Below, one piece after another: positions 1-64,000 of a DNA stretch of 64,000 nt. The DNA lies in contig CP047880.1 of the NCBI GenBank assembly GCA_009911715.1, positions 620,001-684,000 on the forward strand, in the 5' to 3' direction. How positions within the stretch are numbered: the stretch's first letter is position 1; each line of letters starts with the position of its first letter. Under the pieces are notes generated by a model, which saw only the letters and a program-made list of their open reading frames with translations, did no database searches and had not been told where the DNA came from. The DNA comes from Methanomassiliicoccaceae archaeon DOK (GTDB lineage Archaea; Thermoplasmatota; Thermoplasmata; Methanomassiliicoccales; Methanomethylophilaceae). Both the position numbers and the translations under genes were made by a program.

Positions 1-327
1 GTCAAGGGAAGGAAGGTCGCACCGGGAGTCAGGTTCCTGGTGGTCCCGGCATCCCAGAAGGTCTACAGGCAGATGGTCGAGGAGGGCCTGATGCAGATAT
101 TCCTCGACGCAGGCGCCTTCATCTCCGGACCCACTTGCGGGGCTTGCCTCGGGGGGTACATGGGGATCCTCGCCGCAGGGGAGAGGGCCGTGTCATCCAC
201 TAACAGGAACTTCATAGGCAGGATGGGCGACAAGGCCTCGGAGGTCTACCTCGCCGGGCCCGCCGTGGTGGCCGCATCGGCCATCGCGGGCAGGATCGTC
301 ACACCCGACCAGCTGGAGGGGAACTGA
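1..327 (+). CDS. leuC: 3-isopropylmalate (or homoaconitate) dehydratase large subunit, C-terminal part
   Basis: The reading frame is open from the first base, so the gene starts outside the window; about 108 C-terminal residues are seen. The protein belongs to the aconitase/LeuC family. It keeps the GPTCGACLG segment, which carries cysteines that ligate the [4Fe-4S] cluster, and ends in the family-typical segment before the small subunit. With LeuD it should isomerise 2-isopropylmalate to 3-isopropylmalate in leucine synthesis. Methanogens also have a paralogous homoaconitase for coenzyme B synthesis, and the visible part cannot separate the two. It ends at TGA immediately before the ATG of leuD, so the genes are translationally coupled. 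Confidence 0.85.
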
Positions 328-807
328 ATGGACAAGTTCAAGGGAAAGGTTTGGGTGTTCGGCGACAACGTCGACACCGACCAGATAATACCGGCGGAGA
401 GGCTGGTGGCAGCCAACCTCGACCACCTCAACGACTACATATTCGAGAAGGTCAGGCCCGGGTTCGCGCAGCAGGTCCAGAAGGGGGACATCCTGGTGGC
501 AGGGAGGAACTTCGGCTGCGGGTCGTCCAGGGAGCACGCGCCCCTGTCCCTGATAGAGGCCGGGTTCTCGTGCATCATCGCGGAGTCGTTCGCACGCATC
601 TTCTACAGGAACTCCATGAACATCGGCCTCCTCCTGGTGGAGTGCAAGGTCGATGCCAGGGAGGGGGAGACCATCGAGGTCGACCCCGACAACGGCAAGG
701 TCATCGCCGAGGGCAAGGAGTACTCCTTCCCGGAGTATCCGCCGTTCATCTCCGAGCTGGTCAAGGCTGGCGGTCTGATGAACCTCATCAGGGAGGGCAG
801 GTTCTGA
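328..807 (+). CDS. leuD: 3-isopropylmalate (or homoaconitate) dehydratase small subunit
   Basis: A 159-residue protein, the normal length for the separate small (swivel-domain) subunit in archaea. GDNVDTDQIIPAERL near residue 12 and GRNFGCGSSREHAP near residue 52 are the family signatures; the latter contributes substrate-binding Ser/Arg residues. It partners with the LeuC-type protein just upstream and overlaps leuB by one base (TGATG). Substrate choice (leucine path or coenzyme B path) depends on a loop after the DTDQIIP motif. That loop here reads ERLVAANLDHL, which I cannot assign with certainty; next to a single leuB-type gene, the leucine role is favoured. Confidence 0.88.
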   Translation: MDKFKGKVWVFGDNVDTDQIIPAERLVAANLDHLNDYIFEKVRPGFAQQVQKGDILVAGRNFGCGSSREHAPLSLIEAGFSCIIAESFARIFYRNSMNIGLLLVECKVDAREGETIEVDPDNGKVIAEGKEYSFPEYPPFISELVKAGGLMNLIREGRF

Positions 808-1931
808 TGAAGCACCTCGCCATAATCCCCGGTGACGGCATCGGCAAGGAGGTCATCGCTGCAGGGATGGAGGTCCTGGACGCGGTGTCCGAGATCTCGT
901 CGTTCCAGTACGACCCGGAGTTCTTCGACATCGGGTCGGACAGGTATCTTGCAACAGGTGAGCTGCTCACAGACGAGGACGTGGCCGCCCTGAAGCGCAA
1001 GGACGCCATCTACTTCGGCGCCATCGGCGACCCGAGGGTCAAGCCCGGCGTGCTGGAGCAGGGGATCCTGCTGAAGATGAGGGCGGTTTTCGACCAGTAC
1101 ATCAACCTCCGTCCGGTCACCTCGTGGTTCCCGCTGGTCCCGCTGAAGAGGGAGGTCCCCTTCGACATCCATTTCCTGAGGGAGAACACCGAGGACTTCT
1201 ACATGGGGGCCAACGGGTTCTTCGGACCCAGCAGCGGCGGCTCCAGCGCCCACGTGCACGTGGACAGGGAACTCTACAGCCTGGACATAGACCTTGATGC
1301 GAGATCCACCAACAACGACGACTTCGCCTTCGAGATCGGACTCCTGTCCAGGACGGCGGTCACGAGGTTCGCGGACTACTGCTGCAGGTACGCCCTCAAG
1401 AGGGGCGACTCCAAGGTGACCCTCGTCGACAAGGCGAACGTCATCACCAAGAACTACGGCATGCAGAGGCAGATCTTCGAGCAGAAGACGGAGGAGTACG
1501 GCCTCGACCTCGATTTCATGTTCGTCGATGCCATGGCCATGGCCATGATCGTCAGGCCGGAGACCTTCGGCACCGTCGCCGTACCGAACCTGTTCGGAGA
1601 CATCCTGACCGACCTCGGCGCACAGCTCCAGGGCGGTCTGGGGATGGGCGGCAGCGGAAACATCAACCCCGAGGGCGTCAGCATGTTCGAGCCCATCCAC
1701 GGGTCCGCGCCCGACATCGCCGGGAGGGGGATCGCCAACCCCATCGCCGCGGTCCTCGCCGCCCAGATGCTCCTGGAGGAGCAGGGATTCCCAGATGAGG
1801 GCAGGATGATCCACGACGCCGTCAGGACGTGCCTGGACACGGGCGCCACTACGCCCGACCTGGGAGGTAAGATGTCCACGTCCGAGGCGGGCAGGCACAT
1901 CGCCGACCTGATCAGGAACGGGAGGCGCTGA
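807..1931 (+). CDS. leuB: 3-isopropylmalate dehydrogenase family (LeuB/AksF)
   Basis: A 374-residue NAD-dependent beta-decarboxylating dehydrogenase. The start MKHLAIIPGDGIGKEV has the typical first strand and GDGIG motif. RENTEDFYMG is the substrate-binding RENTE signature, and VDAMAMAMI with NLFGDILTDLGA is the Mg2+/NAD-binding region. It should oxidatively decarboxylate 3-isopropylmalate in leucine synthesis; the homoisocitrate dehydrogenase AksF of coenzyme B synthesis is very similar and remains possible. The ATG at 807 overlaps the leuD stop. The frame is open upstream, but only as antisense-like read-through inside leuD, so 807 is the start. Confidence 0.88.
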   Translation: MKHLAIIPGDGIGKEVIAAGMEVLDAVSEISSFQYDPEFFDIGSDRYLATGELLTDEDVAALKRKDAIYFGAIGDPRVKPGVLEQGILLKMRAVFDQYINLRPVTSWFPLVPLKREVPFDIHFLRENTEDFYMGANGFFGPSSGGSSAHVHVDRELYSLDIDLDARSTNNDDFAFEIGLLSRTAVTRFADYCCRYALKRGDSKVTLVDKANVITKNYGMQRQIFEQKTEEYGLDLDFMFVDAMAMAMIVRPETFGTVAVPNLFGDILTDLGAQLQGGLGMGGSGNINPEGVSMFEPIHGSAPDIAGRGIANPIAAVLAAQMLLEEQGFPDEGRMIHDAVRTCLDTGATTPDLGGKMSTSEAGRHIADLIRNGRR

Positions 1932-1934
1932 GCC

Positions 1935-2168
1935 ATGATGTCCCTCGAGCTCGAGGTCACCTATCCGGACGCGGCGTCGGCGCGCGCCGTCATGGACGCG
2001 CTGGGGCCCGACAACAAGGGATACGTCGCTTCGGAGCAGCGCGATTCCACCATAGTCTTCAGGATGGAGGCGGAGTCTGCCGGGACAATGAGGAACACCG
2101 CCGACGATCTCCTCGCCTGTCTCAAGGTGGCGGAGGAGTCCGTGGGGCTCGCCACTGAGAGGGACTGA
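1935..2168 (+). CDS. pcc1: KEOPS complex subunit Pcc1
   Basis: A 77-residue protein. It has the alpha/beta pattern of Pcc1/CTAG proteins: LELEVTYPDAASARAVMDAL, an IVFRMEAESAGTMRNT strand and helix, and a C-terminal helix LACLKVAEESV. Pcc1 dimerises and binds Kae1 in the KEOPS complex, which makes N6-threonylcarbamoyladenosine on tRNAs that read ANN codons. It lies 3 nt downstream of leuB in the same operon and is the last gene before a convergent oxidoreductase operon. Two in-frame ATGs occur (1935 and 1938); either could start translation. Confidence 0.8.
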   Translation: MMSLELEVTYPDAASARAVMDALGPDNKGYVASEQRDSTIVFRMEAESAGTMRNTADDLLACLKVAEESVGLATERD

Positions 2169-2241
2169 ACCCGTATCGGTCGAAAAACAAAATGAAATGG
2201 GGGTCGGCCGGGTTCGCAGACTCGGCCATCCCCGAAAGTTT
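2169..2241. terminator. Shared intergenic terminator region of convergent operons
   Basis: This gap separates the stop of pcc1 (+) from the stop of the oxidoreductase gamma gene (-). Read on the minus strand, the stretch at about 2181-2197 is a T-rich tract (ATTTCATTTTGTTTTTC), the usual archaeal termination signal for the minus operon. No equivalent T tract serves the plus operon before the opposing gene. Confidence 0.45.
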
Positions 2242-2775
2242 TCAGCTCTCGGTTCCGAGGGCGATGGCCTTCCTGTTGCTCTCGAGCAGGTTGGCCTTCC
2301 TGGCCGGGATGCTCTTCTGGAGGCCCAGGTCGAGGTTCTCCGCGGAGCAGAAGCCGGTCTCCTTGAACAGCCTTCCGAGCATGACCATGTTGGCCGCTCC
2401 CTTGAGCCCGTTCTCCTCGGCGATCCTGGACGCGTCGACGTAGACGACCCTGACGTCGGTCCTGGCGACCTTCTTGTGGACGATGGAGCTGTCGATGAGG
2501 ATCAGCCCTCCGGGGACCACGTCGTTCTCGAACTTCTCCAGTGAGGGGAGGTTCATCACGACGAGAACGTCGGGGTTGACCACCAGGGGCGACCCGATCG
2601 CCTTGTCGGAGATGCAGACGCTGCAGGACGCCGTCCCTCCGCGCATCTCCGGTCCGTAGGACGGGAGCCAGGAGAGCTCCTTGCCCTCCATCAGCGCTGC
2701 GTAGGCCATGACCTTGCCGGAGAACAGGATCCCCTGCCCTCCGAATCCGGCGAACAGAACGTTGAGGTCGCTCAC
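2242..2775 (-). CDS. 2-oxoacid:ferredoxin oxidoreductase, gamma subunit
   Basis: A 177-residue protein of the KorC/VorG (pyruvate ferredoxin oxidoreductase gamma) family. It starts SDLNVLFAGFGGQGI, where FGGQGI is the family signature, and includes MRGGTASCSV, a conserved loop at the subunit interface. It assembles with the alpha, beta and ferredoxin-like subunits encoded directly upstream to form a CoA-dependent 2-oxoacid oxidoreductase. The GTG start at 2775 overlaps the beta-subunit stop (GTGA), which fixes the start although the frame is open further upstream. It is the last gene of the operon. Confidence 0.87.
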   Translation of the reverse strand: MSDLNVLFAGFGGQGILFSGKVMAYAALMEGKELSWLPSYGPEMRGGTASCSVCISDKAIGSPLVVNPDVLVVMNLPSLEKFENDVVPGGLILIDSSIVHKKVARTDVRVVYVDASRIAEENGLKGAANMVMLGRLFKETGFCSAENLDLGLQKSIPARKANLLESNRKAIALGTES

Positions 2776-3521
2776 TGCTCTCCCTCCCCGACATCCTTGT
2801 AGACTCCGAGCGGGTAGTACGGCAGCATGTTGTCCCTCAGCCACTGGATGGCGTCGGCGGGCGACATCCCCCAGTTAGTGGGGCAGGTGGAGACGACCTC
2901 CACGATGCAGTATCCCTTGCCGGCCATCTGGTACTCGAACGCCTTCTTGATGGCCTTCTTGGCGGCCCTCACGTTCTTGACGCTGTCCACGGTCACGCGC
3001 TCGGCGAGCGCCACGCCGTCCAGTGAGGACAGGAGCTCGCAGACCCTTATGGGGTTCCCGGCGGTCTTGACGTCCCTTCCGTAGGGGGTGGTCTGGGTGA
3101 CCTGCCCGGGCAGGGTCGTGGGGGCCATCTGGCCTCCGGTCATGCCGTATATGGCGTTGTTGATGAAGATCGCGACGATGTTCTCGCCCCTGGCGGCGGC
3201 GTGGACGGTCTCACCCATTCCGATGGCGGCGAGGTCCCCGTCACCCTGGTACGTGAACACCACGTTCTCGGGCCTGGCCCTCTTGACGCCGGTGGCCACG
3301 GCGGGTGCGCGGCCGTGGGGCGCCTGGACCATGTCGCAGTTGAAGTAGTTGTACGTGAAGACCGAGCATCCCACGGATGCCACTCCGACGGTCTTCCCCT
3401 CGATGCCGAGCTCGTCGATGACCTCGGCCACGAGCCTGTGCACGATTCCGTGCGTGCATCCGGGGCAGTAGTGGAACGGCGCGTTCGTGAGCGCGTGCGG
3501 CCTCTCTCCCTTTACTGTCAT
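2772..3521 (-). CDS. 2-oxoacid:ferredoxin oxidoreductase, beta (TPP-binding) subunit
   Basis: A 249-residue subunit that binds thiamine pyrophosphate and a [4Fe-4S] cluster. FHYCPGCTHGI near residue 17 is the N-terminal Cys motif, and TYQGDGDLAAIGMGE followed by NNAIYGMTGGQ forms the GDG...N TPP/Mg2+-binding motif. The ATG at 3521 overlaps the alpha-subunit stop (TGATG), so the long open frame upstream is not coding. It catalyses oxidative (or reductive) conversion of a 2-oxoacid and an acyl-CoA with the alpha subunit; substrate is discussed under the alpha subunit. Confidence 0.9.
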   Translation of the reverse strand: MTVKGERPHALTNAPFHYCPGCTHGIVHRLVAEVIDELGIEGKTVGVASVGCSVFTYNYFNCDMVQAPHGRAPAVATGVKRARPENVVFTYQGDGDLAAIGMGETVHAAARGENIVAIFINNAIYGMTGGQMAPTTLPGQVTQTTPYGRDVKTAGNPIRVCELLSSLDGVALAERVTVDSVKNVRAAKKAIKKAFEYQMAGKGYCIVEVVSTCPTNWGMSPADAIQWLRDNMLPYYPLGVYKDVGEGEQ

Positions 3522-4585
3522 CACTGAACACCTCCGTTGATCCTGACGATCTGTTCGAGGACCTCGTTGGGGGTCGGGATCATACCTCCGGTACGTCCGA
3601 AGAACTCCACGGGGGCCCTTCCGTTGACCACGAGCTTCACGTCGTCGACCATCTGTCCCATGGACATCTCCACGGACAGGAAGGCCTTCGCGTGGCCGAC
3701 GTGCTTCTCGATGAACTTCTCCGGGAACGGCCAGAGCGTGATCGGCCTGATCATTCCGACCTTGATGCCCTGCGCCCTCGCGGAGTCGATCGCGGACCTG
3801 GAGACCCTGGAGGACGATCCGTAGGCGACGATGATGATGTCCGCATCGTCGACGAGGTACTCCTCGGCCATCTGGTGGTTCTCCTTGATCGTCTCGTACC
3901 TCTCGAACCTGTCCTTGACGAGGTCCTCGAGCTCCTGGGGGTTGATGTACAGGGAGTTGACGACGTTGTGCTCCCTCTTGCCGCCGTGCCCGCTGACCGC
4001 CCATGTCTTGGAGTCCATGTCGGGCTCCTTGGGCTCGGGGAGGACGACGGGCTCCATCATCTGTCCGAGCATTCCGTCGGACAGGACCATGGCAGGCATC
4101 CTGTACTTGTCTCCGAGGTCGAATGCGGTGGCGATCATGTCGACGGTCTCCTGGACCGTCGAGGGTGCGAACACGAGGATGTGGAAGTCGCCGTGGGCGG
4201 TGGATTTGGTCGCCTGGAAGTAGTCCGCCTGGGAGGGCTGGATTCCTCCGAGTCCGGGCCCTCCGCGCTGGACGTTGACGATCAGGCACGGAACGTCCGA
4301 TCCCGCCAGATAGGAGATCCCCTCGGCCATCAGGCTGATGCCGGGGGAGGATGTGGACGTCATGACCCTGACGCCGGCGGCTCCGGCACCGAGGACCATG
4401 TTGATGGACGCGACTTCGGACTCGGCCTGCAGATAGACACCGCCGATCTTCGGCATCCTCTTGGACATGTATGCCGCCACCTCGGTCTGCGGGGTGATGG
4501 GGTATCCGAAGAAGTGCCTGCATCCGGCGGCGATTGCCGCCTCGGCGATGGCCTCGTTTCCCTTCATGAGTACTTTCTCGTTCAT
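3521..4585 (-). CDS. 2-oxoacid:ferredoxin oxidoreductase, alpha subunit (VorB-like)
   Basis: A 354-residue alpha subunit. It begins MNEKVLMKGNEAIAEAAI and continues with FFGYPITPQTE, the substrate/CoA-binding signature of this family; RGGPGLGGIQPSQAD follows near residue 110. The LMKGNEA start and overall length are typical of proteins annotated as 2-oxoisovalerate (3-methyl-2-oxobutanoate) oxidoreductase VorB, so branched-chain 2-oxoacids are the likely substrates. 2-oxoglutarate is an alternative. The nearby leu genes and acyl-CoA synthetases fit a branched-chain role. The ATG at 4585 lies 2 nt after the ferredoxin stop. Confidence 0.87.
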   Translation of the reverse strand: MNEKVLMKGNEAIAEAAIAAGCRHFFGYPITPQTEVAAYMSKRMPKIGGVYLQAESEVASINMVLGAGAAGVRVMTSTSSPGISLMAEGISYLAGSDVPCLIVNVQRGGPGLGGIQPSQADYFQATKSTAHGDFHILVFAPSTVQETVDMIATAFDLGDKYRMPAMVLSDGMLGQMMEPVVLPEPKEPDMDSKTWAVSGHGGKREHNVVNSLYINPQELEDLVKDRFERYETIKENHQMAEEYLVDDADIIIVAYGSSSRVSRSAIDSARAQGIKVGMIRPITLWPFPEKFIEKHVGHAKAFLSVEMSMGQMVDDVKLVVNGRAPVEFFGRTGGMIPTPNEVLEQIVRINGGVQ

Positions 4586-4587
4586 GT

Positions 4588-4803
4588 TCACATCTCGATA
4601 ATGATTGCCACATCGGGGCACATGGTCGCGCAGGACCCGCAGCCCGTGCACGCGCTCTGGTCGGTGACATGGGCGGGATGGTACCCCTTGTTGTTCGTAA
4701 TGCTCTTGTCGAGTGCGATGATGTGCTTCGGACATGCGATCACGCACATCTCGCATCCCTTGCAGATGTTGTTGTCAACTGTTACTTTCGGCATTTGTAC
4801 CAC
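4588..4803 (-). CDS. 2-oxoacid:ferredoxin oxidoreductase, delta subunit (2x[4Fe-4S] ferredoxin)
   Basis: A 71-residue ferredoxin-like subunit. Two CxxCxxCxxxCP-type motifs are visible: CKGCEMCVIACP near residue 14 and CTGCGSCATMCP near residue 51. They bind two [4Fe-4S] clusters that carry electrons from the TPP site to soluble ferredoxin. The GTG at 4803 lies one base after the upstream stop and has GGGAG at a suitable distance, so I prefer it; the in-frame ATG at 4794 would give a 68-residue protein beginning MPKVTVDNN. Confidence 0.88.
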   Translation of the reverse strand: MVQMPKVTVDNNICKGCEMCVIACPKHIIALDKSITNNKGYHPAHVTDQSACTGCGSCATMCPDVAIIIEM

Positions 4804-4804
4804 A

Positions 4805-5473
4805 TCACTCCCACGGCGCCCTCACGAGGACGTCGACCGGGTATATGTCAGGGATTTTATTTAGTTGGGTGAAATCCAGGCCGCGGGGGGCGGTCGTGAA
4901 CCTTAGGGGGAGTCCGGTCTTGACGGAGACCTCCTCTGCGAAGGCCATCGATCCCAGGACGGTGGCCTCCGTGGTGTCCCCTTTCAGATGCGAGTTGTTT
5001 GCCACGCAGGTGGCCCTCAGACGGGACGTCGTCTCGATCTCCCTCAGGATCTGGACGGCCTCGTCGGCATGGGTTGTCTGGGACCTATACCTGTTGATGA
5101 CGTAGATGACGTCCGGCTCCGCCCCGGCCAGTGCCCTGGAGTAGACCCCGAGCGCGGTGGCGCCGGCGTCGTCCCCTCCAACATCCACTATGACCCTGGA
5201 CCCCTCGGCGATGACGTTGCTGACGGCGGCGGGGAGGGACGGTGTGTCGAGGTTGGTGTTGGCGAAGTTGGGTCCGACGACCCTGACGCCGTTCTCCGTG
5301 AGGACGTCGGCGTAGTCCGCCGATCTGAAGTAGGGGTTGACCACGTCGAGGTCGACGAGGGTAACATCCTCCCCGTGCCGGGCGCAGTCGAGTGCCAGGT
5401 TGATGGAAAGGTTGGTCTTCCCAGTGCCGTAGTGGCCGCACACGACGGTCACCCTTCTCTCCAGCGGAAACAT
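4805..5473 (-). CDS. P-loop ATPase of the MinD/ParA-like class
   Basis: A 222-residue cytosolic NTPase. Its Walker A is GHYGTGKTNLS near residue 13, LVDLDVVNPYF is the switch/Walker A' region, and VIVDVGGDDAGA is the Walker B strand. It is first in the operon with the oxidoreductase genes, 1 nt before the ferredoxin gene, and a TATA-like sequence (CTATAATCTATATACC on the minus strand, about 5493-5509) sits some 25 nt upstream of its ATG. MinD-like ATPases often help assemble metalloenzymes or Fe-S clusters, so maturation of the oxidoreductase is a reasonable guess. No direct evidence for the target exists in the sequence. Confidence 0.75.
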   Translation of the reverse strand: MFPLERRVTVVCGHYGTGKTNLSINLALDCARHGEDVTLVDLDVVNPYFRSADYADVLTENGVRVVGPNFANTNLDTPSLPAAVSNVIAEGSRVIVDVGGDDAGATALGVYSRALAGAEPDVIYVINRYRSQTTHADEAVQILREIETTSRLRATCVANNSHLKGDTTEATVLGSMAFAEEVSVKTGLPLRFTTAPRGLDFTQLNKIPDIYPVDVLVRAPWE

Positions 5474-5722
5474 CGCACCTGCATCGCGGACGCGGTATAT
5501 AGATTATAGACGGGTGCGTGCGCGTGCTGGGTCCGGCCCGGACATCGCACAGCATCCATCGCCACGGGGCGTCCACTACATCCCATGACGGCACGGGTCC
5601 ACAGACATTCGTCTAATAAATCCGTCGTTCCGTGTCCATTCTTCGTCCCGATTCAGTGTCCAGGTCCCCACGGAAAGCATTTGTTTTTATTCGATGGCTA
5701 ACTACCGATTCCACGAGAGTCA

Positions 5723-6289
5723 ATGGAGCCTAACATCGCAGAGGTAGCTGAGCGCATCAAGGCGATGCGCGAAATGTGTGATATTACAGTCGAGGAGATG
5801 GCGGACATCGTCGGAAAGACGCCCGAGGAGTACGTCGAGTACGAGAGCGGGAGGCTCGACTTCTCGTTCACCTTCCTTCACAAGTGCGCCGAGAAGTTCG
5901 GCATCGACATCGTGGAGCTGCTGACCGGGGAGAACCCCCACCTGTCAGGATGCACCCTGGTCAGGAAGGGCAAGGGGCTCCCGATCAAGAGGCGCATCGG
6001 GTTCGAGTACGAGCATCTTGCGTATAACTTCAAGGACAAGCTCGCGGAGACGTTCCTGGTCACAGCGCCCTACATCGAGGAGGATCAGAACGCGCCCATC
6101 CGTGTGTCTACGCACGAGGGTCAGGAGTTCGACTACGTCCTCGAGGGCACACTGAGGTTCTCCCACAACGGCCACGTCATGGACCTCGGTCCCGGGGATT
6201 CCGTGTACTACGACTCGGGCAAGCCCCACGGCATGTACGCCACCTCCAAAGAGGGGTGCAGGTTCATCGCCGTAGTACTGAAGGGTTGA
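5723..6289 (+). CDS. HTH-XRE/cupin transcriptional regulator
   Basis: A 188-residue protein with an N-terminal XRE-type helix-turn-helix (about residues 5-65; VEEMADIVGKTPEEYVEYESG) and a C-terminal cupin (about 105-185; STHEGQEFDYVLEGTLRF and GDSVYYDSGKPHGMY contain the two cupin motifs). Proteins of this plan sense a small ligand in the cupin and act on neighbouring genes. It is 2 nt upstream of an acyl-CoA synthetase gene, so it probably controls that gene in response to an organic acid or acyl-CoA. A T-rich TATA-like box (TTTTTATT, about 5687) lies upstream. A second regulator of the same type lies at 11484-12038. Confidence 0.85.
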   Translation: MEPNIAEVAERIKAMREMCDITVEEMADIVGKTPEEYVEYESGRLDFSFTFLHKCAEKFGIDIVELLTGENPHLSGCTLVRKGKGLPIKRRIGFEYEHLAYNFKDKLAETFLVTAPYIEEDQNAPIRVSTHEGQEFDYVLEGTLRFSHNGHVMDLGPGDSVYYDSGKPHGMYATSKEGCRFIAVVLKG

Positions 6290-6291
6290 AG

Positions 6292-7941
6292 ATGAGGAAC
6301 ATCAATCTGAGATACGTCGACGAGACCTACGACGAGAACGGTCTTCTGAAGACGTACAAGCTCAAGTGCCCTGACAACTTCAACTTCGGGTACGACATCG
6401 TGGACGACATCGCCGCGGCGGAGCCCGACAGGGTGGCACTGGTCTGGGACAGCCAGTCCGGAGAGCAGCACACGTTCACGTTCTCCGACATCAGCAGGAT
6501 GAGCAACAAGGTCGCCAACTACCTCCTCTCACAGGGCATCGGCAAGGGCGACGTCGTCATGCTGATCCTGAAGCAGAGGTACCAGTTCTGGTTCTGCATG
6601 GTTGCCCTCCACAAGATCGGCGCCATCGCCGCCCCGGCTACCCACATGCTGACCAAGCACGACATAGAGTACAGGATCAACGCCGCCAGTGTCAAGGCCG
6701 TCATCTGCACTGATCAGTCCAACATCAGCGGCTCGGTGGAGGCGGCGGATAACATCCCCTCGCTGCAGCTCAGGGCCCTCGTCGGTGAGAAGAGGGAGGG
6801 CTGGGTCGACTTCAACGCGGAGGTCGAGAAGGCATCCGACGTGCTCGAGAGGATCGACACCAGGGTCACCGACCCCATGCTCATGTACTTCACATCCGGG
6901 ACCTCCGACAACCCGAAGATGGTCCTCCACAGCCATCGCTACGCGCTCGGTCACCTGATGACCGCGAAGCACTGGCACCAGGTGGACCCCGAGGGGATCC
7001 ACTACACCGTCAGCGACACCGGCTGGGGCAAGTCCGTGTGGGGCGCCCTCTACGGCCAGTGGATCATGGAATCCGCGGTGTTCGTATACGAGTACGACAA
7101 GTTCGAGCCCCATGAGATCATGGACATGATCGAGAAGCACAGGATCACCACGTTCTGCTGCCCTCCCACCATGTTCAGGCTCTACCTCAACGCGGGTCTC
7201 GAGGGTCACGACCTCTCGTCCCTCAAGAACTGCTGCATCGCCGGAGAGGCTCTCAACCCCGACACGTACCAGACCTGGTACGACGCCACCGGCCTCAAGC
7301 TGATGGAGGGGTACGGACAGACCGAGACGACCATGGTCGTCGGCACGCTCAGGGGCATGGAGCCCAAGCCCGGCTCCATGGGGAAGCCCTCCCCGCAGTT
7401 CGAGGTCGACATCGTCGACGAGGACGGCAATCCCTGTCCTCCCGGAGTCAACGGGGAGATCGTGGTCAAGGCCGACGCCTTCGGCATCATGATCGGCTAC
7501 TACAGGGACGAGGAGAAGACCGCCGTCACCCTCAGGGGAGGATGGCACCACACCGGCGACGTCGCCTGGAAGGACGAGGACGGATACTACTGGTTCGTCG
7601 GCAGGAACGACGACATCATCAAGTCCTCCGGTTACAGGATCAGTCCCTTCGAGATCGAGAGCGCCCTCATGCTGCACCCTGCTGTGCTTGAGTGCGCCGT
7701 CACAGGCGTGCCGGACCCGATCAGGGGACAGCTCGTCAAGGCCACCATCATCCTCAGGTCCGGCTTCGAGCCGACCGACGAGCTGAAGAAGGAGATCCAG
7801 AACTTCACAAAGAAGGAGACGGCGCCGTACAAGTACCCCCGTGTTGTGGAGTTCGTGGAGACCATGCCGAAGACCATCAGCGGAAAGGTCCGCAGGGTCG
7901 AGATCCGCAACAAGGACATCGAGAAGTACAACTCGGCGTGA
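6292..7941 (+). CDS. AMP-forming acyl-CoA synthetase 1
   Basis: A 549-residue member of the adenylate-forming superfamily, nearest in plan to medium-chain or aryl/branched acyl-CoA synthetases. It shows the P-loop-like YFTSGTSDNPKM, the A5 motif MEGYGQTE, the A7/A8 region HHTGDVAWKDEDGYYWFVGRNDDIIKSSGYRI, and the C-terminal catalytic lysine in KTISGKVRR. It would convert a carboxylic acid, CoA and ATP to acyl-CoA and AMP in the cytosol. The start MRNINLRYV is shared with the paralogue at 8091, fixing the ATG at 6292, 2 nt after the regulator. Confidence 0.9.
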   Translation: MRNINLRYVDETYDENGLLKTYKLKCPDNFNFGYDIVDDIAAAEPDRVALVWDSQSGEQHTFTFSDISRMSNKVANYLLSQGIGKGDVVMLILKQRYQFWFCMVALHKIGAIAAPATHMLTKHDIEYRINAASVKAVICTDQSNISGSVEAADNIPSLQLRALVGEKREGWVDFNAEVEKASDVLERIDTRVTDPMLMYFTSGTSDNPKMVLHSHRYALGHLMTAKHWHQVDPEGIHYTVSDTGWGKSVWGALYGQWIMESAVFVYEYDKFEPHEIMDMIEKHRITTFCCPPTMFRLYLNAGLEGHDLSSLKNCCIAGEALNPDTYQTWYDATGLKLMEGYGQTETTMVVGTLRGMEPKPGSMGKPSPQFEVDIVDEDGNPCPPGVNGEIVVKADAFGIMIGYYRDEEKTAVTLRGGWHHTGDVAWKDEDGYYWFVGRNDDIIKSSGYRISPFEIESALMLHPAVLECAVTGVPDPIRGQLVKATIILRSGFEPTDELKKEIQNFTKKETAPYKYPRVVEFVETMPKTISGKVRRVEIRNKDIEKYNSA

Positions 7942-8090
7942 TACGAATCCCATCGATTCCGAAACATGGTATTTAAACCCAAATTCGGATTCCGCAGTCA
8001 ATATTTATATAAAACTACGGAATCCGAAATCTTCTACGATTACATTAAATAATCGGTTTTTTCTGTTCCTGAGTATACGCGTGAGTGGCC
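7942..8090 (+). promoter_or_regulatory. Promoter of acyl-CoA synthetase 2 with inverted operator repeats
   Basis: An AT-rich gap in a GC-rich region. The TATA box tttatataaaa is at 8004-8014. It is bracketed by an exact 11-bp inverted repeat: TTCGGATTCCG at 7984-7994 and CGGAATCCGAA at 8018-8028. Each arm is itself nearly palindromic (CGGAWTCCG), and a partial third copy (GATTCCGAAA) lies at about 7954-7963. Placement around TATA suggests a repressor that blocks TBP/TFB; one of the HTH-cupin proteins is the obvious candidate. Confidence 0.65.
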
Positions 8091-9761
8091 ATGAGGAACA
8101 TCAACCTGAGGTACGTGAAGGAGACCTACGACGAGAACGGTCTCCTCAAGCATCTTGACATCGACTGCCCCGACGACTTCAACTTCGGTTACGACATCGT
8201 GGACGACATCGCGGTAAACGACCCCGAGAGGGTCGCGATGGTCTGGGAGCACGAGAACGGCGAGTGCAGGAGGTTCACCTTCGCCGACATCAAGAGGCTC
8301 AGCGACAAGACGTGCAACTACCTTGCCTCCAAGGGCATAGGCAAGGGCGACTTCGTCATGCTGGTCCTCAAGCACAGCTACCAGTTCTGGTTCATTTGCG
8401 TGGCGCTCCACAAGATGGGCGCCATCGCGGTTCCCGCCACGTTCATGCTCAAGTCCCACGACATCGAGTACAGGATCGACGCCGCCGGCCTGAAGGCCGC
8501 CATCGTCACCGACGATGACGACATCATCGAGTCCTTCGAGGGCGCCGGCAACATCGACAAGCTCGCATGCAGGTTCACCGTCAACGGCCACAGGGACGGA
8601 TGGCTCGACTTCGACAGGGAGATGGAGGAGTGCTCCGAGGCCTGGGGGAGGGTGCCCACTAAGCGCACGGACAGGTTCCTCATGTACTTCACATCCGGGA
8701 CGTCCGGCAACCCCAAGATGGCCGTCCACGACTACAGCTACCCGCTGGGACACATCCTCCTGGCGAAGCACTGGCAGCAGGTGGAGGCCGACGGGCTCCA
8801 CTGGACGGTGGCCGACACCGGGTGGGCGAAGAACGCCTGGGGTAAGTTCTACGGACAGTGGATCATGGAATCCGCGGTGTTCGTCTACGAGTACGACAGG
8901 TTCGAGCCCCACCACATCATGAACATGATCGAGAAGCACAGGATCACCACGTTCTGCTGCCCTCCCACGATGTTCAGGCTGTACCTGAACGCGGGGATCG
9001 AGGGCCACGACCTGTCTTCGCTGAAGAACTGCTGCATCGCCGGCGAGCCCCTCAGCCCCGACACGTTCAACACATGGTACAAGGCGACCGGTCTCAAGCT
9101 CATGGAGGCCTTCGGACAGACCGAGTCCTCCGTCATCGTCGGTACCCTCAAGGGGATGACCCCCAAGCCCGGATCCATGGGGAAGCCGTCACCCCAGTTC
9201 CGTGTGGAGCTTCTCGACAAGGAGGGGAACCCCGTCCGCCCCGGAGAGGAGGGGGAGATCTGCGTTTCCATATCCCCGAGGGTCCCCGGGATCTTCGTTG
9301 AGTACTACAGGGACGAGGTCAAGACCAACGAGACCCTGAGGGACGGATGGCACCACACCGGCGACGTTGCATGGAAGGACGAGGACGGCTACTTCTGGTA
9401 CCTGGGGAGGAACGACGACATCATCAAGTCCTCCGGATACAGGATCAGCCCCTTCGAGATCGAGAGCGTGCTCGTGGAGCACCCCGCGGTCCTGGAGGTC
9501 GCAGTCACCGGAGTGCCGGACCCGATCAGGGGGCAGCTTGTCAAGGCCACGATCATCCTCAGGGAGGCGTACAAGCCCACCGACGAGCTCAAGAAGGAGC
9601 TTCAGCAGTTCACCAAGTCCAGGACGGCCCCTTACAAGTACCCCCGTGTGATCGAGTTCGTGGACGCAATACCCAAGTCGATCAGCGGGAAGGTCCGCAG
9701 GGTCGTGATCCGCAACAGGGACATCAAGGACCTGATTCCGGAGCCGGAGGACAGGGCCTGA
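8091..9761 (+). CDS. AMP-forming acyl-CoA synthetase 2
   Basis: A 556-residue paralogue of the synthetase at 6292, with near-identical stretches throughout (for example FCCPPTMFRLYLNAG and RNDDIIKSSGYRI). The motifs YFTSGTSGNPKM, MEAFGQTE and KSISGKVRR give the ATP site, adenylation motif and C-terminal lysine. It probably came from tandem duplication and may differ in acid specificity. A GTG at 8085 is in frame, but the ATG at 8091 matches the paralogue's first residues (MRNINLRYVKE). It has its own promoter with repeats around TATA, so it may be regulated separately from copy 1. Confidence 0.9.
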   Translation: MRNINLRYVKETYDENGLLKHLDIDCPDDFNFGYDIVDDIAVNDPERVAMVWEHENGECRRFTFADIKRLSDKTCNYLASKGIGKGDFVMLVLKHSYQFWFICVALHKMGAIAVPATFMLKSHDIEYRIDAAGLKAAIVTDDDDIIESFEGAGNIDKLACRFTVNGHRDGWLDFDREMEECSEAWGRVPTKRTDRFLMYFTSGTSGNPKMAVHDYSYPLGHILLAKHWQQVEADGLHWTVADTGWAKNAWGKFYGQWIMESAVFVYEYDRFEPHHIMNMIEKHRITTFCCPPTMFRLYLNAGIEGHDLSSLKNCCIAGEPLSPDTFNTWYKATGLKLMEAFGQTESSVIVGTLKGMTPKPGSMGKPSPQFRVELLDKEGNPVRPGEEGEICVSISPRVPGIFVEYYRDEVKTNETLRDGWHHTGDVAWKDEDGYFWYLGRNDDIIKSSGYRISPFEIESVLVEHPAVLEVAVTGVPDPIRGQLVKATIILREAYKPTDELKKELQQFTKSRTAPYKYPRVIEFVDAIPKSISGKVRRVVIRNRDIKDLIPEPEDRA

Positions 9762-9790
9762 GCCCCTTCCAAAAACAAAAAAAAGAAAGA

Positions 9791-9808
9791 GGTGCCCGAA
9801 AGGGCACC
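9791..9808. terminator. Bidirectional hairpin terminator
   Basis: A perfect 7-bp stem, GGTGCCC-GAAA-GGGCACC, lies between the convergent ends of synthetase 2 (+) and synthetase 3 (-). On the minus strand it is followed by a long T-rich tail (complement of the A-rich stretch 9772-9790), which makes an intrinsic-type terminator for synthetase 3. On the plus strand only a short GTTTTC follows. Confidence 0.65.
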
Positions 9809-9812
9809 GTTT

Positions 9813-11474
9813 TCATGCGTCGGGCCAGAGCTGCTCGGCCATCTGCCTGAGTTCGTACTTCAGGATCTTCCCCGCCGCGTTCATCGGGAACTCGTCGATG
9901 AAGTGGATGTACTTCGGGGTCTTGTACCAGGCGATGCCCTTCTTGCAGTAGTCGATGATGTCCTGCTCGATGAGGTCGGATCCCGGCTCCTTGATCACGA
10001 AGGCGCCCACCTGCTCGCCGTACTTCTTGCTCTTGACCCCAACGACCTGGACGTCCCTGACGCCGGGGCAGTTGTAGATGTAGTCCTCGACCTCCTTGGG
10101 GTAGACGTTCTCCCCTCCGCGGATGATCATGTCCTTGATCCTGCCTGTGACGTAGAAGTACCCCTCGGAGTCCCTGTAGCCCAGGTCCCCGGAGTGCAGG
10201 TACCCGTTGGAGTCGATGATCTTGGCCGTCTCCTCGGGCATCTTGTAGTAGCCCTTCATGACGTTGTAGCCCTTGCAGCAGAACTCTCCGATGACGCCGT
10301 CCGGGCAGGGCTCGTTGGTCTCCGGGTCGAGGATGACCGTGTCCACTCCCTGAAGCCTCTTACCGACGGACGAGCACTTCTTCTCGATGGAGGGCTCGTC
10401 GTAGGTGGTCTGGGTCATACCGGGGGATGCCTCCGTGAGGCCGTAGACGATGGTGATCTCCTTCATGTTCATCTTGTCGACGACCTCCTCCATGGTCTTG
10501 ATCGGGCAGGGCGACCCCGCCATGATGCCGGTCCTCAGGGAGGAGAAGTCGAACTTGTCGAACAGCTTGTTGTTCAGGATGCTGATGAACATCGTGGGGA
10601 CACCGTAGACGGCCGTGCACCTCTCGGTCTCTATGGTCGTCATGACCTTGATGGGGTCGAACACCTCCACGAAGCACATCGTGACGCCGTGGTTGATGCA
10701 TGCCATCACACCGAGGACGCATCCGAAGCAGTGGAACAGCGGGACGTTGAGGCAAAGGCGGTCCGTGGGGCCGTAGTTCATGTTGGCTCCCAGCCAGTAC
10801 CCGTCGTTGGCTATGTTGAAGTGGGTGAGCATGACGCCCTTGGGGAACCCGGTCGTTCCGGAGGTGTACTGCATCATGGTGACGTCGTGTACGTCCACGG
10901 AGTCCTTCCTCTCCTGGTACTCCTCGTCGGAGGTCTGGCACGCCAGCGACTTGACCTCGTTCATCGAGTACATCCCGCGGTGCTTCTCGGGACCGAGGTG
11001 CACAACCCTCCTGAGGTGGGGGTACTTCTCGCTGTGGAAGCTGTCCCTGGGCTGCGTCTTCAGCTCCGGGACCAGGTCGTACACCGTCTGGACGTAGTCC
11101 ACGTCCCTGACGCCGTCGATGAGGAACAGGTTCTCCATGTCGGACTGCCTGAGGACGTAGTCGAGCTCGGCGCTCCTGTAGTTGGTGTTGATCGTGAGCA
11201 TGATCGCGCCGATCTTCGCGGTCGCGAACATGATCGTGATCCAGTCTGGGACGTTGGTGGCCCACACAGCGACCTTCTCGCCCTTCTGGACCCCCATTGC
11301 CATCATGCCCTTGGCGACGCGGTCGACCTCGATCCCCCACTCCCTCCAGGACAGGCGGATGTCCCTGTCCACGTAGACGATGGCGTCGTTGTCGGGGTGG
11401 TTCCTGATGCATTTGTCCAGCAGGTCGCCGAGCCTCTCGTCGCTGGTGATGTTCTTCCTGGGTATGCACACCAT
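9813..11474 (-). CDS. AMP-forming acyl-CoA synthetase 3 (FadD-like)
   Basis: A 553-residue adenylate-forming enzyme, more like long-chain/medium-chain fatty acyl-CoA ligases than the pair upstream. It shows MQYTSGTTGFPKGVMLTH (ATP-binding loop), VYGLTEASP, LHSGDLGYRDSEGYFYVTGRIKDMIIRGGENVYP, and the C-terminal NAAGKILKYEL with the catalytic lysine. It follows an HTH-cupin regulator by 9 nt and so repeats the regulator-plus-synthetase pairing at 5723-7941. An unrelated-looking long open frame on the opposite strand (9792-12131) is an artefact of GC-rich codon bias. Confidence 0.9.
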   Translation of the reverse strand: MVCIPRKNITSDERLGDLLDKCIRNHPDNDAIVYVDRDIRLSWREWGIEVDRVAKGMMAMGVQKGEKVAVWATNVPDWITIMFATAKIGAIMLTINTNYRSAELDYVLRQSDMENLFLIDGVRDVDYVQTVYDLVPELKTQPRDSFHSEKYPHLRRVVHLGPEKHRGMYSMNEVKSLACQTSDEEYQERKDSVDVHDVTMMQYTSGTTGFPKGVMLTHFNIANDGYWLGANMNYGPTDRLCLNVPLFHCFGCVLGVMACINHGVTMCFVEVFDPIKVMTTIETERCTAVYGVPTMFISILNNKLFDKFDFSSLRTGIMAGSPCPIKTMEEVVDKMNMKEITIVYGLTEASPGMTQTTYDEPSIEKKCSSVGKRLQGVDTVILDPETNEPCPDGVIGEFCCKGYNVMKGYYKMPEETAKIIDSNGYLHSGDLGYRDSEGYFYVTGRIKDMIIRGGENVYPKEVEDYIYNCPGVRDVQVVGVKSKKYGEQVGAFVIKEPGSDLIEQDIIDYCKKGIAWYKTPKYIHFIDEFPMNAAGKILKYELRQMAEQLWPDA

Positions 11475-11483
11475 GGGATCGCC

Positions 11484-12038
11484 TCAGAACGGGGTGTAGA
11501 GGACCGCGTAGATCTCGGCGGGCCCGTCGATGGCGCCGATGTAGTGGGGGACGACGGAGTTGTAGTAGACGGTGTCGCCCTCCCCGATGATCGTCTCCTC
11601 CTTGCCGTACTTGACCAGGATCTTGCCGGAGACGACGATGATGAACTCCTCTCCCTCGTGGGACGAGGTCTTGTGGACGACGTCGGGCTCGATCCTGATG
11701 AACATGGGCTCCATGTGCCTGTCGGTCTTCCCCTTCCCAAGGGGGAAGTAGTGGTACTGGCCGTCGGCGGCCCTGGAGGAGGTCTCCTCGATCCTGTCCT
11801 TCCTCTTCACGACTATGGGGTCGGGCTGGAACTGGTCGTCCATGAACGTGCCCACCCTCTGTCCGAGGGCGCGGGACAGTTTGATGATGGTTCCGATAGG
11901 GGGGTAGATGCGGCCCTCCTCGACGTCCTTCAGGTATCCGACGTCGAGTCCGGTGTTGGTCGCCAGCTGCTCCTGGGTGAGGCCGAGCCCCTCCCTGTAT
12001 TTCATGACCCTCTTGCCGAGTTTGTTCATGTCTGTCAT
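11484..12038 (-). CDS. HTH-XRE/cupin transcriptional regulator
   Basis: A 184-residue protein with an N-terminal helix-turn-helix (LTQEQLATNTGLDVGYLKDVEEG, about residues 20-42) and a C-terminal cupin (SSHEGEEFIIVVSGKILV and GDTVYYNSVVPHYIG). Its plan is the same as the regulator at 5723. The ATG at 12038 has a strong GGAGG ribosome site 7 nt upstream, which decides the start over the in-frame ATG at 12029. It is probably co-transcribed with synthetase 3 and regulates it. The ligand is unknown. Confidence 0.85.
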   Translation of the reverse strand: MTDMNKLGKRVMKYREGLGLTQEQLATNTGLDVGYLKDVEEGRIYPPIGTIIKLSRALGQRVGTFMDDQFQPDPIVVKRKDRIEETSSRAADGQYHYFPLGKGKTDRHMEPMFIRIEPDVVHKTSSHEGEEFIIVVSGKILVKYGKEETIIGEGDTVYYNSVVPHYIGAIDGPAEIYAVLYTPF

Positions 12039-12085
12039 TGTCTTTCCTCCTCTCTTTGTCGTGTGAATCCTAAATGTGACGTTCC

Positions 12086-12868
12086 TCAGCAGTCGTTGGC
12101 CCTGATGTGCTCCATGAACTCCCTCGAGTAGAGGTCGGTCCTTATGATGTGGCCGACGTCAGGGATCCTCATGACCTTGCACCCGGGTATCCTGTCCGAG
12201 ATGTAGTCGCCGAGCTTGGGCTCCACCATGATGTCGCTGAGTCCGTGGATGGACAGCGTGGGGACGCTGATGTTGCACACGGTCTCGCGGGTGTCGAACT
12301 CGTCAAGAGCGCCCATCTGGTCCTTCAGGCCGTGGGGGTCCAGGTTCTTCAGGGACCTCACGGGCCTCCCCTTCGCCTCGTGATCAGCGAAGAAGTTCTC
12401 CGTGAAGCAGAACGCGTTTGTCATCATGCTTATGTACTCGGGGTCCGCACCCTTCAGGGCGCAGTCCACGATCCCGTTCATGAAGTAGCTGGACCTAGCA
12501 GGTCTGTACGGGTAGGCGGACACCAGTGTCAGCGATTTGAGCCTCTCCGGGTGCTGGAGAGCGAACTCCTGCGCGATGTGGGCGCCCATCGACCATCCTA
12601 GCATGTGCGCCTTGAACACATGGAGGTGGTCCATCAGCGCCAGGACATCATCCACGAAATCCTGCTTCCTGATCCCGTTCCCGGGGTACCTCGTCAGTCC
12701 GGCTCCCCTGTTGTCGAAGGTAATCACCCTGTACTTCGAGGACAGCTCGGGTATCATCTGTTTGAAGAAGGAGGTGTCTCCGGAGAATCCGTTGATGAGT
12801 ACGACGGGGTTCCCCTCCCCCTCCTCGTGGTAATGCATCTCGATTCCGTTGATGTTTGCGAATGGCAT
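12086..12868 (-). CDS. Alpha/beta hydrolase
   Basis: A 260-residue alpha/beta-fold hydrolase. The nucleophile elbow is GWSMGAH (Ser near residue 94), the oxyanion region INGFSG is near residue 25, the acid is probably Asp in HGLSDIMV, and the catalytic His is in DVGHII near the end. The family includes esterases, thioesterases and C-C hydrolases. Standing upstream of the regulator and acyl-CoA synthetase 3 on the same strand, it may release free acids that the synthetases then activate. Substrate cannot be read from sequence. Confidence 0.82.
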   Translation of the reverse strand: MPFANINGIEMHYHEEGEGNPVVLINGFSGDTSFFKQMIPELSSKYRVITFDNRGAGLTRYPGNGIRKQDFVDDVLALMDHLHVFKAHMLGWSMGAHIAQEFALQHPERLKSLTLVSAYPYRPARSSYFMNGIVDCALKGADPEYISMMTNAFCFTENFFADHEAKGRPVRSLKNLDPHGLKDQMGALDEFDTRETVCNISVPTLSIHGLSDIMVEPKLGDYISDRIPGCKVMRIPDVGHIIRTDLYSREFMEHIRANDC

Positions 12869-13273
12869 TTGTTTGTCGCTAACCTGCCGGGATAGATAAA
12901 CGTTGGCTTCGACCGGGATGTGCCAGCCAAAACGACCGCGGGCGGAGCCAGACGTCGAGCATCCGGGCTTATGGGCGCCAAGGCCTGACTGATGTTACCC
13001 GATGGGATAACACCAGTGCGGGATCCCGCCCTCCTGCGACGATGCCGTATTCCTTTCGGAATGCTCCTCCATCAAGAATATTCGCGGATTCCGTCCTTCC
13101 AGGTGGACCGTCGTTCAGTCCTGGACGACGGGGATAGACGGATGTACGTCCGAGAGGCTCCGGACGGGACCGATGGACATGCATCCTACTCCGACGCAAT
13201 CAAACCAACATCCTGCGGAATTCGTCCTTAGATGTTGAAATCTTTAAATAGGGTACCTATTTTTCCAGTTTTC
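12869..13273. other. Intergenic region between divergent genes
   Basis: 405 nt without a convincing gene; an open frame at 12992-13231 has no recognisable features. A near-perfect palindrome, TGTTACCC-GAT-GGGATAACA, lies at 12993-13013. A TATA box (tttaaata, about 13243) serves the downstream small gene. Confidence 0.5.
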
Positions 13274-13552
13274 ATGCCTAAGGTCGTGTACAGAGTCACT
13301 ATGGACGGCGGCGAACCTGAAGACATCGTGCTTTTTCGCCCCGACCCCCAGAAGGTCATAACGTCGTGGGCGCTGGCCCACGGTTACAAGCCGGGCGACT
13401 GCAAGACATCCGCGTTCATCCACCGTTCGGAGTTCGAATGGGACTACGCTCCGCGCAAGGGCGGCTTCTTCTCGGAACGCGAGCATCACATCTGTAAGGC
13501 AGTAAGGATAGACGGCGGGACCAACATAAGCGAGTTCAGCGGGAGGAGCTGA
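13274..13552 (+). CDS. Small conserved-looking protein of unknown function
   Basis: A 92-residue acidic/basic mixed protein without signal or membrane segments. I do not recognise the family. The TATA box tttaaata (about 13243-13250) puts transcription start close to the ATG at 13274 (MPKVVYRVTMDGGEP). An upstream in-frame ATG at 13232 lies before the TATA box and is rejected. It stands alone, convergent with tgtA, and has the same codon usage as its neighbours, so it is probably real and expressed. Confidence 0.6.
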   Translation: MPKVVYRVTMDGGEPEDIVLFRPDPQKVITSWALAHGYKPGDCKTSAFIHRSEFEWDYAPRKGGFFSEREHHICKAVRIDGGTNISEFSGRS

Positions 13553-13565
13553 GCTCCCCCCTCAA

Positions 13566-15497
13566 TCACTCGTCGTCCGATCCGGACCTGACCTTCACGG
13601 CCATACCCTTCCTCATCTGCCTCATCTCGGACTCCACGAGGAAAGCACGGCCGGTCGCGATGGGCTTGTCGTCCTTGTCTGTGACGATGACCTCCTCCAT
13701 GGGCCTGATCTCCGGATCGCAGGACAGGACGAACTGGCAGAACACGTTCTTCCCCTCGGAGACGAACGGGACCGCGTCGTCCGAGACGGCCACCCTCATG
13801 TGGGGAGCGGGGACTGCCGAGACGATCCTCTTGGCGCCCTCCATCCTAAGGGTGTACATCCCGTCGCCTGCGCGCATGGACAGAACGTGCTCCCCGTCCG
13901 AGATCACGTTCCTGATCTTCCCGGTCTTCCTGCTGGTGACGAGCTCCACGGGCTCCCTGAACAGGGCGTCCGCGGCCTCGATGCCGAACTGGTACCTGGC
14001 GACGGCCTTCGCCCTGATCTTGTCGGCGTCGAACTCCTCCGTGCCGTCTTCCGGGACCTTGTCCCCCTCGACGACGGTCTCGAATCCGACCTTCTGGAGG
14101 AACAGGAACGTCAGTCTCTCGGACTCGGTCTCCGTCTCCGCGTCGGGGATCGACGGGAAGAGCGACTGTGCAAGGGGGTACATCTCGTCGAGCTCCGCCG
14201 GGACCGGGCCCCAGGGGGAGACCACGATCGGCGTGTAGCCGGCGCATCTGGCCTTGGCGAACTGCTCCGCGTAGGGGCGGCTGTAGGGCTTGCCCTGCGT
14301 GTCCTCGAAGAGCGCGGCCCTGCGTGTGGGCGGGACGTACCTGGTGCCGATCCTGTCGAGGTACCTCTTGTAGACAGGCCTGTTCCTGCTCTCGGGGCCC
14401 GTGTAGAAGACGGCCCCCTCCCTGCTGATGGGGTCGTAGAGCTCCATCTGGCCCTGGTACTCCCTGAGCCTCCTGAGGCCGTCCAGCAGAGCGGGGTGGG
14501 ACCTGCACCTGATCTCGGCGAGCTCCCAGAGCCTGCCCTCCCTGAGGTACCTCCTGACCGTCGCCAGCTCCTCCGTTATCTGATAGAGGTTGTGCTCGGC
14601 GATGAGCTTGCTGCGCTTGCTCTTGTCCATCCTCCTGAGCTCCTCGATCGTGATCCCGCGGCAAGCGGGGCAGTTGCAGTCGAGGGACTGCATGTCCTGG
14701 AGGCGGTGGGTGCCGGTGACGTCCATGAGACGGTCGTCGCGGGCGTAGAGGGCGTAGGATGCCGAGTCGAAGAGGTCGCATCCCATCAGGGTGGCGAGTG
14801 CCAGCAGCATCGGGTGCCCGCATCCGAAGAGGTGGACGGGGCGGCTGGGGTTGAGTCCTTTCTTGGACGCCATGACGACGTCCACGAGCTCGGCGTAGCG
14901 GTACTGCTCCATGAGGGGGACGACTCCGCCGATGGGGTGGACGTCCACGTCCATGGGGGCCATCGCCGAGGCGCTGTACTCCCTGAGGTCGGTGTAGACG
15001 GAGCCCTGCACGACGCCGTTGATCATCATGTCACCCTTCATCCCGCAGGCCTGCTCGGTGCGCTCGAGGGTGGTCTCGAGGGACCTCTTCGTCTTCTCGT
15101 GGGACCAGTCGGGCTCGGTGAATATGTCCAGGACGGTCCCGATGTCCGTTCCGATGGACTTCTGGAACTCGACTATCTCCTCGTTGGTGACCTCCACCTC
15201 GCCGTACATGTGGCTCTGGAAGGTGCCGGAGTCGGTCATGATGACGCCAGGGAAGTCGAGGAGCTCGTGCAGGCCCTTCTCCTGGGCCTCCTCCTTGAGC
15301 TTGGGGGTGTTGCGTATTATGTACGAGTTCGTGATGAGGGCGCGGAACCCGAACCTGTCGTAGAGCTCCCTGGGCTCCACGGTGCGGATCTTGGGGTTGA
15401 CGACAGGCAGGAGCGCAGGCGTCTCCATGGTCCTGCCGGATTTGGTGGTGAATTTTCCTATCCTCGCGAGTCCGTCCCTTCTGATGATCTCGAACAT
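13566..15497 (-). CDS. tgtA: Archaeosine tRNA-guanine transglycosylase (TgtA)
   Basis: A 643-residue protein, typical of full-length archaeal TgtA. The N-terminal TIM-barrel catalytic domain (about 1-350) has DSGTFQSH, with the conserved Asp, and NCPACRG near residue 270 with zinc-binding cysteines. C-terminal domains end in a PUA domain (about 565-643: RNVISDGEHVLSMRAGDGMYT, and a GMAVKVR end). It swaps guanine 15 in tRNA D-loops for preQ0, the first step to archaeosine. This enzyme is archaea-specific. A minus-strand TATA (CTTTTTATATC) immediately upstream gives a leaderless-type start. Confidence 0.93.
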   Translation of the reverse strand: MFEIIRRDGLARIGKFTTKSGRTMETPALLPVVNPKIRTVEPRELYDRFGFRALITNSYIIRNTPKLKEEAQEKGLHELLDFPGVIMTDSGTFQSHMYGEVEVTNEEIVEFQKSIGTDIGTVLDIFTEPDWSHEKTKRSLETTLERTEQACGMKGDMMINGVVQGSVYTDLREYSASAMAPMDVDVHPIGGVVPLMEQYRYAELVDVVMASKKGLNPSRPVHLFGCGHPMLLALATLMGCDLFDSASYALYARDDRLMDVTGTHRLQDMQSLDCNCPACRGITIEELRRMDKSKRSKLIAEHNLYQITEELATVRRYLREGRLWELAEIRCRSHPALLDGLRRLREYQGQMELYDPISREGAVFYTGPESRNRPVYKRYLDRIGTRYVPPTRRAALFEDTQGKPYSRPYAEQFAKARCAGYTPIVVSPWGPVPAELDEMYPLAQSLFPSIPDAETETESERLTFLFLQKVGFETVVEGDKVPEDGTEEFDADKIRAKAVARYQFGIEAADALFREPVELVTSRKTGKIRNVISDGEHVLSMRAGDGMYTLRMEGAKRIVSAVPAPHMRVAVSDDAVPFVSEGKNVFCQFVLSCDPEIRPMEEVIVTDKDDKPIATGRAFLVESEMRQMRKGMAVKVRSGSDDE

Positions 15498-15533
15498 TGG
15501 AGGTGGGATACGTAGGGGTGATATAAAAAGAAG

Positions 15534-15552
15534 GGATGGGGCCGCCGCCCCG
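15534..15552 (-). terminator. Hairpin terminator after the 15559 gene
   Basis: On the minus strand the stop of the 15559-15966 gene is followed by a GGGGC-GGCG-GCCCC stem and then CTTCTTTTTATA. This gives a stem plus T tract that also overlaps the TATA box of tgtA. Confidence 0.45.
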
Positions 15553-15558
15553 TTTGCA

Positions 15559-15966
15559 TCACTCGATCAGGTCGATCTTGTTCTTGTTGCAGTCGGCGTA
15601 CACCTTGGCGATGGCGTTCTTCATGATGGTGTCGGGGACGTCCTCGACGTACTCCCTCTTCCAGTCGAGGGTGGGCCTTCCGAACTTGACCATGCCGGGC
15701 TTGCCGAGGTCGCAGGACTCCTCTGCATCGAGCATCTTGATCTCGAGTCCCTCGATGATCTCGGGGATGGTCCTGCCGTTGATGTACACCTCGCTCTTCC
15801 CCTCATCGACGAGGGTGTCGGTGAACTTGCACGAGATGTCGGCCATCTGCATCTCGAAGATCAGGTCCTTGATGTACGAGGCCATCACGGCGTTGGTCCT
15901 CCTGCGGATGGTCGGGTCGTCCGGGTCCTGGGAGGTGTGCCTGTACTCGATGTCGATCATAGCCAT
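15559..15966 (-). CDS. Unknown protein, 135 residues
   Basis: A cytosolic alpha/beta-looking protein (MAMIDIEYRHTSQ...) with a VYINGRTIPEIIEGLEIKMLD segment, a pattern reminiscent of thioredoxin-like DUF2703 proteins. I cannot confirm the family. The ATG at 15966 is 25-30 nt downstream of a minus-strand TATA (GTATATTTAA), and the next ATG (15960) is also possible. The open frame continues far upstream only because it runs antisense to the neighbouring plus-strand gene. Confidence 0.6.
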   Translation of the reverse strand: MAMIDIEYRHTSQDPDDPTIRRRTNAVMASYIKDLIFEMQMADISCKFTDTLVDEGKSEVYINGRTIPEIIEGLEIKMLDAEESCDLGKPGMVKFGRPTLDWKREYVEDVPDTIMKNAIAKVYADCNKNKIDLIE

Positions 15967-16053
15967 GGTAAAGGGGAATGTAACGACGTTAAATATACTT
16001 GACGCAAGCATCCGCACATCTTGTTTATCAAACATCATCGGATACGCCGTGCC

Positions 16054-17976
16054 ATGAGGCCCTTCCACGCCGCGATCGTCGTCATAGCAGCGGTACTCCT
16101 GGTCGCAGCCGGTGCGACGTATCTTCTCACGCAGGACGACGGGTGGTCCATAACATATGAGACCGACGGCGGGACGTTGCCCGACGGGGCGCCCTTCTCG
16201 TATCACGAGGGTGACTCGTTCCCGCTGCCTGTTCCGGAGAGGGACGGGTACGTGTTCATGGGCTGGAGCACCTCTCAGGGCTCTTCGGACACGATGGAGA
16301 CCGTGGAGGGGCTGTCCGGGGACATCGTCCTGTACGCCTCCTGGATCGAGGCCGTCGAGCACAGCATAGAGTACGTCCTCGACGGGGGGACGCTGCCGGA
16401 GGGGAGCGTCCGCACGTTCATAGGCGGGGTCGGGGCGGTGCTTCCAATACCCGAGAGGGATGGCATGGTCTTCGCAGGATGGTTCGAGGATCCGGAGTTC
16501 ACGACCCCCGTCGTCGTCCTGGGGAGGGATGTCCTGGAGGACGTCACGGTCTACGCCTGCTGGGACGAGGAGGTCCCGACAGGGACGGGATACGTCTGGG
16601 ATGTCTCCGGCGAGTACTACAATGGGGACATCCGTCACACCGTGGAGGGCACGGTCCGGGAGGAGGTCCTGGCCGAGAGGGACGGGGCATACTACATCCA
16701 GACGACGTCCGACCTAACATACACATGGCCGACCGGATCGACTACGGACGACAGCGTCAGGGGACGCTGGAGCGACGGTGCCGGCGAGAACCTGACGTAC
16801 GTCGGCATCGGGGAGGCCGGAGGATACACCTGCACCGTCTGGGAGTCCGAGGACGGCACCTGCTACTGGCTGTACCACCTCACGCTGCAGGTCCGCGCCG
16901 AGGTCGACGACGGCACGACGCACATTGTCCACCAGCTGGCGGAGGTGTACACCTTCGAGCCCGAGACGTCATTCATCCCGGACGTCTCCGCCGAGTATCC
17001 GCTGCAGGTCCGCGGCGCCGGGACGGTGTCGATAGGGGACAGGCTGGAGCTGACCGCGGTCGGCGAAGGGTTCACCGGGTGGTACTCCGGCGGCGAACTG
17101 GTCACGACCGAGAGGACCCTCGTCGTGGACAGGGTCGATCCCACATGCAGCTACGAGGCCAGGTCCTCCGACGGCTACACCGTCCTGGACCAGGCCGAGG
17201 TGGGACTCGGGGACCTGGGATTCGCCGAGGGATCCGTCATCACCGACTGGGATGGGAACGTCGTGACGGGATACGGGTCGCTGGAGCCGGGATACTACGT
17301 CGTCACCGACGCCACGGGAGACGTCACCAGGTACCTGGAGTTCTTCATCGAGGATGCCAGGGTGTTCGAGCACACATGGACATTCGGAGGCGTCACGTAC
17401 ACCATACGGCTGGACATTCTGTACAGCGACGTCTTCGGGTACACGTACTCCGACCCCTACGGCAACATCCGCCTGTCGCTGACAGATCCAGCCTACGTGT
17501 CGAACTACCACACCGCCGACGACGGGACCCTTCTCGAACTGATGAGGGTGCTCTCCGCCTACGGCTCCGGCATGGACCGCACGGAGTTCGCCAGGTTCGT
17601 CCTGTCCTTCGTGCAGACGATACCGTACATGACGGACGAGGACTCCGTCGGGGAGAGGGAGTACTGGAAGTACCCCCTGGAGACGCTCTGGGACGGTGGA
17701 GGAGACTGCGAGGACTCGACCATCCTCTACGACACGCTGATGCTCATGGCAGGATACGACGTCGCTTTCGTGCTCTTCCAGGACCATGCGATGTCCGCCG
17801 TGTCTGTGGATGTCGACGGCCACTCCCTGACCAGGGACGGGATAGTCTACGTGTTCTGCGAGACGACGACCGTGTCCGAGATCGGGCTGACCTCGAAGGG
17901 CCACACGGAGGACGATGTCTACTACTGGTGCCCGGTGGTCGTGGGCTCCGGGACGGACACCGATAAGAATCCGTGA
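16054..17976 (+). CDS. Surface protein with InlB B-repeats and a transglutaminase-like domain
   Basis: A 640-residue membrane-anchored, extracellular protein. A signal anchor is at residues 4-27. Two Listeria-Bacteroides (InlB B) repeats follow (about 36-98 and 106-175), each with DGGTLP near the start, GY/MVFMGW in the middle and a final LYASW/VYACW. A C-terminal transglutaminase-like cysteine-protease fold has Cys552 in GGGDCEDS, His578 in DHAMSAV and an acidic residue near 603 (FCETTT). It may cleave or cross-link proteins at the cell surface, or only bind them. Two related proteins occur at 19738 and 56569. Confidence 0.75.
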   Translation: MRPFHAAIVVIAAVLLVAAGATYLLTQDDGWSITYETDGGTLPDGAPFSYHEGDSFPLPVPERDGYVFMGWSTSQGSSDTMETVEGLSGDIVLYASWIEAVEHSIEYVLDGGTLPEGSVRTFIGGVGAVLPIPERDGMVFAGWFEDPEFTTPVVVLGRDVLEDVTVYACWDEEVPTGTGYVWDVSGEYYNGDIRHTVEGTVREEVLAERDGAYYIQTTSDLTYTWPTGSTTDDSVRGRWSDGAGENLTYVGIGEAGGYTCTVWESEDGTCYWLYHLTLQVRAEVDDGTTHIVHQLAEVYTFEPETSFIPDVSAEYPLQVRGAGTVSIGDRLELTAVGEGFTGWYSGGELVTTERTLVVDRVDPTCSYEARSSDGYTVLDQAEVGLGDLGFAEGSVITDWDGNVVTGYGSLEPGYYVVTDATGDVTRYLEFFIEDARVFEHTWTFGGVTYTIRLDILYSDVFGYTYSDPYGNIRLSLTDPAYVSNYHTADDGTLLELMRVLSAYGSGMDRTEFARFVLSFVQTIPYMTDEDSVGEREYWKYPLETLWDGGGDCEDSTILYDTLMLMAGYDVAFVLFQDHAMSAVSVDVDGHSLTRDGIVYVFCETTTVSEIGLTSKGHTEDDVYYWCPVVVGSGTDTDKNP

Positions 17977-17991
17977 TGACTTCACCGGTGC

Positions 17992-18780
17992 ATGGGTATC
18001 AGGCCATCGGTTTTCATGGGGCGTGTCCGTGCGGCACGTCCCCTGGTCCATCACATAACCAACTACGTCACGGTGAACGACTGCGCCAACGTCTGCATCT
18101 GCGCGGGTGGGTCGCCGGTCATGACAGACGGGGAGGACGTCGCGGACATGGTCACCATCTCCTCTGCCACTGTCGTCAACATAGGGACCCTGAACGCAAG
18201 GACGGTCGCGTCCATGGAGGTAGCATTCGGGACCGCATCGGGGAAGGGGATCCCCATGCTCCTCGACCCGGTCGGGGCGGGCGCCACCACGTACCGCACA
18301 GAGGTCGCCGAGAGGCTCATGGGCATGCATCCGACGGTCATCAAGGGGAACGCCGGGGAGATCGGGGTGCTTTCCGGGCTCGGGGGCGACGTGAAGGGCG
18401 TGGACTCCCACGGCTCCTCGGACGTCGTCTCCGCCGTGGAGACCCTGGCGCGCGACACTGGGTCCATCGTGGTCGCCACCGGCGAGACGGACTACGTCTC
18501 CGACGGAAGCGTCACGTACAGGCTGGAGAACGGGACGGACATGCTGGGCAACGTGTCCGGGACCGGGTGCATGGTGTCCTCAGTGGTCGGATGCTACATA
18601 GGTGCCTGCGGCAGGAGCATAGACGCGGTGGCGTCGGCCGTCACAGCATTCAACATCGCGGCGGAGGTCGCCGTCACGAGATGCGGGGGACCCGGGACGT
18701 TCAGGCCCGCCCTCTTGGACGCGATGTTCAATCTCGACGGGGAGACCCTCGACGACAGGGCGAGGTGCGAGAGGGTATGA
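17992..18780 (+). CDS. thiM: Hydroxyethylthiazole kinase
   Basis: A 262-residue ThiM-family (ribokinase-like) enzyme. It phosphorylates 4-methyl-5-(2-hydroxyethyl)thiazole for thiamine salvage. HHITNYVTVNDCANV near residue 20 is the family start, LDPVGAGATTYR the central motif, and NVSGTGCMVSSVVGCY holds the catalytic Cys and anion-hole GTGC. It overlaps the carbonic anhydrase gene by 4 nt (ATGA). The rest of the thiamine genes are a few kilobases away on the other strand, so this organism can both make and salvage the thiazole moiety. Confidence 0.9.
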   Translation: MGIRPSVFMGRVRAARPLVHHITNYVTVNDCANVCICAGGSPVMTDGEDVADMVTISSATVVNIGTLNARTVASMEVAFGTASGKGIPMLLDPVGAGATTYRTEVAERLMGMHPTVIKGNAGEIGVLSGLGGDVKGVDSHGSSDVVSAVETLARDTGSIVVATGETDYVSDGSVTYRLENGTDMLGNVSGTGCMVSSVVGCYIGACGRSIDAVASAVTAFNIAAEVAVTRCGGPGTFRPALLDAMFNLDGETLDDRARCERV

Positions 18781-19445
18781 TCGACGACATCCTGGAGTTC
18801 AACAGGCGCTTCGTGGAGGACAGGGGATATGAGCGGTACGTCACCACCAAGTACCCCGACAAGAAGCTCGCCATAGTGACCTGCATGGACACCCGGCTCA
18901 CCGAGCTGCTCCTGGCCGCCCTGGGGCTCAGGAACGGGGACGCCAAGATCATAAAGAACGCAGGCGGGAAGGTCACTGGGCCGTTCTCAGCGGAGGTCAG
19001 GAGTCTGCTGGTCGGGATCTACGAGCTGGGCGTCGAGGACGTCATGGTCGTGGGCCACACGGACTGCGGGGCCCAGCACATCAACGGTCCGGACATGATA
19101 GAGGCGATGAGGTCCCGCGGGATTTCCGACAGGGCCATCGAGACGTGCAGGTACTTCGACGTGGACTTCGACGAGTGGCTCTGTGGCTTCGACTCCGTGG
19201 AGGAGTCCGTGAGGTCGTCCGTCAGGATCCTGGAGGACCATCCCCTGATACCGGATGACGTCCGCATATGGGGATTCGTGATCGATTCCGTGACTGGCGA
19301 GCTGAGAAGGGTCTGCCGATCAGAGCATCTTGAGGCTGCCGGTGACCTGGTCTATGTCGCTGCAGGGGGCCGCCCGATGCCGACGCACGTCTGGCTGCCA
19401 GGCTCGACCTGCGTCCTCCCGGCGTCGGTGATGATGCACGTGTAG
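18777..19445 (+). CDS. Beta-class carbonic anhydrase
   Basis: About 180 residues match the beta-carbonic anhydrase fold. CMDTR near residue 38 gives the first zinc Cys and the Asp-Arg dyad, and GHTDCG near residue 98 gives zinc His and Cys. The family-typical end is GFVIDSVTGELRRV near residue 180. It interconverts CO2 and bicarbonate. The frame then runs on antisense to pth2 and stops at TAG 19443-19445. That extra tail is not family-like and is the only gene end in the window that would use TAG, so the true C-terminus is uncertain. The ATG at 18777 overlaps the thiM stop. Confidence 0.82.
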   Translation: MIDDILEFNRRFVEDRGYERYVTTKYPDKKLAIVTCMDTRLTELLLAALGLRNGDAKIIKNAGGKVTGPFSAEVRSLLVGIYELGVEDVMVVGHTDCGAQHINGPDMIEAMRSRGISDRAIETCRYFDVDFDEWLCGFDSVEESVRSSVRILEDHPLIPDDVRIWGFVIDSVTGELRRVCRSEHLEAAGDLVYVAAGGRPMPTHVWLPGSTCVLPASVMMHV

Positions 19446-19705
19446 AGGCCGTTGCTGCGGGCCTCGTTCATGTACCTGATCATCTCGTCCCTGTTGGCGA
19501 CCTTGAGGACGACCTTCTTCTGCCCTCCGGACATCCATGCGTCGAACGACTTCCTGTCCATCTTCTGCGCCCTGAGCGCGAGCTCGACGGATGCGTGTCC
19601 GACCTGGGCGGCCATCTTCCCCTTCCCCATGTCGAGGTCCATCCTGACGAGGACGACGATCTTGTACTCCTCGTCCGCTCTGACGCTCTTGAATCCGAAG
19701 CCCAT
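19320..19705 (-). CDS. pth2: Peptidyl-tRNA hydrolase Pth2 (single-base frameshift)
   Basis: Archaeal/eukaryotic-type Pth2, about 128 residues, which recycles peptidyl-tRNA. The N-terminal frame (19705 down to about 19372) has the family segment MGKGKMAAQVGHASVELAL and ends in TCVGIG, then reads RPPAAT and stops at 19352. The expected C-terminus, SDIDQVTGSLKML then TGA at 19322-19320, is intact in the next frame. One C is missing in the GGGC-GGCCCCC stretch near 19366-19374; adding it restores GIGPAP. It could be a sequencing error or a true lesion. The gene is essential-looking, so error is favoured. Confidence 0.8.
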
Positions 19706-19737
19706 GCCGGCACCAACCTCCAGGTTGTAGTTAACGT

Positions 19738-20988
19738 TTAGGGGAGTGCGATCCCGCTTCCCTCGCCAGCTGCCTGCCCGTAGTACGTGAAGCGTCCTCC
19801 CGAGTACCCGTACGACCCGTCGACGCAGCCGAGGGGGACGTTACCCTCATCCACCTCCGTGATGCAGTAGGATGTCCCGTTCTGGCTTACCCTCAGCTGA
19901 TGGTAGTCTTCCGGGACGGACGAGGGTCCGGTGTAGCTGTCAAGGGACACTGCGACGAACCCGTGGCCGTTCACAACCGCGATCCCGGCGTCGTATCCGG
20001 ATGCGATGAGGATCGATGCCGCGAGGACGGCAAGGTCGCCGGAGTCCCCGACCGAGGTGTAGAGGGTCTCGGCGGGGAAGGCCCAGTATGTGGATGTGGA
20101 GTGGTAGTACGTGTCGGAGCCGACGGTGAAGCAGCTCTGGACGAAGTCAAGGATGTAGTCCGCGTACTCCTGGCCGGATGTCGATGCGCCGGGGTTGCGG
20201 GAGAGGTAGGCGTTCCTGAGCCTCTCGGAGAGGAGCTCCACCGATCCGTCGGTGTTGATGAACGAGGCTCCGCTCTCCGCGGTCGGGCTGTGCCTCCTGT
20301 CGTCGGGGACCCCGTCGGCGTTGATGCACCCCAGGAACTCGTCCAGGGAGACGTCGACGTAGACGGAGTACGATTCGCCGTCGTGGACGAAGCTGTACTG
20401 TACATGGCTGTTGCCCAGGTAGTCCATCACACCCACGTACACGGCCTCCGAGCCGTCATCCGCGATGCAGTGTACCGTCACGGTGTACCTGCCGAGGTCC
20501 GGGCTGACCCAGGTGAGGTCCGCGGTGTCCTTCGTGATCGCCTGCGAGGTGTTGGAGTATTCGTCGCGAAGGATCCATGTGAACGTGGAGAACCCTTCGG
20601 AGGCGCCGTCGGAGAGCCATATCGACAGCTGACCCGACGAGTCCAGGCGGGCGGACATGTCGCCGTCATCGAAGGCCCTGCTGAGCTCGATGAACGAGGT
20701 GTCCGATACGATTATGGCGCCGTCGGAGGGCTCCCCGTAGCCGGGGGTGTCGACGGAGCCCTGATCGTCCGCGGGGGTGCCGAGGGCCAGGAGGACGGAG
20801 ATCACAGCCACGATGACGACGGTGATGACCGCCGCCGAGGCGAGGTGCCTGAAGCGCATGTCGTCCTGTACATCCATGAGGATGAACCTGAGCTTGCGCT
20901 TGTGCCTCCTGCCCTCCAGGTTGTGTCCGCAGTGTGGGCAGAACGGGACGTCGTCGGTGACGTCCTCGCCGCAGTTCGGACATTTCAT
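19738..20988 (-). CDS. Zinc-ribbon membrane protein with a degenerate transglutaminase-like domain
   Basis: A 416-residue protein. The N-terminal zinc ribbon is MKCPNCGEDV...FCPHCGH (Cys 3, 6, 17, 20), the membrane segment spans about 49-70, and a long outer region ends in a transglutaminase-like domain. Where its two relatives have GGGDCED, it reads SVGDSGD, so Ser316 replaces the catalytic Cys; His in GHGFVAV is kept. It is therefore probably not a normal transglutaminase or protease and may be a binding or sensing module. It follows the membrane-tethered regulator by 8 nt in one operon. It ends in TAA. Confidence 0.7.
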   Translation of the reverse strand: MKCPNCGEDVTDDVPFCPHCGHNLEGRRHKRKLRFILMDVQDDMRFRHLASAAVITVVIVAVISVLLALGTPADDQGSVDTPGYGEPSDGAIIVSDTSFIELSRAFDDGDMSARLDSSGQLSIWLSDGASEGFSTFTWILRDEYSNTSQAITKDTADLTWVSPDLGRYTVTVHCIADDGSEAVYVGVMDYLGNSHVQYSFVHDGESYSVYVDVSLDEFLGCINADGVPDDRRHSPTAESGASFINTDGSVELLSERLRNAYLSRNPGASTSGQEYADYILDFVQSCFTVGSDTYYHSTSTYWAFPAETLYTSVGDSGDLAVLAASILIASGYDAGIAVVNGHGFVAVSLDSYTGPSSVPEDYHQLRVSQNGTSYCITEVDEGNVPLGCVDGSYGYSGGRFTYYGQAAGEGSGIALP

Positions 20989-20996
20989 GGTATCCG

Positions 20997-23498
20997 TCAG
21001 TAGATCCCGACGTGCCTGTAGCTGATGACCACGTCCTCGTCTCCGATGTCGAACGTGACCGAACGGTCCATGGGCTGGAGCACGAGGCTCGTCTCCTGTC
21101 CGCCGAGTGTGACCATGCTGATGCTGACGGGTCCGTTGGTGCTGACGAACCTGAGGGACACGGTGCTGTCCTCCGTGACTCTCAGGACACCTGTGGCGAA
21201 CCAGCCGTCCGCCTCGAAGCCTCCCTCCAGGTGGACGTTCACGTAGTCGCGCGGCAGGTCCGCGGAGCTGAGGTCGGTGACCTCGTCGACGCCGCAGACG
21301 ATCCTGTCGAAGAGGAACTCCTGCGATCCCGTGTCGATGTACATGCCGTCGGACGCGGTCACGGACACGACGGTCCCGGCCGTGACCCAGAGCCCGCCGA
21401 CAACCTCTGCGTACTGGTCCGCGGGGATGTAGCCGTTGAAGGAGTACGCGTAGGAGTCGGAGACGGAGGATCCGAAGGTGTACAGGGAGTAGCTGAGGTT
21501 CTCGTCGTCGGGCAGGTCCAGCAGGGTGATCGGCTGGAAGGTGATGTTCTCGTCGATCGTCATGGTGAAGGTGCCGTCCTCCTCGGAGAGGTACATGTCC
21601 AGCGGATAGGCCATGCCGTTGTCGACTACGCCTATGTCGAACGGTTCCCCGGTGAACGTCATCGTGAACTCGACGGTCTGCTGACGGTCCACGACCAGAG
21701 GCATCTGGATCTCGTCGCCGGTCTCGTCGTAGAAGAGCACGCCGTCGCATCCCTCCGCGAGGTTGACGGTCAGCTGGTCGGCGTAGGTGTCCTGGTTGTC
21801 CCCTCCGGAGAATCCGAAGACCAGGATCGCGGCGAAGAATGCGACCATCACGAATCCCGTGATGTATCTGACTGTCCTGGTGGGCCTGTTGCCCTCCTTC
21901 ACGCTGCGGTTGAGCAGCGCGGTCTTGACGGAGGACGTCCTCTTCTTCTTGGACTTGGATGTCGATGCGTCGGGCAGTCCCTCGACTGCGACCCCTTCCA
22001 TGGGGGTCATGCTGAGCGCGGGGTAGATCTCCTTGAACGAGACCTTCCTGTCCGCGGGAGTGTCCTCGGACACCCTGACGAAGATTCCGTTGCTGGCCAT
22101 CTCCAGTCCCTGGTGGGCCATGCCCTTGACGAAGGTCATGGCCGGGGACATCTCCGACTCGGGGTCGTCGCTGGTGATTCCGATGGTCAGCGGGTAGATG
22201 GACACGACGTTGAGCGAGAGGCCGATCGCCTTGGCGATGTCGGACATCTTGCCGAAGAACACGTCGAAGTTGCGCGGGCCGTCGTTGCCCGCTACCCTCA
22301 TGTACTTGGCCCCAAGGACGACCATCATGTAGTCGGTGTCGAAGCCCAGTCCCTTGAGGGACGAGAGCAGGTACAGGAGGTACCCCTCCATGAACGCGTT
22401 CTCCTTGGACCTGACCCCGGACATTATGTCGTGGATCTCGGAGGAGTCCCTGTTTATCGGGCGGGACTTCTTCATGAGGATGGAGCACGACATGCCGTAG
22501 TAGGCCGTGCCGGACTCGGAGTAGAACACGGTGATGACGCCGTCCTCGACCATCCTCAGGATGTTGGAGGTCACGGTGGACCTGGGCGCCTCCACCTTGT
22601 TGACGATGTCCGTGATGCACAGCGGCCTCTCGTAGACCGCATCGACGATGTCGATCTGGACGGGGCTGGTGATGAGTCCCACGGATCCGTCGAGGTCGAC
22701 CATGAGGAACCTGTCGACCTCCGCCGACTGGTGCAGTGACATGTTGATGTAGGGTTCGGGCCTCTTGTCGACCCTGTCGTACACGACCTTGAACCTGGAC
22801 GTCTCGCCCGACGAGAACTCCTCGGTGGAGCTGACGGCGTAGGTCTTGCCCGTCGCGTTCTCCACCGCGCGGCAGACGAACTCGGTGAGCATGTCCATCT
22901 TGGACGACATCACCCTGTCGCCCTCGAACACGAGGGTGAGGGGGTTCAGCGCGAAGATGCTGAACTTGAACCCGGTGATCCTGGCGAATGACTCCTTGAT
23001 CTTCAGGATGGAGTCCTCCAGGCTGCCGGCGCCTATGTCGATCTTCAGGGAGTCCGCGAGCTCGCGGGCGTACTTCGCGCGGAGCTGGTCCAGGCTGAGC
23101 CCTATCTCGGCGGCGTAGCAGTCCAGCATGTTCGCGACCGACGACATCCCGCTGTAGTAGCGGGACGGGTCCGTGAACGTCTCCCGGCACTGCTCCTCGG
23201 CGCCCTCGTCGGGCTGCTTCGAGCCCGCGATCTTCAGCGCGAGGTTGGAGTAATAGACCGATTTCTTGTCGGCGTCCGGCTTGAATCTGATGATGACGCC
23301 CGACTCGGTCATCTTGTCGAGAACGAAATGCAGGGAAGACGAGGGTATTCCCAGGGAGGCCGCGATGTCGCTGGGCCTCTTGCTTCCGCTGCAAAGCTCG
23401 TTGTAAACGGAGATCTGCAATGGATCAGTGAGGGGGACCACGCCCTTCTCGGTGAGCAGCACCGTGAAGTTGCGCAGATACTCATCTTGATTGCCCAT
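20997..23498 (-). CDS. Membrane-tethered double winged-helix regulator with an outer domain
   Basis: An 833-residue protein with an unusual duplicated plan. The first winged helix (about 25-85: RPSDIAASLGIPSSSLHFVLDK) is followed by an alpha/beta domain (110-215). A second winged helix (275-335: CITDIVNKVEAPRSTVTSNIL) is followed by a related alpha/beta domain (355-475; IGLSLNVVSIYPLTIGI echoes ITGFKFSIFALNPLTLVF). Then come a basic linker, one membrane segment (545-564) and about 265 outer beta-rich residues. DNA-binding domains inside and a sensor outside suggest direct surface-to-gene signalling. A TATA box (about 23525) and ATG at 23498 fit better than the upstream TTG. Confidence 0.72.
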   Translation of the reverse strand: MGNQDEYLRNFTVLLTEKGVVPLTDPLQISVYNELCSGSKRPSDIAASLGIPSSSLHFVLDKMTESGVIIRFKPDADKKSVYYSNLALKIAGSKQPDEGAEEQCRETFTDPSRYYSGMSSVANMLDCYAAEIGLSLDQLRAKYARELADSLKIDIGAGSLEDSILKIKESFARITGFKFSIFALNPLTLVFEGDRVMSSKMDMLTEFVCRAVENATGKTYAVSSTEEFSSGETSRFKVVYDRVDKRPEPYINMSLHQSAEVDRFLMVDLDGSVGLITSPVQIDIVDAVYERPLCITDIVNKVEAPRSTVTSNILRMVEDGVITVFYSESGTAYYGMSCSILMKKSRPINRDSSEIHDIMSGVRSKENAFMEGYLLYLLSSLKGLGFDTDYMMVVLGAKYMRVAGNDGPRNFDVFFGKMSDIAKAIGLSLNVVSIYPLTIGITSDDPESEMSPAMTFVKGMAHQGLEMASNGIFVRVSEDTPADRKVSFKEIYPALSMTPMEGVAVEGLPDASTSKSKKKRTSSVKTALLNRSVKEGNRPTRTVRYITGFVMVAFFAAILVFGFSGGDNQDTYADQLTVNLAEGCDGVLFYDETGDEIQMPLVVDRQQTVEFTMTFTGEPFDIGVVDNGMAYPLDMYLSEEDGTFTMTIDENITFQPITLLDLPDDENLSYSLYTFGSSVSDSYAYSFNGYIPADQYAEVVGGLWVTAGTVVSVTASDGMYIDTGSQEFLFDRIVCGVDEVTDLSSADLPRDYVNVHLEGGFEADGWFATGVLRVTEDSTVSLRFVSTNGPVSISMVTLGGQETSLVLQPMDRSVTFDIGDEDVVISYRHVGIY

Positions 23499-23567
23499 AC
23501 CGTCCAAATCGGCTTGTCTGATATTATAATTAACGAGGGATGCTCGGAGGATGTGTAACCTCCGGCA

Positions 23568-24152
23568 TCACTCTATCCTGCGGGACAGCCTCTGGACGAG
23601 CTCCGACGGTTCCTGCTCGGTCATCGCCGAGGACATCACCGCCGCACCCGCGGCACCGCACCTCATGACCTCCGGGTAGTTGTCCGGGGTGATGCCGCCG
23701 ACGCCGTAAACCGGGATGTCGACCGCGTCGCAGATGGCCTCCAGGAACGGCACGCCGCGCGGGTCGGAGTCCTTGCAGGCGGTGTGGTAGACGTGCCCCG
23801 CGAGCACGTAGTCCGCCCCGAGGTCCTCCGCCTCCTTCGCCTGCTCCACGGAGTGGACCGAGGCGCCGACGAGGGAGAAGTCGCCAAAGTCCTCGGTCTC
23901 CTTCATCAGCTGCATGGGAAGGTGGATCCTGCAGATGTTCAGCTCCCTTGCGACCTCCATGTTGGAGTTGATGGCAAGCGGGACGTTGTGCCTCTCGCAG
24001 ATCTCCAGGCACTGGGCCGCCAGGGAGAGCAGCTCGTCGTCGCTGAGGTCCTTCTCCCTGAGTATTATCATCTCCGGATGGGCCGCCGCGAGCAGTCCTA
24101 CCTGCTCCAGGAACGGCCTCGCGCAGAGATTCCTAGCTGTTATCACTATCAT
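23568..24152 (-). CDS. Thiamine-phosphate synthase-like protein (TenI/ThiE family)
   Basis: A 194-residue TIM-barrel protein of the ThiE/TenI superfamily. It has IILREKDLSDDEL, LVGASVHSVEQAKEAEDLGADYVLAGHVYHTACK, and VYGVGGITPDNYPEVMRCGAAGAAVMS at the phosphate-binding end. A true ThiE is present at 26914, so this one may act like TenI, the thiazole tautomerase that aids the ThiG product. It is last in the thi operon and its ATG overlaps the thiH stop (TGATG reading). Confidence 0.8.
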   Translation of the reverse strand: MIVITARNLCARPFLEQVGLLAAAHPEMIILREKDLSDDELLSLAAQCLEICERHNVPLAINSNMEVARELNICRIHLPMQLMKETEDFGDFSLVGASVHSVEQAKEAEDLGADYVLAGHVYHTACKDSDPRGVPFLEAICDAVDIPVYGVGGITPDNYPEVMRCGAAGAAVMSSAMTEQEPSELVQRLSRRIE

Positions 24153-25309
24153 GTTCTCACGTAGTCCGTCATCACTGGCTGGAGCCCCTTGCGGCGAAGC
24201 GCCTCGGTTATCTCGGCCAGGTCCCTCGGGTCCGAGATGACGAACTGGCCGTCTCCGTGAGCCTCTCCGCTGTGCTCGCCGATACCAACACTGACTCCTG
24301 CGGATATCTTTGTTGCGCTCAGTCCGACGATCCCGTCGCGGAACACTGGGCGCTCGCGGGTGGATATGGTCTGTCCCGCGAACGGCAGGAAAATGCGGTA
24401 CGCCAGCGAGACCTGCAGCAGCTGCGCCTCCGTGACGGCCACGTGGTTGTCGACCCCGCCCGCGGGCCTGAGCCTGGGCAGGGACATGGAGGTCTCCGCG
24501 TGGGGGTAGTGCCTCTGGATCTCCATCGCGTGCAGTCCGCAGGCGAACGCATCCTTCCTGAAGTCGTCACGGAGCCCCAGGAGGGTGCCGAACGCCACGC
24601 CCCTCATCCCGCCCCTGAGCGCCCTCTCCTGGGCGTCGAACCTGTACGAGAAGATCCTCTTGGGTCCGGCGAGGTGGAGCTGCTCGTACCTGATGGGGTC
24701 GTAGGTCTCCTGGAAGACGGTCACGTAGTCGGCGCCGCAGTCGTGGATGTGCGCGTACTCGTCGGAGTTCATGGGGTACACCTCGATGCCGACGGTCGAG
24801 AACCTCTCGGAGGCGAGTCTCACGCACTCGCCGATGTAGCCCACGTCCGATCTCGCCCTGGATTCGCCGGTCAGGATGAGGACCTCCTTCAGACCGGTGG
24901 CTGCGATGGCATCGAGCTCCTTCGCGACACCCTCCAGGTCAAGCGCGGCCCTGTTGATGCGGTTCCTGCAGTTGAACCCGCAGTACACGCACTCGTTCGA
25001 GCAGTAGTTGGACACGTAGAGCGGGGTGAATAGGCAAACGGAGTTCCCGAAGTGCCTGCGGGTCTCGTCCCTGGCCCTCTCCGCCATCTCCTCTAGGTGG
25101 GGCTCGGCCGCAGGGGACAGGAGCGCGGCGAAGCCGTCGATCCCGCACTCGCCCTCCAGGGCGTCCATGACGTCCCTCTCTGAGAACGACCCCGGGTCGT
25201 AGGCGGAGGTCTCCCCGAGCACGGTGTCCATTATCCCCGAGTCGAGCATCTCCATGTTGTCCAAGTAGTCCATGGCGTCCGTGTGCTTCCTCGATGCCAC
25301 GGGTCTCAC
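24149..25309 (-). CDS. thiH: 2-iminoacetate synthase (radical SAM, ThiH)
   Basis: A 386-residue radical SAM enzyme. [11 protein letters not shown] (near residue 110) is the CX3CX2C cluster motif. It cleaves tyrosine to dehydroglycine (2-iminoacetate) and p-cresol, supplying ThiG under anaerobic conditions. Downstream [15 protein letters not shown] and the C-terminal [29 protein letters not shown] match ThiH. The GTG start at 25309 overlaps the thiG stop (GTGA). Use of ThiH rather than the oxygen-dependent ThiO fits an anaerobe. Confidence 0.92.
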
Positions 25310-26073
25310 TCCCTGAGGAACCCGGTCAACGGGCTGGAGGCCTCGGCCCTGCCCTCCAGGACCCTGCCGGGTCCGGAGAGGTAAGCCAGCCTACCGGCCT
25401 CTATCGCCATCCTGAAGGCCCTCGCCATCCCGGGGATGTCCTTGGCTGTGGCGACGGCGGTGTTCGCCATGACCGCTGCGCACCCGATCTCCATGGCCTC
25501 GCAGGCCTGGGAGGGCCTCCCGATCCCGGCGTCGACTATCACGGGGAGGTCGACCTCCTCGACGATCATCTTGACGAAGTCCCTGGTGAGGAGGCCCCTG
25601 TTGGACCCTATGGGGGCGCCGAGGGGCATGATCGCGGCCGCGCCAGCGTCGGCCATGGCCCTGGCCGCCGTCAGGTCCGGCATCATGTACGGCATGGGGA
25701 TGAAGCCCTCATCGGCCAGCATCCTCACCGCCCTTATCGTCTCGCAGTTGTCCGGCAGGAGGTACTTGGTGTCGCGGATGATCTCTATCTTCACGAAGTC
25801 CCCGCACCCGAGCTCCCTGGCGAGCCTGGCTATGCGGACGGCCTCCTCGGCGTTCCTGGCCCCGGACGTGTTGGGGAGCAGGGTGATGCCATCGGGCATG
25901 CTGTCGAGGATGTTCCCCTCGCCGGGTGAGCTGGCCCTGCGGACAGCAAGGGTGGCCATCTCCACCCCTCCGTTCTCGATGACGGCGCGGGTGATGTCCA
26001 GCGAGAACTTCCCCGAGCCCAGAATGAACCTTGATTTGAACCTGTGTCCCCCGATGATGAGATCGTCCGACAT
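25306..26073 (-). CDS. thiG: Thiazole synthase
   Basis: A 255-residue TIM-barrel enzyme that joins deoxyxylulose phosphate, 2-iminoacetate and ThiS-thiocarboxylate to make thiazole phosphate. [18 protein letters not shown] is the family start, [22 protein letters not shown] follows, VKIEII contains the Schiff-base Lys, and PLGAPIGSN lies later. An upstream in-frame start (26130) would overlap thiF; the ATG at 26073 ([10 protein letters not shown]) matches the usual N-terminus and is chosen, although no clear ribosome site precedes it. Confidence 0.92.
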
Positions 26074-26104
26074 GTTGATCGGTCGGGGGATGGGCGCTGA
26101 AAAT

Positions 26105-26710
26105 TTACGGTTTGTCGTCTCCGAGGACAATGCGGACGGCCATGTTGGCGACGTGGCCCGCGCACACCATGACCCTCGCCGCGGTCAGGCCCGGCCCCTC
26201 GTCGGATTCCGAGAACCCGTCCCCGCACACGTACAGGCGCGACATGCGCCTCTCGGTGGCGATCAGGTTGGAGCTACCGAATCCCGCCATCCCGGAGCAC
26301 GAGACCACGACGGCTCCTGATGTGCCAGACAGGATGGACTCCACGAGCATGGCCTTCATATCCGGGCGGTCGAAGCACTCGCAGACGACATCGCATCCGG
26401 AGAAGACGTCGCAGGCGTTCTCTTCCGTGACCTCCCCGTCGAACACCTCCAGGTCGAGGTCCGGTTCGATCCTCAGGAGATTCTCCGACAGCGCCTCGGT
26501 CTTCCTCCTCCCGACGTCGGACGGGACGTAGTACTGGCGGAACAGATTGGTAGGGTCCACGGTGTCGAAGTCGGCTATTACCATGCGGCCGACGCCGGTG
26601 CGGGCCAGGGCGGTAGCCACGTGGGAGCCCATCCCGCCGCATCCGGCCACCCCGACCTTCGCCTGTGCCAGACGCTCTGATGCTTCCCGCGGGAGCGGTG
26701 ACTGTCTCAT
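26105..26710 (-). CDS. thiF: ThiS adenylyltransferase (ThiF family)
   Basis: A 201-residue E1-like enzyme. [17 protein letters not shown] is the nucleotide-binding loop, [15 protein letters not shown] the conserved DxD and R/N-containing segment, and KTEALSENL follows. It adenylates the ThiS C-terminal glycine before sulfur transfer. The short form (about 200 residues, no CxxC zinc pairs) is the type commonly clustered with thiS-thiG-thiH in anaerobes. The stop is TAA, one of the few non-TGA stops in the window. Confidence 0.88.
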
Positions 26711-26711
26711 G

Positions 26712-26912
26712 TCATCCGCCGCCCACGAAGCTGACGATCTCGATGCTCTGTCCGGGTGCGAGCACGGTCGTTCCGCGCTCTCCCCGGGGGCAGATCGTGC
26801 CGTCGATCTCCATCGCGACCCTGTCGGTCCTGTGGCCTAACAGGTCCAGGAGGCCCTCGGCGGTGGTGCCCTCGGGGACCTCAGTCCCGATGCCGTTGAC
26901 TGTGACGATCAT
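26712..26912 (-). CDS. thiS: Sulfur carrier protein ThiS
   Basis: A 66-residue ubiquitin-like sulfur carrier. It begins MIVTVNGIGTEV and ends IEIVSFVGGG; the C-terminal Gly-Gly is adenylated by ThiF and converted to a thiocarboxylate. It lies 1 nt from both thiE and thiF, in a tight operon. Confidence 0.9.
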   Translation of the reverse strand: MIVTVNGIGTEVPEGTTAEGLLDLLGHRTDRVAMEIDGTICPRGERGTTVLAPGQSIEIVSFVGGG

Positions 26913-26913
26913 G

Positions 26914-27558
26914 TCAGAGGAACTCCGGTGGTATGTGCGGTCTGACCTTGAGTATCAGGTCCCTGAGCTCATGGGCCGCGGCGGCGACGTCGTTCTGTGC
27001 GACGACGGCGGAGACCACGGCGGCGGAGTCCGCCCCCGCCCTGATGACGTCCTGTATGTTCCCGCGGTTGATGCCTCCGATGGCCACCACGGGTATGTCC
27101 ACCGCCTGCCTGACCTCGAATACGGCTCCGAGGCCGACGCCCTGCATGGCGTCCGGCTTGGTGCTCGTCCGGAACACGGCCCCGACACCGACGTAGTCGG
27201 CCCCGCCCTCCTCTGCGGCCACGGCCTGCTCCACGTTGTCGACTGAGATCCCGATGATGGCGTCGTCCCCCATCAGCCTCCTGGCCGTCTCCAGGGGGAT
27301 GTCAGACTGTCCCAGGTGGACGCCGTCCGCGCCGGATGCCATGGCGATGTCGACCCTGTCATTCACTATGAATAGTCTGCACATCTCGTCGGCGTACTGG
27401 CGGATCAGGTTGGCCTGCTCCAGCATAGCCCCTCCATCGGCGTTCTTCATTCTGAGCTGGACCACGTCAGCCCCGCCCTCGTATGCCATCCTGGCAACCT
27501 CGGCGTCGCTGCGGCCCCTGGACAGCTGGCTGTCCGTGACGACGTACAGATCGAACAT
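26914..27558 (-). CDS. thiE: Thiamine-phosphate synthase
   Basis: A 214-residue TIM-barrel enzyme that couples HMP pyrophosphate to thiazole phosphate. It shows DLYVVTDSQLSRG, VVQLRMKNADGG, FIVNDRVDIAMASGADGVHLGQSD (substrate site), GISVDNVEQA and VAIGGINRGN. First gene of thiE-S-F-G-H-tenI. A minus-strand T/A-rich TATA-like box (CTTTTTTATCG, about 27580) lies some 25 nt upstream of the ATG. ThiDN at 34483 supplies a second, archaeal, synthase domain, so the activity appears duplicated. Confidence 0.92.
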   Translation of the reverse strand: MFDLYVVTDSQLSRGRSDAEVARMAYEGGADVVQLRMKNADGGAMLEQANLIRQYADEMCRLFIVNDRVDIAMASGADGVHLGQSDIPLETARRLMGDDAIIGISVDNVEQAVAAEEGGADYVGVGAVFRTSTKPDAMQGVGLGAVFEVRQAVDIPVVAIGGINRGNIQDVIRAGADSAAVVSAVVAQNDVAAAAHELRDLILKVRPHIPPEFL

Positions 27559-27598
27559 GTGCCGTGCTAGACGGGGATACGATAAAAAAGTAGTTGAG

Positions 27599-27650
27599 GA
27601 CGGTTCGGAACGACCGTGCTCATCCCTGTCAAGCTTCCATCATATATCCG
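27599..27650. promoter_or_regulatory. Divergent promoter region with a palindrome
   Basis: Between thiE (-) and the membrane-protein gene (+). An imperfect palindrome, CGGTTCGGAACGACCG, begins at 27601. A plus-strand TATA (catatatc, 27641-27648) sits about 30 nt before the ATG at 27674. The conserved core of a TPP riboswitch is not present on the minus strand. Confidence 0.45.
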
Positions 27651-27673
27651 GTGGGAGATGGGGTGTCGATCAC

Positions 27674-28360
27674 ATGGCAAAGCCGGACCGGAGCATCCCC
27701 ATAACGGCCAGACCGACCTTCAGGAAGGACCTCGTCGAGATGATAGTTTCAGTCCTGGTGATGTCGTTCGGAGTGGTGCTGACAGTCAAGGCACAGATGG
27801 GGGCTTCGCCCATCGTCTCGCTGCCGAACGTCCTCAGCGGCGTGGTCGGGATGTCCCTGGGGACCACCGTGTTCATTGTCTACTTCATCCTGATCCTCAT
27901 CGAGTGGGCCCTCATCAGGGACCGCAGCAGGATTCTCCTGACCCTGAGCCAGCTCCCGTTCACCATGCTGTTCAGCGTTTTCGTCGACCTGATCGTCTGG
28001 ATGCTGGGGGGATGGGTGGTCTCCGGTCCGGTGGAGCAGTGGGTCCTGGTAATCGTCGGGACTGCGATCATCGGCTTCGGATGCGTCCTGGAGATCGACG
28101 CGAACATCTCGATGCTGGCGGACGACGGGCTGGTGCTGGCGATAAGCCAGGTGACCAAGGTGCGTCTGGACAAGGTGATGATCATCTTCGACATCTGCTT
28201 CGTAGCATCTGCATTCATCGTCTCCTACGTGGCGTTCCACGACTTCGTCGGGGTCGGATGGGGGACGATCTTCGCCGGCATAACCCTGGGCCTGTTCGTG
28301 AGGCTCTTCACGAAGGTCGTCAAGGGGTACATCCGGAAGGACGGCAGCATCGTGATGTGA
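27674..28360 (+). CDS. Multi-pass membrane protein of the YczE/YyaS/YitT type
   Basis: A 228-residue integral membrane protein with about five hydrophobic helices. Helix one (MIVSVLVMSFGVVLTVKA) is followed by the loop MGASPIVSLPNVLS, typical of this family; further helices lie near residues 58-80, 92-118, 125-150 and 170-215. The function of the family is unknown, with transport often suggested. The long frame upstream of 27674 runs antisense to thiE and is rejected. The TATA box at 27641 supports the ATG at 27674. Confidence 0.75.
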   Translation: MAKPDRSIPITARPTFRKDLVEMIVSVLVMSFGVVLTVKAQMGASPIVSLPNVLSGVVGMSLGTTVFIVYFILILIEWALIRDRSRILLTLSQLPFTMLFSVFVDLIVWMLGGWVVSGPVEQWVLVIVGTAIIGFGCVLEIDANISMLADDGLVLAISQVTKVRLDKVMIIFDICFVASAFIVSYVAFHDFVGVGWGTIFAGITLGLFVRLFTKVVKGYIRKDGSIVM

Positions 28361-28400
28361 CCGACGACATCTTTAATGAATGATCGTGCATGCTCGGTGC

Positions 28401-28991
28401 ATGAGCATCCTCTACCGCTACGGGAGCACCTACTACATCAACATGACAAACAGGTGCCCATGCAGATGCGTCTTCTGTGTCAGGGACTCCACGCCCCGGC
28501 TGGGCGACGCCGATTCCCTGTGGCTCGACCACGAGCCCACGGTCGACGAGGTAATGGAGGAGCTCAGGAAGGTGGACCTCTCCAAATCCAGGGAGGTCGT
28601 CTTCTGCGGATACGGGGAGCCGACGGAGAGGTTCGAGGACGTCCTGGAGTGCGCCAGGAGGATCAAGGCGGAGTTCGGGAAGCCCGTCCGTCTAGACACC
28701 AACGGCCTCGGGAGCCTCATCAACGGCAGGGACATCGTTCCGGAGATGGAGGGGGTCATAGACTCGGTGTCCATCAGCCTCAACGCGCCGAACTCAGATG
28801 AGTACCAGGAGGTGAGCAGGCCCTCCTTCGGTGAGGCAGCCTATCCCGCTGTGCTGGAGTTCATCAGGGAGTGCAGGGAGCGCATCTCCGGAGTGACGGT
28901 ATCCGTCGTCGGAGGCTCGATCAGCCAGGAGTCCGAGGACGAGTGCGCCCGCATGGCCCAGGAGATGAACGTCAGGTTCAGGGTCAGGTGA
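28401..28991 (+). CDS. Radical SAM protein, TatD-associated type
   Basis: A 196-residue short radical SAM protein. NRCPCRCVFCVRD near residue 20 contains CX3CX2C, VFCGYGEPTERFEDVLE is the SAM-binding GxGEPT-like motif, and VRLDTNGLGSLINGRDIVPE follows. The plan matches the TatD-linked radical SAM family of unknown reaction. No tatD gene is adjacent here. A TATA-like ttaatg precedes, and ATG 28401 starts MSILYRYGSTYY as in the family. The last 28 bp-plus of the gene recur at 29904 on the far side of a toxin-antitoxin module. Confidence 0.78.
   Translation: MSILYRYGSTYYINMTNRCPCRCVFCVRDSTPRLGDADSLWLDHEPTVDEVMEELRKVDLSKSREVVFCGYGEPTERFEDVLECARRIKAEFGKPVRLDTNGLGSLINGRDIVPEMEGVIDSVSISLNAPNSDEYQEVSRPSFGEAAYPAVLEFIRECRERISGVTVSVVGGSISQESEDECARMAQEMNVRFRVR
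28931..28958 (+). repeat. 28-bp direct repeat, left copy
   Basis: The sequence from gtccgaggac to gcatggcc, inside the 3' end of the radical SAM gene, is identical to 29904-29931. The two copies bound a segment of about 970 bp holding the toxin-antitoxin pair. Confidence 0.85.
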
Positions 28992-29147
28992 CCTCCGATC
29001 TGTCTCAGTTTATTGTTTAGCGACCGTTGTTAATTCCGCAACCGTATTATATTATCATTTCACATTAGCGCTATCGATAATTTAATCACATGATAATATC
29101 GTAATAAAGATAGAATAAATGATTTAAAAGGTGAAAAAGATGATATA

Positions 29148-29498
29148 ATGACGATTGCATCAATAATCATGGCTATCAACAACTCAAAAAACTCGAACAA
29201 CGGACCGAATTCTACCATCAATATCGTCCCTAGCTCAGATCTCAGGAACAATTATTCGAGGATTCACGACCTGAGCACCAGTACTGGGGAGCCCGTATAC
29301 ATCACGAAGAATGGCTACGCAGATGGGGTTTTCTTCAGCATGGAGGCCTTCGAATCGTATCAGAATAAGCTCATATTGAGGTTCGAAAGGGAGGTCATGG
29401 AGAAGAGATACTACGAAGACATCATCTCAATGTCTAGGGGCGAAGGTTGCACTCCGCAGGAAGCCGCGGACAAGATCAGAGCGGAGCTGGGCGTTTGA
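29148..29498 (+). CDS. Antitoxin of the Phd/YefM type
   Basis: A 116-residue protein. After a polar N-terminal extension, INIVPSSDLRNNYSRIHDLSTSTGEPVYITKNGYADGVFFSMEAFE has the Phd/YefM DNA-binding pattern; the acidic-basic C-terminal part would wrap the toxin. The ATG at 29148 lies about 25 nt after a TATA (gatttaaaag, 29121). The surrounding DNA is much more AT-rich than the rest of the window, a sign of transfer. It overlaps the toxin gene. Confidence 0.82.
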   Translation: MTIASIIMAINNSKNSNNGPNSTINIVPSSDLRNNYSRIHDLSTSTGEPVYITKNGYADGVFFSMEAFESYQNKLILRFEREVMEKRYYEDIISMSRGEGCTPQEAADKIRAELGV

Positions 29499-29860
29499 CC
29501 GAATACGATGTCAGACTACATCGTGGAGCCATCGCCGATCTCAGCATGATTGTCAGATACATACGTGATGATCTCGGGAGCCCGATGGCTGCAGACACGT
29601 TCCTAAACCAGGCCGTGGAAGCTATGAACTCCTTGGCATCAATGCCTGAGAGGAATCCTGTGGTGCATGATCTCGGCACCGACGAAGTGACCTTCAGATG
29701 GATGCCGGTCAAGAACTTCGATCTCATCTACCATGTGGATCAGACCAGGCATAGGGTGTATGTCGTCGGAGTCGTGTACGCGAGGGCGTCTGAGGATACG
29801 ATCAAACTGAGGATCGCCCGGATTATCGGCACCATGGATGACAGTCAAGGTGTTCGCTGA
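29495..29860 (+). CDS. Toxin of the RelE/ParE family
   Basis: A 121-residue RelE/ParE-fold protein. YDVRLHRGAIADLSMIVRYIRDDLGSPMAADTF is the N-terminal strand and helices, and VTFRWMPVKNFDLIYHVD...VYVVGVVYARA the core sheet. The start is a TTG overlapping the antitoxin stop (gtTTGAcc). RelE proteins cut mRNA on the ribosome while ParE proteins poison gyrase; which applies cannot be told. It forms a two-gene module with the antitoxin. Confidence 0.8.
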   Translation: MTEYDVRLHRGAIADLSMIVRYIRDDLGSPMAADTFLNQAVEAMNSLASMPERNPVVHDLGTDEVTFRWMPVKNFDLIYHVDQTRHRVYVVGVVYARASEDTIKLRIARIIGTMDDSQGVR

Positions 29861-29903
29861 GGCATTTTTTCAACAATCAGGGCGGAGGTTTTATCGGCTA
29901 GGG

Positions 29904-29958
29904 GTCCGAGGACGAGTGCGCCCGCATGGCCATGGACGTCAGGCTCGGGGCCGGATGA
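29904..29958 (+). pseudogene. Remnant of the 3' end of a radical SAM gene
   Basis: The first 28 bp (29904-29931) repeat 28931-28958 exactly. The following bases encode a diverged version of the same C-terminus (EDECARMAMDVRLGAG then TGA, against EDECARMAQEMNVRFRVR). It is a duplicated gene tail left on the far side of the toxin-antitoxin module. Confidence 0.7.
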
Positions 29959-29961
29959 TCG

Positions 29962-30574
29962 TCAGAGATCCGTTCTGGAGAACGAGCGCATCGAGATGAC
30001 GAGGTTCGCAATCAGGACCAGTATTCCTGTGCCACTCCCAAGGACAGCGGCCGACTCCAATCCCGACCCTGTGGAAGCCATCATCATAATCACGGCGATG
30101 ATCATGGATGCTGTGCTTACGATAATCCAGGGGACGCTCAGGCCATTCTTTCCTTCGAATTTGCTGGTTACAGATGATGAGGACATCATCAGACAGCATG
30201 TAGTCGAGCACACCGATGCGGGAACGGCGGAGTCCGGGTGACCCGCGGCGACAAGCGCAAGGTAGCACAACACTCCGAGTAGGATGGAGGGCAGGACGGA
30301 GGTGGTGGCGAAGCGCAGGGTCACAATCCCTGTTCTAGACACACCCGCTGAAACCAGGAACGTCCTCCAACCGCAGATGTCTTCGCTGGCGATAGCCCCC
30401 ATGGGGAGGAAACTCCCCACAAGGATGGCAAGGACCATGGACAATACAATCGCTGGTGTGGGGTCGTCCAGGACGGACCCCCCACATCAGGCAGAGTATC
30501 GCTGTCGGTGCCAGCATCGATACGGAGAACCTCAGCAGGGTTCTCACATCCTGTATCGATGCCGGACCGTACAT
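29962..30574 (-). pseudogene. ABC-2-type permease 2, frameshifted
   Basis: The ATG at 30574 overlaps the stop of permease 1 (TGATG). It begins MYGPASIQDVRTLLRFSVSML and runs in frame to MWG near 30484. The remaining 160 residues (LSMVLAILVGSFLPMGA... RSFSRTDL) are in the next frame. The shift lies in a run of six C/G at 30478-30483; removing one base gives a 203-residue protein. That matches the 204 residues of permease 1, with clear similarity (for example VSAGVSRTGIVTLRF against VSAGIPRKAIVTSKF). It could be a sequence error, decay, or a slippery tract allowing on/off switching. Confidence 0.75.
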
Positions 30575-31188
30575 CACAGATCCCACCTCTGGAACCTTCT
30601 GCAGGACACCGTGTACGAGGCGGCAAGGATCACCGCCATCACCAGGACGAGCAGTCCGATGACGGCAGTCATGTCGCCGCCCAGGATCTCAGTGAAGATG
30701 TTGGACGCGGCGACCAGGAGGGCCACACTGACGACCAGGATGATGATGGACACGTACTGGGCCTTGGCGCTGTTCCCGGTGATGTAGTTCGTCGCTATGG
30801 AGATGCCGCAGACGGTCATGGCGAGGATGAAGCCCAGGACGGAGGTCTGCGCCACCAGGGTGATGTCGGTCTGGCCCGTGGCGATCCAGATTGCTGATGT
30901 GACAATGAACCCGATGACCGTTCCAATGAGTACGAAGATCATGCTGCTGATGAACTTGGACGTAACTATCGCCTTCCTGGGGATTCCGGCGGACACTGCG
31001 AACACGTTCCACTGGCACTGGTCATCCCATGAGAACGTGCTGGAGATCAGCGAGGCGAAGAGCATCGCGCAGATGACGCACATCGTGGCACCCTCGTTGA
31101 ACACCGCGCAGAATATGATTCCGAACACGGCGATGTAGAGTATTGCCGACTTCAGCAGGGAGACGTCCTTCAATACGAGGGCGTTCAT
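30574..31188 (-). CDS. ABC-2-type permease 1
   Basis: A 204-residue protein with six hydrophobic helices (near 15-30, 35-50, 82-102, 112-135, 147-165 and 172-193), typical of short ABC-2 exporters. It pairs with the ATPase immediately upstream (4-nt overlap at 31185-31188) and with frameshifted permease 2 downstream. The two permeases would form a heterodimeric channel. The substrate is unknown. YtrA-like GntR control suggests a peptide, antibiotic or membrane-stress role. Confidence 0.8.
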   Translation of the reverse strand: MNALVLKDVSLLKSAILYIAVFGIIFCAVFNEGATMCVICAMLFASLISSTFSWDDQCQWNVFAVSAGIPRKAIVTSKFISSMIFVLIGTVIGFIVTSAIWIATGQTDITLVAQTSVLGFILAMTVCGISIATNYITGNSAKAQYVSIIILVVSVALLVAASNIFTEILGGDMTAVIGLLVLVMAVILAASYTVSCRRFQRWDL

Positions 31189-32042
31189 GAGCTCTCACCT
31201 CTGATGACCATGACCATGATGTCGTCTAGGGACGCGGGGTCGACCACAAGTTCCGGATAGGCCTCCTTTATCCCGTTCCTGTCGGAGACCAGGGCGGACA
31301 TCCCGTAGTCGTCCTTCCTGGTGCTGACGATGTTCTCTTCCCCGATGGAAAGCACCTTGGATGCGCTTCCCCTGACGATGCCGTAGTTCTCGAGGATCGA
31401 ATCCTTGGAATCATTGAACACGACCCTTCCCTTGTGGATGAACACGATGTAGTCCGCGATCCTCTCAAGGTCGGTGGTGATGTGGGAGGACATCAGTACG
31501 GAGTGGGATTCGTCCTGCATATACTCCATCACGATGTCCAGAAACTCGTCTCTCGCCGCTGGATCCATGCCTGCGGTGGCCTCGTCCATCAGCACTATGT
31601 CTGGGCTGTGGGAGAGAGCTACGGCGACCTGGACCTTCATCCTCATACCGCGGGAGTAATCCTTGAGCTTCTTGTCCAGGTCTATCCCGAATGAGGACAT
31701 CATCCTCTCATAGGACTCCTGGTTCCACTTGGGGAACAGTCCCGACATGGTTCTGCCGATCTGTCTGCCGCTCATCTGCTGGAAGAAATGGCACTCGTCG
31801 AACACGACCCCTATCTCACCTGGCCTGGCTGCGCGATCCTCTCCGTTGATTCTGATGTTACCGGAATCAGGCAGGTTGGCTCCGGTGAGGCATTTGATCA
31901 ATGTGGTCTTGCCTGCGCCGTTCTCCCCTATGAGTCCCACCACATACCCTCTGGGTATGTCGAAGCTCACGTCTCTCAGTTCAAATGAACCGAAGGACTT
32001 GTTGAGCCCCTTTATCTCGACTGCGTTGTCCAATTCAATCAC
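31185..32042 (-). CDS. ABC exporter ATP-binding protein
   Basis: A 285-residue ATPase. Walker A is GENGAGKTTL (near residue 39), the signature YSRGMRMKVQVAVAL is an ABC-2-type variant of LSGG, Walker B is IVLMDEAT, and the switch His is in SSHITTDLER. It overlaps the GntR gene by 8 nt, so regulator, ATPase and permeases form one transcript. The energy-supplying half of the exporter with the permeases at 30574-31188 and 29962-30574. Confidence 0.9.
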   Translation of the reverse strand: MIELDNAVEIKGLNKSFGSFELRDVSFDIPRGYVVGLIGENGAGKTTLIKCLTGANLPDSGNIRINGEDRAARPGEIGVVFDECHFFQQMSGRQIGRTMSGLFPKWNQESYERMMSSFGIDLDKKLKDYSRGMRMKVQVAVALSHSPDIVLMDEATAGMDPAARDEFLDIVMEYMQDESHSVLMSSHITTDLERIADYIVFIHKGRVVFNDSKDSILENYGIVRGSASKVLSIGEENIVSTRKDDYGMSALVSDRNGIKEAYPELVVDPASLDDIMVMVIRGESS

Positions 32043-32409
32043 TCTCGTACAGGATTTGGACCATCTCTGTCAGCTCCTCGCTGGTGATGCCGCCACGCTT
32101 GGCGACCTCCACAGCCCTGCGGACGTGCTCCTCGGCCAGCCTCAGGTTGGCCTCGCGGAGGAGACCCGGGTCCTGGGCAGCGACGAAGCTTCCCTTGCCG
32201 GCGACCGTCTCGATGAAACCTTCCGCCTCGAGGTCGTTGTAGGCCCTCTTGGTGGTGATGAGGCTGATCCTCAGGCTCTGTGCCAGTGCGCGCATGCTGG
32301 GAAGGGGGTCTCCCGCCTTCAGCTGTCCGCTCATTATCTGGCTCTTCACCTGGTCGGTGATCTGCTCGTAGATCGGTTTCCCGCTGGAGTTGCTGATGAT
32401 GATCTCCAT
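32035..32409 (-). CDS. GntR-family regulator, YtrA type
   Basis: A 124-residue protein with an N-terminal winged helix (IYEQITDQVKSQIMSGQL...LPSMRALAQSLRISLITTKRAYNDLEAEGFIETVAGKGSFV) and a short C-terminal helical tail, the hallmark of the YtrA subfamily. Such proteins repress the ABC transporter operon that they head. Candidate operator repeats lie upstream of its start (32437-32489). Confidence 0.87.
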   Translation of the reverse strand: MEIIISNSSGKPIYEQITDQVKSQIMSGQLKAGDPLPSMRALAQSLRISLITTKRAYNDLEAEGFIETVAGKGSFVAAQDPGLLREANLRLAEEHVRRAVEVAKRGGITSEELTEMVQILYESD

Positions 32410-32436
32410 CTTCCTCTGACATCCTGTACGTTGTTG

Positions 32437-32489
32437 GTGTATATAACTGTATATGTACGATATACACAGTATTCACAGGTATACACAGT
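32437..32489 (-). promoter_or_regulatory. GntR operon promoter and operator repeats
   Basis: An exact 8-bp inverted repeat, GTGTATAT (32437-32444) and ATATACAC (32460-32467), spans TATA-like sequence 28-58 nt upstream of the GntR start. A direct repeat, TATACACAGT, lies at 32461-32470 and 32480-32489. Position and symmetry fit autoregulation by the YtrA-type protein. Confidence 0.6.
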
Positions 32490-32604
32490 CCATGGCCGCT
32501 GACCATTTGAAGGTTTGCCCGGACCGGGTCCCCTATTTTATTATTAAGTAAAGCATGAAGTCCTAATGCTTTTATAATACGTCTTTAATCGCTCGGGCGG
32601 TAAA

Positions 32605-33522
32605 ATGACTGGCGATGAGAAAAAGAAGAGAGACCCTATTTTCACGGTCTGCTTCGTAGTATTCATCCTGGCCGCCGTATCGGTGGTCGGAGTCTACATC
32701 GACGAGCACTACCTGACTGAAGACACAACGAAGGCCGCATACGGTGACCAGGTCACCGTGAACTACACCGGTACATTCTACGCCTACTACGGCGAGGAGA
32801 ACGCGGTCGTGTTCGACACCAGCTACAGAAGCATCGGCGAGAACGACGCCATCATCAAATCCAACAGCTTCAACAAGTCCAGCTACAGCACCCTGTCCTT
32901 CGAGGTCGGAGGAAACAAAGTGCTGACGGAGTTCGGAAACGCCGTCGTTGGCCACAAGGTCGGCGACAAGATCCAGGTCACGATCCAGAACGGATACCCC
33001 GCCGGTTCCGACTTCTACACCCAGTCCACCCAGGGACTCACCGTCCCCATCGTTCAGGAGATGACCGTCGCCCAGTTCGAGGACCTGTACGACTACAACC
33101 TGACCGACGGAGGAATGACCTACATCGACAGCACAGTCTACGGATGGCCCGCCACAGCGTACTCCGCCGACAACAAGGTCTACATCACCAACATGCCCGA
33201 AGCAGGACAGACCTACACCTACACCCCCAACGGGGAGGTTTCCGACGGCGACGAGGAGACAGCGGACGACGGACACAGCTTCGGAACCACCACGTTCACC
33301 GTCACGAGCACCGACAACGGAGGCAACATCGTCTTCGACATCGCGTTCAGCGAGACCACCTCCGTGGGCAACAACGGCGACATCCAGATGATCCAGCTCG
33401 AGTTCGGAACCGAGACCTGGTACGTCACCAACGTCAGCAACGGTGAGTTCACCTACAAGACCTGCGATGAGGTTAGCAACGCGACTCTCTACTTCGAGAT
33501 CGAGATTGTCTCCATCGAGTGA
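32605..33522 (+). CDS. Membrane-anchored FKBP-type peptidyl-prolyl isomerase
   Basis: A 305-residue protein. Membrane anchor at about 12-30 with a charged inner N-terminus (MTGDEKKKRD), then an outer FKBP domain: GDQVTVNYTGTFYAYYG, VVFDTSYRS and FEVGGNKVLTEFGNAVVGHKVGDKIQVTI (about 47-130). A second beta-rich region (about 185-305) is Thr/Asn-rich and could be another FKBP-like or substrate-binding part. It probably helps fold secreted surface proteins, of which this window has several. A TATA at 32571 sits about 30 nt before the ATG. Confidence 0.82.
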   Translation: MTGDEKKKRDPIFTVCFVVFILAAVSVVGVYIDEHYLTEDTTKAAYGDQVTVNYTGTFYAYYGEENAVVFDTSYRSIGENDAIIKSNSFNKSSYSTLSFEVGGNKVLTEFGNAVVGHKVGDKIQVTIQNGYPAGSDFYTQSTQGLTVPIVQEMTVAQFEDLYDYNLTDGGMTYIDSTVYGWPATAYSADNKVYITNMPEAGQTYTYTPNGEVSDGDEETADDGHSFGTTTFTVTSTDNGGNIVFDIAFSETTSVGNNGDIQMIQLEFGTETWYVTNVSNGEFTYKTCDEVSNATLYFEIEIVSIE

Positions 33523-33542
33523 TAAACCCCACCATTTTACCT

Positions 33543-33562
33543 CCCCGGGAGAGATCCCGGGG
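33543..33562. terminator. Hairpin between convergent genes
   Basis: A perfect 8-bp stem with a GAGA loop, CCCCGGGA-GAGA-TCCCGGGG, between the FKBP stop (+) and the 33589 gene stop (-). It is a likely transcript end for either or both. Confidence 0.55.
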
Positions 33563-33588
33563 ATTCATAATTCTGAACGATCTCCGGC

Positions 33589-34056
33589 TTACTCGCGAGA
33601 TCTGTCGCCGAGTGTCCGGGCGGTGTCTCCGATCCACACGGCATATGGGTCGTTCTCCGAGGCCGAGAACATTCCTATCAGTGCCGCGAGCATCTCCATG
33701 TCCTTGTCCAGGTCGGTGTTCGTGTACTCGTCCGGGTCGCGGTTGATCGTCACCCTGTGACGTCCGTCCCTGCAGAACTCAATGATGTAGATGCAGAATC
33801 CCGTCCAGCTCCTGTGGATGTGGAGACGGCCATCCTCCATGTAGGAGAACCACTTGTCCTCCATCTCCAATGGGACGTGCCCCCAGCTCAGGGTGTCCAT
33901 CTGTTCCGGTGTGAGGTCCATGAGGAACTCCGTGACGACGTGCATCTCCGGCATGTCGCACGTCTTCCAATCGTCCCTTGTGGCCTTCCTCTCCGGGACC
34001 ACGACCCTGGACTTTCCTGAGAAGGGGTTGAATGATATCGTGCGCGGTGCGGGCAT
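33589..34056 (-). CDS. Unknown cytosolic protein, 155 residues
   Basis: No membrane segment. The centre carries an aromatic-rich signature, KWFSYMEDGRLHIHRSW near residue 84, then TGFCIYIIEF and an Asp/Tyr-rich tail. I recall similar segments in proteins linked to ADP-ribose metabolism but cannot confirm this. ATG 34056 has GAGG 7 nt upstream and TATA (GTTTAAGA) about 35 nt upstream; the in-frame ATG at 34077 is less likely. It diverges from the VOC gene. It stops with TAA. Confidence 0.65.
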   Translation of the reverse strand: MPAPRTISFNPFSGKSRVVVPERKATRDDWKTCDMPEMHVVTEFLMDLTPEQMDTLSWGHVPLEMEDKWFSYMEDGRLHIHRSWTGFCIYIIEFCRDGRHRVTINRDPDEYTNTDLDKDMEMLAALIGMFSASENDPYAVWIGDTARTLGDRSRE

Positions 34057-34146
34057 GTCATTTCCTCGTAAGAACATGCCCGAACGGGTCTTAAACGATT
34101 CCAATCCAGGGCGAGGGTTGAAGTCCGTCAGATCAATTCCAGCCTC

Positions 34147-34482
34147 ATGGCATTCGTGCACACCACGATTCACGTGACCGATCTCGACAGGAGCATCGCC
34201 TTCTACGGCAGGATCGGGATGGACGTGTCCCGGAGGTTCGGGCCGCCCGGACACGAGATCGCGTTCCTGGGCGACGGCCCTACGAAGCTGGAGCTGGTGG
34301 CAGACGGGAAAGGGGGTGTGGACTACCCCGAGATATCAATAGGGTTCACCAGCGGCGACGCTGGGAGGCTCGCCAGGGATGTCGATGAGAATTTCGTGGG
34401 GCCTGTGACCCCGGCCCCGGGAGTCGAGTTCTATTTCGTGAAGGACCCGGACGGGTACACCGTCCAGATCCTCCAGGAGTGA
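34147..34482 (+). CDS. VOC (glyoxalase-like) protein
   Basis: A 111-residue single vicinal-oxygen-chelate protein: FVHTTIHVTDLDRSIAFYGRIGMDVSRRF is the N-terminal beta-alpha unit, IAFLGDG...LELVADG follows, and VEFYFVKDPDGYTVQILQ is the usual C-terminal strand with metal-ligand Glu position altered to Gln. Members include glyoxalase I, epimerases and resistance proteins. The change near the end makes the activity unsure. It is convergent with thiDN, with stops adjoining. Confidence 0.8.
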   Translation: MAFVHTTIHVTDLDRSIAFYGRIGMDVSRRFGPPGHEIAFLGDGPTKLELVADGKGGVDYPEISIGFTSGDAGRLARDVDENFVGPVTPAPGVEFYFVKDPDGYTVQILQE

Positions 34483-35781
34483 TCAGAGGATCTCCTCTAG
34501 CTTCGCCAGCATGTCCTCGGTGTCCTTGGCCAGGATCCTGATCACCCTGTCCTTCTTGGGACCCTTGTCGACGATGGCGTCGGGGATGCCCTTGCACTTT
34601 CTGAGGGCCTTCTCCGTGGCCTCGGAGAACTTGTCCTTGCCCATCTCGGCGGTGACCGAGGTCATCCCGACCTCCTCCATGACGTCCATGATGTCGTCGC
34701 CGTAGGCGATGCTCATGATGCAGCGGGTCTCCGGACTGTGCTTCATGACGGTCAGGAGGATGTAGGACAGCCCCTCGGCGGTGCCGAACTTGGCGGGTCC
34801 GTTCTTCCTCAGTATCCCGTTGTGGACGACCATCCTCTTGTCTATGGCGGCGATCTCCTCGGGTCCCGCCGCGTCCTTCAGGGCCATGGCGATGTTCATG
34901 CCGCCCTTGGGGACCAGTTCGTCAGGCACGGTGTCCACGATCTTAGCGGCCGCCGCGTCCAGGGCGTCGAGGATCTGGAACTTGTCCGTATCGCCCTTGA
35001 GCTTGACCATGGTGTTGACCACAACGTCCCCTTTCCCTATGGCGTACTGAGACGATATGGACTCCTGGATGAGTTCCCTGGACTTCAGGACGGCGTTGAC
35101 GATGTCCAGTCCCTTGGCCATATTCGCTGTGATGAACGAGGACAGGACGCATCCGCTTCCGTGGCCCGCCTTCCTCAGACGGGGGTACTCCATCTTCGTG
35201 AACTCGGAGGACAGGTAGAGGTAGTCCACGACGGTGGGCGTGTTGAAGTGTCCGCCCTTCATCAGGACAGACGATCCCTGCTTGCCTATGAGCTCGCAGG
35301 CGAGCATAAGGTCGTCCCTCGTCTTGATCTTCATCTTCGCCAGGACCTCGGCCTCGTGTTTGTTCGGTGTGACGAGCTCGCACATCGGCAGGAGCTTCTT
35401 CTTCAGCGCCGATGCGTATCCGTCATCCGACAGGGACGATCCCGTGCCGGACACCATGACGGGGTCGACGATGAGCGGCATCTCATGGTCCTCCAGGATG
35501 TCCGCCACGGTTCCGACGATCTCCGCGCTGTAGAGCATACCAGTCTTGACTGCCTTGATGTCGCAGTCCTTGAGCACAGCCTCCAGCTGCGCCTTGATGA
35601 ACTCCTCCGGTATGGGGAGGATGCCGTCTACCCCGCAGGTGTTCTGCGCCGTGACGGCTGTGATTACTGAAGCGGCGTGGACCCCGACGACGGACATGGC
35701 CTTGACATCGGCCTGGATGCCCGCGCCTCCGATGGAGTCAGAGCCCGCCACTGTGAGTGCGGTTCTCATGCTGTGGTGCAT
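34483..35781 (-). CDS. thiDN: HMP(-P) kinase fused to thiamine-phosphate synthase ThiN
   Basis: A 432-residue two-domain enzyme. The N-terminal ThiD kinase (about 5-255) has TVAGSDSIGGAGIQADVKAM, VDPVMVSGTGSSL and the catalytic AGHGSGCVLSS (usually GTGC). The C-terminal ThiN domain (about 265-430) includes VPKGGMNIAMAL and VDKGPKKDRVIRIL. It phosphorylates hydroxymethylpyrimidine phosphate and joins it to thiazole phosphate. This fusion is characteristic of archaea. The next in-frame ATG (35769, MRTALTVAGSD) may be the real start. Confidence 0.92.
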   Translation of the reverse strand: MHHSMRTALTVAGSDSIGGAGIQADVKAMSVVGVHAASVITAVTAQNTCGVDGILPIPEEFIKAQLEAVLKDCDIKAVKTGMLYSAEIVGTVADILEDHEMPLIVDPVMVSGTGSSLSDDGYASALKKKLLPMCELVTPNKHEAEVLAKMKIKTRDDLMLACELIGKQGSSVLMKGGHFNTPTVVDYLYLSSEFTKMEYPRLRKAGHGSGCVLSSFITANMAKGLDIVNAVLKSRELIQESISSQYAIGKGDVVVNTMVKLKGDTDKFQILDALDAAAAKIVDTVPDELVPKGGMNIAMALKDAAGPEEIAAIDKRMVVHNGILRKNGPAKFGTAEGLSYILLTVMKHSPETRCIMSIAYGDDIMDVMEEVGMTSVTAEMGKDKFSEATEKALRKCKGIPDAIVDKGPKKDRVIRILAKDTEDMLAKLEEIL

Positions 35782-35851
35782 GCTCTGTAACTATTAAAGG
35801 CGTTCAGAGCCCACTAAGGATTAAATAAAGAACCTGCCATCAGCGGAACCG

Positions 35852-36217
35852 ATGAAGGTCTACAGCACTCACTTCATTCTCAAAGGCAAATCCGACTACA
35901 AGGACCTGGCTCCGGTGTTCCCGGACATCCTGAAGATGTTCCTCGAGGAGATCGGACAGACGCCTGAAGAGGAGGAGATTCTCCAGATGCTGATAGAGCT
36001 CAACATGATGGACCTCGAGCGCAACAGGAAGCCGGAGGGCTACAACCGTAAGGGTAAGGTCCGTCTCGTGTTCCCCATGGACAGGAAGGAGTTCTACATC
36101 AAGACCTACACCAAGAGCACCGACCTGTCGCACATCGCCGACAACATCAGCAACATGCTGACCGCCGCCGGCATAAGCTTCACGGTGAAGCAGAACGACA
36201 ACGTCGAATTCGACTGA
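35852..36217 (+). CDS. Unknown protein, 121 residues
   Basis: A small alpha/beta protein (MKVYSTHFILKGKSDYKDLAPVFPD...). Strong beta strands flank a helical acidic middle (QTPEEEEILQMLIELNMMDLERN). No motif is recognised. It is divergent from thiDN, and codon usage is like that of the neighbours. No signal or membrane segment is seen. Confidence 0.65.
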   Translation: MKVYSTHFILKGKSDYKDLAPVFPDILKMFLEEIGQTPEEEEILQMLIELNMMDLERNRKPEGYNRKGKVRLVFPMDRKEFYIKTYTKSTDLSHIADNISNMLTAAGISFTVKQNDNVEFD

Positions 36218-36366
36218 TCGTCACCTGGAAATCGACGCGAGTCGGGCTCCGTATCAGAATCATCTGTCGGAGCGTCAGCTCTGCATCCGGGCATGATCGG
36301 CAGGGCGTCTCAAAAATCTAGATGGAAAAATGGAGGGGGAGTGGATCCCCGCTCCGGTTTATCGTG

Positions 36367-37818
36367 TCAGTCCAGAAGGGCCTTCCAGCAGTTCTCTATG
36401 AGCTGGTTCTCCTGTCTGATGACCTCGTCCCTGAGCATGATCTGCTCTATGGCCTTGGAGATCTGGACGTCGGTGGACTGCGGGGAGGTTCCTCCGTAGG
36501 AGTTCCTGCGCTCGACGCACCTGACCACCGGGAGGATGTCATAGACGTCCTGCTCGATCCTGTCGGAGAACTGTCTGAGCTCCTCGAGGGTCATGTCCTC
36601 CAGGTTCCTGCCGGTGTCGATGCTGTGCCTGACGGCGGCACCGACGATCCCATGCGCCTCGCGGAACGGGACGCCCTTGGTGACGAGGTAGTCGGCCAGG
36701 TCGGTGGCGTTGATCTGCCCCCTGCTGGTGACCTCGAGCATTCTGTCCCTGTGGAACGAGGTGGTGGAGACGACCTTGGACATCATCTGGGCGCTGGCGA
36801 TGACCGTCGCCATCGAATCCATGACCGGGCGCTTGTCCTCCTGCAGGTCGCGGTTGTACGTCAGGGGGAGACCCTTGGTCATGGTGATCATGGTCATCAG
36901 CGCCCCGACGACAGCACCCGTCTTCCCGCGGACGAGCTCCGCGATGTCGGGGTTCTTCTTCTGGGGCATGATGGACGATCCGGTGGTGTACCTGTCGTCC
37001 ATCTCGATGAAGCCGAACTCCTGGGACGACCAGAGCACCAGCTCCTCGCAGAGGCTGGACAGGTGGACGGCGGTCTGGGCGGCGCAGTACGCCAGCTCTG
37101 TGACGAAGTCCCTGTCGCTGACCGAGTCCATGGAGTTCTCCGTGGGCTCCCTGAACGCCAGCGCCTCTGCGGTCATGCGCCTGTCTATGGGATACGTGGT
37201 CCCGGCGAGCGCGGCAGCACCCAGGGGGCACTTGTCCATCCTCCTGAACGCGTCGAGGAACCTGTCGGCGTCGCGGGAGAACTTGAAGGCGTGGGCCAGC
37301 ATGTGCTGGGCCAGGGTCACCGGCTGGGCGTGCTGCATGTGGGTGAATCCGGGCATCACGGCATCGCCGTTGTCCTCGGCCACCTTGACCAGGGCCATCA
37401 TGAGCCCGTTGACCGCCTCGGCGGCCTTGAGGGCGTCGTCCCTCAGGTACATCCTGAAGTCCGTCGCGACCTGGTCGTTCCTGCTCCTGCCGGTGTGCAG
37501 CTTGCCTCCGGCGGGGCCGATCGCCTGGGTGAGGCTGAACTCGATGCAGGTGTGGACGTCCTCCAGGGAGTAGTCGAACTCGAAGATGCCGTCCTTCACT
37601 TTGACGAGGATGTCCTTGAGTCCGGATATTATCTTGTCCGCGTCCTCGGCAGGTATGACTCCGCACTTCTTCAGCATCCTCACATGGGCGAGTGACCCCA
37701 TGACGTCGTAGAACGCCAGGTGGGAGTCCACGTCGAGGGAGGAGGTGAAGGCCAGGGTGGAGTCGTCCATCCCGGCCGAGAACCTTCCGGACCACAGGGC
37801 CTGCTGCAAGACGATCAC
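36367..37818 (-). CDS. argH: Argininosuccinate lyase
   Basis: A 483-residue fumarase-superfamily enzyme, which cleaves argininosuccinate to arginine and fumarate. LHTGRSRNDQVATDFRMYLRD, FTHMQHAQPVTLAQHMLAH and GSSIMPQKKNPDIAELVRGKTG (signature with the catalytic Ser) are all present. The GTG at 37818 overlaps the argG stop (GTGA); a TTG at 37809 is an alternative. The frame is open far upstream only as a shadow of argG. Partner of ArgG in the last two steps of arginine synthesis. Confidence 0.93.
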   Translation of the reverse strand: MIVLQQALWSGRFSAGMDDSTLAFTSSLDVDSHLAFYDVMGSLAHVRMLKKCGVIPAEDADKIISGLKDILVKVKDGIFEFDYSLEDVHTCIEFSLTQAIGPAGGKLHTGRSRNDQVATDFRMYLRDDALKAAEAVNGLMMALVKVAEDNGDAVMPGFTHMQHAQPVTLAQHMLAHAFKFSRDADRFLDAFRRMDKCPLGAAALAGTTYPIDRRMTAEALAFREPTENSMDSVSDRDFVTELAYCAAQTAVHLSSLCEELVLWSSQEFGFIEMDDRYTTGSSIMPQKKNPDIAELVRGKTGAVVGALMTMITMTKGLPLTYNRDLQEDKRPVMDSMATVIASAQMMSKVVSTTSFHRDRMLEVTSRGQINATDLADYLVTKGVPFREAHGIVGAAVRHSIDTGRNLEDMTLEELRQFSDRIEQDVYDILPVVRCVERRNSYGGTSPQSTDVQISKAIEQIMLRDEVIRQENQLIENCWKALLD

Positions 37819-39062
37819 TTCTTCTTGACGGCGTGGCTCTTCGCGGCGGTCCTTCCGGGGAGTCCCCAGACGTAAATGAACCCGGTCGCGGAGTTGTGGT
37901 CGAAGACGTCTCCCTCGGCGTAGGTGCTGAGTCCCTCGTCGTACATGGAGTACGGGGACTTCCTGCCGACGACGGTGGCGCTTCCCTTGTAGAGCTTCAC
38001 GCGGACGGTTCCGGTGACGAACTCCTGTGTCTTGTCGACGAATGCCTGGATGGGCTCCATGAGTCCTCCGAACCAGAGTCCGTCGTAGACCAGCTGGCAG
38101 AACTTCTGCTCGATTCCGCGCTTGAACTCGATGGTGTCCCTGGGCAGGGTCATGGCCTCCAGGGCCTGGTGGGCCTTGATCAGGGTGACGGCTGCGGGGC
38201 ACTCGTAGGTCTCGCGGCTCTTGATTCCCATGAGGCGGTCCTCGACGTGGTCGATCCTTCCGACGCCGTGGGCTCCGGCGATCTTGTCCAGCTTCTCGAT
38301 GAGCTTGACACCGCCCATCTTCCTTCCGTTGAGGGCGACGGGGATTCCCTGCTCGAACTTGATCTCGATGTACTCGGGCTCGTCGGGTGCCTTCTCGGGG
38401 TCCACGGTGTTCTCCCAGACATCTGCCGGGGGCTCGGCCCAGGGGTCCTCGAGGATTCCGCACTCGCAGGAGCTGCCCCAGAGGTTCTCGTCCCTGGAGT
38501 AGGGGCTCTCCTTCTTCACGATGATCTCGATGCCGTTCTGCTTGGCGTACTCGATCTCCTCCTCTCTGGTGGTGATCCACTCGCGCATGGGGGCGATGAT
38601 CTTCATGTTGGGGTCCTGGGAGACGATTCCGACGTCGAACCTGACCTGGTCGTTTCCTTTGGCGGTGCATCCGTGGGCGATGAACTTGGCGCCCTCGGCC
38701 TTGGCGACCTCGACCAGCTTCTTGGCGATCAGGGGTCTGGCGATGGCCGTGCTCAGGGGGTAGACGTTCTGGTACAGGGCGTTGGCCTTCAGGGAGGGCC
38801 AGACGTAGTCGGTGACGAACTCGTCGGTCACGTCGATGTAGTCCGCCTTGATGGCGCCGTTCCTGAGGGCGCGGGCGACGATGTCGTCCTTGCTGGGGGG
38901 CTGTCCGACGTTGATCGCGATTGCGATGACGTCGACGTTGTACTTCTCCTGGAGCCAGTGGATGGCGACGGAGGTGTCCAGTCCGCCGGAATAGGCGAGG
39001 ACGACCTTGTCTCTCTCGGCTTTCTTCTCTGCACTCTTGGCTTTGGATTTGCAGGCTGCCAT
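37815..39062 (-). CDS. argG: Argininosuccinate synthase
   Basis: A 415-residue enzyme that joins citrulline and aspartate with ATP. VVLAYSGGLDTSVAIHWL is the N-type ATP loop, FIAHGCTAKGNDQVRFD is the citrulline/aspartate site, and GRIDHVEDRLMGIKSRE lies later. A lysine-rich N-terminal extension (AACKSKAKSAEKKAERDK) precedes the first strand. ATG 39062 lies about 30 nt after a minus-strand TATA (GCATATATCC). Longer starts would cross that box and are rejected. Confidence 0.93.
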   Translation of the reverse strand: MAACKSKAKSAEKKAERDKVVLAYSGGLDTSVAIHWLQEKYNVDVIAIAINVGQPPSKDDIVARALRNGAIKADYIDVTDEFVTDYVWPSLKANALYQNVYPLSTAIARPLIAKKLVEVAKAEGAKFIAHGCTAKGNDQVRFDVGIVSQDPNMKIIAPMREWITTREEEIEYAKQNGIEIIVKKESPYSRDENLWGSSCECGILEDPWAEPPADVWENTVDPEKAPDEPEYIEIKFEQGIPVALNGRKMGGVKLIEKLDKIAGAHGVGRIDHVEDRLMGIKSRETYECPAAVTLIKAHQALEAMTLPRDTIEFKRGIEQKFCQLVYDGLWFGGLMEPIQAFVDKTQEFVTGTVRVKLYKGSATVVGRKSPYSMYDEGLSTYAEGDVFDHNSATGFIYVWGLPGRTAAKSHAVKKK

Positions 39063-39350
39063 TGTGATCGGAGTCTGTGATTGCCTTCTGGGATATATGC
39101 TTGGTTGGACGCGCGTGCGTGCGAAAACAAGCCGGATGGTCCTGTGTCTGAAAACAGACATGTTTTCCACCGGTGCAGAATTCCGATTCCGACACCTGTT
39201 TCACCGTGAAAACATGCTGTTTCCATGGTCACAGTCGGGTCTGCGGGACGCCAAAACCGTCCGTGCGGAAACTACTGATATTTCATGTGTCTGAAATGGA
39301 ACAATACCTTTTTGAACACTTCATCAGTGGTGTCCGCACTACACTGTGTG
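39063..39350. promoter_or_regulatory. Divergent arginine promoter region with candidate operators
   Basis: Separates argG-argH (-) from argC-J-B-D (+). An 11-bp direct repeat, TGTGTCTGAAA, occurs at 39143-39153 and 39286-39296. The left copy is part of a TGTCTG-AAAA-CAGACA palindrome (39145-39160). A 9-bp inverted repeat, CATGTTTTC (39159-39167) and GAAAACATG (39208-39216), lies between. One regulator could control both arginine operons from here; no arginine regulator gene is present in the window. Confidence 0.6.
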
Positions 39351-40373
39351 ATGGAAATGACCAGAATAGGCATCATAGGGGGCACGGGATACACCGGCAG
39401 CGAGCTGGCGCGCATCCTGTGCACGCATCCGGACGTCGAGATCGCAGCCATGACTTCCCGTCAGAACGCCGGTGTCAGGGTGGCGGAGGTCCACCCGTTC
39501 CTCAGCGGATACGTCGACATAGACTTCACCGAGAGGATCTCCGACACGAAGGACCTCGACCTCGTCTTCGTCGCGACACCCCATGGTGTGGCCATGAACG
39601 AGGTGCCCGCACTCCTCGACCAGGGGATCAAGGCCATCGATCTATCCGGTGACTACAGGATGCACGACGTCGCCGTCTACGAGAAGTGGTACGGACATAC
39701 CCACACCGATGTCGACAACCTGCAGAGGGCGGTCTACGGCCTGCCCGAGTTCTTCCGCGACGAGATCCGCGGCGCGGACCTGGTCGCCAACCCTGGATGC
39801 TACGCCACGTCAATCATCCTCGCCTGCGCCCCCCTGCTGAAATCGGGCTTGGTGGAGGAGGACGTCATCGTGGACGCCAAGTCCGGGACGTCCGGGGCGG
39901 GCATGGTCCCGAGTCCGCGCACCCATCACTCGACATGCGGCGAGTCGATAATCCCCTACAGCGTCGGCACGCACCGCCACACTCCGGAGGTGGAGATGGC
40001 GGTCGATCGTTTCGCGGGCTCGCACATGAAGGTCACGTTCGTGCCGCAGCTGATCCCGATAGTCCGCGGCATCCTGTCCTCCTGCTACTTCGATTTGAAG
40101 AGGGGGGTCACACAGGAGGAGATCGACGGGGTCTACCGCTCCCAGTACAGCGGGGAGCGCTTCGTACATTACGTGAAGGAGCCGTCCATCCGCGCGGTCG
40201 TTGGCTCCAACCACGCGCAGGTGTCGTCGCGTCTGATAGGCGACAAGGTCGTCGCGTTCGGCGTCGTGGACAACCTGGTCAAAGGGGCCGCAGGACAGGC
40301 GGTCCAGTGTATGAACCTCATGCTCAATCTCAAAGAATCCGCCGGGCTGGACATGCCCGGACTGGGGGTCTGA
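39351..40373 (+). CDS. argC: N-acetyl-gamma-glutamyl-phosphate reductase
   Basis: A 340-residue NADPH-dependent reductase. RIGIIGGTGYTGSELARIL is the nucleotide-binding start, and GCYATSIILACAPL holds the catalytic Cys in NPGCYAT. Later HRHTPEVEMAV and FVPQLIPIVRGILSS match the family. It makes N-acetylglutamate semialdehyde. First gene of argC-J-B-D, with the next ATG 2 nt after its stop. Starts at 39351 or 39357 are both possible. Confidence 0.92.
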   Translation: MEMTRIGIIGGTGYTGSELARILCTHPDVEIAAMTSRQNAGVRVAEVHPFLSGYVDIDFTERISDTKDLDLVFVATPHGVAMNEVPALLDQGIKAIDLSGDYRMHDVAVYEKWYGHTHTDVDNLQRAVYGLPEFFRDEIRGADLVANPGCYATSIILACAPLLKSGLVEEDVIVDAKSGTSGAGMVPSPRTHHSTCGESIIPYSVGTHRHTPEVEMAVDRFAGSHMKVTFVPQLIPIVRGILSSCYFDLKRGVTQEEIDGVYRSQYSGERFVHYVKEPSIRAVVGSNHAQVSSRLIGDKVVAFGVVDNLVKGAAGQAVQCMNLMLNLKESAGLDMPGLGV

Positions 40374-40375
40374 AC

Positions 40376-41602
40376 ATGGTAGAGATAATAGATGGTGGAA
40401 TCACGACGCCCCAGGGCTTCAAGGCCGCGGGGGTGCACAGCGGAGTCAAGTACCGTTCCCTGGACCTGGGGATGCTGTACTCCGAGGTGCCCGCGAGGGC
40501 GTACTGCGCATTCACGAGCAACAACGTCAAGGCCGCCCCCGTGCAGGTGATGATGGAGGAGAACTCCCCGACCCTGTCCGCGGTAGTGGTGAACAGCGGA
40601 AACGCCAACGCGCTCACCGGGCGCCGCGGGATTGAGGACGCCTATGCGATGAAGCAGGCGGTCGCCGCGGAGCTGAACCTGGACCCGAAGGAGGTGGGAG
40701 TCATGTCCACCGGTCTGATCGGCCGTTTCCTGGACATGCACAAGATCCGCTACGGAATCTCCCGTGCATCCCGCGAGCTCGACGTTGGGCGCGAGGCGGA
40801 CAAGCTGATTTGCGAGGCGATCATGACCACGGACACGATCAAGAAGGAGTGCGCCGTCCGCACCCGTCTCAGTGACGGGACGCTGGTGTACATAGCAGCC
40901 ATCTCCAAGGGGAGCGGGATGATCGAGCCCCACGTCAAGGTGCTCCACGGGACCACCCTCACGATGATCACCACAGACGCCACCCTCGGCGACGACTTCG
41001 CCGACACCTGGCAGTCCATCCTCGACGACTCCATGAACATGGTGTCGGTCGACGGCGACCAATCCACCAACGACACATGCATCCTCATGGCCAACGGGAT
41101 GTCCAAATCCAAGCCCGCCGACCACGACCCAGAGTTCGAGGCCGCGCTCCGTCTGGTCATGACGAAGATCGCACGCACGATCGCCATGGACGGCGAGGGC
41201 GCCACCAAGCTGATAGAGGTGCAGGTCACCGGCGCCGAGTCCAAGGACGACGCCAGGAAGGTCGTCAAGACGATCATCAACTCCCCGCTGGTCAAGACAG
41301 CCATCTTCGGGGCCGACCCCAACTACGGGCGTCTCATGATGGCAGTGGGCAACAGCGGGTGCAAGTTCGACCTCAACGAGGTGCGCCTGACAATCAAGGG
41401 CGGGGACATGGAGGTCCCGATCCTCGACTCCGGGGCACCCATCTTCCAGGACGAGCGCGCTGTCGAGGTGGTCCGCATGGCGATGGACAACAAGGAGGTC
41501 ACAATCATGGTCGACCTCGGCGTCGGGGAGGAGAGCGCCACCGGCTGGGGCTGCGATCTCACATACGACTACGTCCGCATCAACGCGGAGTACGCCACAT
41601 GA
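40376..41602 (+). CDS. argJ: Glutamate N-acetyltransferase/amino-acid acetyltransferase
   Basis: A 408-residue self-cleaving enzyme that recycles the acetyl group from N-acetylornithine to glutamate. KGSGMIEP is present, but the usual autoproteolysis site ATML is replaced by a longer stretch, HVKVLHGTTLTMITTDA; the nucleophile Thr would be in GTTL. FGADPNYGRLMMAVG and GCDLTYDYVRIN complete the family pattern. The altered cleavage loop is unusual but Thr is kept, so activity is likely. Confidence 0.88.
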   Translation: MVEIIDGGITTPQGFKAAGVHSGVKYRSLDLGMLYSEVPARAYCAFTSNNVKAAPVQVMMEENSPTLSAVVVNSGNANALTGRRGIEDAYAMKQAVAAELNLDPKEVGVMSTGLIGRFLDMHKIRYGISRASRELDVGREADKLICEAIMTTDTIKKECAVRTRLSDGTLVYIAAISKGSGMIEPHVKVLHGTTLTMITTDATLGDDFADTWQSILDDSMNMVSVDGDQSTNDTCILMANGMSKSKPADHDPEFEAALRLVMTKIARTIAMDGEGATKLIEVQVTGAESKDDARKVVKTIINSPLVKTAIFGADPNYGRLMMAVGNSGCKFDLNEVRLTIKGGDMEVPILDSGAPIFQDERAVEVVRMAMDNKEVTIMVDLGVGEESATGWGCDLTYDYVRINAEYAT

Positions 41603-41612
41603 GGCGGTGGAC

Positions 41613-42428
41613 ATGGACGATCTATACGTTCTCAAGTTCGGTGGCAACGCGATCCGTGGCAGGGACGACATGATGCGCCTGTCCAGGGAGATCGCGGAGC
41701 TCATCCGTGACGGTGACAGGATCATCCTGGTCCACGGCGGGGGCCCAGAGATATCCGAGGAGATGGAGAGGCGCGGCATGACGCCCCGCAAGGTCTGCGG
41801 GGTCAGGGTGACCGACGCCGACTCCCTGGATGTGGCGGAGACGGTTCTCAGGAGGCTCAACGCCGAGATAGTCGGATGCCTCCAGGAGTCGGGCGTCCAG
41901 GCCCTGGGCATCCCGGGGTACTTCTGCACCGTCTGCACGAGGAAGCCCCCGATGAAGGTCGTCGAGGACGGCAACGAGGTCGAGGTCGACCTCGGTCTTG
42001 TGGGCGAGGTGTCAGGCACCGATCCGCAGTGCCTGTTCGACCTGCTTGAGCAGGGGATCACCCCCGTCATCTACCCCATCGGCAAGGATGCCGAGGGCAG
42101 GATGCTCAACGTGAACGCCGACACCATGGTCGCCGGCGTAGCGGCCGGTGTGGGATGCAGGGAGATGATCACCATCACTGACGTCCCCGGCATCATGCTG
42201 GACATCAACAACTCAGGCTCCAAGGTGGACTCCCTGACCCTGGAGGAGGTCGACCGTCTCATAGCGGACGGCACGATCTCCGGAGGCATGATCCCCAAGG
42301 TGGAGGCCTGCAGGAAGGCCCTGCTCGCAGGGGTCTCCACCGTCAGGATGGTCAACGGGAAGGATCCCAGGAGCATAATCACGGACATCAAGAAGGGCGT
42401 CCCCCACGGGACGGTCATCACGAGGTGA
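41613..42428 (+). CDS. argB: Acetylglutamate kinase
   Basis: A 271-residue amino-acid kinase. VLKFGGNAIRG (nucleotide loop, with N where bacterial forms have K-x-GG-A/S), VHGGGPEISEEMERRG (substrate loop), ITDVPGIMLDINN and ISGGMIPKVEAC are seen. It phosphorylates N-acetylglutamate. GAGG lies 8 nt before ATG 41613; the upstream in-frame GTG at 41607 is not needed. Confidence 0.92.
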   Translation: MDDLYVLKFGGNAIRGRDDMMRLSREIAELIRDGDRIILVHGGGPEISEEMERRGMTPRKVCGVRVTDADSLDVAETVLRRLNAEIVGCLQESGVQALGIPGYFCTVCTRKPPMKVVEDGNEVEVDLGLVGEVSGTDPQCLFDLLEQGITPVIYPIGKDAEGRMLNVNADTMVAGVAAGVGCREMITITDVPGIMLDINNSGSKVDSLTLEEVDRLIADGTISGGMIPKVEACRKALLAGVSTVRMVNGKDPRSIITDIKKGVPHGTVITR

Positions 42429-42432
42429 CACA

Positions 42433-43611
42433 ATGGATTTCAACGAAGTCAAGGAGAAGAGCGACCGCTACCTGTTCCAGAACTACGGCCGCATACCGCT
42501 CTCGTTCACGCACGGCAGCGGCTGCTACCTCTACGGCAGCGACGGGAGGGAGTACCTGGACCTGGTGGCCGGCATCGCGGTCAACTCCCTCGGCTACGCC
42601 CATCCGGACGTGACCAGGGCTATCCAGGAGCAGGCCGCCAGGATGACCCACGTCTCCAACCTGTACTACGTGGAGCAGCAGGCCGAGCTGGCCGAGAGGA
42701 TCGCGTCCATCACCCCCGGGGAGCTGGACAGGACGCTGTTCTGCAACAGCGGGGCCGAGGCCAACGAGGGCGCGCTGAAGACGGCGGTGCGCTACACGGG
42801 GCGCTCCAAGGTGCTCGCGGCGCTGGACGGGTTCCACGGGAGGACGTCGGCGGCGATGGGTGCCACAGGCCAGGAGAGCATACAGAAGTCGTTCGAGCCC
42901 CTCATCGCCCACTCCTACGGGTACTTCAGATTCGGGGACCTGGAGAGCGTCAAGGAGATGATGACGAAGGACGTGGCCGCCCTGATAGTCGAGCCCATCC
43001 AGGGGGAGAGCGGGGTCCACACGGCCTCCGCAGAGTTCTTCAAGGGGGTCCGCGACCTGTGCGACGACAACGGCACCGTGATGATCGCCGACGAGGTGCA
43101 GACCGGGATCGGGCGCACCGGGGAGTGGTACGGCATTCAGAACCACGGCGTCGTGCCGGACATCATCACAATGGCGAAGGCCCTCGGGGGCGGGACGCCC
43201 ATCGGGGCGGTCACGACAACCGACGGCATCTCCGCCATCATGACCCCGGGGACCCACGGCACGACCTTCGGCGGGAACCCGCTGGTGTGCAGCGCCGGAT
43301 GCGCGGTCCTGGACGTCATGAAGAGGGACGGCGTCGTCGCCCACGCCAAGGAGATCGGCGCGAGGTGGATGGCCGACCTGAAGGCCATCGACTCCCCGAG
43401 GATCAGGGAGGTCCGCGGGTGCGGGCTCATAATCGGCGTCCAGATGGACACGGCCGAGACGGCGTCCATGGTGCAGAGGTACTGCCGCGACAACGGCGTG
43501 CTCATCAACGTCGCCCACGGCGGCACGATCCGCCTGATCCCGCCGCTCATCATCGACGATGCCCAGAAGGACGTCTTCACGAAGCTCCTGGCCGAGGCCC
43601 TGGCGCAGTGA
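42433..43611 (+). CDS. argD: Acetylornithine aminotransferase
   Basis: A 392-residue PLP enzyme of the class-III aminotransferases. FCNSGAEANEGALK binds the cofactor phosphate, IADEVQTGIGRTGEW contains the PLP-ring Asp, and TMAKALGGGTPIGA holds the Schiff-base Lys. It turns N-acetylglutamate semialdehyde into N-acetylornithine. Last gene of the arg operon. Confidence 0.93.
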   Translation: MDFNEVKEKSDRYLFQNYGRIPLSFTHGSGCYLYGSDGREYLDLVAGIAVNSLGYAHPDVTRAIQEQAARMTHVSNLYYVEQQAELAERIASITPGELDRTLFCNSGAEANEGALKTAVRYTGRSKVLAALDGFHGRTSAAMGATGQESIQKSFEPLIAHSYGYFRFGDLESVKEMMTKDVAALIVEPIQGESGVHTASAEFFKGVRDLCDDNGTVMIADEVQTGIGRTGEWYGIQNHGVVPDIITMAKALGGGTPIGAVTTTDGISAIMTPGTHGTTFGGNPLVCSAGCAVLDVMKRDGVVAHAKEIGARWMADLKAIDSPRIREVRGCGLIIGVQMDTAETASMVQRYCRDNGVLINVAHGGTIRLIPPLIIDDAQKDVFTKLLAEALAQ

Positions 43612-43636
43612 GGGCTCCTTCTCCAAACGCCCATCA

Positions 43637-43672
43637 GGGGGAGGCGTCAGCTTCCCCCGCAGATCTTTTTTC
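43637..43672 (+). terminator. Terminator of the argC-J-B-D operon
   Basis: A GGGGGA...TCCCCC stem (43637-43658) 26 nt after the argD stop is followed by a run of T at 43665-43671. Confidence 0.6.
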
Positions 43673-43969
43673 GGAATGGCCCTGTATTTCAGAAAATTCG
43701 GTCCAGTCGCAATCAGGCCAGTCCGTCTTTTGTTTCCATGAATCGTCGCATCGTGCTGACGGTCATCGAAGATTGTCTATCTGTATGAGAACGAATCCCG
43801 AATGGGAATAGGTTCTTAAAGCCTATCAGTCGGATGACAGCACATCCAACGATGGGTTCCGATGGCGCTATATGGATTCTCGCGTATAGATAACGCATCC
43901 AGTGAATCGCGATCGCCAATCAGGCCATCTTTAAATAAATACGAACCGTGAAAACCATATCGATTCACC
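43673..43969. other. Intergenic region upstream of the adhesin gene
   Basis: No convincing gene. The AT content rises toward 43930, where a TATA box (tttaaata, 43930-43937) precedes the adhesin start at 43970 by about 35 nt. Confidence 0.5.
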
Positions 43970-46888
43970 ATGCCCGCCCCCTCATCGAAATCAATGCTCG
44001 TTCTTGCCGTACTGGCGGTCGTTCTGTCAGCCTCGCTGCTGCTGGTCTCCATGCCGGGGTACGACGGTGAGGACGGCGCCGGAGCCGCCGAGGATCAGAC
44101 CACGATGGTTTGGTCGGAGGCGCAGGCGGTCGTATTCAATGGTGATGAACCGATCGGCTACAAGACGATCCAGGCAGCCATCGACAGCATCGTGGGCAAA
44201 GGCACAGTGTACGTGGCGAAGCATCAGTTGCAGGAAGGCGACGGGGCAATCACGATACAAGACAATCGGGCCATCACACTTCGTCTGATAACCATCGACG
44301 GAAATGATCAACCGATCGAACCTAAAGAAGAGACAGGAACAACTGAAAATGATGAGCCAACGATAACAAGAGCGGAAGGCTATCAAGGCCCGTTGTTTCA
44401 TATCTCATTGAAAGGAGGAACGAGTGGCAGCTCACCTTCGTTGACCATCGAGGGTATGACGATACACGGAGGCAGTAATCAGGGGATTACAGCCACCGAC
44501 CCACTCATCATAATAGCCGAGGGCAATGTGAAGATCAGCCAGTCGAAACTGTGCTATAACAACAATACCTCCTCGTTAGGAGGGGCCGTGCGCTGTGAGA
44601 AAGGCGCAGTGGTTGAACTCATCAGCAGCGAGATCACCGGATGTCATTCGACCAAGGGCGGAGCGGTGTACAGCAGCGGCGGTCTCATTGTCAGTGGTAC
44701 CAGCATTCACTGTAACACCTCCGCCGGAGATGGTTCTGCCATTTACTCCGATGGTTCAAGTGGGGTATCCATCACATACTCAAGCGATCAAAGTGATGGG
44801 AGCATAGTTAAAAATAACAATTCTCAAGACGGCAGCGGTCAGATAACCATAGTTGATTCACATTTGAGTGTATATCGGTCTACAGTAGGGTCCAACAACG
44901 ACTCGGGTTGTATCATAGAATTTGTGGCATCTGACATGTTATCTCCGATGGTAGATTGTTATTATTCTAAGGTTTACGGATCAATTTCCATGACAGTAGA
45001 TGGCACTTGCCAGGCTGCTTGGCTCATTGATATGATTTATTCTTGTGGAGCAGTCACTCTGAAGCCTTCTGAGAATTGTCTTGGATTATGTTTACTACGT
45101 AACACGGCTCCGGATTATTTGAAAGTAAACTTGACTCCTCCAAACGGTTATGCATCGGGAACACAGACAGAAGAGATAGAAGAAAGTAAAGTTGATTTCT
45201 ATTATATTTCCAACTCGCCAAAACCAGGCGGGGAAGGCGTCTCTACAATTATATTAACCGATGAAAACGAGGAGCCAAGGGCTGAAACGTATGTGTCTAT
45301 CTTGAAGGATGGTAAGATACTGTTTGCTGGATTTACTGATAGTGAAGGTCGTCTGGGGTACAGCGGGAACCTCGGATTCTGCATGGTCAGATTTTCCACA
45401 GAAGATTCCGAAGGAAATTTCAGAGAGAATATGTTTTCTGTGTCTTTGACCGAAGATCAAGACATAGTAGGTGAAGGTCTAAACGTTACTCTTGACGCTG
45501 ATTATCCGATATATGTTCGTAATGTAAAACCCCAACCACAAGGTACATTGTCCATCAAAACAACAGACAAGACCTCCTATCAAGAAACCATTGCTGAATT
45601 CAGTCCTCACCTGGGGCCCAGGCAGAATCTGGTAAAATATGTGGACGTCGGTTTCGGGGAAGTCGGGGAAGAATCTGGTAATGCACAAATTCACATGGTG
45701 TTCAGCCTCGAACTCCCTGACGGCATCGACCCCGACCGCGTCATACTCTTTCGCCAGCATGGCGATTCCGTCACCGAGATGGGCTACGTCCCTTCCTCGT
45801 CGTTCTGGAACAGTACTGACGACTGCTTCACGGTCGAGTACATCGGCGGAAGCTATTACGTCACCGTCAGGTCCAGCCAGTTCTCGGTCTTCGCCGTTGG
45901 CGAGGAGGAGCCCGCGCCGTCGCCCCCTCCGGAACGCACCGTCGTCACGGCGGTCATCGAGGACAGGCAGGTGCGCATAAGCGTCGGCCCCGAGAGCTAC
46001 AAGGAGTACAGCGTGCGCGACTCGGAGGGGAACCTCCTCCTCGGATGGCAGTCCGGGGCGTCCGGCCTGACCATAAGGTTCGACCTCCTGCCTCCGGGTG
46101 CGGAGTACAAGGTCATGGGACGCTACGCCGGGACGACATCGGAGATCCTGGAGGCAACCATCGTCGCACCGAAGGACCCGGTCATAGAGGTGGTCTCGGT
46201 GAGCGTCGACAGCGTCATCCTGTCGTCCGAGGAGATGGTGGAGTACAGGCTTCTGCTGGAGGACGGCACGCCGGTCGGCGGATGGGTCCCGGGAGACGGA
46301 GAGGACAAGGGATGGGCCGACCTGGACCCCACCCTGGACTACTACGCCGAAGCCACATCCACCTCGGACGGGATGACCCTCTCCACGGGGCCGGTCCTCG
46401 TGAAGGCGGGCGTCAGCGCCGAGGTCACAGGTGTCATGAAGCACGGCGGCGCCTTCCTCGTGGTCACCGGCATCGGACAGGGGTTGTCATGCACCGCGGA
46501 CGCGGCGGTGTACCACTCGTCCGGCATGTCCGTGACGTTCGGACCGATCCAAACCGGAACCGTCACCCTGACGTTCACAGGGTCCGACGGCGGGGAGGTC
46601 CGCACGATGGAGGTTCTGGTGCCCCCGGTCCCGCAGGACTCGGGGGACGACGCCGACGTGATAACGATAGACTCCCTGGAGGGTGTCATGTACAGGCTCC
46701 ACGACCACACCGGCGCGGTGGTCTCCGACGGATGGGTGCACGGGGGAGGCGAGCTCTCCTGGTCGGTCGACCCGTCCAAGGGCTACTTCGTCACGATGGT
46801 CACCGGCAACGAGGACGGCGCGGTGCTGTTCCCCATGACCGAGGTCAAGCGTCCCGCCGAGATGCTGGTGTCGGGGGAGGCGGCATGA
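43970..46888 (+). CDS. Large adhesin-like secreted protein with a compositionally foreign centre
   Basis: A 972-residue surface protein. A signal peptide or anchor spans residues 8-30. A right-handed beta-helix-like region (about 60-330) with Ser/Asn/Gly-rich short repeats (LTIEGMTIHGGSNQG, AVVELISSEITGCHS, GGAVYSSGGLIVSG) is followed by Ig/fibronectin-like beta modules (about 420-960). The coding DNA of the middle (about 44230-45660) is strikingly AT-rich with different codons, while both ends are GC-rich, which suggests domain replacement. No C-terminal anchor is seen. It overlaps the next gene (ATGA), a membrane protein that may hold it. Confidence 0.72.
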   Translation: MPAPSSKSMLVLAVLAVVLSASLLLVSMPGYDGEDGAGAAEDQTTMVWSEAQAVVFNGDEPIGYKTIQAAIDSIVGKGTVYVAKHQLQEGDGAITIQDNRAITLRLITIDGNDQPIEPKEETGTTENDEPTITRAEGYQGPLFHISLKGGTSGSSPSLTIEGMTIHGGSNQGITATDPLIIIAEGNVKISQSKLCYNNNTSSLGGAVRCEKGAVVELISSEITGCHSTKGGAVYSSGGLIVSGTSIHCNTSAGDGSAIYSDGSSGVSITYSSDQSDGSIVKNNNSQDGSGQITIVDSHLSVYRSTVGSNNDSGCIIEFVASDMLSPMVDCYYSKVYGSISMTVDGTCQAAWLIDMIYSCGAVTLKPSENCLGLCLLRNTAPDYLKVNLTPPNGYASGTQTEEIEESKVDFYYISNSPKPGGEGVSTIILTDENEEPRAETYVSILKDGKILFAGFTDSEGRLGYSGNLGFCMVRFSTEDSEGNFRENMFSVSLTEDQDIVGEGLNVTLDADYPIYVRNVKPQPQGTLSIKTTDKTSYQETIAEFSPHLGPRQNLVKYVDVGFGEVGEESGNAQIHMVFSLELPDGIDPDRVILFRQHGDSVTEMGYVPSSSFWNSTDDCFTVEYIGGSYYVTVRSSQFSVFAVGEEEPAPSPPPERTVVTAVIEDRQVRISVGPESYKEYSVRDSEGNLLLGWQSGASGLTIRFDLLPPGAEYKVMGRYAGTTSEILEATIVAPKDPVIEVVSVSVDSVILSSEEMVEYRLLLEDGTPVGGWVPGDGEDKGWADLDPTLDYYAEATSTSDGMTLSTGPVLVKAGVSAEVTGVMKHGGAFLVVTGIGQGLSCTADAAVYHSSGMSVTFGPIQTGTVTLTFTGSDGGEVRTMEVLVPPVPQDSGDDADVITIDSLEGVMYRLHDHTGAVVSDGWVHGGGELSWSVDPSKGYFVTMVTGNEDGAVLFPMTEVKRPAEMLVSGEAA

Positions 46889-47799
46889 GGATCAAGGACG
46901 GGATCAACCCCGTCGACCGCGTGAACGCGGTGGCGGCGGAGAGCGAGTCGAGTTCGGAGGAGAACGAGACCGCCGAGGAGATCCAGCAGTCCACCGAGAT
47001 CCAGAAGTTCGAGGAGTTCGGCAGGGACACCCTGAAGGATTCCGTTTCAAAACGCAAGAAGACATCTTACAAGAGCGCCCAGAAGAGGGTGCTCACGACC
47101 ATGATGGCCGTGTCGGCCGTCGTGGTGCTCACGGTCTCGCCGATATCGATCTTCGAGCCGATATTCGGTCCCGTCCTGGACCCTGTGTTCGGGCCGGTCC
47201 TCGACCCCGACTACGGGGACCAGGAGGACCCGGGCTACGAGGGAGGGGTCACAGGCGGCTTCTCGGAGGTGGTGGCTTCGGAGGACACCATATGGTACAC
47301 AGTCAGTCTGGAGGGCCTGCAGGGCGACGAGACCATCACGGTGGACCTCACCAACAGGTTCACCGACCGCTCGTCGACGGTGGGCGGCGACGGGGACTCC
47401 GGCTCCCAGACGGGGCTCAAACCGGGGATGACCTACACGCTGACCCTGAGGGACGGGTCGCACGTGCTGTCCTCCGTCACAGTCGAGACGCAGCGCGAGG
47501 TCGAGACCTTCTTCCACTTCGAGGGCGGGGAGTGCACCTGCCTCATCGACGGGATGTTCCACTTCTCCGCAGAGATCATCGACGGAGGGGTGCAGCACGG
47601 ATTCACGGCGACGCTCACCGACTGGTACGGTAACGTCTCCACCGCAACGATTGACCCGGAGGCCGGGGAGTACTCCCTGCCGGTCACCGGGGCCGGCCTC
47701 CTCGGGGACACCGCGGTCCTCAGGATAACATGCATCCAGGACCTGGAGGACGGAGGGACAGAGCTCGTGGTCCTCCACGAGTCGGAGTACACGATCTGA
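46885..47799 (+). CDS. Single-pass membrane protein with an outer beta domain
   Basis: A 304-residue protein. The inner, highly acidic N-terminal part (ESESSSEENETAEEIQQSTE) ends in a basic stretch before a membrane helix (about 70-90). A short FGPVLDP tandem repeat follows the helix, and then come two beta-rich modules (about 120-304) resembling fibronectin/Ig folds, the latter with TLTDWYGNVST. Its ATG overlaps the adhesin stop, and it lies 26 nt upstream of an MscS gene, so all three are probably co-transcribed. It may anchor the adhesin or signal its load. Family not recognised. Confidence 0.65.
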   Translation: MRIKDGINPVDRVNAVAAESESSSEENETAEEIQQSTEIQKFEEFGRDTLKDSVSKRKKTSYKSAQKRVLTTMMAVSAVVVLTVSPISIFEPIFGPVLDPVFGPVLDPDYGDQEDPGYEGGVTGGFSEVVASEDTIWYTVSLEGLQGDETITVDLTNRFTDRSSTVGGDGDSGSQTGLKPGMTYTLTLRDGSHVLSSVTVETQREVETFFHFEGGECTCLIDGMFHFSAEIIDGGVQHGFTATLTDWYGNVSTATIDPEAGEYSLPVTGAGLLGDTAVLRITCIQDLEDGGTELVVLHESEYTI

Positions 47800-47825
47800 A
47801 CAACGCATTACGGAGAGGATAGGAA

Positions 47826-48854
47826 ATGCAGGAGAACGAGTCGAGGGGGTTCCCGGTCGTAAAGGCGGTGGTGCTGGTGCTGATGCTGGTGGTCACCCTT
47901 GTGTCCTGGTTCCTCGCGGACAGGATATACGGGGAGGGCTCGGTGTTCAACGCCGCCCCGACCGGCGTGGACAGTATAGACTCGGTCTACCAGGCGATGC
48001 CCGACGTCATAGACTGCATCAGGCTGCTGTTCCTGATGTACGTGTTCACCAAGGTGGTGCAGTTCATCGTCACCAAGACCATGAGCGGCAGCAAGAGGAA
48101 CATGACCGCCGCCAAGATGATCAACAGCTTCATCAAGTACGTCGTGGCGATCCTGGCGGTGCTATCGGTGCTGTCGGTCCTGGGCGTGGACACGGCGACA
48201 CTCGTGGCCAGCGCGGGCATAGTCACCCTGGTCGTGGGTCTCGGCGCGCAGAGCCTCATCGCGGACGTGGTGGCGGGTCTGTTCACCGTCTTCGAGGGGG
48301 AGTACGGCGTGGGGGACATCGTGGTCATCGAGGGCTGGAGAGGGGAGATCGAGGAGATCGGTATCCGCTCCACAAGACTCGTCGATGCCGGCGGGAACGT
48401 GAAGATCATCAACAACAGCGAGATCGTCTCCGTGGTGAACCAGACCCAGAACTACTCCGTGGTCACGACCATCATCTCGATCGAGTACAGCGAGTCGCTC
48501 ACGAGGGTCGAGGGAGTCATCGAGGACAACCTCGAGCGCATCAAGGCCGCGATCCCCGAGATCGTCAACGGTCCGTTCTACAAGGGGGTCACCGCCCTGG
48601 GGCCGTCCAGTGTGGACCTGATGTTCATGAGCGACTGCGACGAGAACGACTACTTCGTAGTGCAGAGGGCCATGAACAGGGAGCTCAAGCTGCTGTTCGA
48701 CGAGAACGGCATCAACATCCCGTACCAGCAGGTGGTCGTCCACCAGGCGGCGGAGCAATCCGGCACCCAGGCCCAGGTGGTCGATCGCTCCTCCGACGGC
48801 TTCGTCGCCGAGCAGAGCAGGATCTCCAAGGGGATGGAGGCGAACCAGATCTGA
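47826..48854 (+). CDS. Small-conductance mechanosensitive channel (MscS family)
   Basis: A 342-residue channel. Membrane helices at about 12-32, 55-75 and 98-130, the last leading into the pore-lining helix (LVASAGIVTLVVGLGAQSLIADVVAGLFTVFE). The beta domain follows: GEYGVGDIVVIEGWRGEIEEIGIRSTRLVDAGGNVKIINNSEIV. The cytosolic vestibule is near 220-310. Such channels open under membrane tension in osmotic shock. RBS GGAG lies before the ATG. The adhesin operon context is unusual. Confidence 0.88.
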   Translation: MQENESRGFPVVKAVVLVLMLVVTLVSWFLADRIYGEGSVFNAAPTGVDSIDSVYQAMPDVIDCIRLLFLMYVFTKVVQFIVTKTMSGSKRNMTAAKMINSFIKYVVAILAVLSVLSVLGVDTATLVASAGIVTLVVGLGAQSLIADVVAGLFTVFEGEYGVGDIVVIEGWRGEIEEIGIRSTRLVDAGGNVKIINNSEIVSVVNQTQNYSVVTTIISIEYSESLTRVEGVIEDNLERIKAAIPEIVNGPFYKGVTALGPSSVDLMFMSDCDENDYFVVQRAMNRELKLLFDENGINIPYQQVVVHQAAEQSGTQAQVVDRSSDGFVAEQSRISKGMEANQI

Positions 48855-48978
48855 GGCCTGCCGCCCATCCTCTCCGGACCCTTCGGGACGGTTGACACGG
48901 CTGTCCCATTTCCAAACCTTTTACACATTTTCTGTCTATTTTAAAACATTATATACCTGTACGGGGATGTCTTCGAAC

Positions 48979-49664
48979 ATGTCCAAAAGCGTCATCAAGG
49001 AGAGTCTCGCCGAGAAGACCAGGATGTACATAGACGCCACCCCAGCATCAAGGACTGCGTCGCCAAGGGGCTCATCAACTACTCGTCACTCGCCAGGATG
49101 ATCATGAAGGACATCGGCGTGGACAACGAGGAGGCCGTCATGATCGCCTGCCGCCGCTACGCCTCGAAGCTCTCGGTCACCACCGACCACGAGCTCAGCA
49201 TCCTAAGGATCCTGAAGGACAGCAGGCTCGAGATGAGAACCAAGACATGCATCGTGACGGCCAAGAACGACTGGTCCGTCCTCCACAAGATGGACAACCT
49301 GTTCAAGGACCTCTGGAACGAGAACAGCATCATGCAGTGCGTACAGTCCGCGTCCGCGGTGACCATCATCGCAGACACGCTCCTGAAGGAGAGGATCATC
49401 GACACCGTCGGCAGGTTCAACCTCATCAAGGTCAGGGAGAACCTGGTGGAGATCGCCGTCAAGTCCCCGGAGAAGATCGTGGACACGAGCGGAGTCATCG
49501 CATACCTGATCACCAACCTGTCCGACGCCGGCATCAACATCGAGGAGACCGTCAGCTGCCACACGGACACCATCTTCATCGTCGGGGAGTCCGACATGAT
49601 CAACGCGTACTCTGTGCTGACCAAGTGCATCCAGTCGGCCGAGGAGACCATCAGGGGCGAGTGA
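48979..49664 (+). CDS. ACT-domain protein with a single-base frameshift
   Basis: The N-terminal part (MSKSVIKESLAEKTRMYIDA) from ATG 48979 runs to GAC 49033-49035; the next frame continues HPSIKDCVAKGLINYSSLA and joins the 188-residue frame from 49098. One C is missing near 49037. With it restored the protein has 228 residues and matches archaeal proteins with an N-terminal helical DNA-binding-like part (HPSIKDC...GLINYSSLAR) and two ACT-like domains (about 75-220). ACT domains bind amino acids, so it may be an amino-acid-responsive regulator. A TATA (attatata, about 48948) precedes it. Frameshift is probably a sequence error. Confidence 0.75.
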
Positions 49665-49696
49665 GTCCCGTCAAACCACATTCACGTGCTCTGCCT

Positions 49697-49711
49697 CCGG
49701 CATTATGCCGG
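49697..49711. terminator. Short hairpin between convergent genes
   Basis: CCGGCA-TTA-TGCCGG stem after the ACT-domain gene. No clear T tract follows. The rest of 49712-49962 holds no convincing gene. Confidence 0.35.
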
Positions 49712-49962
49712 GGGTTGGGCATCATGTAAGAAATAACGTGTGTGCAGAGGAGGATACCTCCCCAGATACACACAACGATTCAATATCATCCTCGAAGTAG
49801 TTGTTTTTCCGATGTTTTTCCATCTGGGTTCGGCACATCAGGCGGTTCCAGTTTACGGAGGTAGCCATTTTTACAATCTCTCTGCCGATTCTGGAAGACA
49901 TCTCAAAACGACGTGTCAATCTCATGAGGAAAGAGGGGTGGTCGCCCACCCCTAAGGAGTTT

Positions 49963-50706
49963 TCAGAGTATCTTGGACAGGAAGTCCTTGAGGCGCTCGT
50001 TCTGCGGGTTGCCGAAGAACTCGTCGGGGGTGTTCTCCTCCGCGATGACCCCTTCGTTGAAGAAGAGGACCCTGTCGGAGATCTCCCTGGCGAATCCCAT
50101 CTCGTGGGTGACCACGAGCATGGTCATCCCGGAGTCGGCCAGGTCCTTGATGATCTTCAGGACCTCGCCGACCATCTCCGGGTCCAGAGCGGACGTGGGC
50201 TCGTCGAAGAGCATCACGTCGGGGTTCATTTCAAGCGCCCTGGCGATCGCCACACGCTGCTGCTGTCCTCCGGAGAGCCTCGACGGGTACTGGTCCGCCT
50301 TGTCCTGGAGGCCGATCCTGGCCAGGAGCTCGTCGGCCTTGGCAGAGGCTTCCTCCTCTGTCATGATGCCCAGCTTGACCGGGGCCAGCATGATGTTCTC
50401 CTTCACCTTCTTGTTGGGGAAGAGGTTGAAGTTCTGGAACACCATGCCGATCCTGCGGCGGAGCAGGTCTATGTCCGTCTTCGGGTCGAGGATCTCTATT
50501 CCCTCGAAGACGATGCTGCCCGCGGTCGGCCTCTCCAGCAGGTTTATGGATCTCAGGAAGGTGGACTTCCCGCATCCGGACGGTCCGATGATGGAGATGA
50601 CCTCCCCCTTGTGGACGTCCAGGCTAATGTCCTTCAGGACCTCGTGGTCCCCGAAGGACTTCCCGAGGTTCCTGATCTCAATCAGTACTTCGCTGTCAGT
50701 AGGCAC
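49963..50706 (-). CDS. Polar amino-acid ABC transporter ATP-binding protein (GlnQ-like)
   Basis: A 247-residue ATPase. Walker A is GPSGCGKST (near 42), the Q-loop [10 protein letters not shown], signature [15 protein letters not shown], Walker [14 protein letters not shown] and the His in [11 protein letters not shown]. Closest in plan to GlnQ/HisP, which power uptake of polar amino acids. The GTG at 50706 overlaps the fused binding-protein/permease gene by 11 nt; both form the transporter. Confidence 0.92.
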
Positions 50707-52930
50707 GGTTTAGCCTCCTCTCTAGTCTTCTGATAAGATACGTCAGCACGAGGACTATCGACAGGTAGATCGCTGCGGCCACTATGATGGGCAGGAGCGC
50801 GTCGTACGTCTGTCCCCTGATGATGTCCGCTCCCCTGGTCAGATCCATGATTCCGATGTAACCGGCCACGGAGGTCTCCTTCAGCAGGGAGATTCCCTCG
50901 TTACCGATGGCGGGTAGGATGTTCCTGATGGCCTGCGGCAGGATGACGTTGGTCATGGCCATCCTGTTGCTCATACCGAGGCTTCTGCATGCCTCCATCT
51001 GTCCCTTCGGGACCGCTGTTATTCCTGAACGGACGACCTCAGCCACATACGCGCCTGAGTTCAGTCCGAACGCCACCGATGCTATCAGCACACCGTTGTC
51101 CGACGATGCGAACACCACGTAGTAGATCAGCAGCAGCTGGACCATCACAGGCGTTCCGCGTATCACGGTGATGTACACGTGGCATATCGCGTTCAGTATC
51201 CGCAGTTTGCCCGTCATGTCGTGGGTGCTGCGCACCATCGCCACCACGGAACCGAGGATCAGACCGATGATGAGGGCCACGACGGTGATGATGATGGTGT
51301 TCTTCAGACCCTCGAAGATATACAGGTAACGGTCGTTCTTCAGGAAGTCCGTGTGGAACCTGTCCTTGAGGTCCGCCCACCAGCCGGTCTCCTCGGACTC
51401 ATCGTCGTCCTCGGCCTGCTGGTTGCTGTAGTAGGAGGGGACCTCCTTGTACTCGGCGTCGGCGTAGTACTGAAGGATCTTGTCCACGGTGCCGTTTGCG
51501 ATGAGCTTGTCCAGGGAGTCGTTGACGAGGTTGTAGATCTCCGTGTTGCCCTTCTGGAAGATGAACCCGTAGTACTCGGGTTCCGCATCCAGGATGTCCA
51601 GGATCTTCAGGCCGGAGGTCTTGGCGACCTGTGCCTGCGCCACGGTGCTGTCTACGATCTCGCAGTCCGTCTTGCCCTGGATCACATCCAGAAGCGCTAT
51701 CGTGTAGTCCTTCTGCGTTCTTATGTCGAGGCCCATGCCCCTGTCGTTGAGCTCCTCGGCGTAACCTGCGCCGCTTGTGCCGGTCTGGACAGAGACCTTC
51801 GCCCCTTTCAGGTCGTCAAGGCTCTGGATGTTGGAGCCTTCCTTGACGACAAGCACCTGGTGGATCTCGGCGTAGGGGGTCGAGAAGTCGACGCGCTGCT
51901 TCCTGTCGTCGTCGATGGTGAATCCCGACGCACCGAGGTCGCACTTGCCCTGCTGGACGGACACGATGATGGAGTCGAAGGTGTTCTGCCTGAAGTCGAT
52001 CCTGTAGTTGATGTCGTACCCGATGGCCCTCATGATGTCCATGTCGATACCGGTGTACTCGCTGCCGTACAGGTACTCGAACGGCGGGAAGTCGGGGCTG
52101 GTCTCGACAATGAGGGTGCCCTTGTAGGAGAAGAAGGAGGGTGTCTCGACGGAGTATCCGTTCTCCTCGTAGTAGTCGAGGATCTGCTGGTGGAGTCCGT
52201 TGTCCTTGATGTGCTGCAGGGACTCGTTGAACATGTCGCGGAGTTCCGTGTTGCCCTTCGCGAAGATGAACCCGTACTGTTCGACGGGCGAGTCCGTGAG
52301 GATGTCCAGCACCTTCAGTTCGTTCGGGTGGGCGTCCACCTGGGAGAGCGCGACGGTGCTGTCCACGACCTCGCAGTCGGCCTTGCCGAAGAGGAGGTCG
52401 TTGACGACATCCGAGTAGGTCTTCTGGAAGATGATGTTGCTCGTCTCGTAGCGCTCGGCGGCGTAGTCGGCGCCGGTGGTGCCGGTCTGGACGGTGATCT
52501 TCTTTCCGTCCAGGTCATCGAGAGTCTTGATGTCCGTGTCGATGGGCACGACGAGGACCTGGTGCACCTCGGCGTAGGGGTCCGAGAAGTCCACGGATTC
52601 GGCCCTTTCGGGGTTGATCGTGAAACCGGATGCGCCCATGTCGCACTTGCCCTGCGGGACCGAGATCAGGATCGAGTCGAACGTGTTGGTCCTGAACTGA
52701 ACGTTGTATCCCATGTCGTCGCAGACCGCACGGACTATGTCCATGTCTATGCCCACGTACTCGGAGCCAATCTGGTAGTCGAACGGGGCGAAGTCCGGGC
52801 TTGTCTCCACGACGAGCGTCGGTCTCCCGTCGCCATTGTCATCGCCGCCGGACAACACTGCGTAGGAAGCCCCGGCGACGCATAGGATCGCGATGACGGC
52901 TATCACCGCGATCATCTGTTTCCTTTCCAT
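50696..52930 (-). CDS. Fusion of two amino-acid-binding domains and an ABC permease
   Basis: A 744-residue protein. An N-terminal membrane helix (1-25) tethers it. Two tandem, similar substrate-binding domains (SBP family 3, about 38-265 and 272-500) follow; both carry [11 protein letters not shown]-like starts, [10 protein letters not shown] and [10 protein letters not shown] segments. The C-terminal HisM/GlnP-type permease (about 530-744) has the EAA loop [21 protein letters not shown]. All of an importer except the ATPase is thus in one chain, with two binding domains likely raising local substrate concentration. ATG 52930 is preferred over the upstream TTG (52942). Confidence 0.87.
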
Positions 52931-53571
52931 TATATCAACCAAATTTTTGGATGTCTGGCTATCTCACCCATCAGAATATAATAAGAATCCGACACAATGT
53001 AAAAGGACGACCTGGGCTGTACAATATAGTACATAGTGTATATATTCTATCTATCAGCGACACTTCTCGAGAGTCGGCGGCGACCGTACCGTGGGACGGG
53101 CAGTTCTAATCATAGGATGGATCATCGATGGTCGGGTTTGCGCCGGAGTGTCGATTCAATCCGAATCCAGAGCCGTGCGGTGACGGTCTGTGGTCGATTA
53201 GAAGACGTGCTCCTCCACGTCGGAGATGGATTGTGGCGAAGCAAAGCCATCATGGAGGAGGTCTCGGGCCCACACTCCGGCCGCCATCGTCTTCAGATAC
53301 AAAACGTCGCAAGTGGTGGACACATTCGAACGAGTCCGCGAAAGAGAGGGGGATCCGGTGTTGGAGGGACGCCCCAAACATCCTGATTGCATCCCATTCG
53401 GGGACGTTCCTTCTATTTTCAAGCACCGCTCCGACGGGAGGGCGGAGACCAAGCTAAGAGGTAGAGCACGTCGAGAGCGTCCCCATGGGTCAGCGACCAC
53501 CAGCACAACGAGGGGCTACGGCAGGATGAAGCTCGAAAGGGCGCATGCAGAAAAGGCATGGGTAGAAGAAA
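52931..53571. other. Intergenic region, no convincing gene
   Basis: About 640 nt between the transporter operon and a tRNA. Several open frames of 70-140 residues overlap in opposite directions here (for example 53226-53654 +, 53198-53506 -), but none has recognisable motifs or a good start. AT-rich sequence at 52960-53050 could contain promoters. Confidence 0.5.
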
Positions 53572-53649
53572 TGGCGAACAGGAGGGGATTCGAACCCCCG
53601 GCCTGCAGCTTAGGAGGCTGCTGCCATATCCAGACTAGGCCACCTGTCC
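53572..53649 (-). tRNA. tRNA-Arg (CCT)
   Basis: Full cloverleaf on the minus strand: acceptor GGACAGG/CCTGTTC, D-arm with GG in the loop, anticodon stem GCAGC/GCTGC with loop CTCCTAA (anticodon CCT), T-arm GGGGG-TTCGAAT-CCCCT. G discriminator at 53575 and an encoded CCA at 53572-53574. No intron. It reads AGG, the preferred arginine codon in this genome. Confidence 0.95.
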
Positions 53650-54073
53650 GCTGAATCCCCCGACATCAACGTTGGATATAAGCGTTTCTATCATCTCGAT
53701 CGGAACCAGGAACCCGGAATAACTTCCTGATGTCGAGAAATGCCCGAGGTTGGTCCATGGGTGCATGTCTGGATCGTATTGTGTCTGGTCAAGATGTCTG
53801 ATACGATTCATGCAAGCTCCTGTTCTCAGACGATGTCGAACGTTATGAATAACAAAAGCAGCCGGGACCCGGATGGGATGGATGTGTTTGGGTCCCGGCC
53901 ATAAGCAGGTGATGCATGTCCTTGGGGGAGGAAATGCAATACATAGAATTCCATTGATATTAATAAACTAATCGCTGTTATCTTTGTGAGATTTGTTTCA
54001 TATGTTGATTACGTAGATTGTAAAATAATAGTTATTAAATACGCTGCAATCAATCATCACCTCGGGATGCACT
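53650..54073. other. Intergenic region with long inverted repeats
   Basis: No gene seen. A perfect 10-bp inverted repeat, GCCGGGACCC (53861-53870) and GGGTCCCGGC (53890-53899), has a 19-nt purine-rich loop. A 7-bp repeat ATCGTAT/ATACGAT brackets about 21 nt near 53775-53810. A TATA box (attaaata, about 54033) serves the regulator downstream. Confidence 0.5.
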
Positions 54074-54901
54074 TTGCCGTCTGGCCGCAAGAAGAGGATC
54101 ATGGTGGCTTGCGTGACCTTCGAGACATCGAAGGTCGTGGAGCCTGCTCTGTACTACGAGATCAACAAGGCCCACATCATTCACTACGTGAAGGACCCGA
54201 CCTCGGAGAACGGCATGATCTACGACAGCTTCTGCCAGAGGGTCTGCGAGTTGCTCAGGGAGGAATCTCCCCGCGAGGTGGAGGTCGTAATCCACAACGA
54301 GCGCGTCAGCGACTTCTCCGTGATGCTGCGCACCGTCCTCTCCATCATACAGTCGGAGAACGACAGCGAGGAAGGCTGCGAGATCTACGTGAACATCTCG
54401 GCAGGATCCCCGGAGTACTCATCCGCCGCCACGGTGGCATCCATGATGGTCCCCGGGACGATCCCGTTCTCCGTCGGCACACAGGAGTACACGGTTCCTA
54501 CCGAGAGGATAAAGGATGTCTACTTCGTGGACGGGATGCCCGTCGGTCTAACGAAGTCCACGTATCCCCCGCGCACCATGCCGATATACACGATCAACAT
54601 CCCCGAGGAGCATCTCGTGAGGGGCCTGCGCATACTCCACGAGAGGAACCAGGCCAAGATGTCCGTCACCAGCGGAAGGATGGTCCAGGCCCTGAAGGAT
54701 GCGGGCCTGTGGTACCGTGACACGGAGTCCGACGATCCCGACAGGAAGTCCAACCAGCGTCAGACCGAGGCCGTGTACTACCAGAGGGATTTTATCACCA
54801 AGTGGTCCAGGAACGGCTGGATCAGGAAGGACGAGCTCCGCAACAGGTACCTCCTCACAGAAGACGGCGTCAACATAATCAACACATTCTATCTGGAATG
54901 A
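54074..54901 (+). CDS. CARF-like domain regulator (HFX_2341/DUF6293 type)
   Basis: A 275-residue protein. An N-terminal Rossmann-like CARF-type domain (about 5-165) has strands IMVACVTFE, AHIIHYVKD and CEIYVNISAGSPEYSSAATVASMM, where NISAGSP is the ligand-loop pattern. A winged helix follows (about 195-270: MSVTSGRMVQALKDAGLWYRD, LRNRYLLTEDGVNIINTF). Relatives in archaea may sense cyclic oligonucleotides, but no CRISPR or Cas gene is nearby. The start is a TTG at 54074; ATG 54101 with AGAGG close upstream is an alternative. Confidence 0.72.
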   Translation: MPSGRKKRIMVACVTFETSKVVEPALYYEINKAHIIHYVKDPTSENGMIYDSFCQRVCELLREESPREVEVVIHNERVSDFSVMLRTVLSIIQSENDSEEGCEIYVNISAGSPEYSSAATVASMMVPGTIPFSVGTQEYTVPTERIKDVYFVDGMPVGLTKSTYPPRTMPIYTINIPEEHLVRGLRILHERNQAKMSVTSGRMVQALKDAGLWYRDTESDDPDRKSNQRQTEAVYYQRDFITKWSRNGWIRKDELRNRYLLTEDGVNIINTFYLE

Positions 54902-55108
54902 TTCGTCTTCTCCGCATGACGTTTCGTCTACGTCTCACGGTTTATGCCGTTCTCAATCCATGTCTTTCAATGCATGCCCGATCCAGACGTTCAAATCATG
55001 GACCACATAACAAAAATATCTAACATAACAAAGATAACAACGAGATGTAATTATACAGTCCGATCCATCTCTTATCTGCAGCCGAGGTGGCTGCGGGAGA
55101 GAAGAGAG

Positions 55109-55258
55109 ATGACGCACTACCAGCAGACACTGATAATTCCGAGAACCAAGCAGCGTTTCCCGGAATCCCCCAGGTCGAGGCGCCCGGCGTACAGGCCCCA
55201 GCCCGCGGGGAACAACGTGAACAGGGAGCTGAACTCGATACTGGCGTTTTTCGATTGA
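55109..55258 (+). CDS. Possible small basic protein, 49 residues
   Basis: MTHYQQTLIIPRTKQRFPESP, then an Arg/Pro-rich stretch and NNVNRELNSILAFFD. A purine-rich stretch (ggagagaagagag) is just before the ATG, and a possible TATA (taattata, about 55048) upstream. No family recognised; could be spurious. Confidence 0.4.
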   Translation: MTHYQQTLIIPRTKQRFPESPRSRRPAYRPQPAGNNVNRELNSILAFFD

Positions 55259-55277
55259 CAGCCGGTATGCGGATAGG

Positions 55278-55298
55278 ATGGACGGGAGGGCACGACCC
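55278..55298. terminator. Hairpin between converging transcripts
   Basis: GGGAGGG-CACGA-CCCTCCC stem followed on the plus strand by CTTTCATT. It sits between the small 55109 ORF (+) and the FKBP gene (-). Confidence 0.45.
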
Positions 55299-55369
55299 TC
55301 CCCTTTCATTGTAAACCAGAACAGAAAAGGGTGTTTTTAGGAAAGGGTTTCAGGATTGCAGGGTTCCGA

Positions 55370-56074
55370 TCACTCGGAGGACTCTGCGGGGGCGTCGGCC
55401 TTCTTGGACTCCCAGACCTGGACGAACTCGACACGGTCGACTCCGAAGGTGTTGCGGTAGTCCGAGACGAGCCTGTACTTGGCGACGGCCCAGCCCTCGT
55501 GGAACTTGCAGATCTCGGCCTCGGTGATGACGACCTTGTCCTCCATGATGCCGAATCCGAATCCCTCGGAGGTTCCGAAGTCCATCTCCATGATGCACTT
55601 GGCCTTCTCGACGGGGTCGGTGACCTCCTCGACGACGGTGACCTCGTATTTCAGGTCGTGTCCGGCCAGGGGGTTGTTGAAGTCGACCTTGACACGGCCG
55701 GCTCCGACGGACATGACGACACCGTTGCGGTTGCCGAGGCTGACGGACATGCCGGGGTAGGGGTTGATCTCGTTCTTGTAGAACTCCTTGATGGGGTGGA
55801 GCTCGATGAGCCTGGGGTTCCTGGCACCGGCGGCCTTCTCGCAGGGGATGGTGACCTCGGTCTCCTTTCCGATCTCGGCGCCAGCGATGGCGGCGTCCAG
55901 GTCGGCGTAGAGGGAACCAGATCCGATGATGTAGGCCATGGGGGCGTAGGTGACCTTCTCGTTGAAGATGCCGGCCTCCTTGGCTGCGTCGGCGTTCGTC
56001 GTGTCGTAGAGCCTGTCTGCGTCTGCGAAGTAGGCTTTGTAGTCGATGCGGACAATCCTTTTAGCGTCTGCCAT
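55370..56074 (-). CDS. FKBP-type peptidyl-prolyl isomerase, archaeal long form
   Basis: A 234-residue cytosolic isomerase/chaperone. VRIDYKAYFADADRLYDTTN is the N-terminal FKBP strand region; PMAYIIGSGSLYADLDAAIAGAEIG is the FKBP core. An IF (insert-in-flap) domain follows (PYPGMSVSLGNRNGVVMSVGAGRVKVDFNNPLAGHDLKYEVTV). A C-terminal domain (about 150-234) is typical of the long archaeal type. It probably folds new proteins. AT-rich promoter with TTATATTATA about 50 nt upstream. Confidence 0.9.
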   Translation of the reverse strand: MADAKRIVRIDYKAYFADADRLYDTTNADAAKEAGIFNEKVTYAPMAYIIGSGSLYADLDAAIAGAEIGKETEVTIPCEKAAGARNPRLIELHPIKEFYKNEINPYPGMSVSLGNRNGVVMSVGAGRVKVDFNNPLAGHDLKYEVTVVEEVTDPVEKAKCIMEMDFGTSEGFGFGIMEDKVVITEAEICKFHEGWAVAKYRLVSDYRNTFGVDRVEFVQVWESKKADAPAESSE

Positions 56075-56212
56075 TTGAAATCACCATTTGAATGTCAATG
56101 TATGATGGGGCTCGCGATTGCGTTGTATAATATAACAATGTCGGTTAAGGGCCATAACGCCGTCGGTCCGAGGGAAACGGATATAAACGAGTTGCTGATA
56201 CGACTGCTTGGT

Positions 56213-56284
56213 GCCGCCTTGGCTTAGGGGTATAGCGGCTGACTTGTAATCAGCAGGCCGGGGGTTCAAATCCCTCAGGCGGCT
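56213..56284 (+). tRNA. tRNA-Thr (TGT)
   Basis: Cloverleaf: acceptor GCCGCCT/AGGCGGC, D-arm TGGCTTAGGGGTATAGC, anticodon stem GCTGA/TCAGC with loop CTTGTAA (anticodon TGT), T-arm GGGGG-TTCAAAT-CCCTC. T discriminator, then an encoded CCA (56285-56287). A TATA (atataaa, 56181-56187) lies 26-32 nt upstream. Confidence 0.95.
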
Positions 56285-56568
56285 CCATTATTCTTCAAAA
56301 TGATTGGCACTCTGATGGAAATACGTGATGCGGGGGGTTCGCATCAAATGTTTCGCATTAAGGCGTTTTGTGAAGGCGAACCAAACGAACGCTGGTAGGA
56401 TGCAAGATGATGTTGCCGTCGAGTCGGATTCTTATACGGCTCGCAACAGTGATCAAGTGCCAGCTGACTGGTGCCGGAGCCCCCGTCGACGTCTATGATC
56501 CCGTTCTTTGGACTTGTGCTCCGATTGACGGGGGACGTCTCAGGGGAAGGCACAACGGTCTCTCCGGT

Positions 56569-57783
56569 TCATGCCACCAGGTACAGTCCGTCCGAAGGAT
56601 TCGCGCCTCCGCCCTGGTACAGGAATTCGCCGTCGGAGGTTATGGTGTAGTCGCGGGAGACCATTCCTGCGGGGAACGGGACGTCGACGGTGGTCTCGCA
56701 TCCGTAGTAGACGGTGCCGTCGAGCTCGTAGCTGTACGTGTGGTAGTGCGTCGCCAGTTCCCACAGGGTGTTCTCCTCGTAGTCGTCCAGAGCGATCGCG
56801 GCCAACGCGTGGCCGGGCACCATGAACACCCCCGCGTCGTATCCGGCGGCATCGAAGAGGGCGGCGCACAGGAACGAGGTGTCCTCGCAGTCGCCGCCTC
56901 CGTTGTACAGCGTCTCCATCGGGAACGCCCAGTATTCCGCGCGGCCGTAAAGGTCGGAGTCGTTGAGGTACTCGAAGCACACCTGCACGAACCCCAGTAT
57001 GAAGTCTGCGTACTCCTGACCGTCCACGGGCGCATCCTGGCCGAAGGCTCCGAGGTAGGCGGACCTGAGCTGCTCCTCGAGCGATGCGATGGTCGGGTCG
57101 GCCGCCGTGAGGATGGACACTCTCTGCCCGAAGTCCCCGTAGGTCTTCAGGTAGTAGTCGTCGTTCAGTCTGCAGGCCTCGTAGTCGGCGTAGTCGTAGG
57201 AGACGGCGACGGAGAGGTCCTGCGCCATGTACGTCCACTCGAACGTGTCCGTCAGGGTGCCGTAGAGAATCAGGCTTCCGCTGCGCGAGCTGTACGGACC
57301 GTTCAGGTTGTCCGAGCTCCCCACGGACATCGCGTACATGCCCGGGGTGAGGTCGTCCTTGGGTATCTCAAGATACGGTTCCTGGGTGATCCGGCGGTAC
57401 TCGTCGCCGTAGCGGTCGGTCAGGGACCACAGGAAGTGGGTCTCCTCGTTGGAGACGTCCACGAGCACGAACTTCACGGAGTCGCCGAGGTCCCCGACAG
57501 CGATGAACGAGCCGTCGGCGATGTCGCCCGACACGACCACATCCCCGCTGACAACGACCCTTACCACGCTGTCGTCCTCATCGTCGCCGATGAGGCTTGA
57601 CGCTGCGAACAGGACCGCCAGTGCCAGCACGGAGAAGACGATCACGGCGGTGACGGTCCTGCGGCTCATGCCTGGGCCGGTGTTGCGGGCTGGCGGCACC
57701 GCGGACGGGTCCACCGGGAAGCCGCACGACGGGCAGAACGACTGATGCTCTTCGAGCTCGTGGCCGCAGTTCCTGCAGAACAT
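56569..57783 (-). CDS. Zinc-ribbon membrane protein with a transglutaminase-like domain
   Basis: A 404-residue protein. The N-terminal zinc ribbon is MFCRNCGHEL...FCPSCGF (Cys 3, 6, 17, 20), then a proline-rich linker, a membrane helix (about 42-64) and an outer region. The C-terminal transglutaminase-like fold has Cys299 in GGGDCEDT, His in PGHALAAI and an acidic third residue near CETTVD. It is the intact-site relative of the protein at 19738 and resembles the C-terminus of the InlB-repeat protein at 16054. A minus-strand TATA (GTTATATACG) lies about 27 nt before the ATG. Confidence 0.75.
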   Translation of the reverse strand: MFCRNCGHELEEHQSFCPSCGFPVDPSAVPPARNTGPGMSRRTVTAVIVFSVLALAVLFAASSLIGDDEDDSVVRVVVSGDVVVSGDIADGSFIAVGDLGDSVKFVLVDVSNEETHFLWSLTDRYGDEYRRITQEPYLEIPKDDLTPGMYAMSVGSSDNLNGPYSSRSGSLILYGTLTDTFEWTYMAQDLSVAVSYDYADYEACRLNDDYYLKTYGDFGQRVSILTAADPTIASLEEQLRSAYLGAFGQDAPVDGQEYADFILGFVQVCFEYLNDSDLYGRAEYWAFPMETLYNGGGDCEDTSFLCAALFDAAGYDAGVFMVPGHALAAIALDDYEENTLWELATHYHTYSYELDGTVYYGCETTVDVPFPAGMVSRDYTITSDGEFLYQGGGANPSDGLYLVA

Positions 57784-57897
57784 GGAGGGAAATCACATCC
57801 GGCGTATATAACGGGGTCAGGGCGTGGTTCGGATCCGCCGTGCTGTCCGGTCGCTCCTGTGGAACCAAATAAATACATTCCAGAGGTACACCACGGC

Positions 57898-59394
57898 ATG
57901 CCCGAGCCCATGTTCCCGCCGGAGGTGGAGCAGGCGCTGTCCTACACCGTGACGCTGTCCGAGATCGTCTCCGTCATCGTCATCTTCGACATAGCCGCGC
58001 TCCTCGCCCTCATGTTCCTGGAGAGGTACGACCCCCGGGTCTTCGTGACATGGCTCGTGATGCTCGTACTTGCACCGCCGGTCGGGTTCATACTGTACAT
58101 GTACCTGGGTGCGACGATCTACAACCGCATGAGGTTCATGCCGAAGAACGTGACGGACACTCAGCTGATGACTGCCGCCGAGTACCAGAGCAACCTGCTG
58201 GAGGAGGACCTGGGCGGCGATCCGGAGAAGGCTGAGATGTACCGCATGGCCAAATGCATGGACCGCTCAGGGGCCTGGTCGTACTCGGACGACAACGAAA
58301 TAACGCTGTTCACGGAGGGGCACGAGAAGCTGTCCAGCCTTCTAAACGACCTCAGGTCCGCGGAGAAGTCGATCCTCATGGAGTACTATATCATCCGCAA
58401 CGACGAGATCGGCAACGAGCTCATGGACATCCTGATCCAGAAGGTGAGAGAGGGTGTCGAGGTCCGTCTGCTAACCGATGCGTTCGGCATCGGCAAGGGG
58501 CCGAAGGAGGGGATATTCAGGTTCAGGAACGCCGGCGGACACTACGCCACCTTCCACTCGTCGCTCAACCTCCTGCTGAGTCCCAAGAAGAACAACAGGA
58601 ACCACCGCAAGATTGCGATAATCGACGGGAAGATGGCGTACTGCGGCGGGTTCAACATAGGCAACGAGTACCAGGGGGAGGGCCCCCTTGGCCACTGGAG
58701 GGACGCGTCCGTGAAGGTCGTCGGATCCGGGATTCTGCCCATGGCCGTGAGGTTCTCCGCGGACTGGCAGTACTGTGCCAAGAGGGATCCCCTGAAGCCT
58801 CTGGGCCACTACCTGGGGGAGGTCACCATCCCCCACAAGGGCAACGTGAGGATGCAGCTCGTCTCCGGAGGACCGGACACGATGCCCAACAACCCTGTGC
58901 AGATGCAGTACCTGGCGATGATCGCCAACGCGAAGAGGCGCCTGTACATCACCACCCCGTACCTTGCGCCCGACGAGTCCATGATCCTCGCGTTGGCCAA
59001 CGCAGCCAGGTCCGGCGTGGACGTGAGGATACTGATCCCCGACAAGAAGGACCACATGTTCCTGTTCTGGAACAACATGTCGTACGCCAACGCTCTGATG
59101 AAGGCGGGGGTGAGGGTGTGGAGGTACAACGACGGATTTGTCCACGAGAAGCTCATCGCCATGGACGACTGGTGCTGCTCGGTCGGGTCGGCGAACTTCG
59201 ACATACGCTCGTTCACACTCAATTTCGAGACCAATGTCATGATCTACTCCGAGGAGGTGACCAGGCAGGCCGTGGACCAGTTCCTGGCCGATCTGGACAG
59301 GAGCACCGAGTACTCCTGCGAGGAGTACGACCGGAGGACTACGATGATGAAGATCCGCATGGCCATTTCCAGGCACATGATACTGCTGGCGTGA
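57898..59394 (+). CDS. Phospholipase-D-family phospholipid synthase (cardiolipin synthase-like)
   Basis: A 498-residue membrane enzyme. Two N-terminal membrane helices (about 20-40 and 48-72) are followed by two PLD domains with HxK motifs: NHRKIAIIDGKMAYCGGFNIGNEY (near 240) and VHEKLIAMDDWCCSVGSANFDIRSF (near 420). In archaea, such proteins make archaeal cardiolipin analogues. ATG 57898 has a TATA (aaataaat) about 30 nt upstream; a longer frame crosses that TATA and is rejected. It diverges from the zinc-ribbon/transglutaminase gene. Confidence 0.88.
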   Translation: MPEPMFPPEVEQALSYTVTLSEIVSVIVIFDIAALLALMFLERYDPRVFVTWLVMLVLAPPVGFILYMYLGATIYNRMRFMPKNVTDTQLMTAAEYQSNLLEEDLGGDPEKAEMYRMAKCMDRSGAWSYSDDNEITLFTEGHEKLSSLLNDLRSAEKSILMEYYIIRNDEIGNELMDILIQKVREGVEVRLLTDAFGIGKGPKEGIFRFRNAGGHYATFHSSLNLLLSPKKNNRNHRKIAIIDGKMAYCGGFNIGNEYQGEGPLGHWRDASVKVVGSGILPMAVRFSADWQYCAKRDPLKPLGHYLGEVTIPHKGNVRMQLVSGGPDTMPNNPVQMQYLAMIANAKRRLYITTPYLAPDESMILALANAARSGVDVRILIPDKKDHMFLFWNNMSYANALMKAGVRVWRYNDGFVHEKLIAMDDWCCSVGSANFDIRSFTLNFETNVMIYSEEVTRQAVDQFLADLDRSTEYSCEEYDRRTTMMKIRMAISRHMILLA

Positions 59395-59398
59395 TCGC

Positions 59399-60427
59399 AT
59401 GGACGTCGATGTTCTCATCATAGGTTCGGGGCCGGCCGGCGCATCCGCTGCGTTCCACCTCAACGGGTATCCCGGCAGAGTGGTGGTCCTGGAGAGGTTC
59501 TCCGAATCTATGTTCCCGAAGTACCACTCTGTCTGCGGGGAGGCCGTCAGCGACAGGATGTTCAGGAAGGCAGGCATCGAGCCCGCGGCGGTGGTGACCA
59601 GGGTCGACAGGATCGAGATCTCGTTCCCCGGCGGCATCACTGTCAAGGTGCCCGTCGAGGGGGCCGTCGTGGATCGTCCGGAGATGCTCGCGGAGATCCG
59701 CGGCAGGTGCCGGGCGGAGTTCCTCCGTGCGACCGCCACCGGAGTGGAGAGGGACGGGGACGGTTTCGTCGTCCGGACGAACGTCGGCGAGTTCCGTTGC
59801 AGATATCTCATAGGTGCCGACGGGGCGCACTCCGTGGTCAGGAGGGACCTGTTCGGCACGGTTCCGGAGATGCTTCCCGTTGTGAACAACATCGTGAAGG
59901 GCGACGGCGGTACCACCCTGGCGTTCACCGTGGGGCAGGCCCTCAGCGGCTTCTACAGATGGAGGTTCCCATCGAAGCCCGGCACGGTGTCCGTGGGTTC
60001 GCCCAAGGGCGAAGCCGAGCCTGAGGGGACGATATCGTCGGGGGCCCGTCACATCCCGTTCGGAGGGGTTCCGGAGGCCGTCAGCGACAACGCGATGATC
60101 GTCGGCGATGCATCCGGTCTCGCGAACGCGCTCTGCTACGGAGGGATAGGAGCCGCGATGCTCTCGGGCAGGAAGGCGGCCGAGGCGGTGATGTCGGGAA
60201 GGCCGGAAACGTACGGGAGATGGTATTCCAGGTCGATTTACACGAATCCGCATTTCATGAAGGCCCACAGGCAGTTCTCCGACTGGAACGACGAGGACAT
60301 CTCTACCGCAATGCGTCCTTTCAGGGGAGGATACTCCGTGGGAAGGGGTTTTATGGCTATTCTCAGACATCCGAAGTTCGCAAATGTCTATTTTGCGACT
60401 TGGATTGCATTTAAAGTTGGCTGGTGA
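59399..60427 (+). CDS. FAD-dependent geranylgeranyl-reductase-like protein
   Basis: A 342-residue flavoprotein. DVLIIGSGPAGASAAFHL is the FAD-binding GxGxxG motif, RYLIGADGAHSVVRRDL the middle DG motif, and AMIVGDASGLANALCYGGIGAAMLSGRKAAEA the C-terminal FAD-ribityl GD motif. In archaea, relatives saturate the isoprenoid chains of membrane lipids, which fits its place 5 nt after the phospholipid synthase gene. The substrate is not proven; the protein is shorter than some digeranylgeranylglycerophospholipid reductases. Confidence 0.85.
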   Translation: MDVDVLIIGSGPAGASAAFHLNGYPGRVVVLERFSESMFPKYHSVCGEAVSDRMFRKAGIEPAAVVTRVDRIEISFPGGITVKVPVEGAVVDRPEMLAEIRGRCRAEFLRATATGVERDGDGFVVRTNVGEFRCRYLIGADGAHSVVRRDLFGTVPEMLPVVNNIVKGDGGTTLAFTVGQALSGFYRWRFPSKPGTVSVGSPKGEAEPEGTISSGARHIPFGGVPEAVSDNAMIVGDASGLANALCYGGIGAAMLSGRKAAEAVMSGRPETYGRWYSRSIYTNPHFMKAHRQFSDWNDEDISTAMRPFRGGYSVGRGFMAILRHPKFANVYFATWIAFKVGW

Positions 60428-60498
60428 GTTGGATTATACATCCAACAATATAAATATTACGCATACATTTATATATTTATAACACCAGACACCATTGT

Positions 60499-61023
60499 AT
60501 GTCCCCAACATTGCCGATAAGCAGTTTGTTGAGGTGCGCGAGATGCTCGTACGAGTGGATCCCGCGTAAGGACGAACTGCCAAAGCGGTGTCCGAAGTGT
60601 CGCTCGATAAAGTGGAATGACTCCCACCTCAGAGTCACATGCCTTCGCTGCGGCCACACGTGGAACTCCCACAACGGGTCACCGAAGAGGTGCCCATCAT
60701 GCGGGACACACCAGTGGAACACTCCACCGCGCAGTTACACCTGCAAGCGTTGTGGCTACAGCTGGAATGCCAAGGGAACCAAGGTTCCCAGGAAGTGTCC
60801 GCTATGCTCGTCAAAGGACTGGGCAAGCGAGAGGGAGGCCGACTTCCAGAGGGCCCCATCCCGCGAGTCGGAGGTAGACGCAGTCCTTGAGGGGCTGATC
60901 CTCGGGGAGTACCGCAAGGGGCGCTCCTGCGTGGACATCTCCATATCAGAGGGAATACCGTACAGCCTAGTGTTCGAAACAGTCAAGAGGAATAGCACCA
61001 CCGCCAACAACATAAAGGTGTGA
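60499..61023 (+). CDS. Triple zinc-ribbon protein with a helical C-terminal domain
   Basis: A 174-residue protein. Three tandem ribbons, each CxxC...CPxC: CARC/CPKC, CLRC/CPSC and CKRC/CPLC, each with a conserved Y/T-x-W aromatic (SYEW, HTWN, YSWN). The C-terminal part (about 125-170, VLEGLILGEYRKGRSCVDISISEGIPYSLVFETVKRN) looks like a helix-turn-helix. Nucleic-acid binding is likely. A strong TATA (atttatatatttat, about 60468) indicates a leaderless start. Codons match neighbouring genes; the promoter is very AT-rich. Confidence 0.68.
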   Translation: MSPTLPISSLLRCARCSYEWIPRKDELPKRCPKCRSIKWNDSHLRVTCLRCGHTWNSHNGSPKRCPSCGTHQWNTPPRSYTCKRCGYSWNAKGTKVPRKCPLCSSKDWASEREADFQRAPSRESEVDAVLEGLILGEYRKGRSCVDISISEGIPYSLVFETVKRNSTTANNIKV

Positions 61024-61039
61024 ATTCCTAGGCCGGGGC

Positions 61040-61555
61040 ATGCGCGCCCTGGTCGTCATAGACTACCAATCCGATTTCGTCACCGGCACCCTGGGAAGCC
61101 AGGATGCCGTCTTAATCGGGGATGCCATAGGCTCCCTAATCTCTTCTTATCTGGATTCCGGGGACCAGGTGTTCTTCACCAGGGACACGCACGATCCCGA
61201 TTACCTGGACACCCGCGAGGGGAGGCTGCTCCCGGTCACACACTGCGTCAGGGGAACACCCGGATGGGAGATCTGCGGAAGGCCGGGCGAGCTGTCCCGC
61301 GATCCCAGGTGCCGCATCATAGACAAGCCGACGTTCGGATGCGCCGAGCTGATGGACGTCCTGAAGGACTACGACGAGATCGAGCTCTGCGGTGTGGCCA
61401 CCAACATATGCGTAATCGCCAACGCCGTTCTGGCGAGGACTGCGAATCCGGAGGCCAGGGTGTTCGTCCGCAGGGACTGCGTCGCCAGCTACGACAGGTC
61501 GCTGGGGGAGAAGGCCCTGGAGGTAATGGGGTCGCTGCAGGTGGAGATACTGTGA
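61040..61555 (+). CDS. Isochorismatase/nicotinamidase-family hydrolase
   Basis: A 171-residue cysteine hydrolase. Catalytic Asp in VVIDYQSDF, Lys in DKPTFG and Cys in CGVATNICV. The metal-site pattern FFTRDTHDPDYLDTREG matches nicotinamidases (D-x-H). It probably deamidates nicotinamide to nicotinate in NAD salvage. The stop overlaps the GTG of the acetyltransferase. Confidence 0.87.
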   Translation: MRALVVIDYQSDFVTGTLGSQDAVLIGDAIGSLISSYLDSGDQVFFTRDTHDPDYLDTREGRLLPVTHCVRGTPGWEICGRPGELSRDPRCRIIDKPTFGCAELMDVLKDYDEIELCGVATNICVIANAVLARTANPEARVFVRRDCVASYDRSLGEKALEVMGSLQVEIL

Positions 61556-62109
61556 CGCTGAGGACCCTGAACATGAGGACGGACCGTCTGGAGCTCAGGA
61601 GGTTCGAGGAGTCGGACGCGGAGGCGTGCTTCAGGAACTGGATGTCCGACCCGGAGGTGACCAGGTTCGCCACCTGGGAGCCCCACAGGGACGTGATGCA
61701 GACCAGGAGGATCATAGGGTCGTAGGTGCGCCAGTACGAGAGCGGGAGCATGGACTGGTGTATCGTCCTGAGGTCCACAGGGGAGCCGATAGGCAGCATC
61801 ACGGCCGTGCGCGACCATCCGGATCAGAGGTACTGCGAGCTCGGGTACTGTCTCGCCCAGAGGTACTGGGACAACGGCTACATGACCGAGGCGCTGACCG
61901 CCGTTTCCAGATACATCATGGACTTCACGGACTATCTCTTCATCCAGGCCAGGTACGACACGGAGAACGAGGCTTCGGGCAGGGTCATGGAGAAGTGCAA
62001 CTACAAGCCGGCGTGCGAGCGCGAGATGCCCGATCCGAAGACCGGCAGGATGCGGACATACAGGTTCATGAGGCTGTACCGCAGCGACGTGATGCTCTTC
62101 GTGGACTGA
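61552..62109 (+). CDS. GNAT acetyltransferase with in-frame TAG (codon 58)
   Basis: The frame runs from GTG 61552 (overlapping the nicotinamidase stop) or ATG 61573 to TGA 62109, broken only by TAG at 61723-61725. Both halves are one GNAT (RimJ/RimL-like) domain: MRTDRLELRRFEESDAEA before, and GSITAVRDHPDQRYCELGYCLAQRYWDNGYMTEAL after, the latter with the acetyl-CoA loop region. Relatives usually have Trp where the TAG lies (IIxxWVxxY), a one-base change from TGG. In Pyl-using methanogens TAG can be read as pyrrolysine, so a 185-residue full-length protein is possible; a nonsense mutation is the alternative. Confidence 0.75.
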
Positions 62110-62127
62110 TGCGCATCTATGGAGAGG

Positions 62128-62664
62128 TCACTCCGGAAGGTTGTCCCTGACCCTCTCTATCTTCCTTACGGCCGCGATGTACTTCTCGTGTTCCGAGTTG
62201 GCAGCCCTTCTGCAGGTCTGGCACTGCTCGTGGCATACCTGGGCCTCCTGCCTCAGCTTCTCGGCCTGGTCCATGAGGGTGTGCATCTTCTCGTGGAGCG
62301 CCTGTCCGTCCTGGGAGTACTTGACGACCTTCTGATGGTAGCTCTGGGCCTGGGACTTCGCCTCTCCGATGTCCCCGAGTCCGCCCGCCGCTCTCATCCT
62401 GGCCGCGCGGTCATTCCACTCGTCGCGCTTCTGCTTGTTCTCCCTGACGGATATGTTGCACTCGTCCCTCTGCTGCTTGTAGACGGATGCCTGGGAGGAG
62501 AGCTTCCTGGCCTGGGCCTGGAGTTTGTCCCTCTTGTCGGCGAGGACCTGCGCCTGCCTGTTGTAGTCGTCGCGGGCGTTCCTGTGCCTGATGGCCTCCT
62601 TGTTCAGATCGGCGACGATGTCGTCCAGCCTGCGGGCATCCTCCTCTATCATCTCGGAGATCAT
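62128..62664 (-). CDS. Coiled-coil protein
   Basis: A 178-residue, highly charged, almost fully helical protein with long heptad patterns (LDDIVADLNKEAIRHRNARDD, AEKLRQEAQVCHEQCQTC). Similar archaeal coiled-coil proteins (COG1340 type) have no known function. Three Cys lie near the C-terminus. The ATG overlaps the stop of the prephenate-dehydratase-like gene (ATGA), so the two are co-translated and may interact. Confidence 0.75.
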   Translation of the reverse strand: MISEMIEEDARRLDDIVADLNKEAIRHRNARDDYNRQAQVLADKRDKLQAQARKLSSQASVYKQQRDECNISVRENKQKRDEWNDRAARMRAAGGLGDIGEAKSQAQSYHQKVVKYSQDGQALHEKMHTLMDQAEKLRQEAQVCHEQCQTCRRAANSEHEKYIAAVRKIERVRDNLPE

Positions 62665-63233
62665 GCCGACCCCTTGCGGAGAAGATGGAACTCGGTCATG
62701 TTGTCAGACCTGTCCTCGATGTTCTCGTGAATCATGCGGAGATTGAACATCTGGCCGGCGTTGCGTCTGCACACCACCGCCGTGTCCTCGCTCAGCTTGC
62801 CCTCTGAAAGGTACTCCGCTGCGACAGCGGTGTCCTCCACCTCGATCCTGTCGGCACCGGGGAATAGCCTCTCGAGGTTGCCCTTGGTCTGTAGGAGTGC
62901 CTGGATGTGGGATGCGACGTGCCTGATCGGGCCTTCATATCCTTCTCTGATGAAGACGCAATGATGGATAGGCACCCAGAAGCTGAGAACGAACTCGATG
63001 TCATCCCTGCCCTCGAGGGCCTTCCTGGTCTCCTCGACCGGTCCGGCGTTTATGTTGGCCACGGCGACGACACCGTACTCGGCGCCCTCGAGGTCCATCG
63101 CGTCCACGACGCCTCTGGAGTCGACCCTGGGGAGGAGCTCGTACTCATCCCAGCCCATCTTGGCGGCGAATTCCGTCGCCGCCTGTTCGGAGTTGGACCC
63201 GGGTATGCCCATGTAGGCTATCGTGACCGTCAT
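62661..63233 (-). CDS. Prephenate-dehydratase-like domain protein, no ACT domain
   Basis: A 190-residue protein with the bilobed prephenate dehydratase pattern. IAYMGIPGSNSEQAATEFA (GPxGSyS start), YGVVAVANINAGPVEETRKAL (ENS/G-type loop, altered), IRHVASHIQALLQTKGNLE (SHPQAL-like) and NIEDRSDNMTEFHLL (NxTRF, Thr kept, Arg replaced by Glu). Full enzymes add an ACT domain; here only the catalytic fold is present. The changed residues suggest a different ligand or regulatory use. ATG 63233 follows a TATA-like tatttac by about 30 nt. Confidence 0.7.
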   Translation of the reverse strand: MTVTIAYMGIPGSNSEQAATEFAAKMGWDEYELLPRVDSRGVVDAMDLEGAEYGVVAVANINAGPVEETRKALEGRDDIEFVLSFWVPIHHCVFIREGYEGPIRHVASHIQALLQTKGNLERLFPGADRIEVEDTAVAAEYLSEGKLSEDTAVVCRRNAGQMFNLRMIHENIEDRSDNMTEFHLLRKGSA

Positions 63234-63349
63234 GATGCGTCCGAATCGGTAATTCATGTAAATAGTTGGCGAAAGACGAGAAACGGAAGGGTTCCGAGAA
63301 TCAACGTGACCGCACGGTGCCTCCTTTAAGAAGCATCGCGGAGAGGTGG

Positions 63350-63560
63350 GATGGCCGGCCGGGCGACGAGACCCGACCGGCGGGAGAAGAGTAAATGAGC
63401 ATTATTCCTCCGGAGGACGTTTAACGTCCGCATCTCGGTCACAATCTTCGGGATTGAGATCGAGATCTCCGTCCAGTGATGGACGGACAAACCCTGGCCG
63501 CAAGGCCCCGGGCCTGCTCCCAACAGGCTCGGTTCGGGTATGTATGTTGGAACGATAAGG
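63350..63560 (+). ncRNA. Candidate structured RNA
   Basis: No good ORF. On the plus strand, stems are dense and capped by loops typical of RNA. GCCGGCCGGG/CCCGACCGGC spans 63354-63381, GGACGT-TTA-ACGTCC 63415-63429, and TCCGTCCA-GTGA-TGGACGGA 63468-63487 (GNRA). GGCC-GCAA-GGCC spans 63496-63507 (GNRA) and GCCTG/CAGGC 63512-63528. An ATCTCG/CGAGAT stem encloses CAATC-TTCGG-GATTG near 63431-63467. GNRA loops appear on plus only, giving direction. A TATA-like ctttaaga (about 63323) is upstream. No RNase P or SRP signature was recognised. Confidence 0.5.
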
Positions 63561-63649
63561 AAGTATTTAAAGAATCGTTTCGACATTCGATAGCGTTAGT
63601 GCAACATATAACCCTATATTATTTCATACATCGAAGCTTTCGGTGCATC

Positions 63650-63883
63650 ATGGATGAGAGTTACCGCAAATGTCGCACATGCAGATTCTGCAGACATTCG
63701 GACGGGATGTGGGTGTGTCTGCCCGAGTCCAGGTCGACCACATCTGACGGCACATGCGGCAGATATCGTCCCGGTTGCTGCGAGAACTGTCTCTCCTACA
63801 ACGGTGGGAGATGCTCCAGGACGGGGGATGAGACGTTCCCACTCGACGTGTGTTCGGATTACGACCCATCCGGCGTGGCCTGA
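63650..63883 (+). CDS. Small cysteine-rich protein, 77 residues
   Basis: Ten cysteines in 77 residues (KCRTCRFC, VCL, TCG, GCCENC, RCS, VCSDYD), arranged as probable zinc or Fe-S sites. Family not recognised. ATG 63650 lies about 30 nt after a TATA (tatatta, 63614-63620). The longer frame from 63476 overlaps the RNA candidate and is rejected. Confidence 0.6.
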   Translation: MDESYRKCRTCRFCRHSDGMWVCLPESRSTTSDGTCGRYRPGCCENCLSYNGGRCSRTGDETFPLDVCSDYDPSGVA

Positions 63884-63926
63884 CGGTTACAAACAATTCG
63901 GGCCTGTTCCCTGGGCCGTTTCCGCA

Positions 63927-64000
63927 TCACTCCGACATCCTGGCGTTCCTGTTGGAGAACATGTTCTTGATGCTGGCCTTGGCCTGCGAGTTTCCAGAGA
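63927..64000 (-). CDS. C-terminal end of an unidentified protein
   Basis: A minus-strand frame enters from beyond the window and ends at TGA 63929-63927: SGNSQAKASIKNMFSNRN then ARMSE. Too little is present to assign a family; the frame choice rests on codon bias and the TGA stop. Confidence 0.45.
   Translation of the reverse strand, partial: SGNSQAKASIKNMFSNRNARMSE

Follow-up and report, generated by a model that had tools for sequence, protein, structure and literature searches.

Two adjacent genes of Methanomassiliicoccaceae archaeon DOK raise the question of whether a DNA-binding protein held in the membrane and a transglutaminase-like (TGL) neighbour could together form one unit that senses the cell surface and acts directly on DNA. 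The pair was examined within a window comprising the whole analysed stretch of 64,000 nucleotides. As originally predicted from the sequence, and as confirmed by the ORF ends, the genes are separated by 8 nt and lie on the same strand (-), with the regulator first:

20997..23498, (-): regulator gene, 833 aa (ATG at 23498, stop at 20997), with tandem MsvR-type units, a membrane helix and outer domains
19738..20988, (-): partner gene, 416 aa (ATG at 20988, stop at 19738), with a zinc ribbon, a membrane helix, an Ig-like domain and a pseudo-transglutaminase

In the AlphaFold model of the regulator (mean pLDDT 78, built on a 21-row alignment), a winged helix, an alpha/beta domain, a second winged helix, a second alpha/beta domain, a disordered linker, a membrane helix and a beta-rich outer region follow each other. 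That of the partner (mean pLDDT 84) consists of a zinc ribbon, a membrane helix, an Ig/FnIII-like sandwich and a TGL fold. Structure models had been called for in the original prediction, and both the winged helices and the outer domain were present in them.

Domains of the regulator

The features assigned to the regulator were the following:

23223..23441, (-): winged helix 1 (aa 20-92; Pfam HTH_24/MarR; median identity 68% over 20 orthologues)
22770..23201, (-): V4R-type alpha/beta domain 1 (aa 100-243; hhalign to the alpha/beta part of the MsvR-like paralogue)
22467..22694, (-): winged helix 2 (aa 269-344; Pfam ArsR; NCBIfam MsvR match at 273-397; median identity 78%)
22089..22442, (-): V4R-type alpha/beta domain 2, divergent (aa 353-470; secondary-structure order and the weaker alignment of unit 2)
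21903..21947, (-): juxtamembrane motif KKRTSSVKTALLNRS (aa 518-532; nearly invariant, within a linker predicted to be disordered)
21801..21863, (-): membrane helix (about aa 546-566; hydropathy and flank charges, 21 orthologues)
21000..21776, (-): beta-rich, fast-evolving outer region (aa 575-833; AlphaFold and conservation)

Pfam HTH_24, ArsR and MarR matched the regulator above cut-off, and the two predicted winged helices were found in all 21 orthologues. The alpha/beta domains had been predicted to be related, which was borne out by the AlphaFold model and by the alignment of unit 1 (winged helix plus alpha/beta domain) with unit 2 (hhalign, 91%, E 1e-6). Alpha/beta domain 1 was modelled as helices, beta-beta, helix, beta-beta, with a pLDDT mostly of 80-95 in unit 1, and domain 2 followed this order as far as the first beta pair plus the helix after it. 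The MsvR/V4R identity of these units had been missed by the original prediction.

MsvR was the top NCBIfam match of the regulator, with a score of 38 bits against an equivalog cut-off of 220 bits; it was matched in 21/21 orthologues, and both halves were matched separately in the genome scan. A soluble single-unit paralogue in the same genome (G000:C1:254549-255277) matched MsvR end to end with 123 bits, also below the 220-bit cut-off. The profile of unit 1 aligned over its full length with that of the soluble MsvR-like family (E 1.1e-24), and its alpha/beta part alone aligned with the MsvR-like paralogue family at 98.9% (E 1e-17, hhalign). For unit 2 the alignment with the paralogue family was 96.3% (E 1.6e-9), the alpha/beta part alone being weak and diverged. 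The outer domain, used as a control, gave no alignment to the MsvR-like family in the profile comparison. Among the matches listed for the 21 regulator orthologues there was no direct Pfam V4R match; the V4R assignment runs via the single-unit MsvR-like family (A3), whose 16 members all matched NCBIfam MsvR, 2 of them also matching Pfam V4R (best 3e-7). Foldseek with the whole regulator model returned MarR/ArsR winged helices, and H-NOX with a target TM of 0.40-0.48 but a weak E of ~0.05-0.07; the H-NOX fold is one that we take to be grouped with the V4R and TRAPP folds. The succession of helices and strands in the model agrees with a fold of this kind. On these alignments, the best reading of both alpha/beta domains is as MsvR-type V4R domains. 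Each unit is, by homology, an MsvR unit (winged helix plus V4R), and the cytosolic half of the regulator is two of them in one chain.

The three redox cysteines of MsvR had no counterpart, in that neither alpha/beta domain held a Cys invariant across the 21 orthologues. The only invariant Cys were residues 294 and 338, in or beside winged helix 2. As the redox cysteines are not conserved, redox sensing by the MsvR cysteine route is unlikely in this protein.

The predicted membrane helix and outer domain were recovered by hydropathy, flank charges and AlphaFold, the outer region of ~265 residues being beta-rich and confidently modelled. For all 21 orthologues, the net charge was +3 to +5 before the helix and -2 to -4 after it, and the predicted orientation is therefore N-in/C-out. 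With a DNA-binding domain and a predicted membrane region in one chain, the regulator falls under the definition of a transmembrane transcription regulator. The cytosolic linker is predicted to be disordered over ~80 residues. All 21 full-length regulators carry the KKRTSSVKTALLNRS motif close to the inner face of the membrane; it was absent from the regulator of G070, which has no partner at the locus. Median identity falls from 68-78% in the winged helices to 25-28% in the outer domains, and the V4R domains are also better conserved than the outer domains.

The transglutaminase-like partner

The partner was resolved into the following features, all in agreement with the predicted plan of a zinc ribbon, a membrane helix and an outer TGL domain (Pfam, AlphaFold, Foldseek):

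20914..20988, (-): cytosolic zinc ribbon (Pfam above cut-off; CxxC...CxxC, four zinc ligands invariant in 21 orthologues)
20782..20850, (-): partner membrane helix (hydropathy, flank charges)
20413..20715, (-): Ig/FnIII-like beta sandwich (aa 92-192; modelled by AlphaFold, with FnIII matches in Foldseek)
19741..20406, (-): TGL fold without catalytic residues (aa 195-416; AlphaFold, Foldseek, alignment)
20041..20043, (-): Ser316 codon, at the position of the catalytic Cys (GDSGD in this genome)

The charges flanking the partner helix gave a weaker pattern than those of the regulator, but one consistent with N-in/C-out. Foldseek matched the partner model to transglutaminase 2 (E 5e-4), a putative protease (3kd4) and LapG, and Pfam Transglut_core was matched in 14/21 partner orthologues with E up to 0.1. 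The claim that the catalytic Cys is replaced by Ser held for this genome, but not as a conserved swap: the Cys was found in 0/21 partners, the position reading S, D, Q, T or E, and the His was kept in 5/21, so that the change is a loss of residues. TGL homologues outside the pair locus kept both Cys and His in 65 of 66 alignable cases, the sole exception (G019) standing in tandem with an intact copy. The zinc ribbon-membrane helix-TGL plan is common in this archaeal family, where surface TGL proteins are plentiful, and a paralogue with this plan is present in the window at 56569-57783.

The dN/dS of the partner was ~0.09-0.42 in the usable comparisons, which indicates purifying selection. The 21 partners formed one clade (SH-aLRT 86), and the catalytic Cys was therefore probably lost once. 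Judged from these comparisons, the partner TGL is a retained binding fold, neither a serine enzyme nor a pseudogene. A working serine enzyme was rejected, given the D, Q, T or E of the orthologues and a His that is mostly gone, and a pseudogene was ruled out by the dN/dS values. Binding of nucleic acid by the zinc ribbon, part of the original prediction, found no support, as the same ribbon is carried by catalytically intact paralogues.

Linkage, distribution and promoter

Full-length regulators were found in 21 genomes of one genus, among 102 genomes of the family, and the survey of gene neighbours suggested with the original prediction placed the partner next to the regulator on the same strand in 21/21 of them. 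The pair is confined to this one Methanomethylophilaceae genus. A scan of 84,980 species genomes gave 19 loci (18 of the long form and 1 of the short form); their titles were archaeal except for one bacterial, mostly Methanomethylophilaceae or Methanomassiliicoccales/Thermoplasmata MAGs, and some came from MAGs named after ruminant sources. The gaps between regulator and partner were mostly short (up to ~110 nt), and reached ~380-440 nt in G064, G059 and G058. Genomes across the genus keep the surrounding block, thiE - pair - pth2 - thiM, whether the pair is there or not. The pair stayed intact in G050, where its upstream neighbour was displaced by several kb, and in G052, where the downstream one was.

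Other states of the locus were also observed. Three genomes (G067, G056 and G069) had a short soluble tandem regulator without a partner there, and G070 had a regulator with a membrane helix and about half of the outer region (the first part), again with no partner. G066 presented an empty site with neither gene. Soluble relatives of the tandem plan occur in other genera. The full-length regulators formed one clade (support 97/98). In the neighbourhoods examined, homologues of the partner outside the locus were not adjacent to this regulator. As the partner was found only beside full-length regulators, the pairing is tied to a complete regulator outer region, though the independent events behind it are few. 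The 21 pairs amount to a single conserved locus in one genus.

The outer domains of both proteins are fast evolving. Their distances were correlated beyond the cytosolic background with a partial r of 0.33-0.57, and of 0.11 for the distal outer part against the TGL, by a permutation test that ignores shared ancestry. This is suggestive but no proof of contact, and might also be explained by shared surface selection or ancestry.

Upstream of the regulator, in the promoter at 23519-23560 with its candidate CACANNNTCCGAGC element, two features were recorded:

23519..23530, (-): TATA box, ~30 nt upstream of the regulator ATG, conserved upstream in 23 genomes
23538..23557, (-): upstream element TACACATCCTCCGAGCATCC, a candidate regulatory site with its core motif at a nearly fixed position

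The layout suggests that the regulator has its own promoter and a leaderless message. The core motif of the upstream element was at a nearly fixed position in 18/23 genomes, compared with ~1.5 expected. On inspection by eye, the 110 nt ahead of the regulator showed no MsvR operator TTCG-N7-9-CGAA, and a window-wide search for an MsvR-like operator with a 10-nt spacer gave matches at chance level. A regulon search with the upstream element yielded few further sites, one of which precedes a pyrophosphatase-like gene, at a comparable distance from a T/A-rich box, and was unconfirmed in a second genome. Thiamine regulation was considered, since the pair follows thi genes, and was rejected on account of the pair's own TATA box and the existence of the block without the pair. 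An active TGL protein with List_Bact repeats (16021-17976) was likewise rejected as a third member, being present in some loci, absent from others and also found without the pair.

Mode of action and relation to known systems

The anatomy and the linkage of the pair are established, and both genes are under selection. We lean, by a small measure, towards a one-component transcription regulator that spans the membrane and works with a membrane co-sensor encoded beside it, in a ToxR/ToxS-like manner. The tandem winged helices could act as an in-cis dimer on DNA, by analogy with the MsvR homodimer. Outside the membrane, the dead TGL fold would meet the outer domains of the regulator, and an extracellular peptide, protein or glycan would bind and change the outer complex. 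The membrane helix and the juxtamembrane motif would then carry the signal inwards and so change how the regulator binds DNA, as for ToxR with ToxS. The V4R domains, without redox cysteines, may serve dimerisation or a second, cytosolic input. Set against a co-sensor are the regulator of G070, partnerless at its locus with its membrane helix and first outer part, the wide gaps in three genomes, and the few independent events that the 21 pairs represent. A more specific version, in which a tandem MsvR anchored in the membrane acquired a degenerate surface transglutaminase as its extracellular co-receptor to give a two-protein, one-step unit from outside to DNA, is put forward tentatively, as a possibility that falls a little short of probable. 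The same reading, at the same tentative level, can be put as a redox regulator turned surface sensor, built from methanogen parts. The evidence suggests that a retired enzyme is now part of an environmental sensor.

A rather unlikely alternative is a link without physical contact, where the anchored MsvR derivative would control the expression of a dead TGL surface protein, which would serve outside the cell as a binding protein, adhesin or decoy. Co-directional genes, mostly short gaps and a conserved promoter ahead of the regulator fit such control, as does the abundance of other surface TGL proteins in the family. It accounts poorly for a partner which shares the outer-domain rate and distance pattern of the regulator, for the loss of catalysis in the whole paired clade while unpaired homologues keep it, and for the missing partner wherever the regulator is without its full outer region.

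Cytosolic sensing, with V4R domains binding a cytosolic ligand, an anchor that only positions the protein and a structural outer domain, is improbable. In MsvR it is the V4R domain that senses (PMC3729527), and V4R is the better conserved part here, but the redox cysteines are not conserved, the modelled outer domains are long and well folded, and the regulator outer region is retained along with a partner that itself has a large outer domain. Regulated proteolysis would have a partner-gated outer signal lead to cutting of the linker near KKRTSSVKTALLNRS, so that the tandem MsvR is freed to the cytosol. We regard this as very doubtful: the linker, disordered over some 80 residues and with an almost invariant motif next to the inner face of the membrane, and the soluble relatives in other genera are in its favour, but the motif might just as well serve for docking or for contact with lipid. 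That the genes are chance neighbours in a block conserved across the genus, pair or no pair, is scarcely credible, because the pair is kept in every genome with a full-length regulator, the partner occurs only there, and the pair survives breaks on either side.

Returning to the co-sensor reading, archaeal transmembrane regulators have been counted in genomes and few are understood, and most descriptions of ToxS-like partners come from bacteria. The present locus is a clear gut archaeal case, in which a membrane anchor, outer domains and a dead-enzyme neighbour accompany a regulator whose family is known as soluble. Intermediate, soluble and empty states of the locus are preserved in sister species, and it makes one-step sensing of surfaces or hosts by archaea testable.

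In bacteria, LapD controls the active protease LapG; LapG was among the Foldseek matches of the partner, but the partner fold is inactive and stands beside a DNA-binding protein. The partner shares architecture and fold with the zinc ribbon-membrane helix-transglutaminase surface proteins of Methanomethylophilaceae, nearly all of which, among the alignable ones, keep the Cys and His that it lacks. ArnR, to our knowledge, lacks a V4R domain, a tandem unit, a large outer domain and a TGL partner. Like ArnR/ArnR1 of Sulfolobus, which are archaeal membrane-bound one-component transcription regulators (PMC6396743), the regulator is archaeal, membrane-bound and one-component. ToxR/TcpP-type regulators carry an OmpR-type winged helix. 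ToxR/ToxS and TcpP/TcpH are described as a membrane-tethered DNA-binding protein with a membrane partner (PMC7496328, PMC10269533); the likeness is in this arrangement, with no homology claimed, and the present pair differs in its MsvR-type winged helix/V4R units and in a partner that joins a zinc ribbon to a dead transglutaminase fold.

MsvR is a methanogen V4R redox regulator with redox cysteines (PMC3729527). Both halves of the regulator are homologous to it in the order winged helix then V4R, unit 1 over its full length; the differences are the tandem form, the membrane anchor, the outer domains, the V4R domains without conserved cysteines, the score far below the equivalog cut-off and a promoter in which the MsvR operator was not seen. 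By these comparisons, the regulator is derived from MsvR yet is not an MsvR. The original prediction that no archaeal system with this plan had been described was overstated, as archaeal membrane-bound regulators are known (PMC6396743, PMC10269533), transmembrane transcription regulators (TTR) numbering about 4 per archaeal genome (PMC10269533). It stood for the full plan, as the combination of tandem MsvR, outer domains and pseudo-transglutaminase was not found in the literature searched, which lay mostly outside subscription journals. Membrane tethering of archaeal regulators is thus already known, and what appears new is the fusion of a tandem MsvR to outer domains, together with its pairing with a pseudo-transglutaminase.

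Other transglutaminase-like proteins

Besides the partner protein, the following transglutaminase-like (TGL) proteins are encoded in the window:

16021-17976 (+), intact TGL domain together with Listeria-Bacteroides repeats, in a protein that looks secreted
56569-57783 (-), partner paralogue with the same zinc ribbon-TM-TGL plan as the partner and an intact GDCED/His site

The TGL domain of the 16021-17976 (+) protein presented a weak similarity to LapG (NCBIfam CystProtLapG, E 1.5e-5, below the cut-off). In the family genome G019, TGL surface genes were found in tandem (G019:C223 3627-6497; locus L177), with an inactive GDSED copy beside an active GDCED copy, and the regulator was not nearby. 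This GDSED copy is apparently an independent inactivation of the TGL domain.

Irregular frames and an unexpected contig among the regulator relatives

The genes for the short soluble tandem regulators of G056 and G069 (loci L071 and L072) contain in-frame TAG codons in a frame that is otherwise open, two of which fall at matching positions in the two species. This pattern suggests that TAG is read there as an amino acid (pyrrolysine). In G070, the regulator frame continues open after the truncated outer domain into pth2, in the same frame (L070 5211-7634), which is probably a frameshift or decay and not a real fusion. The archaeal regulator was also present, with 99% identity, on a contig titled Eggerthellaceae bacterium (CALUHI010000010.1; L102), probably an archaeal contig that was mis-binned or mis-titled.

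Upstream element and MsvR-like proteins

A near-copy of the candidate regulatory element upstream of the regulator was present in the source genome (G000:C1:493113-493131; L249), with a similar spacing to a T/A-rich box. The gene downstream of this near-copy resembles a membrane pyrophosphatase and is a possible member of the regulon.

In the MsvR-like proteins with a single unit from family f5 of the order (L171 and L172), two paired Cys residues are retained close to the V4R end (SECFG...C.F). The Methanomethylophilaceae members of the soluble single-unit family A3 have lost this pair. On this sequence comparison, it is possible that the redox sensing of MsvR has been lost family-wide in the Methanomethylophilaceae.
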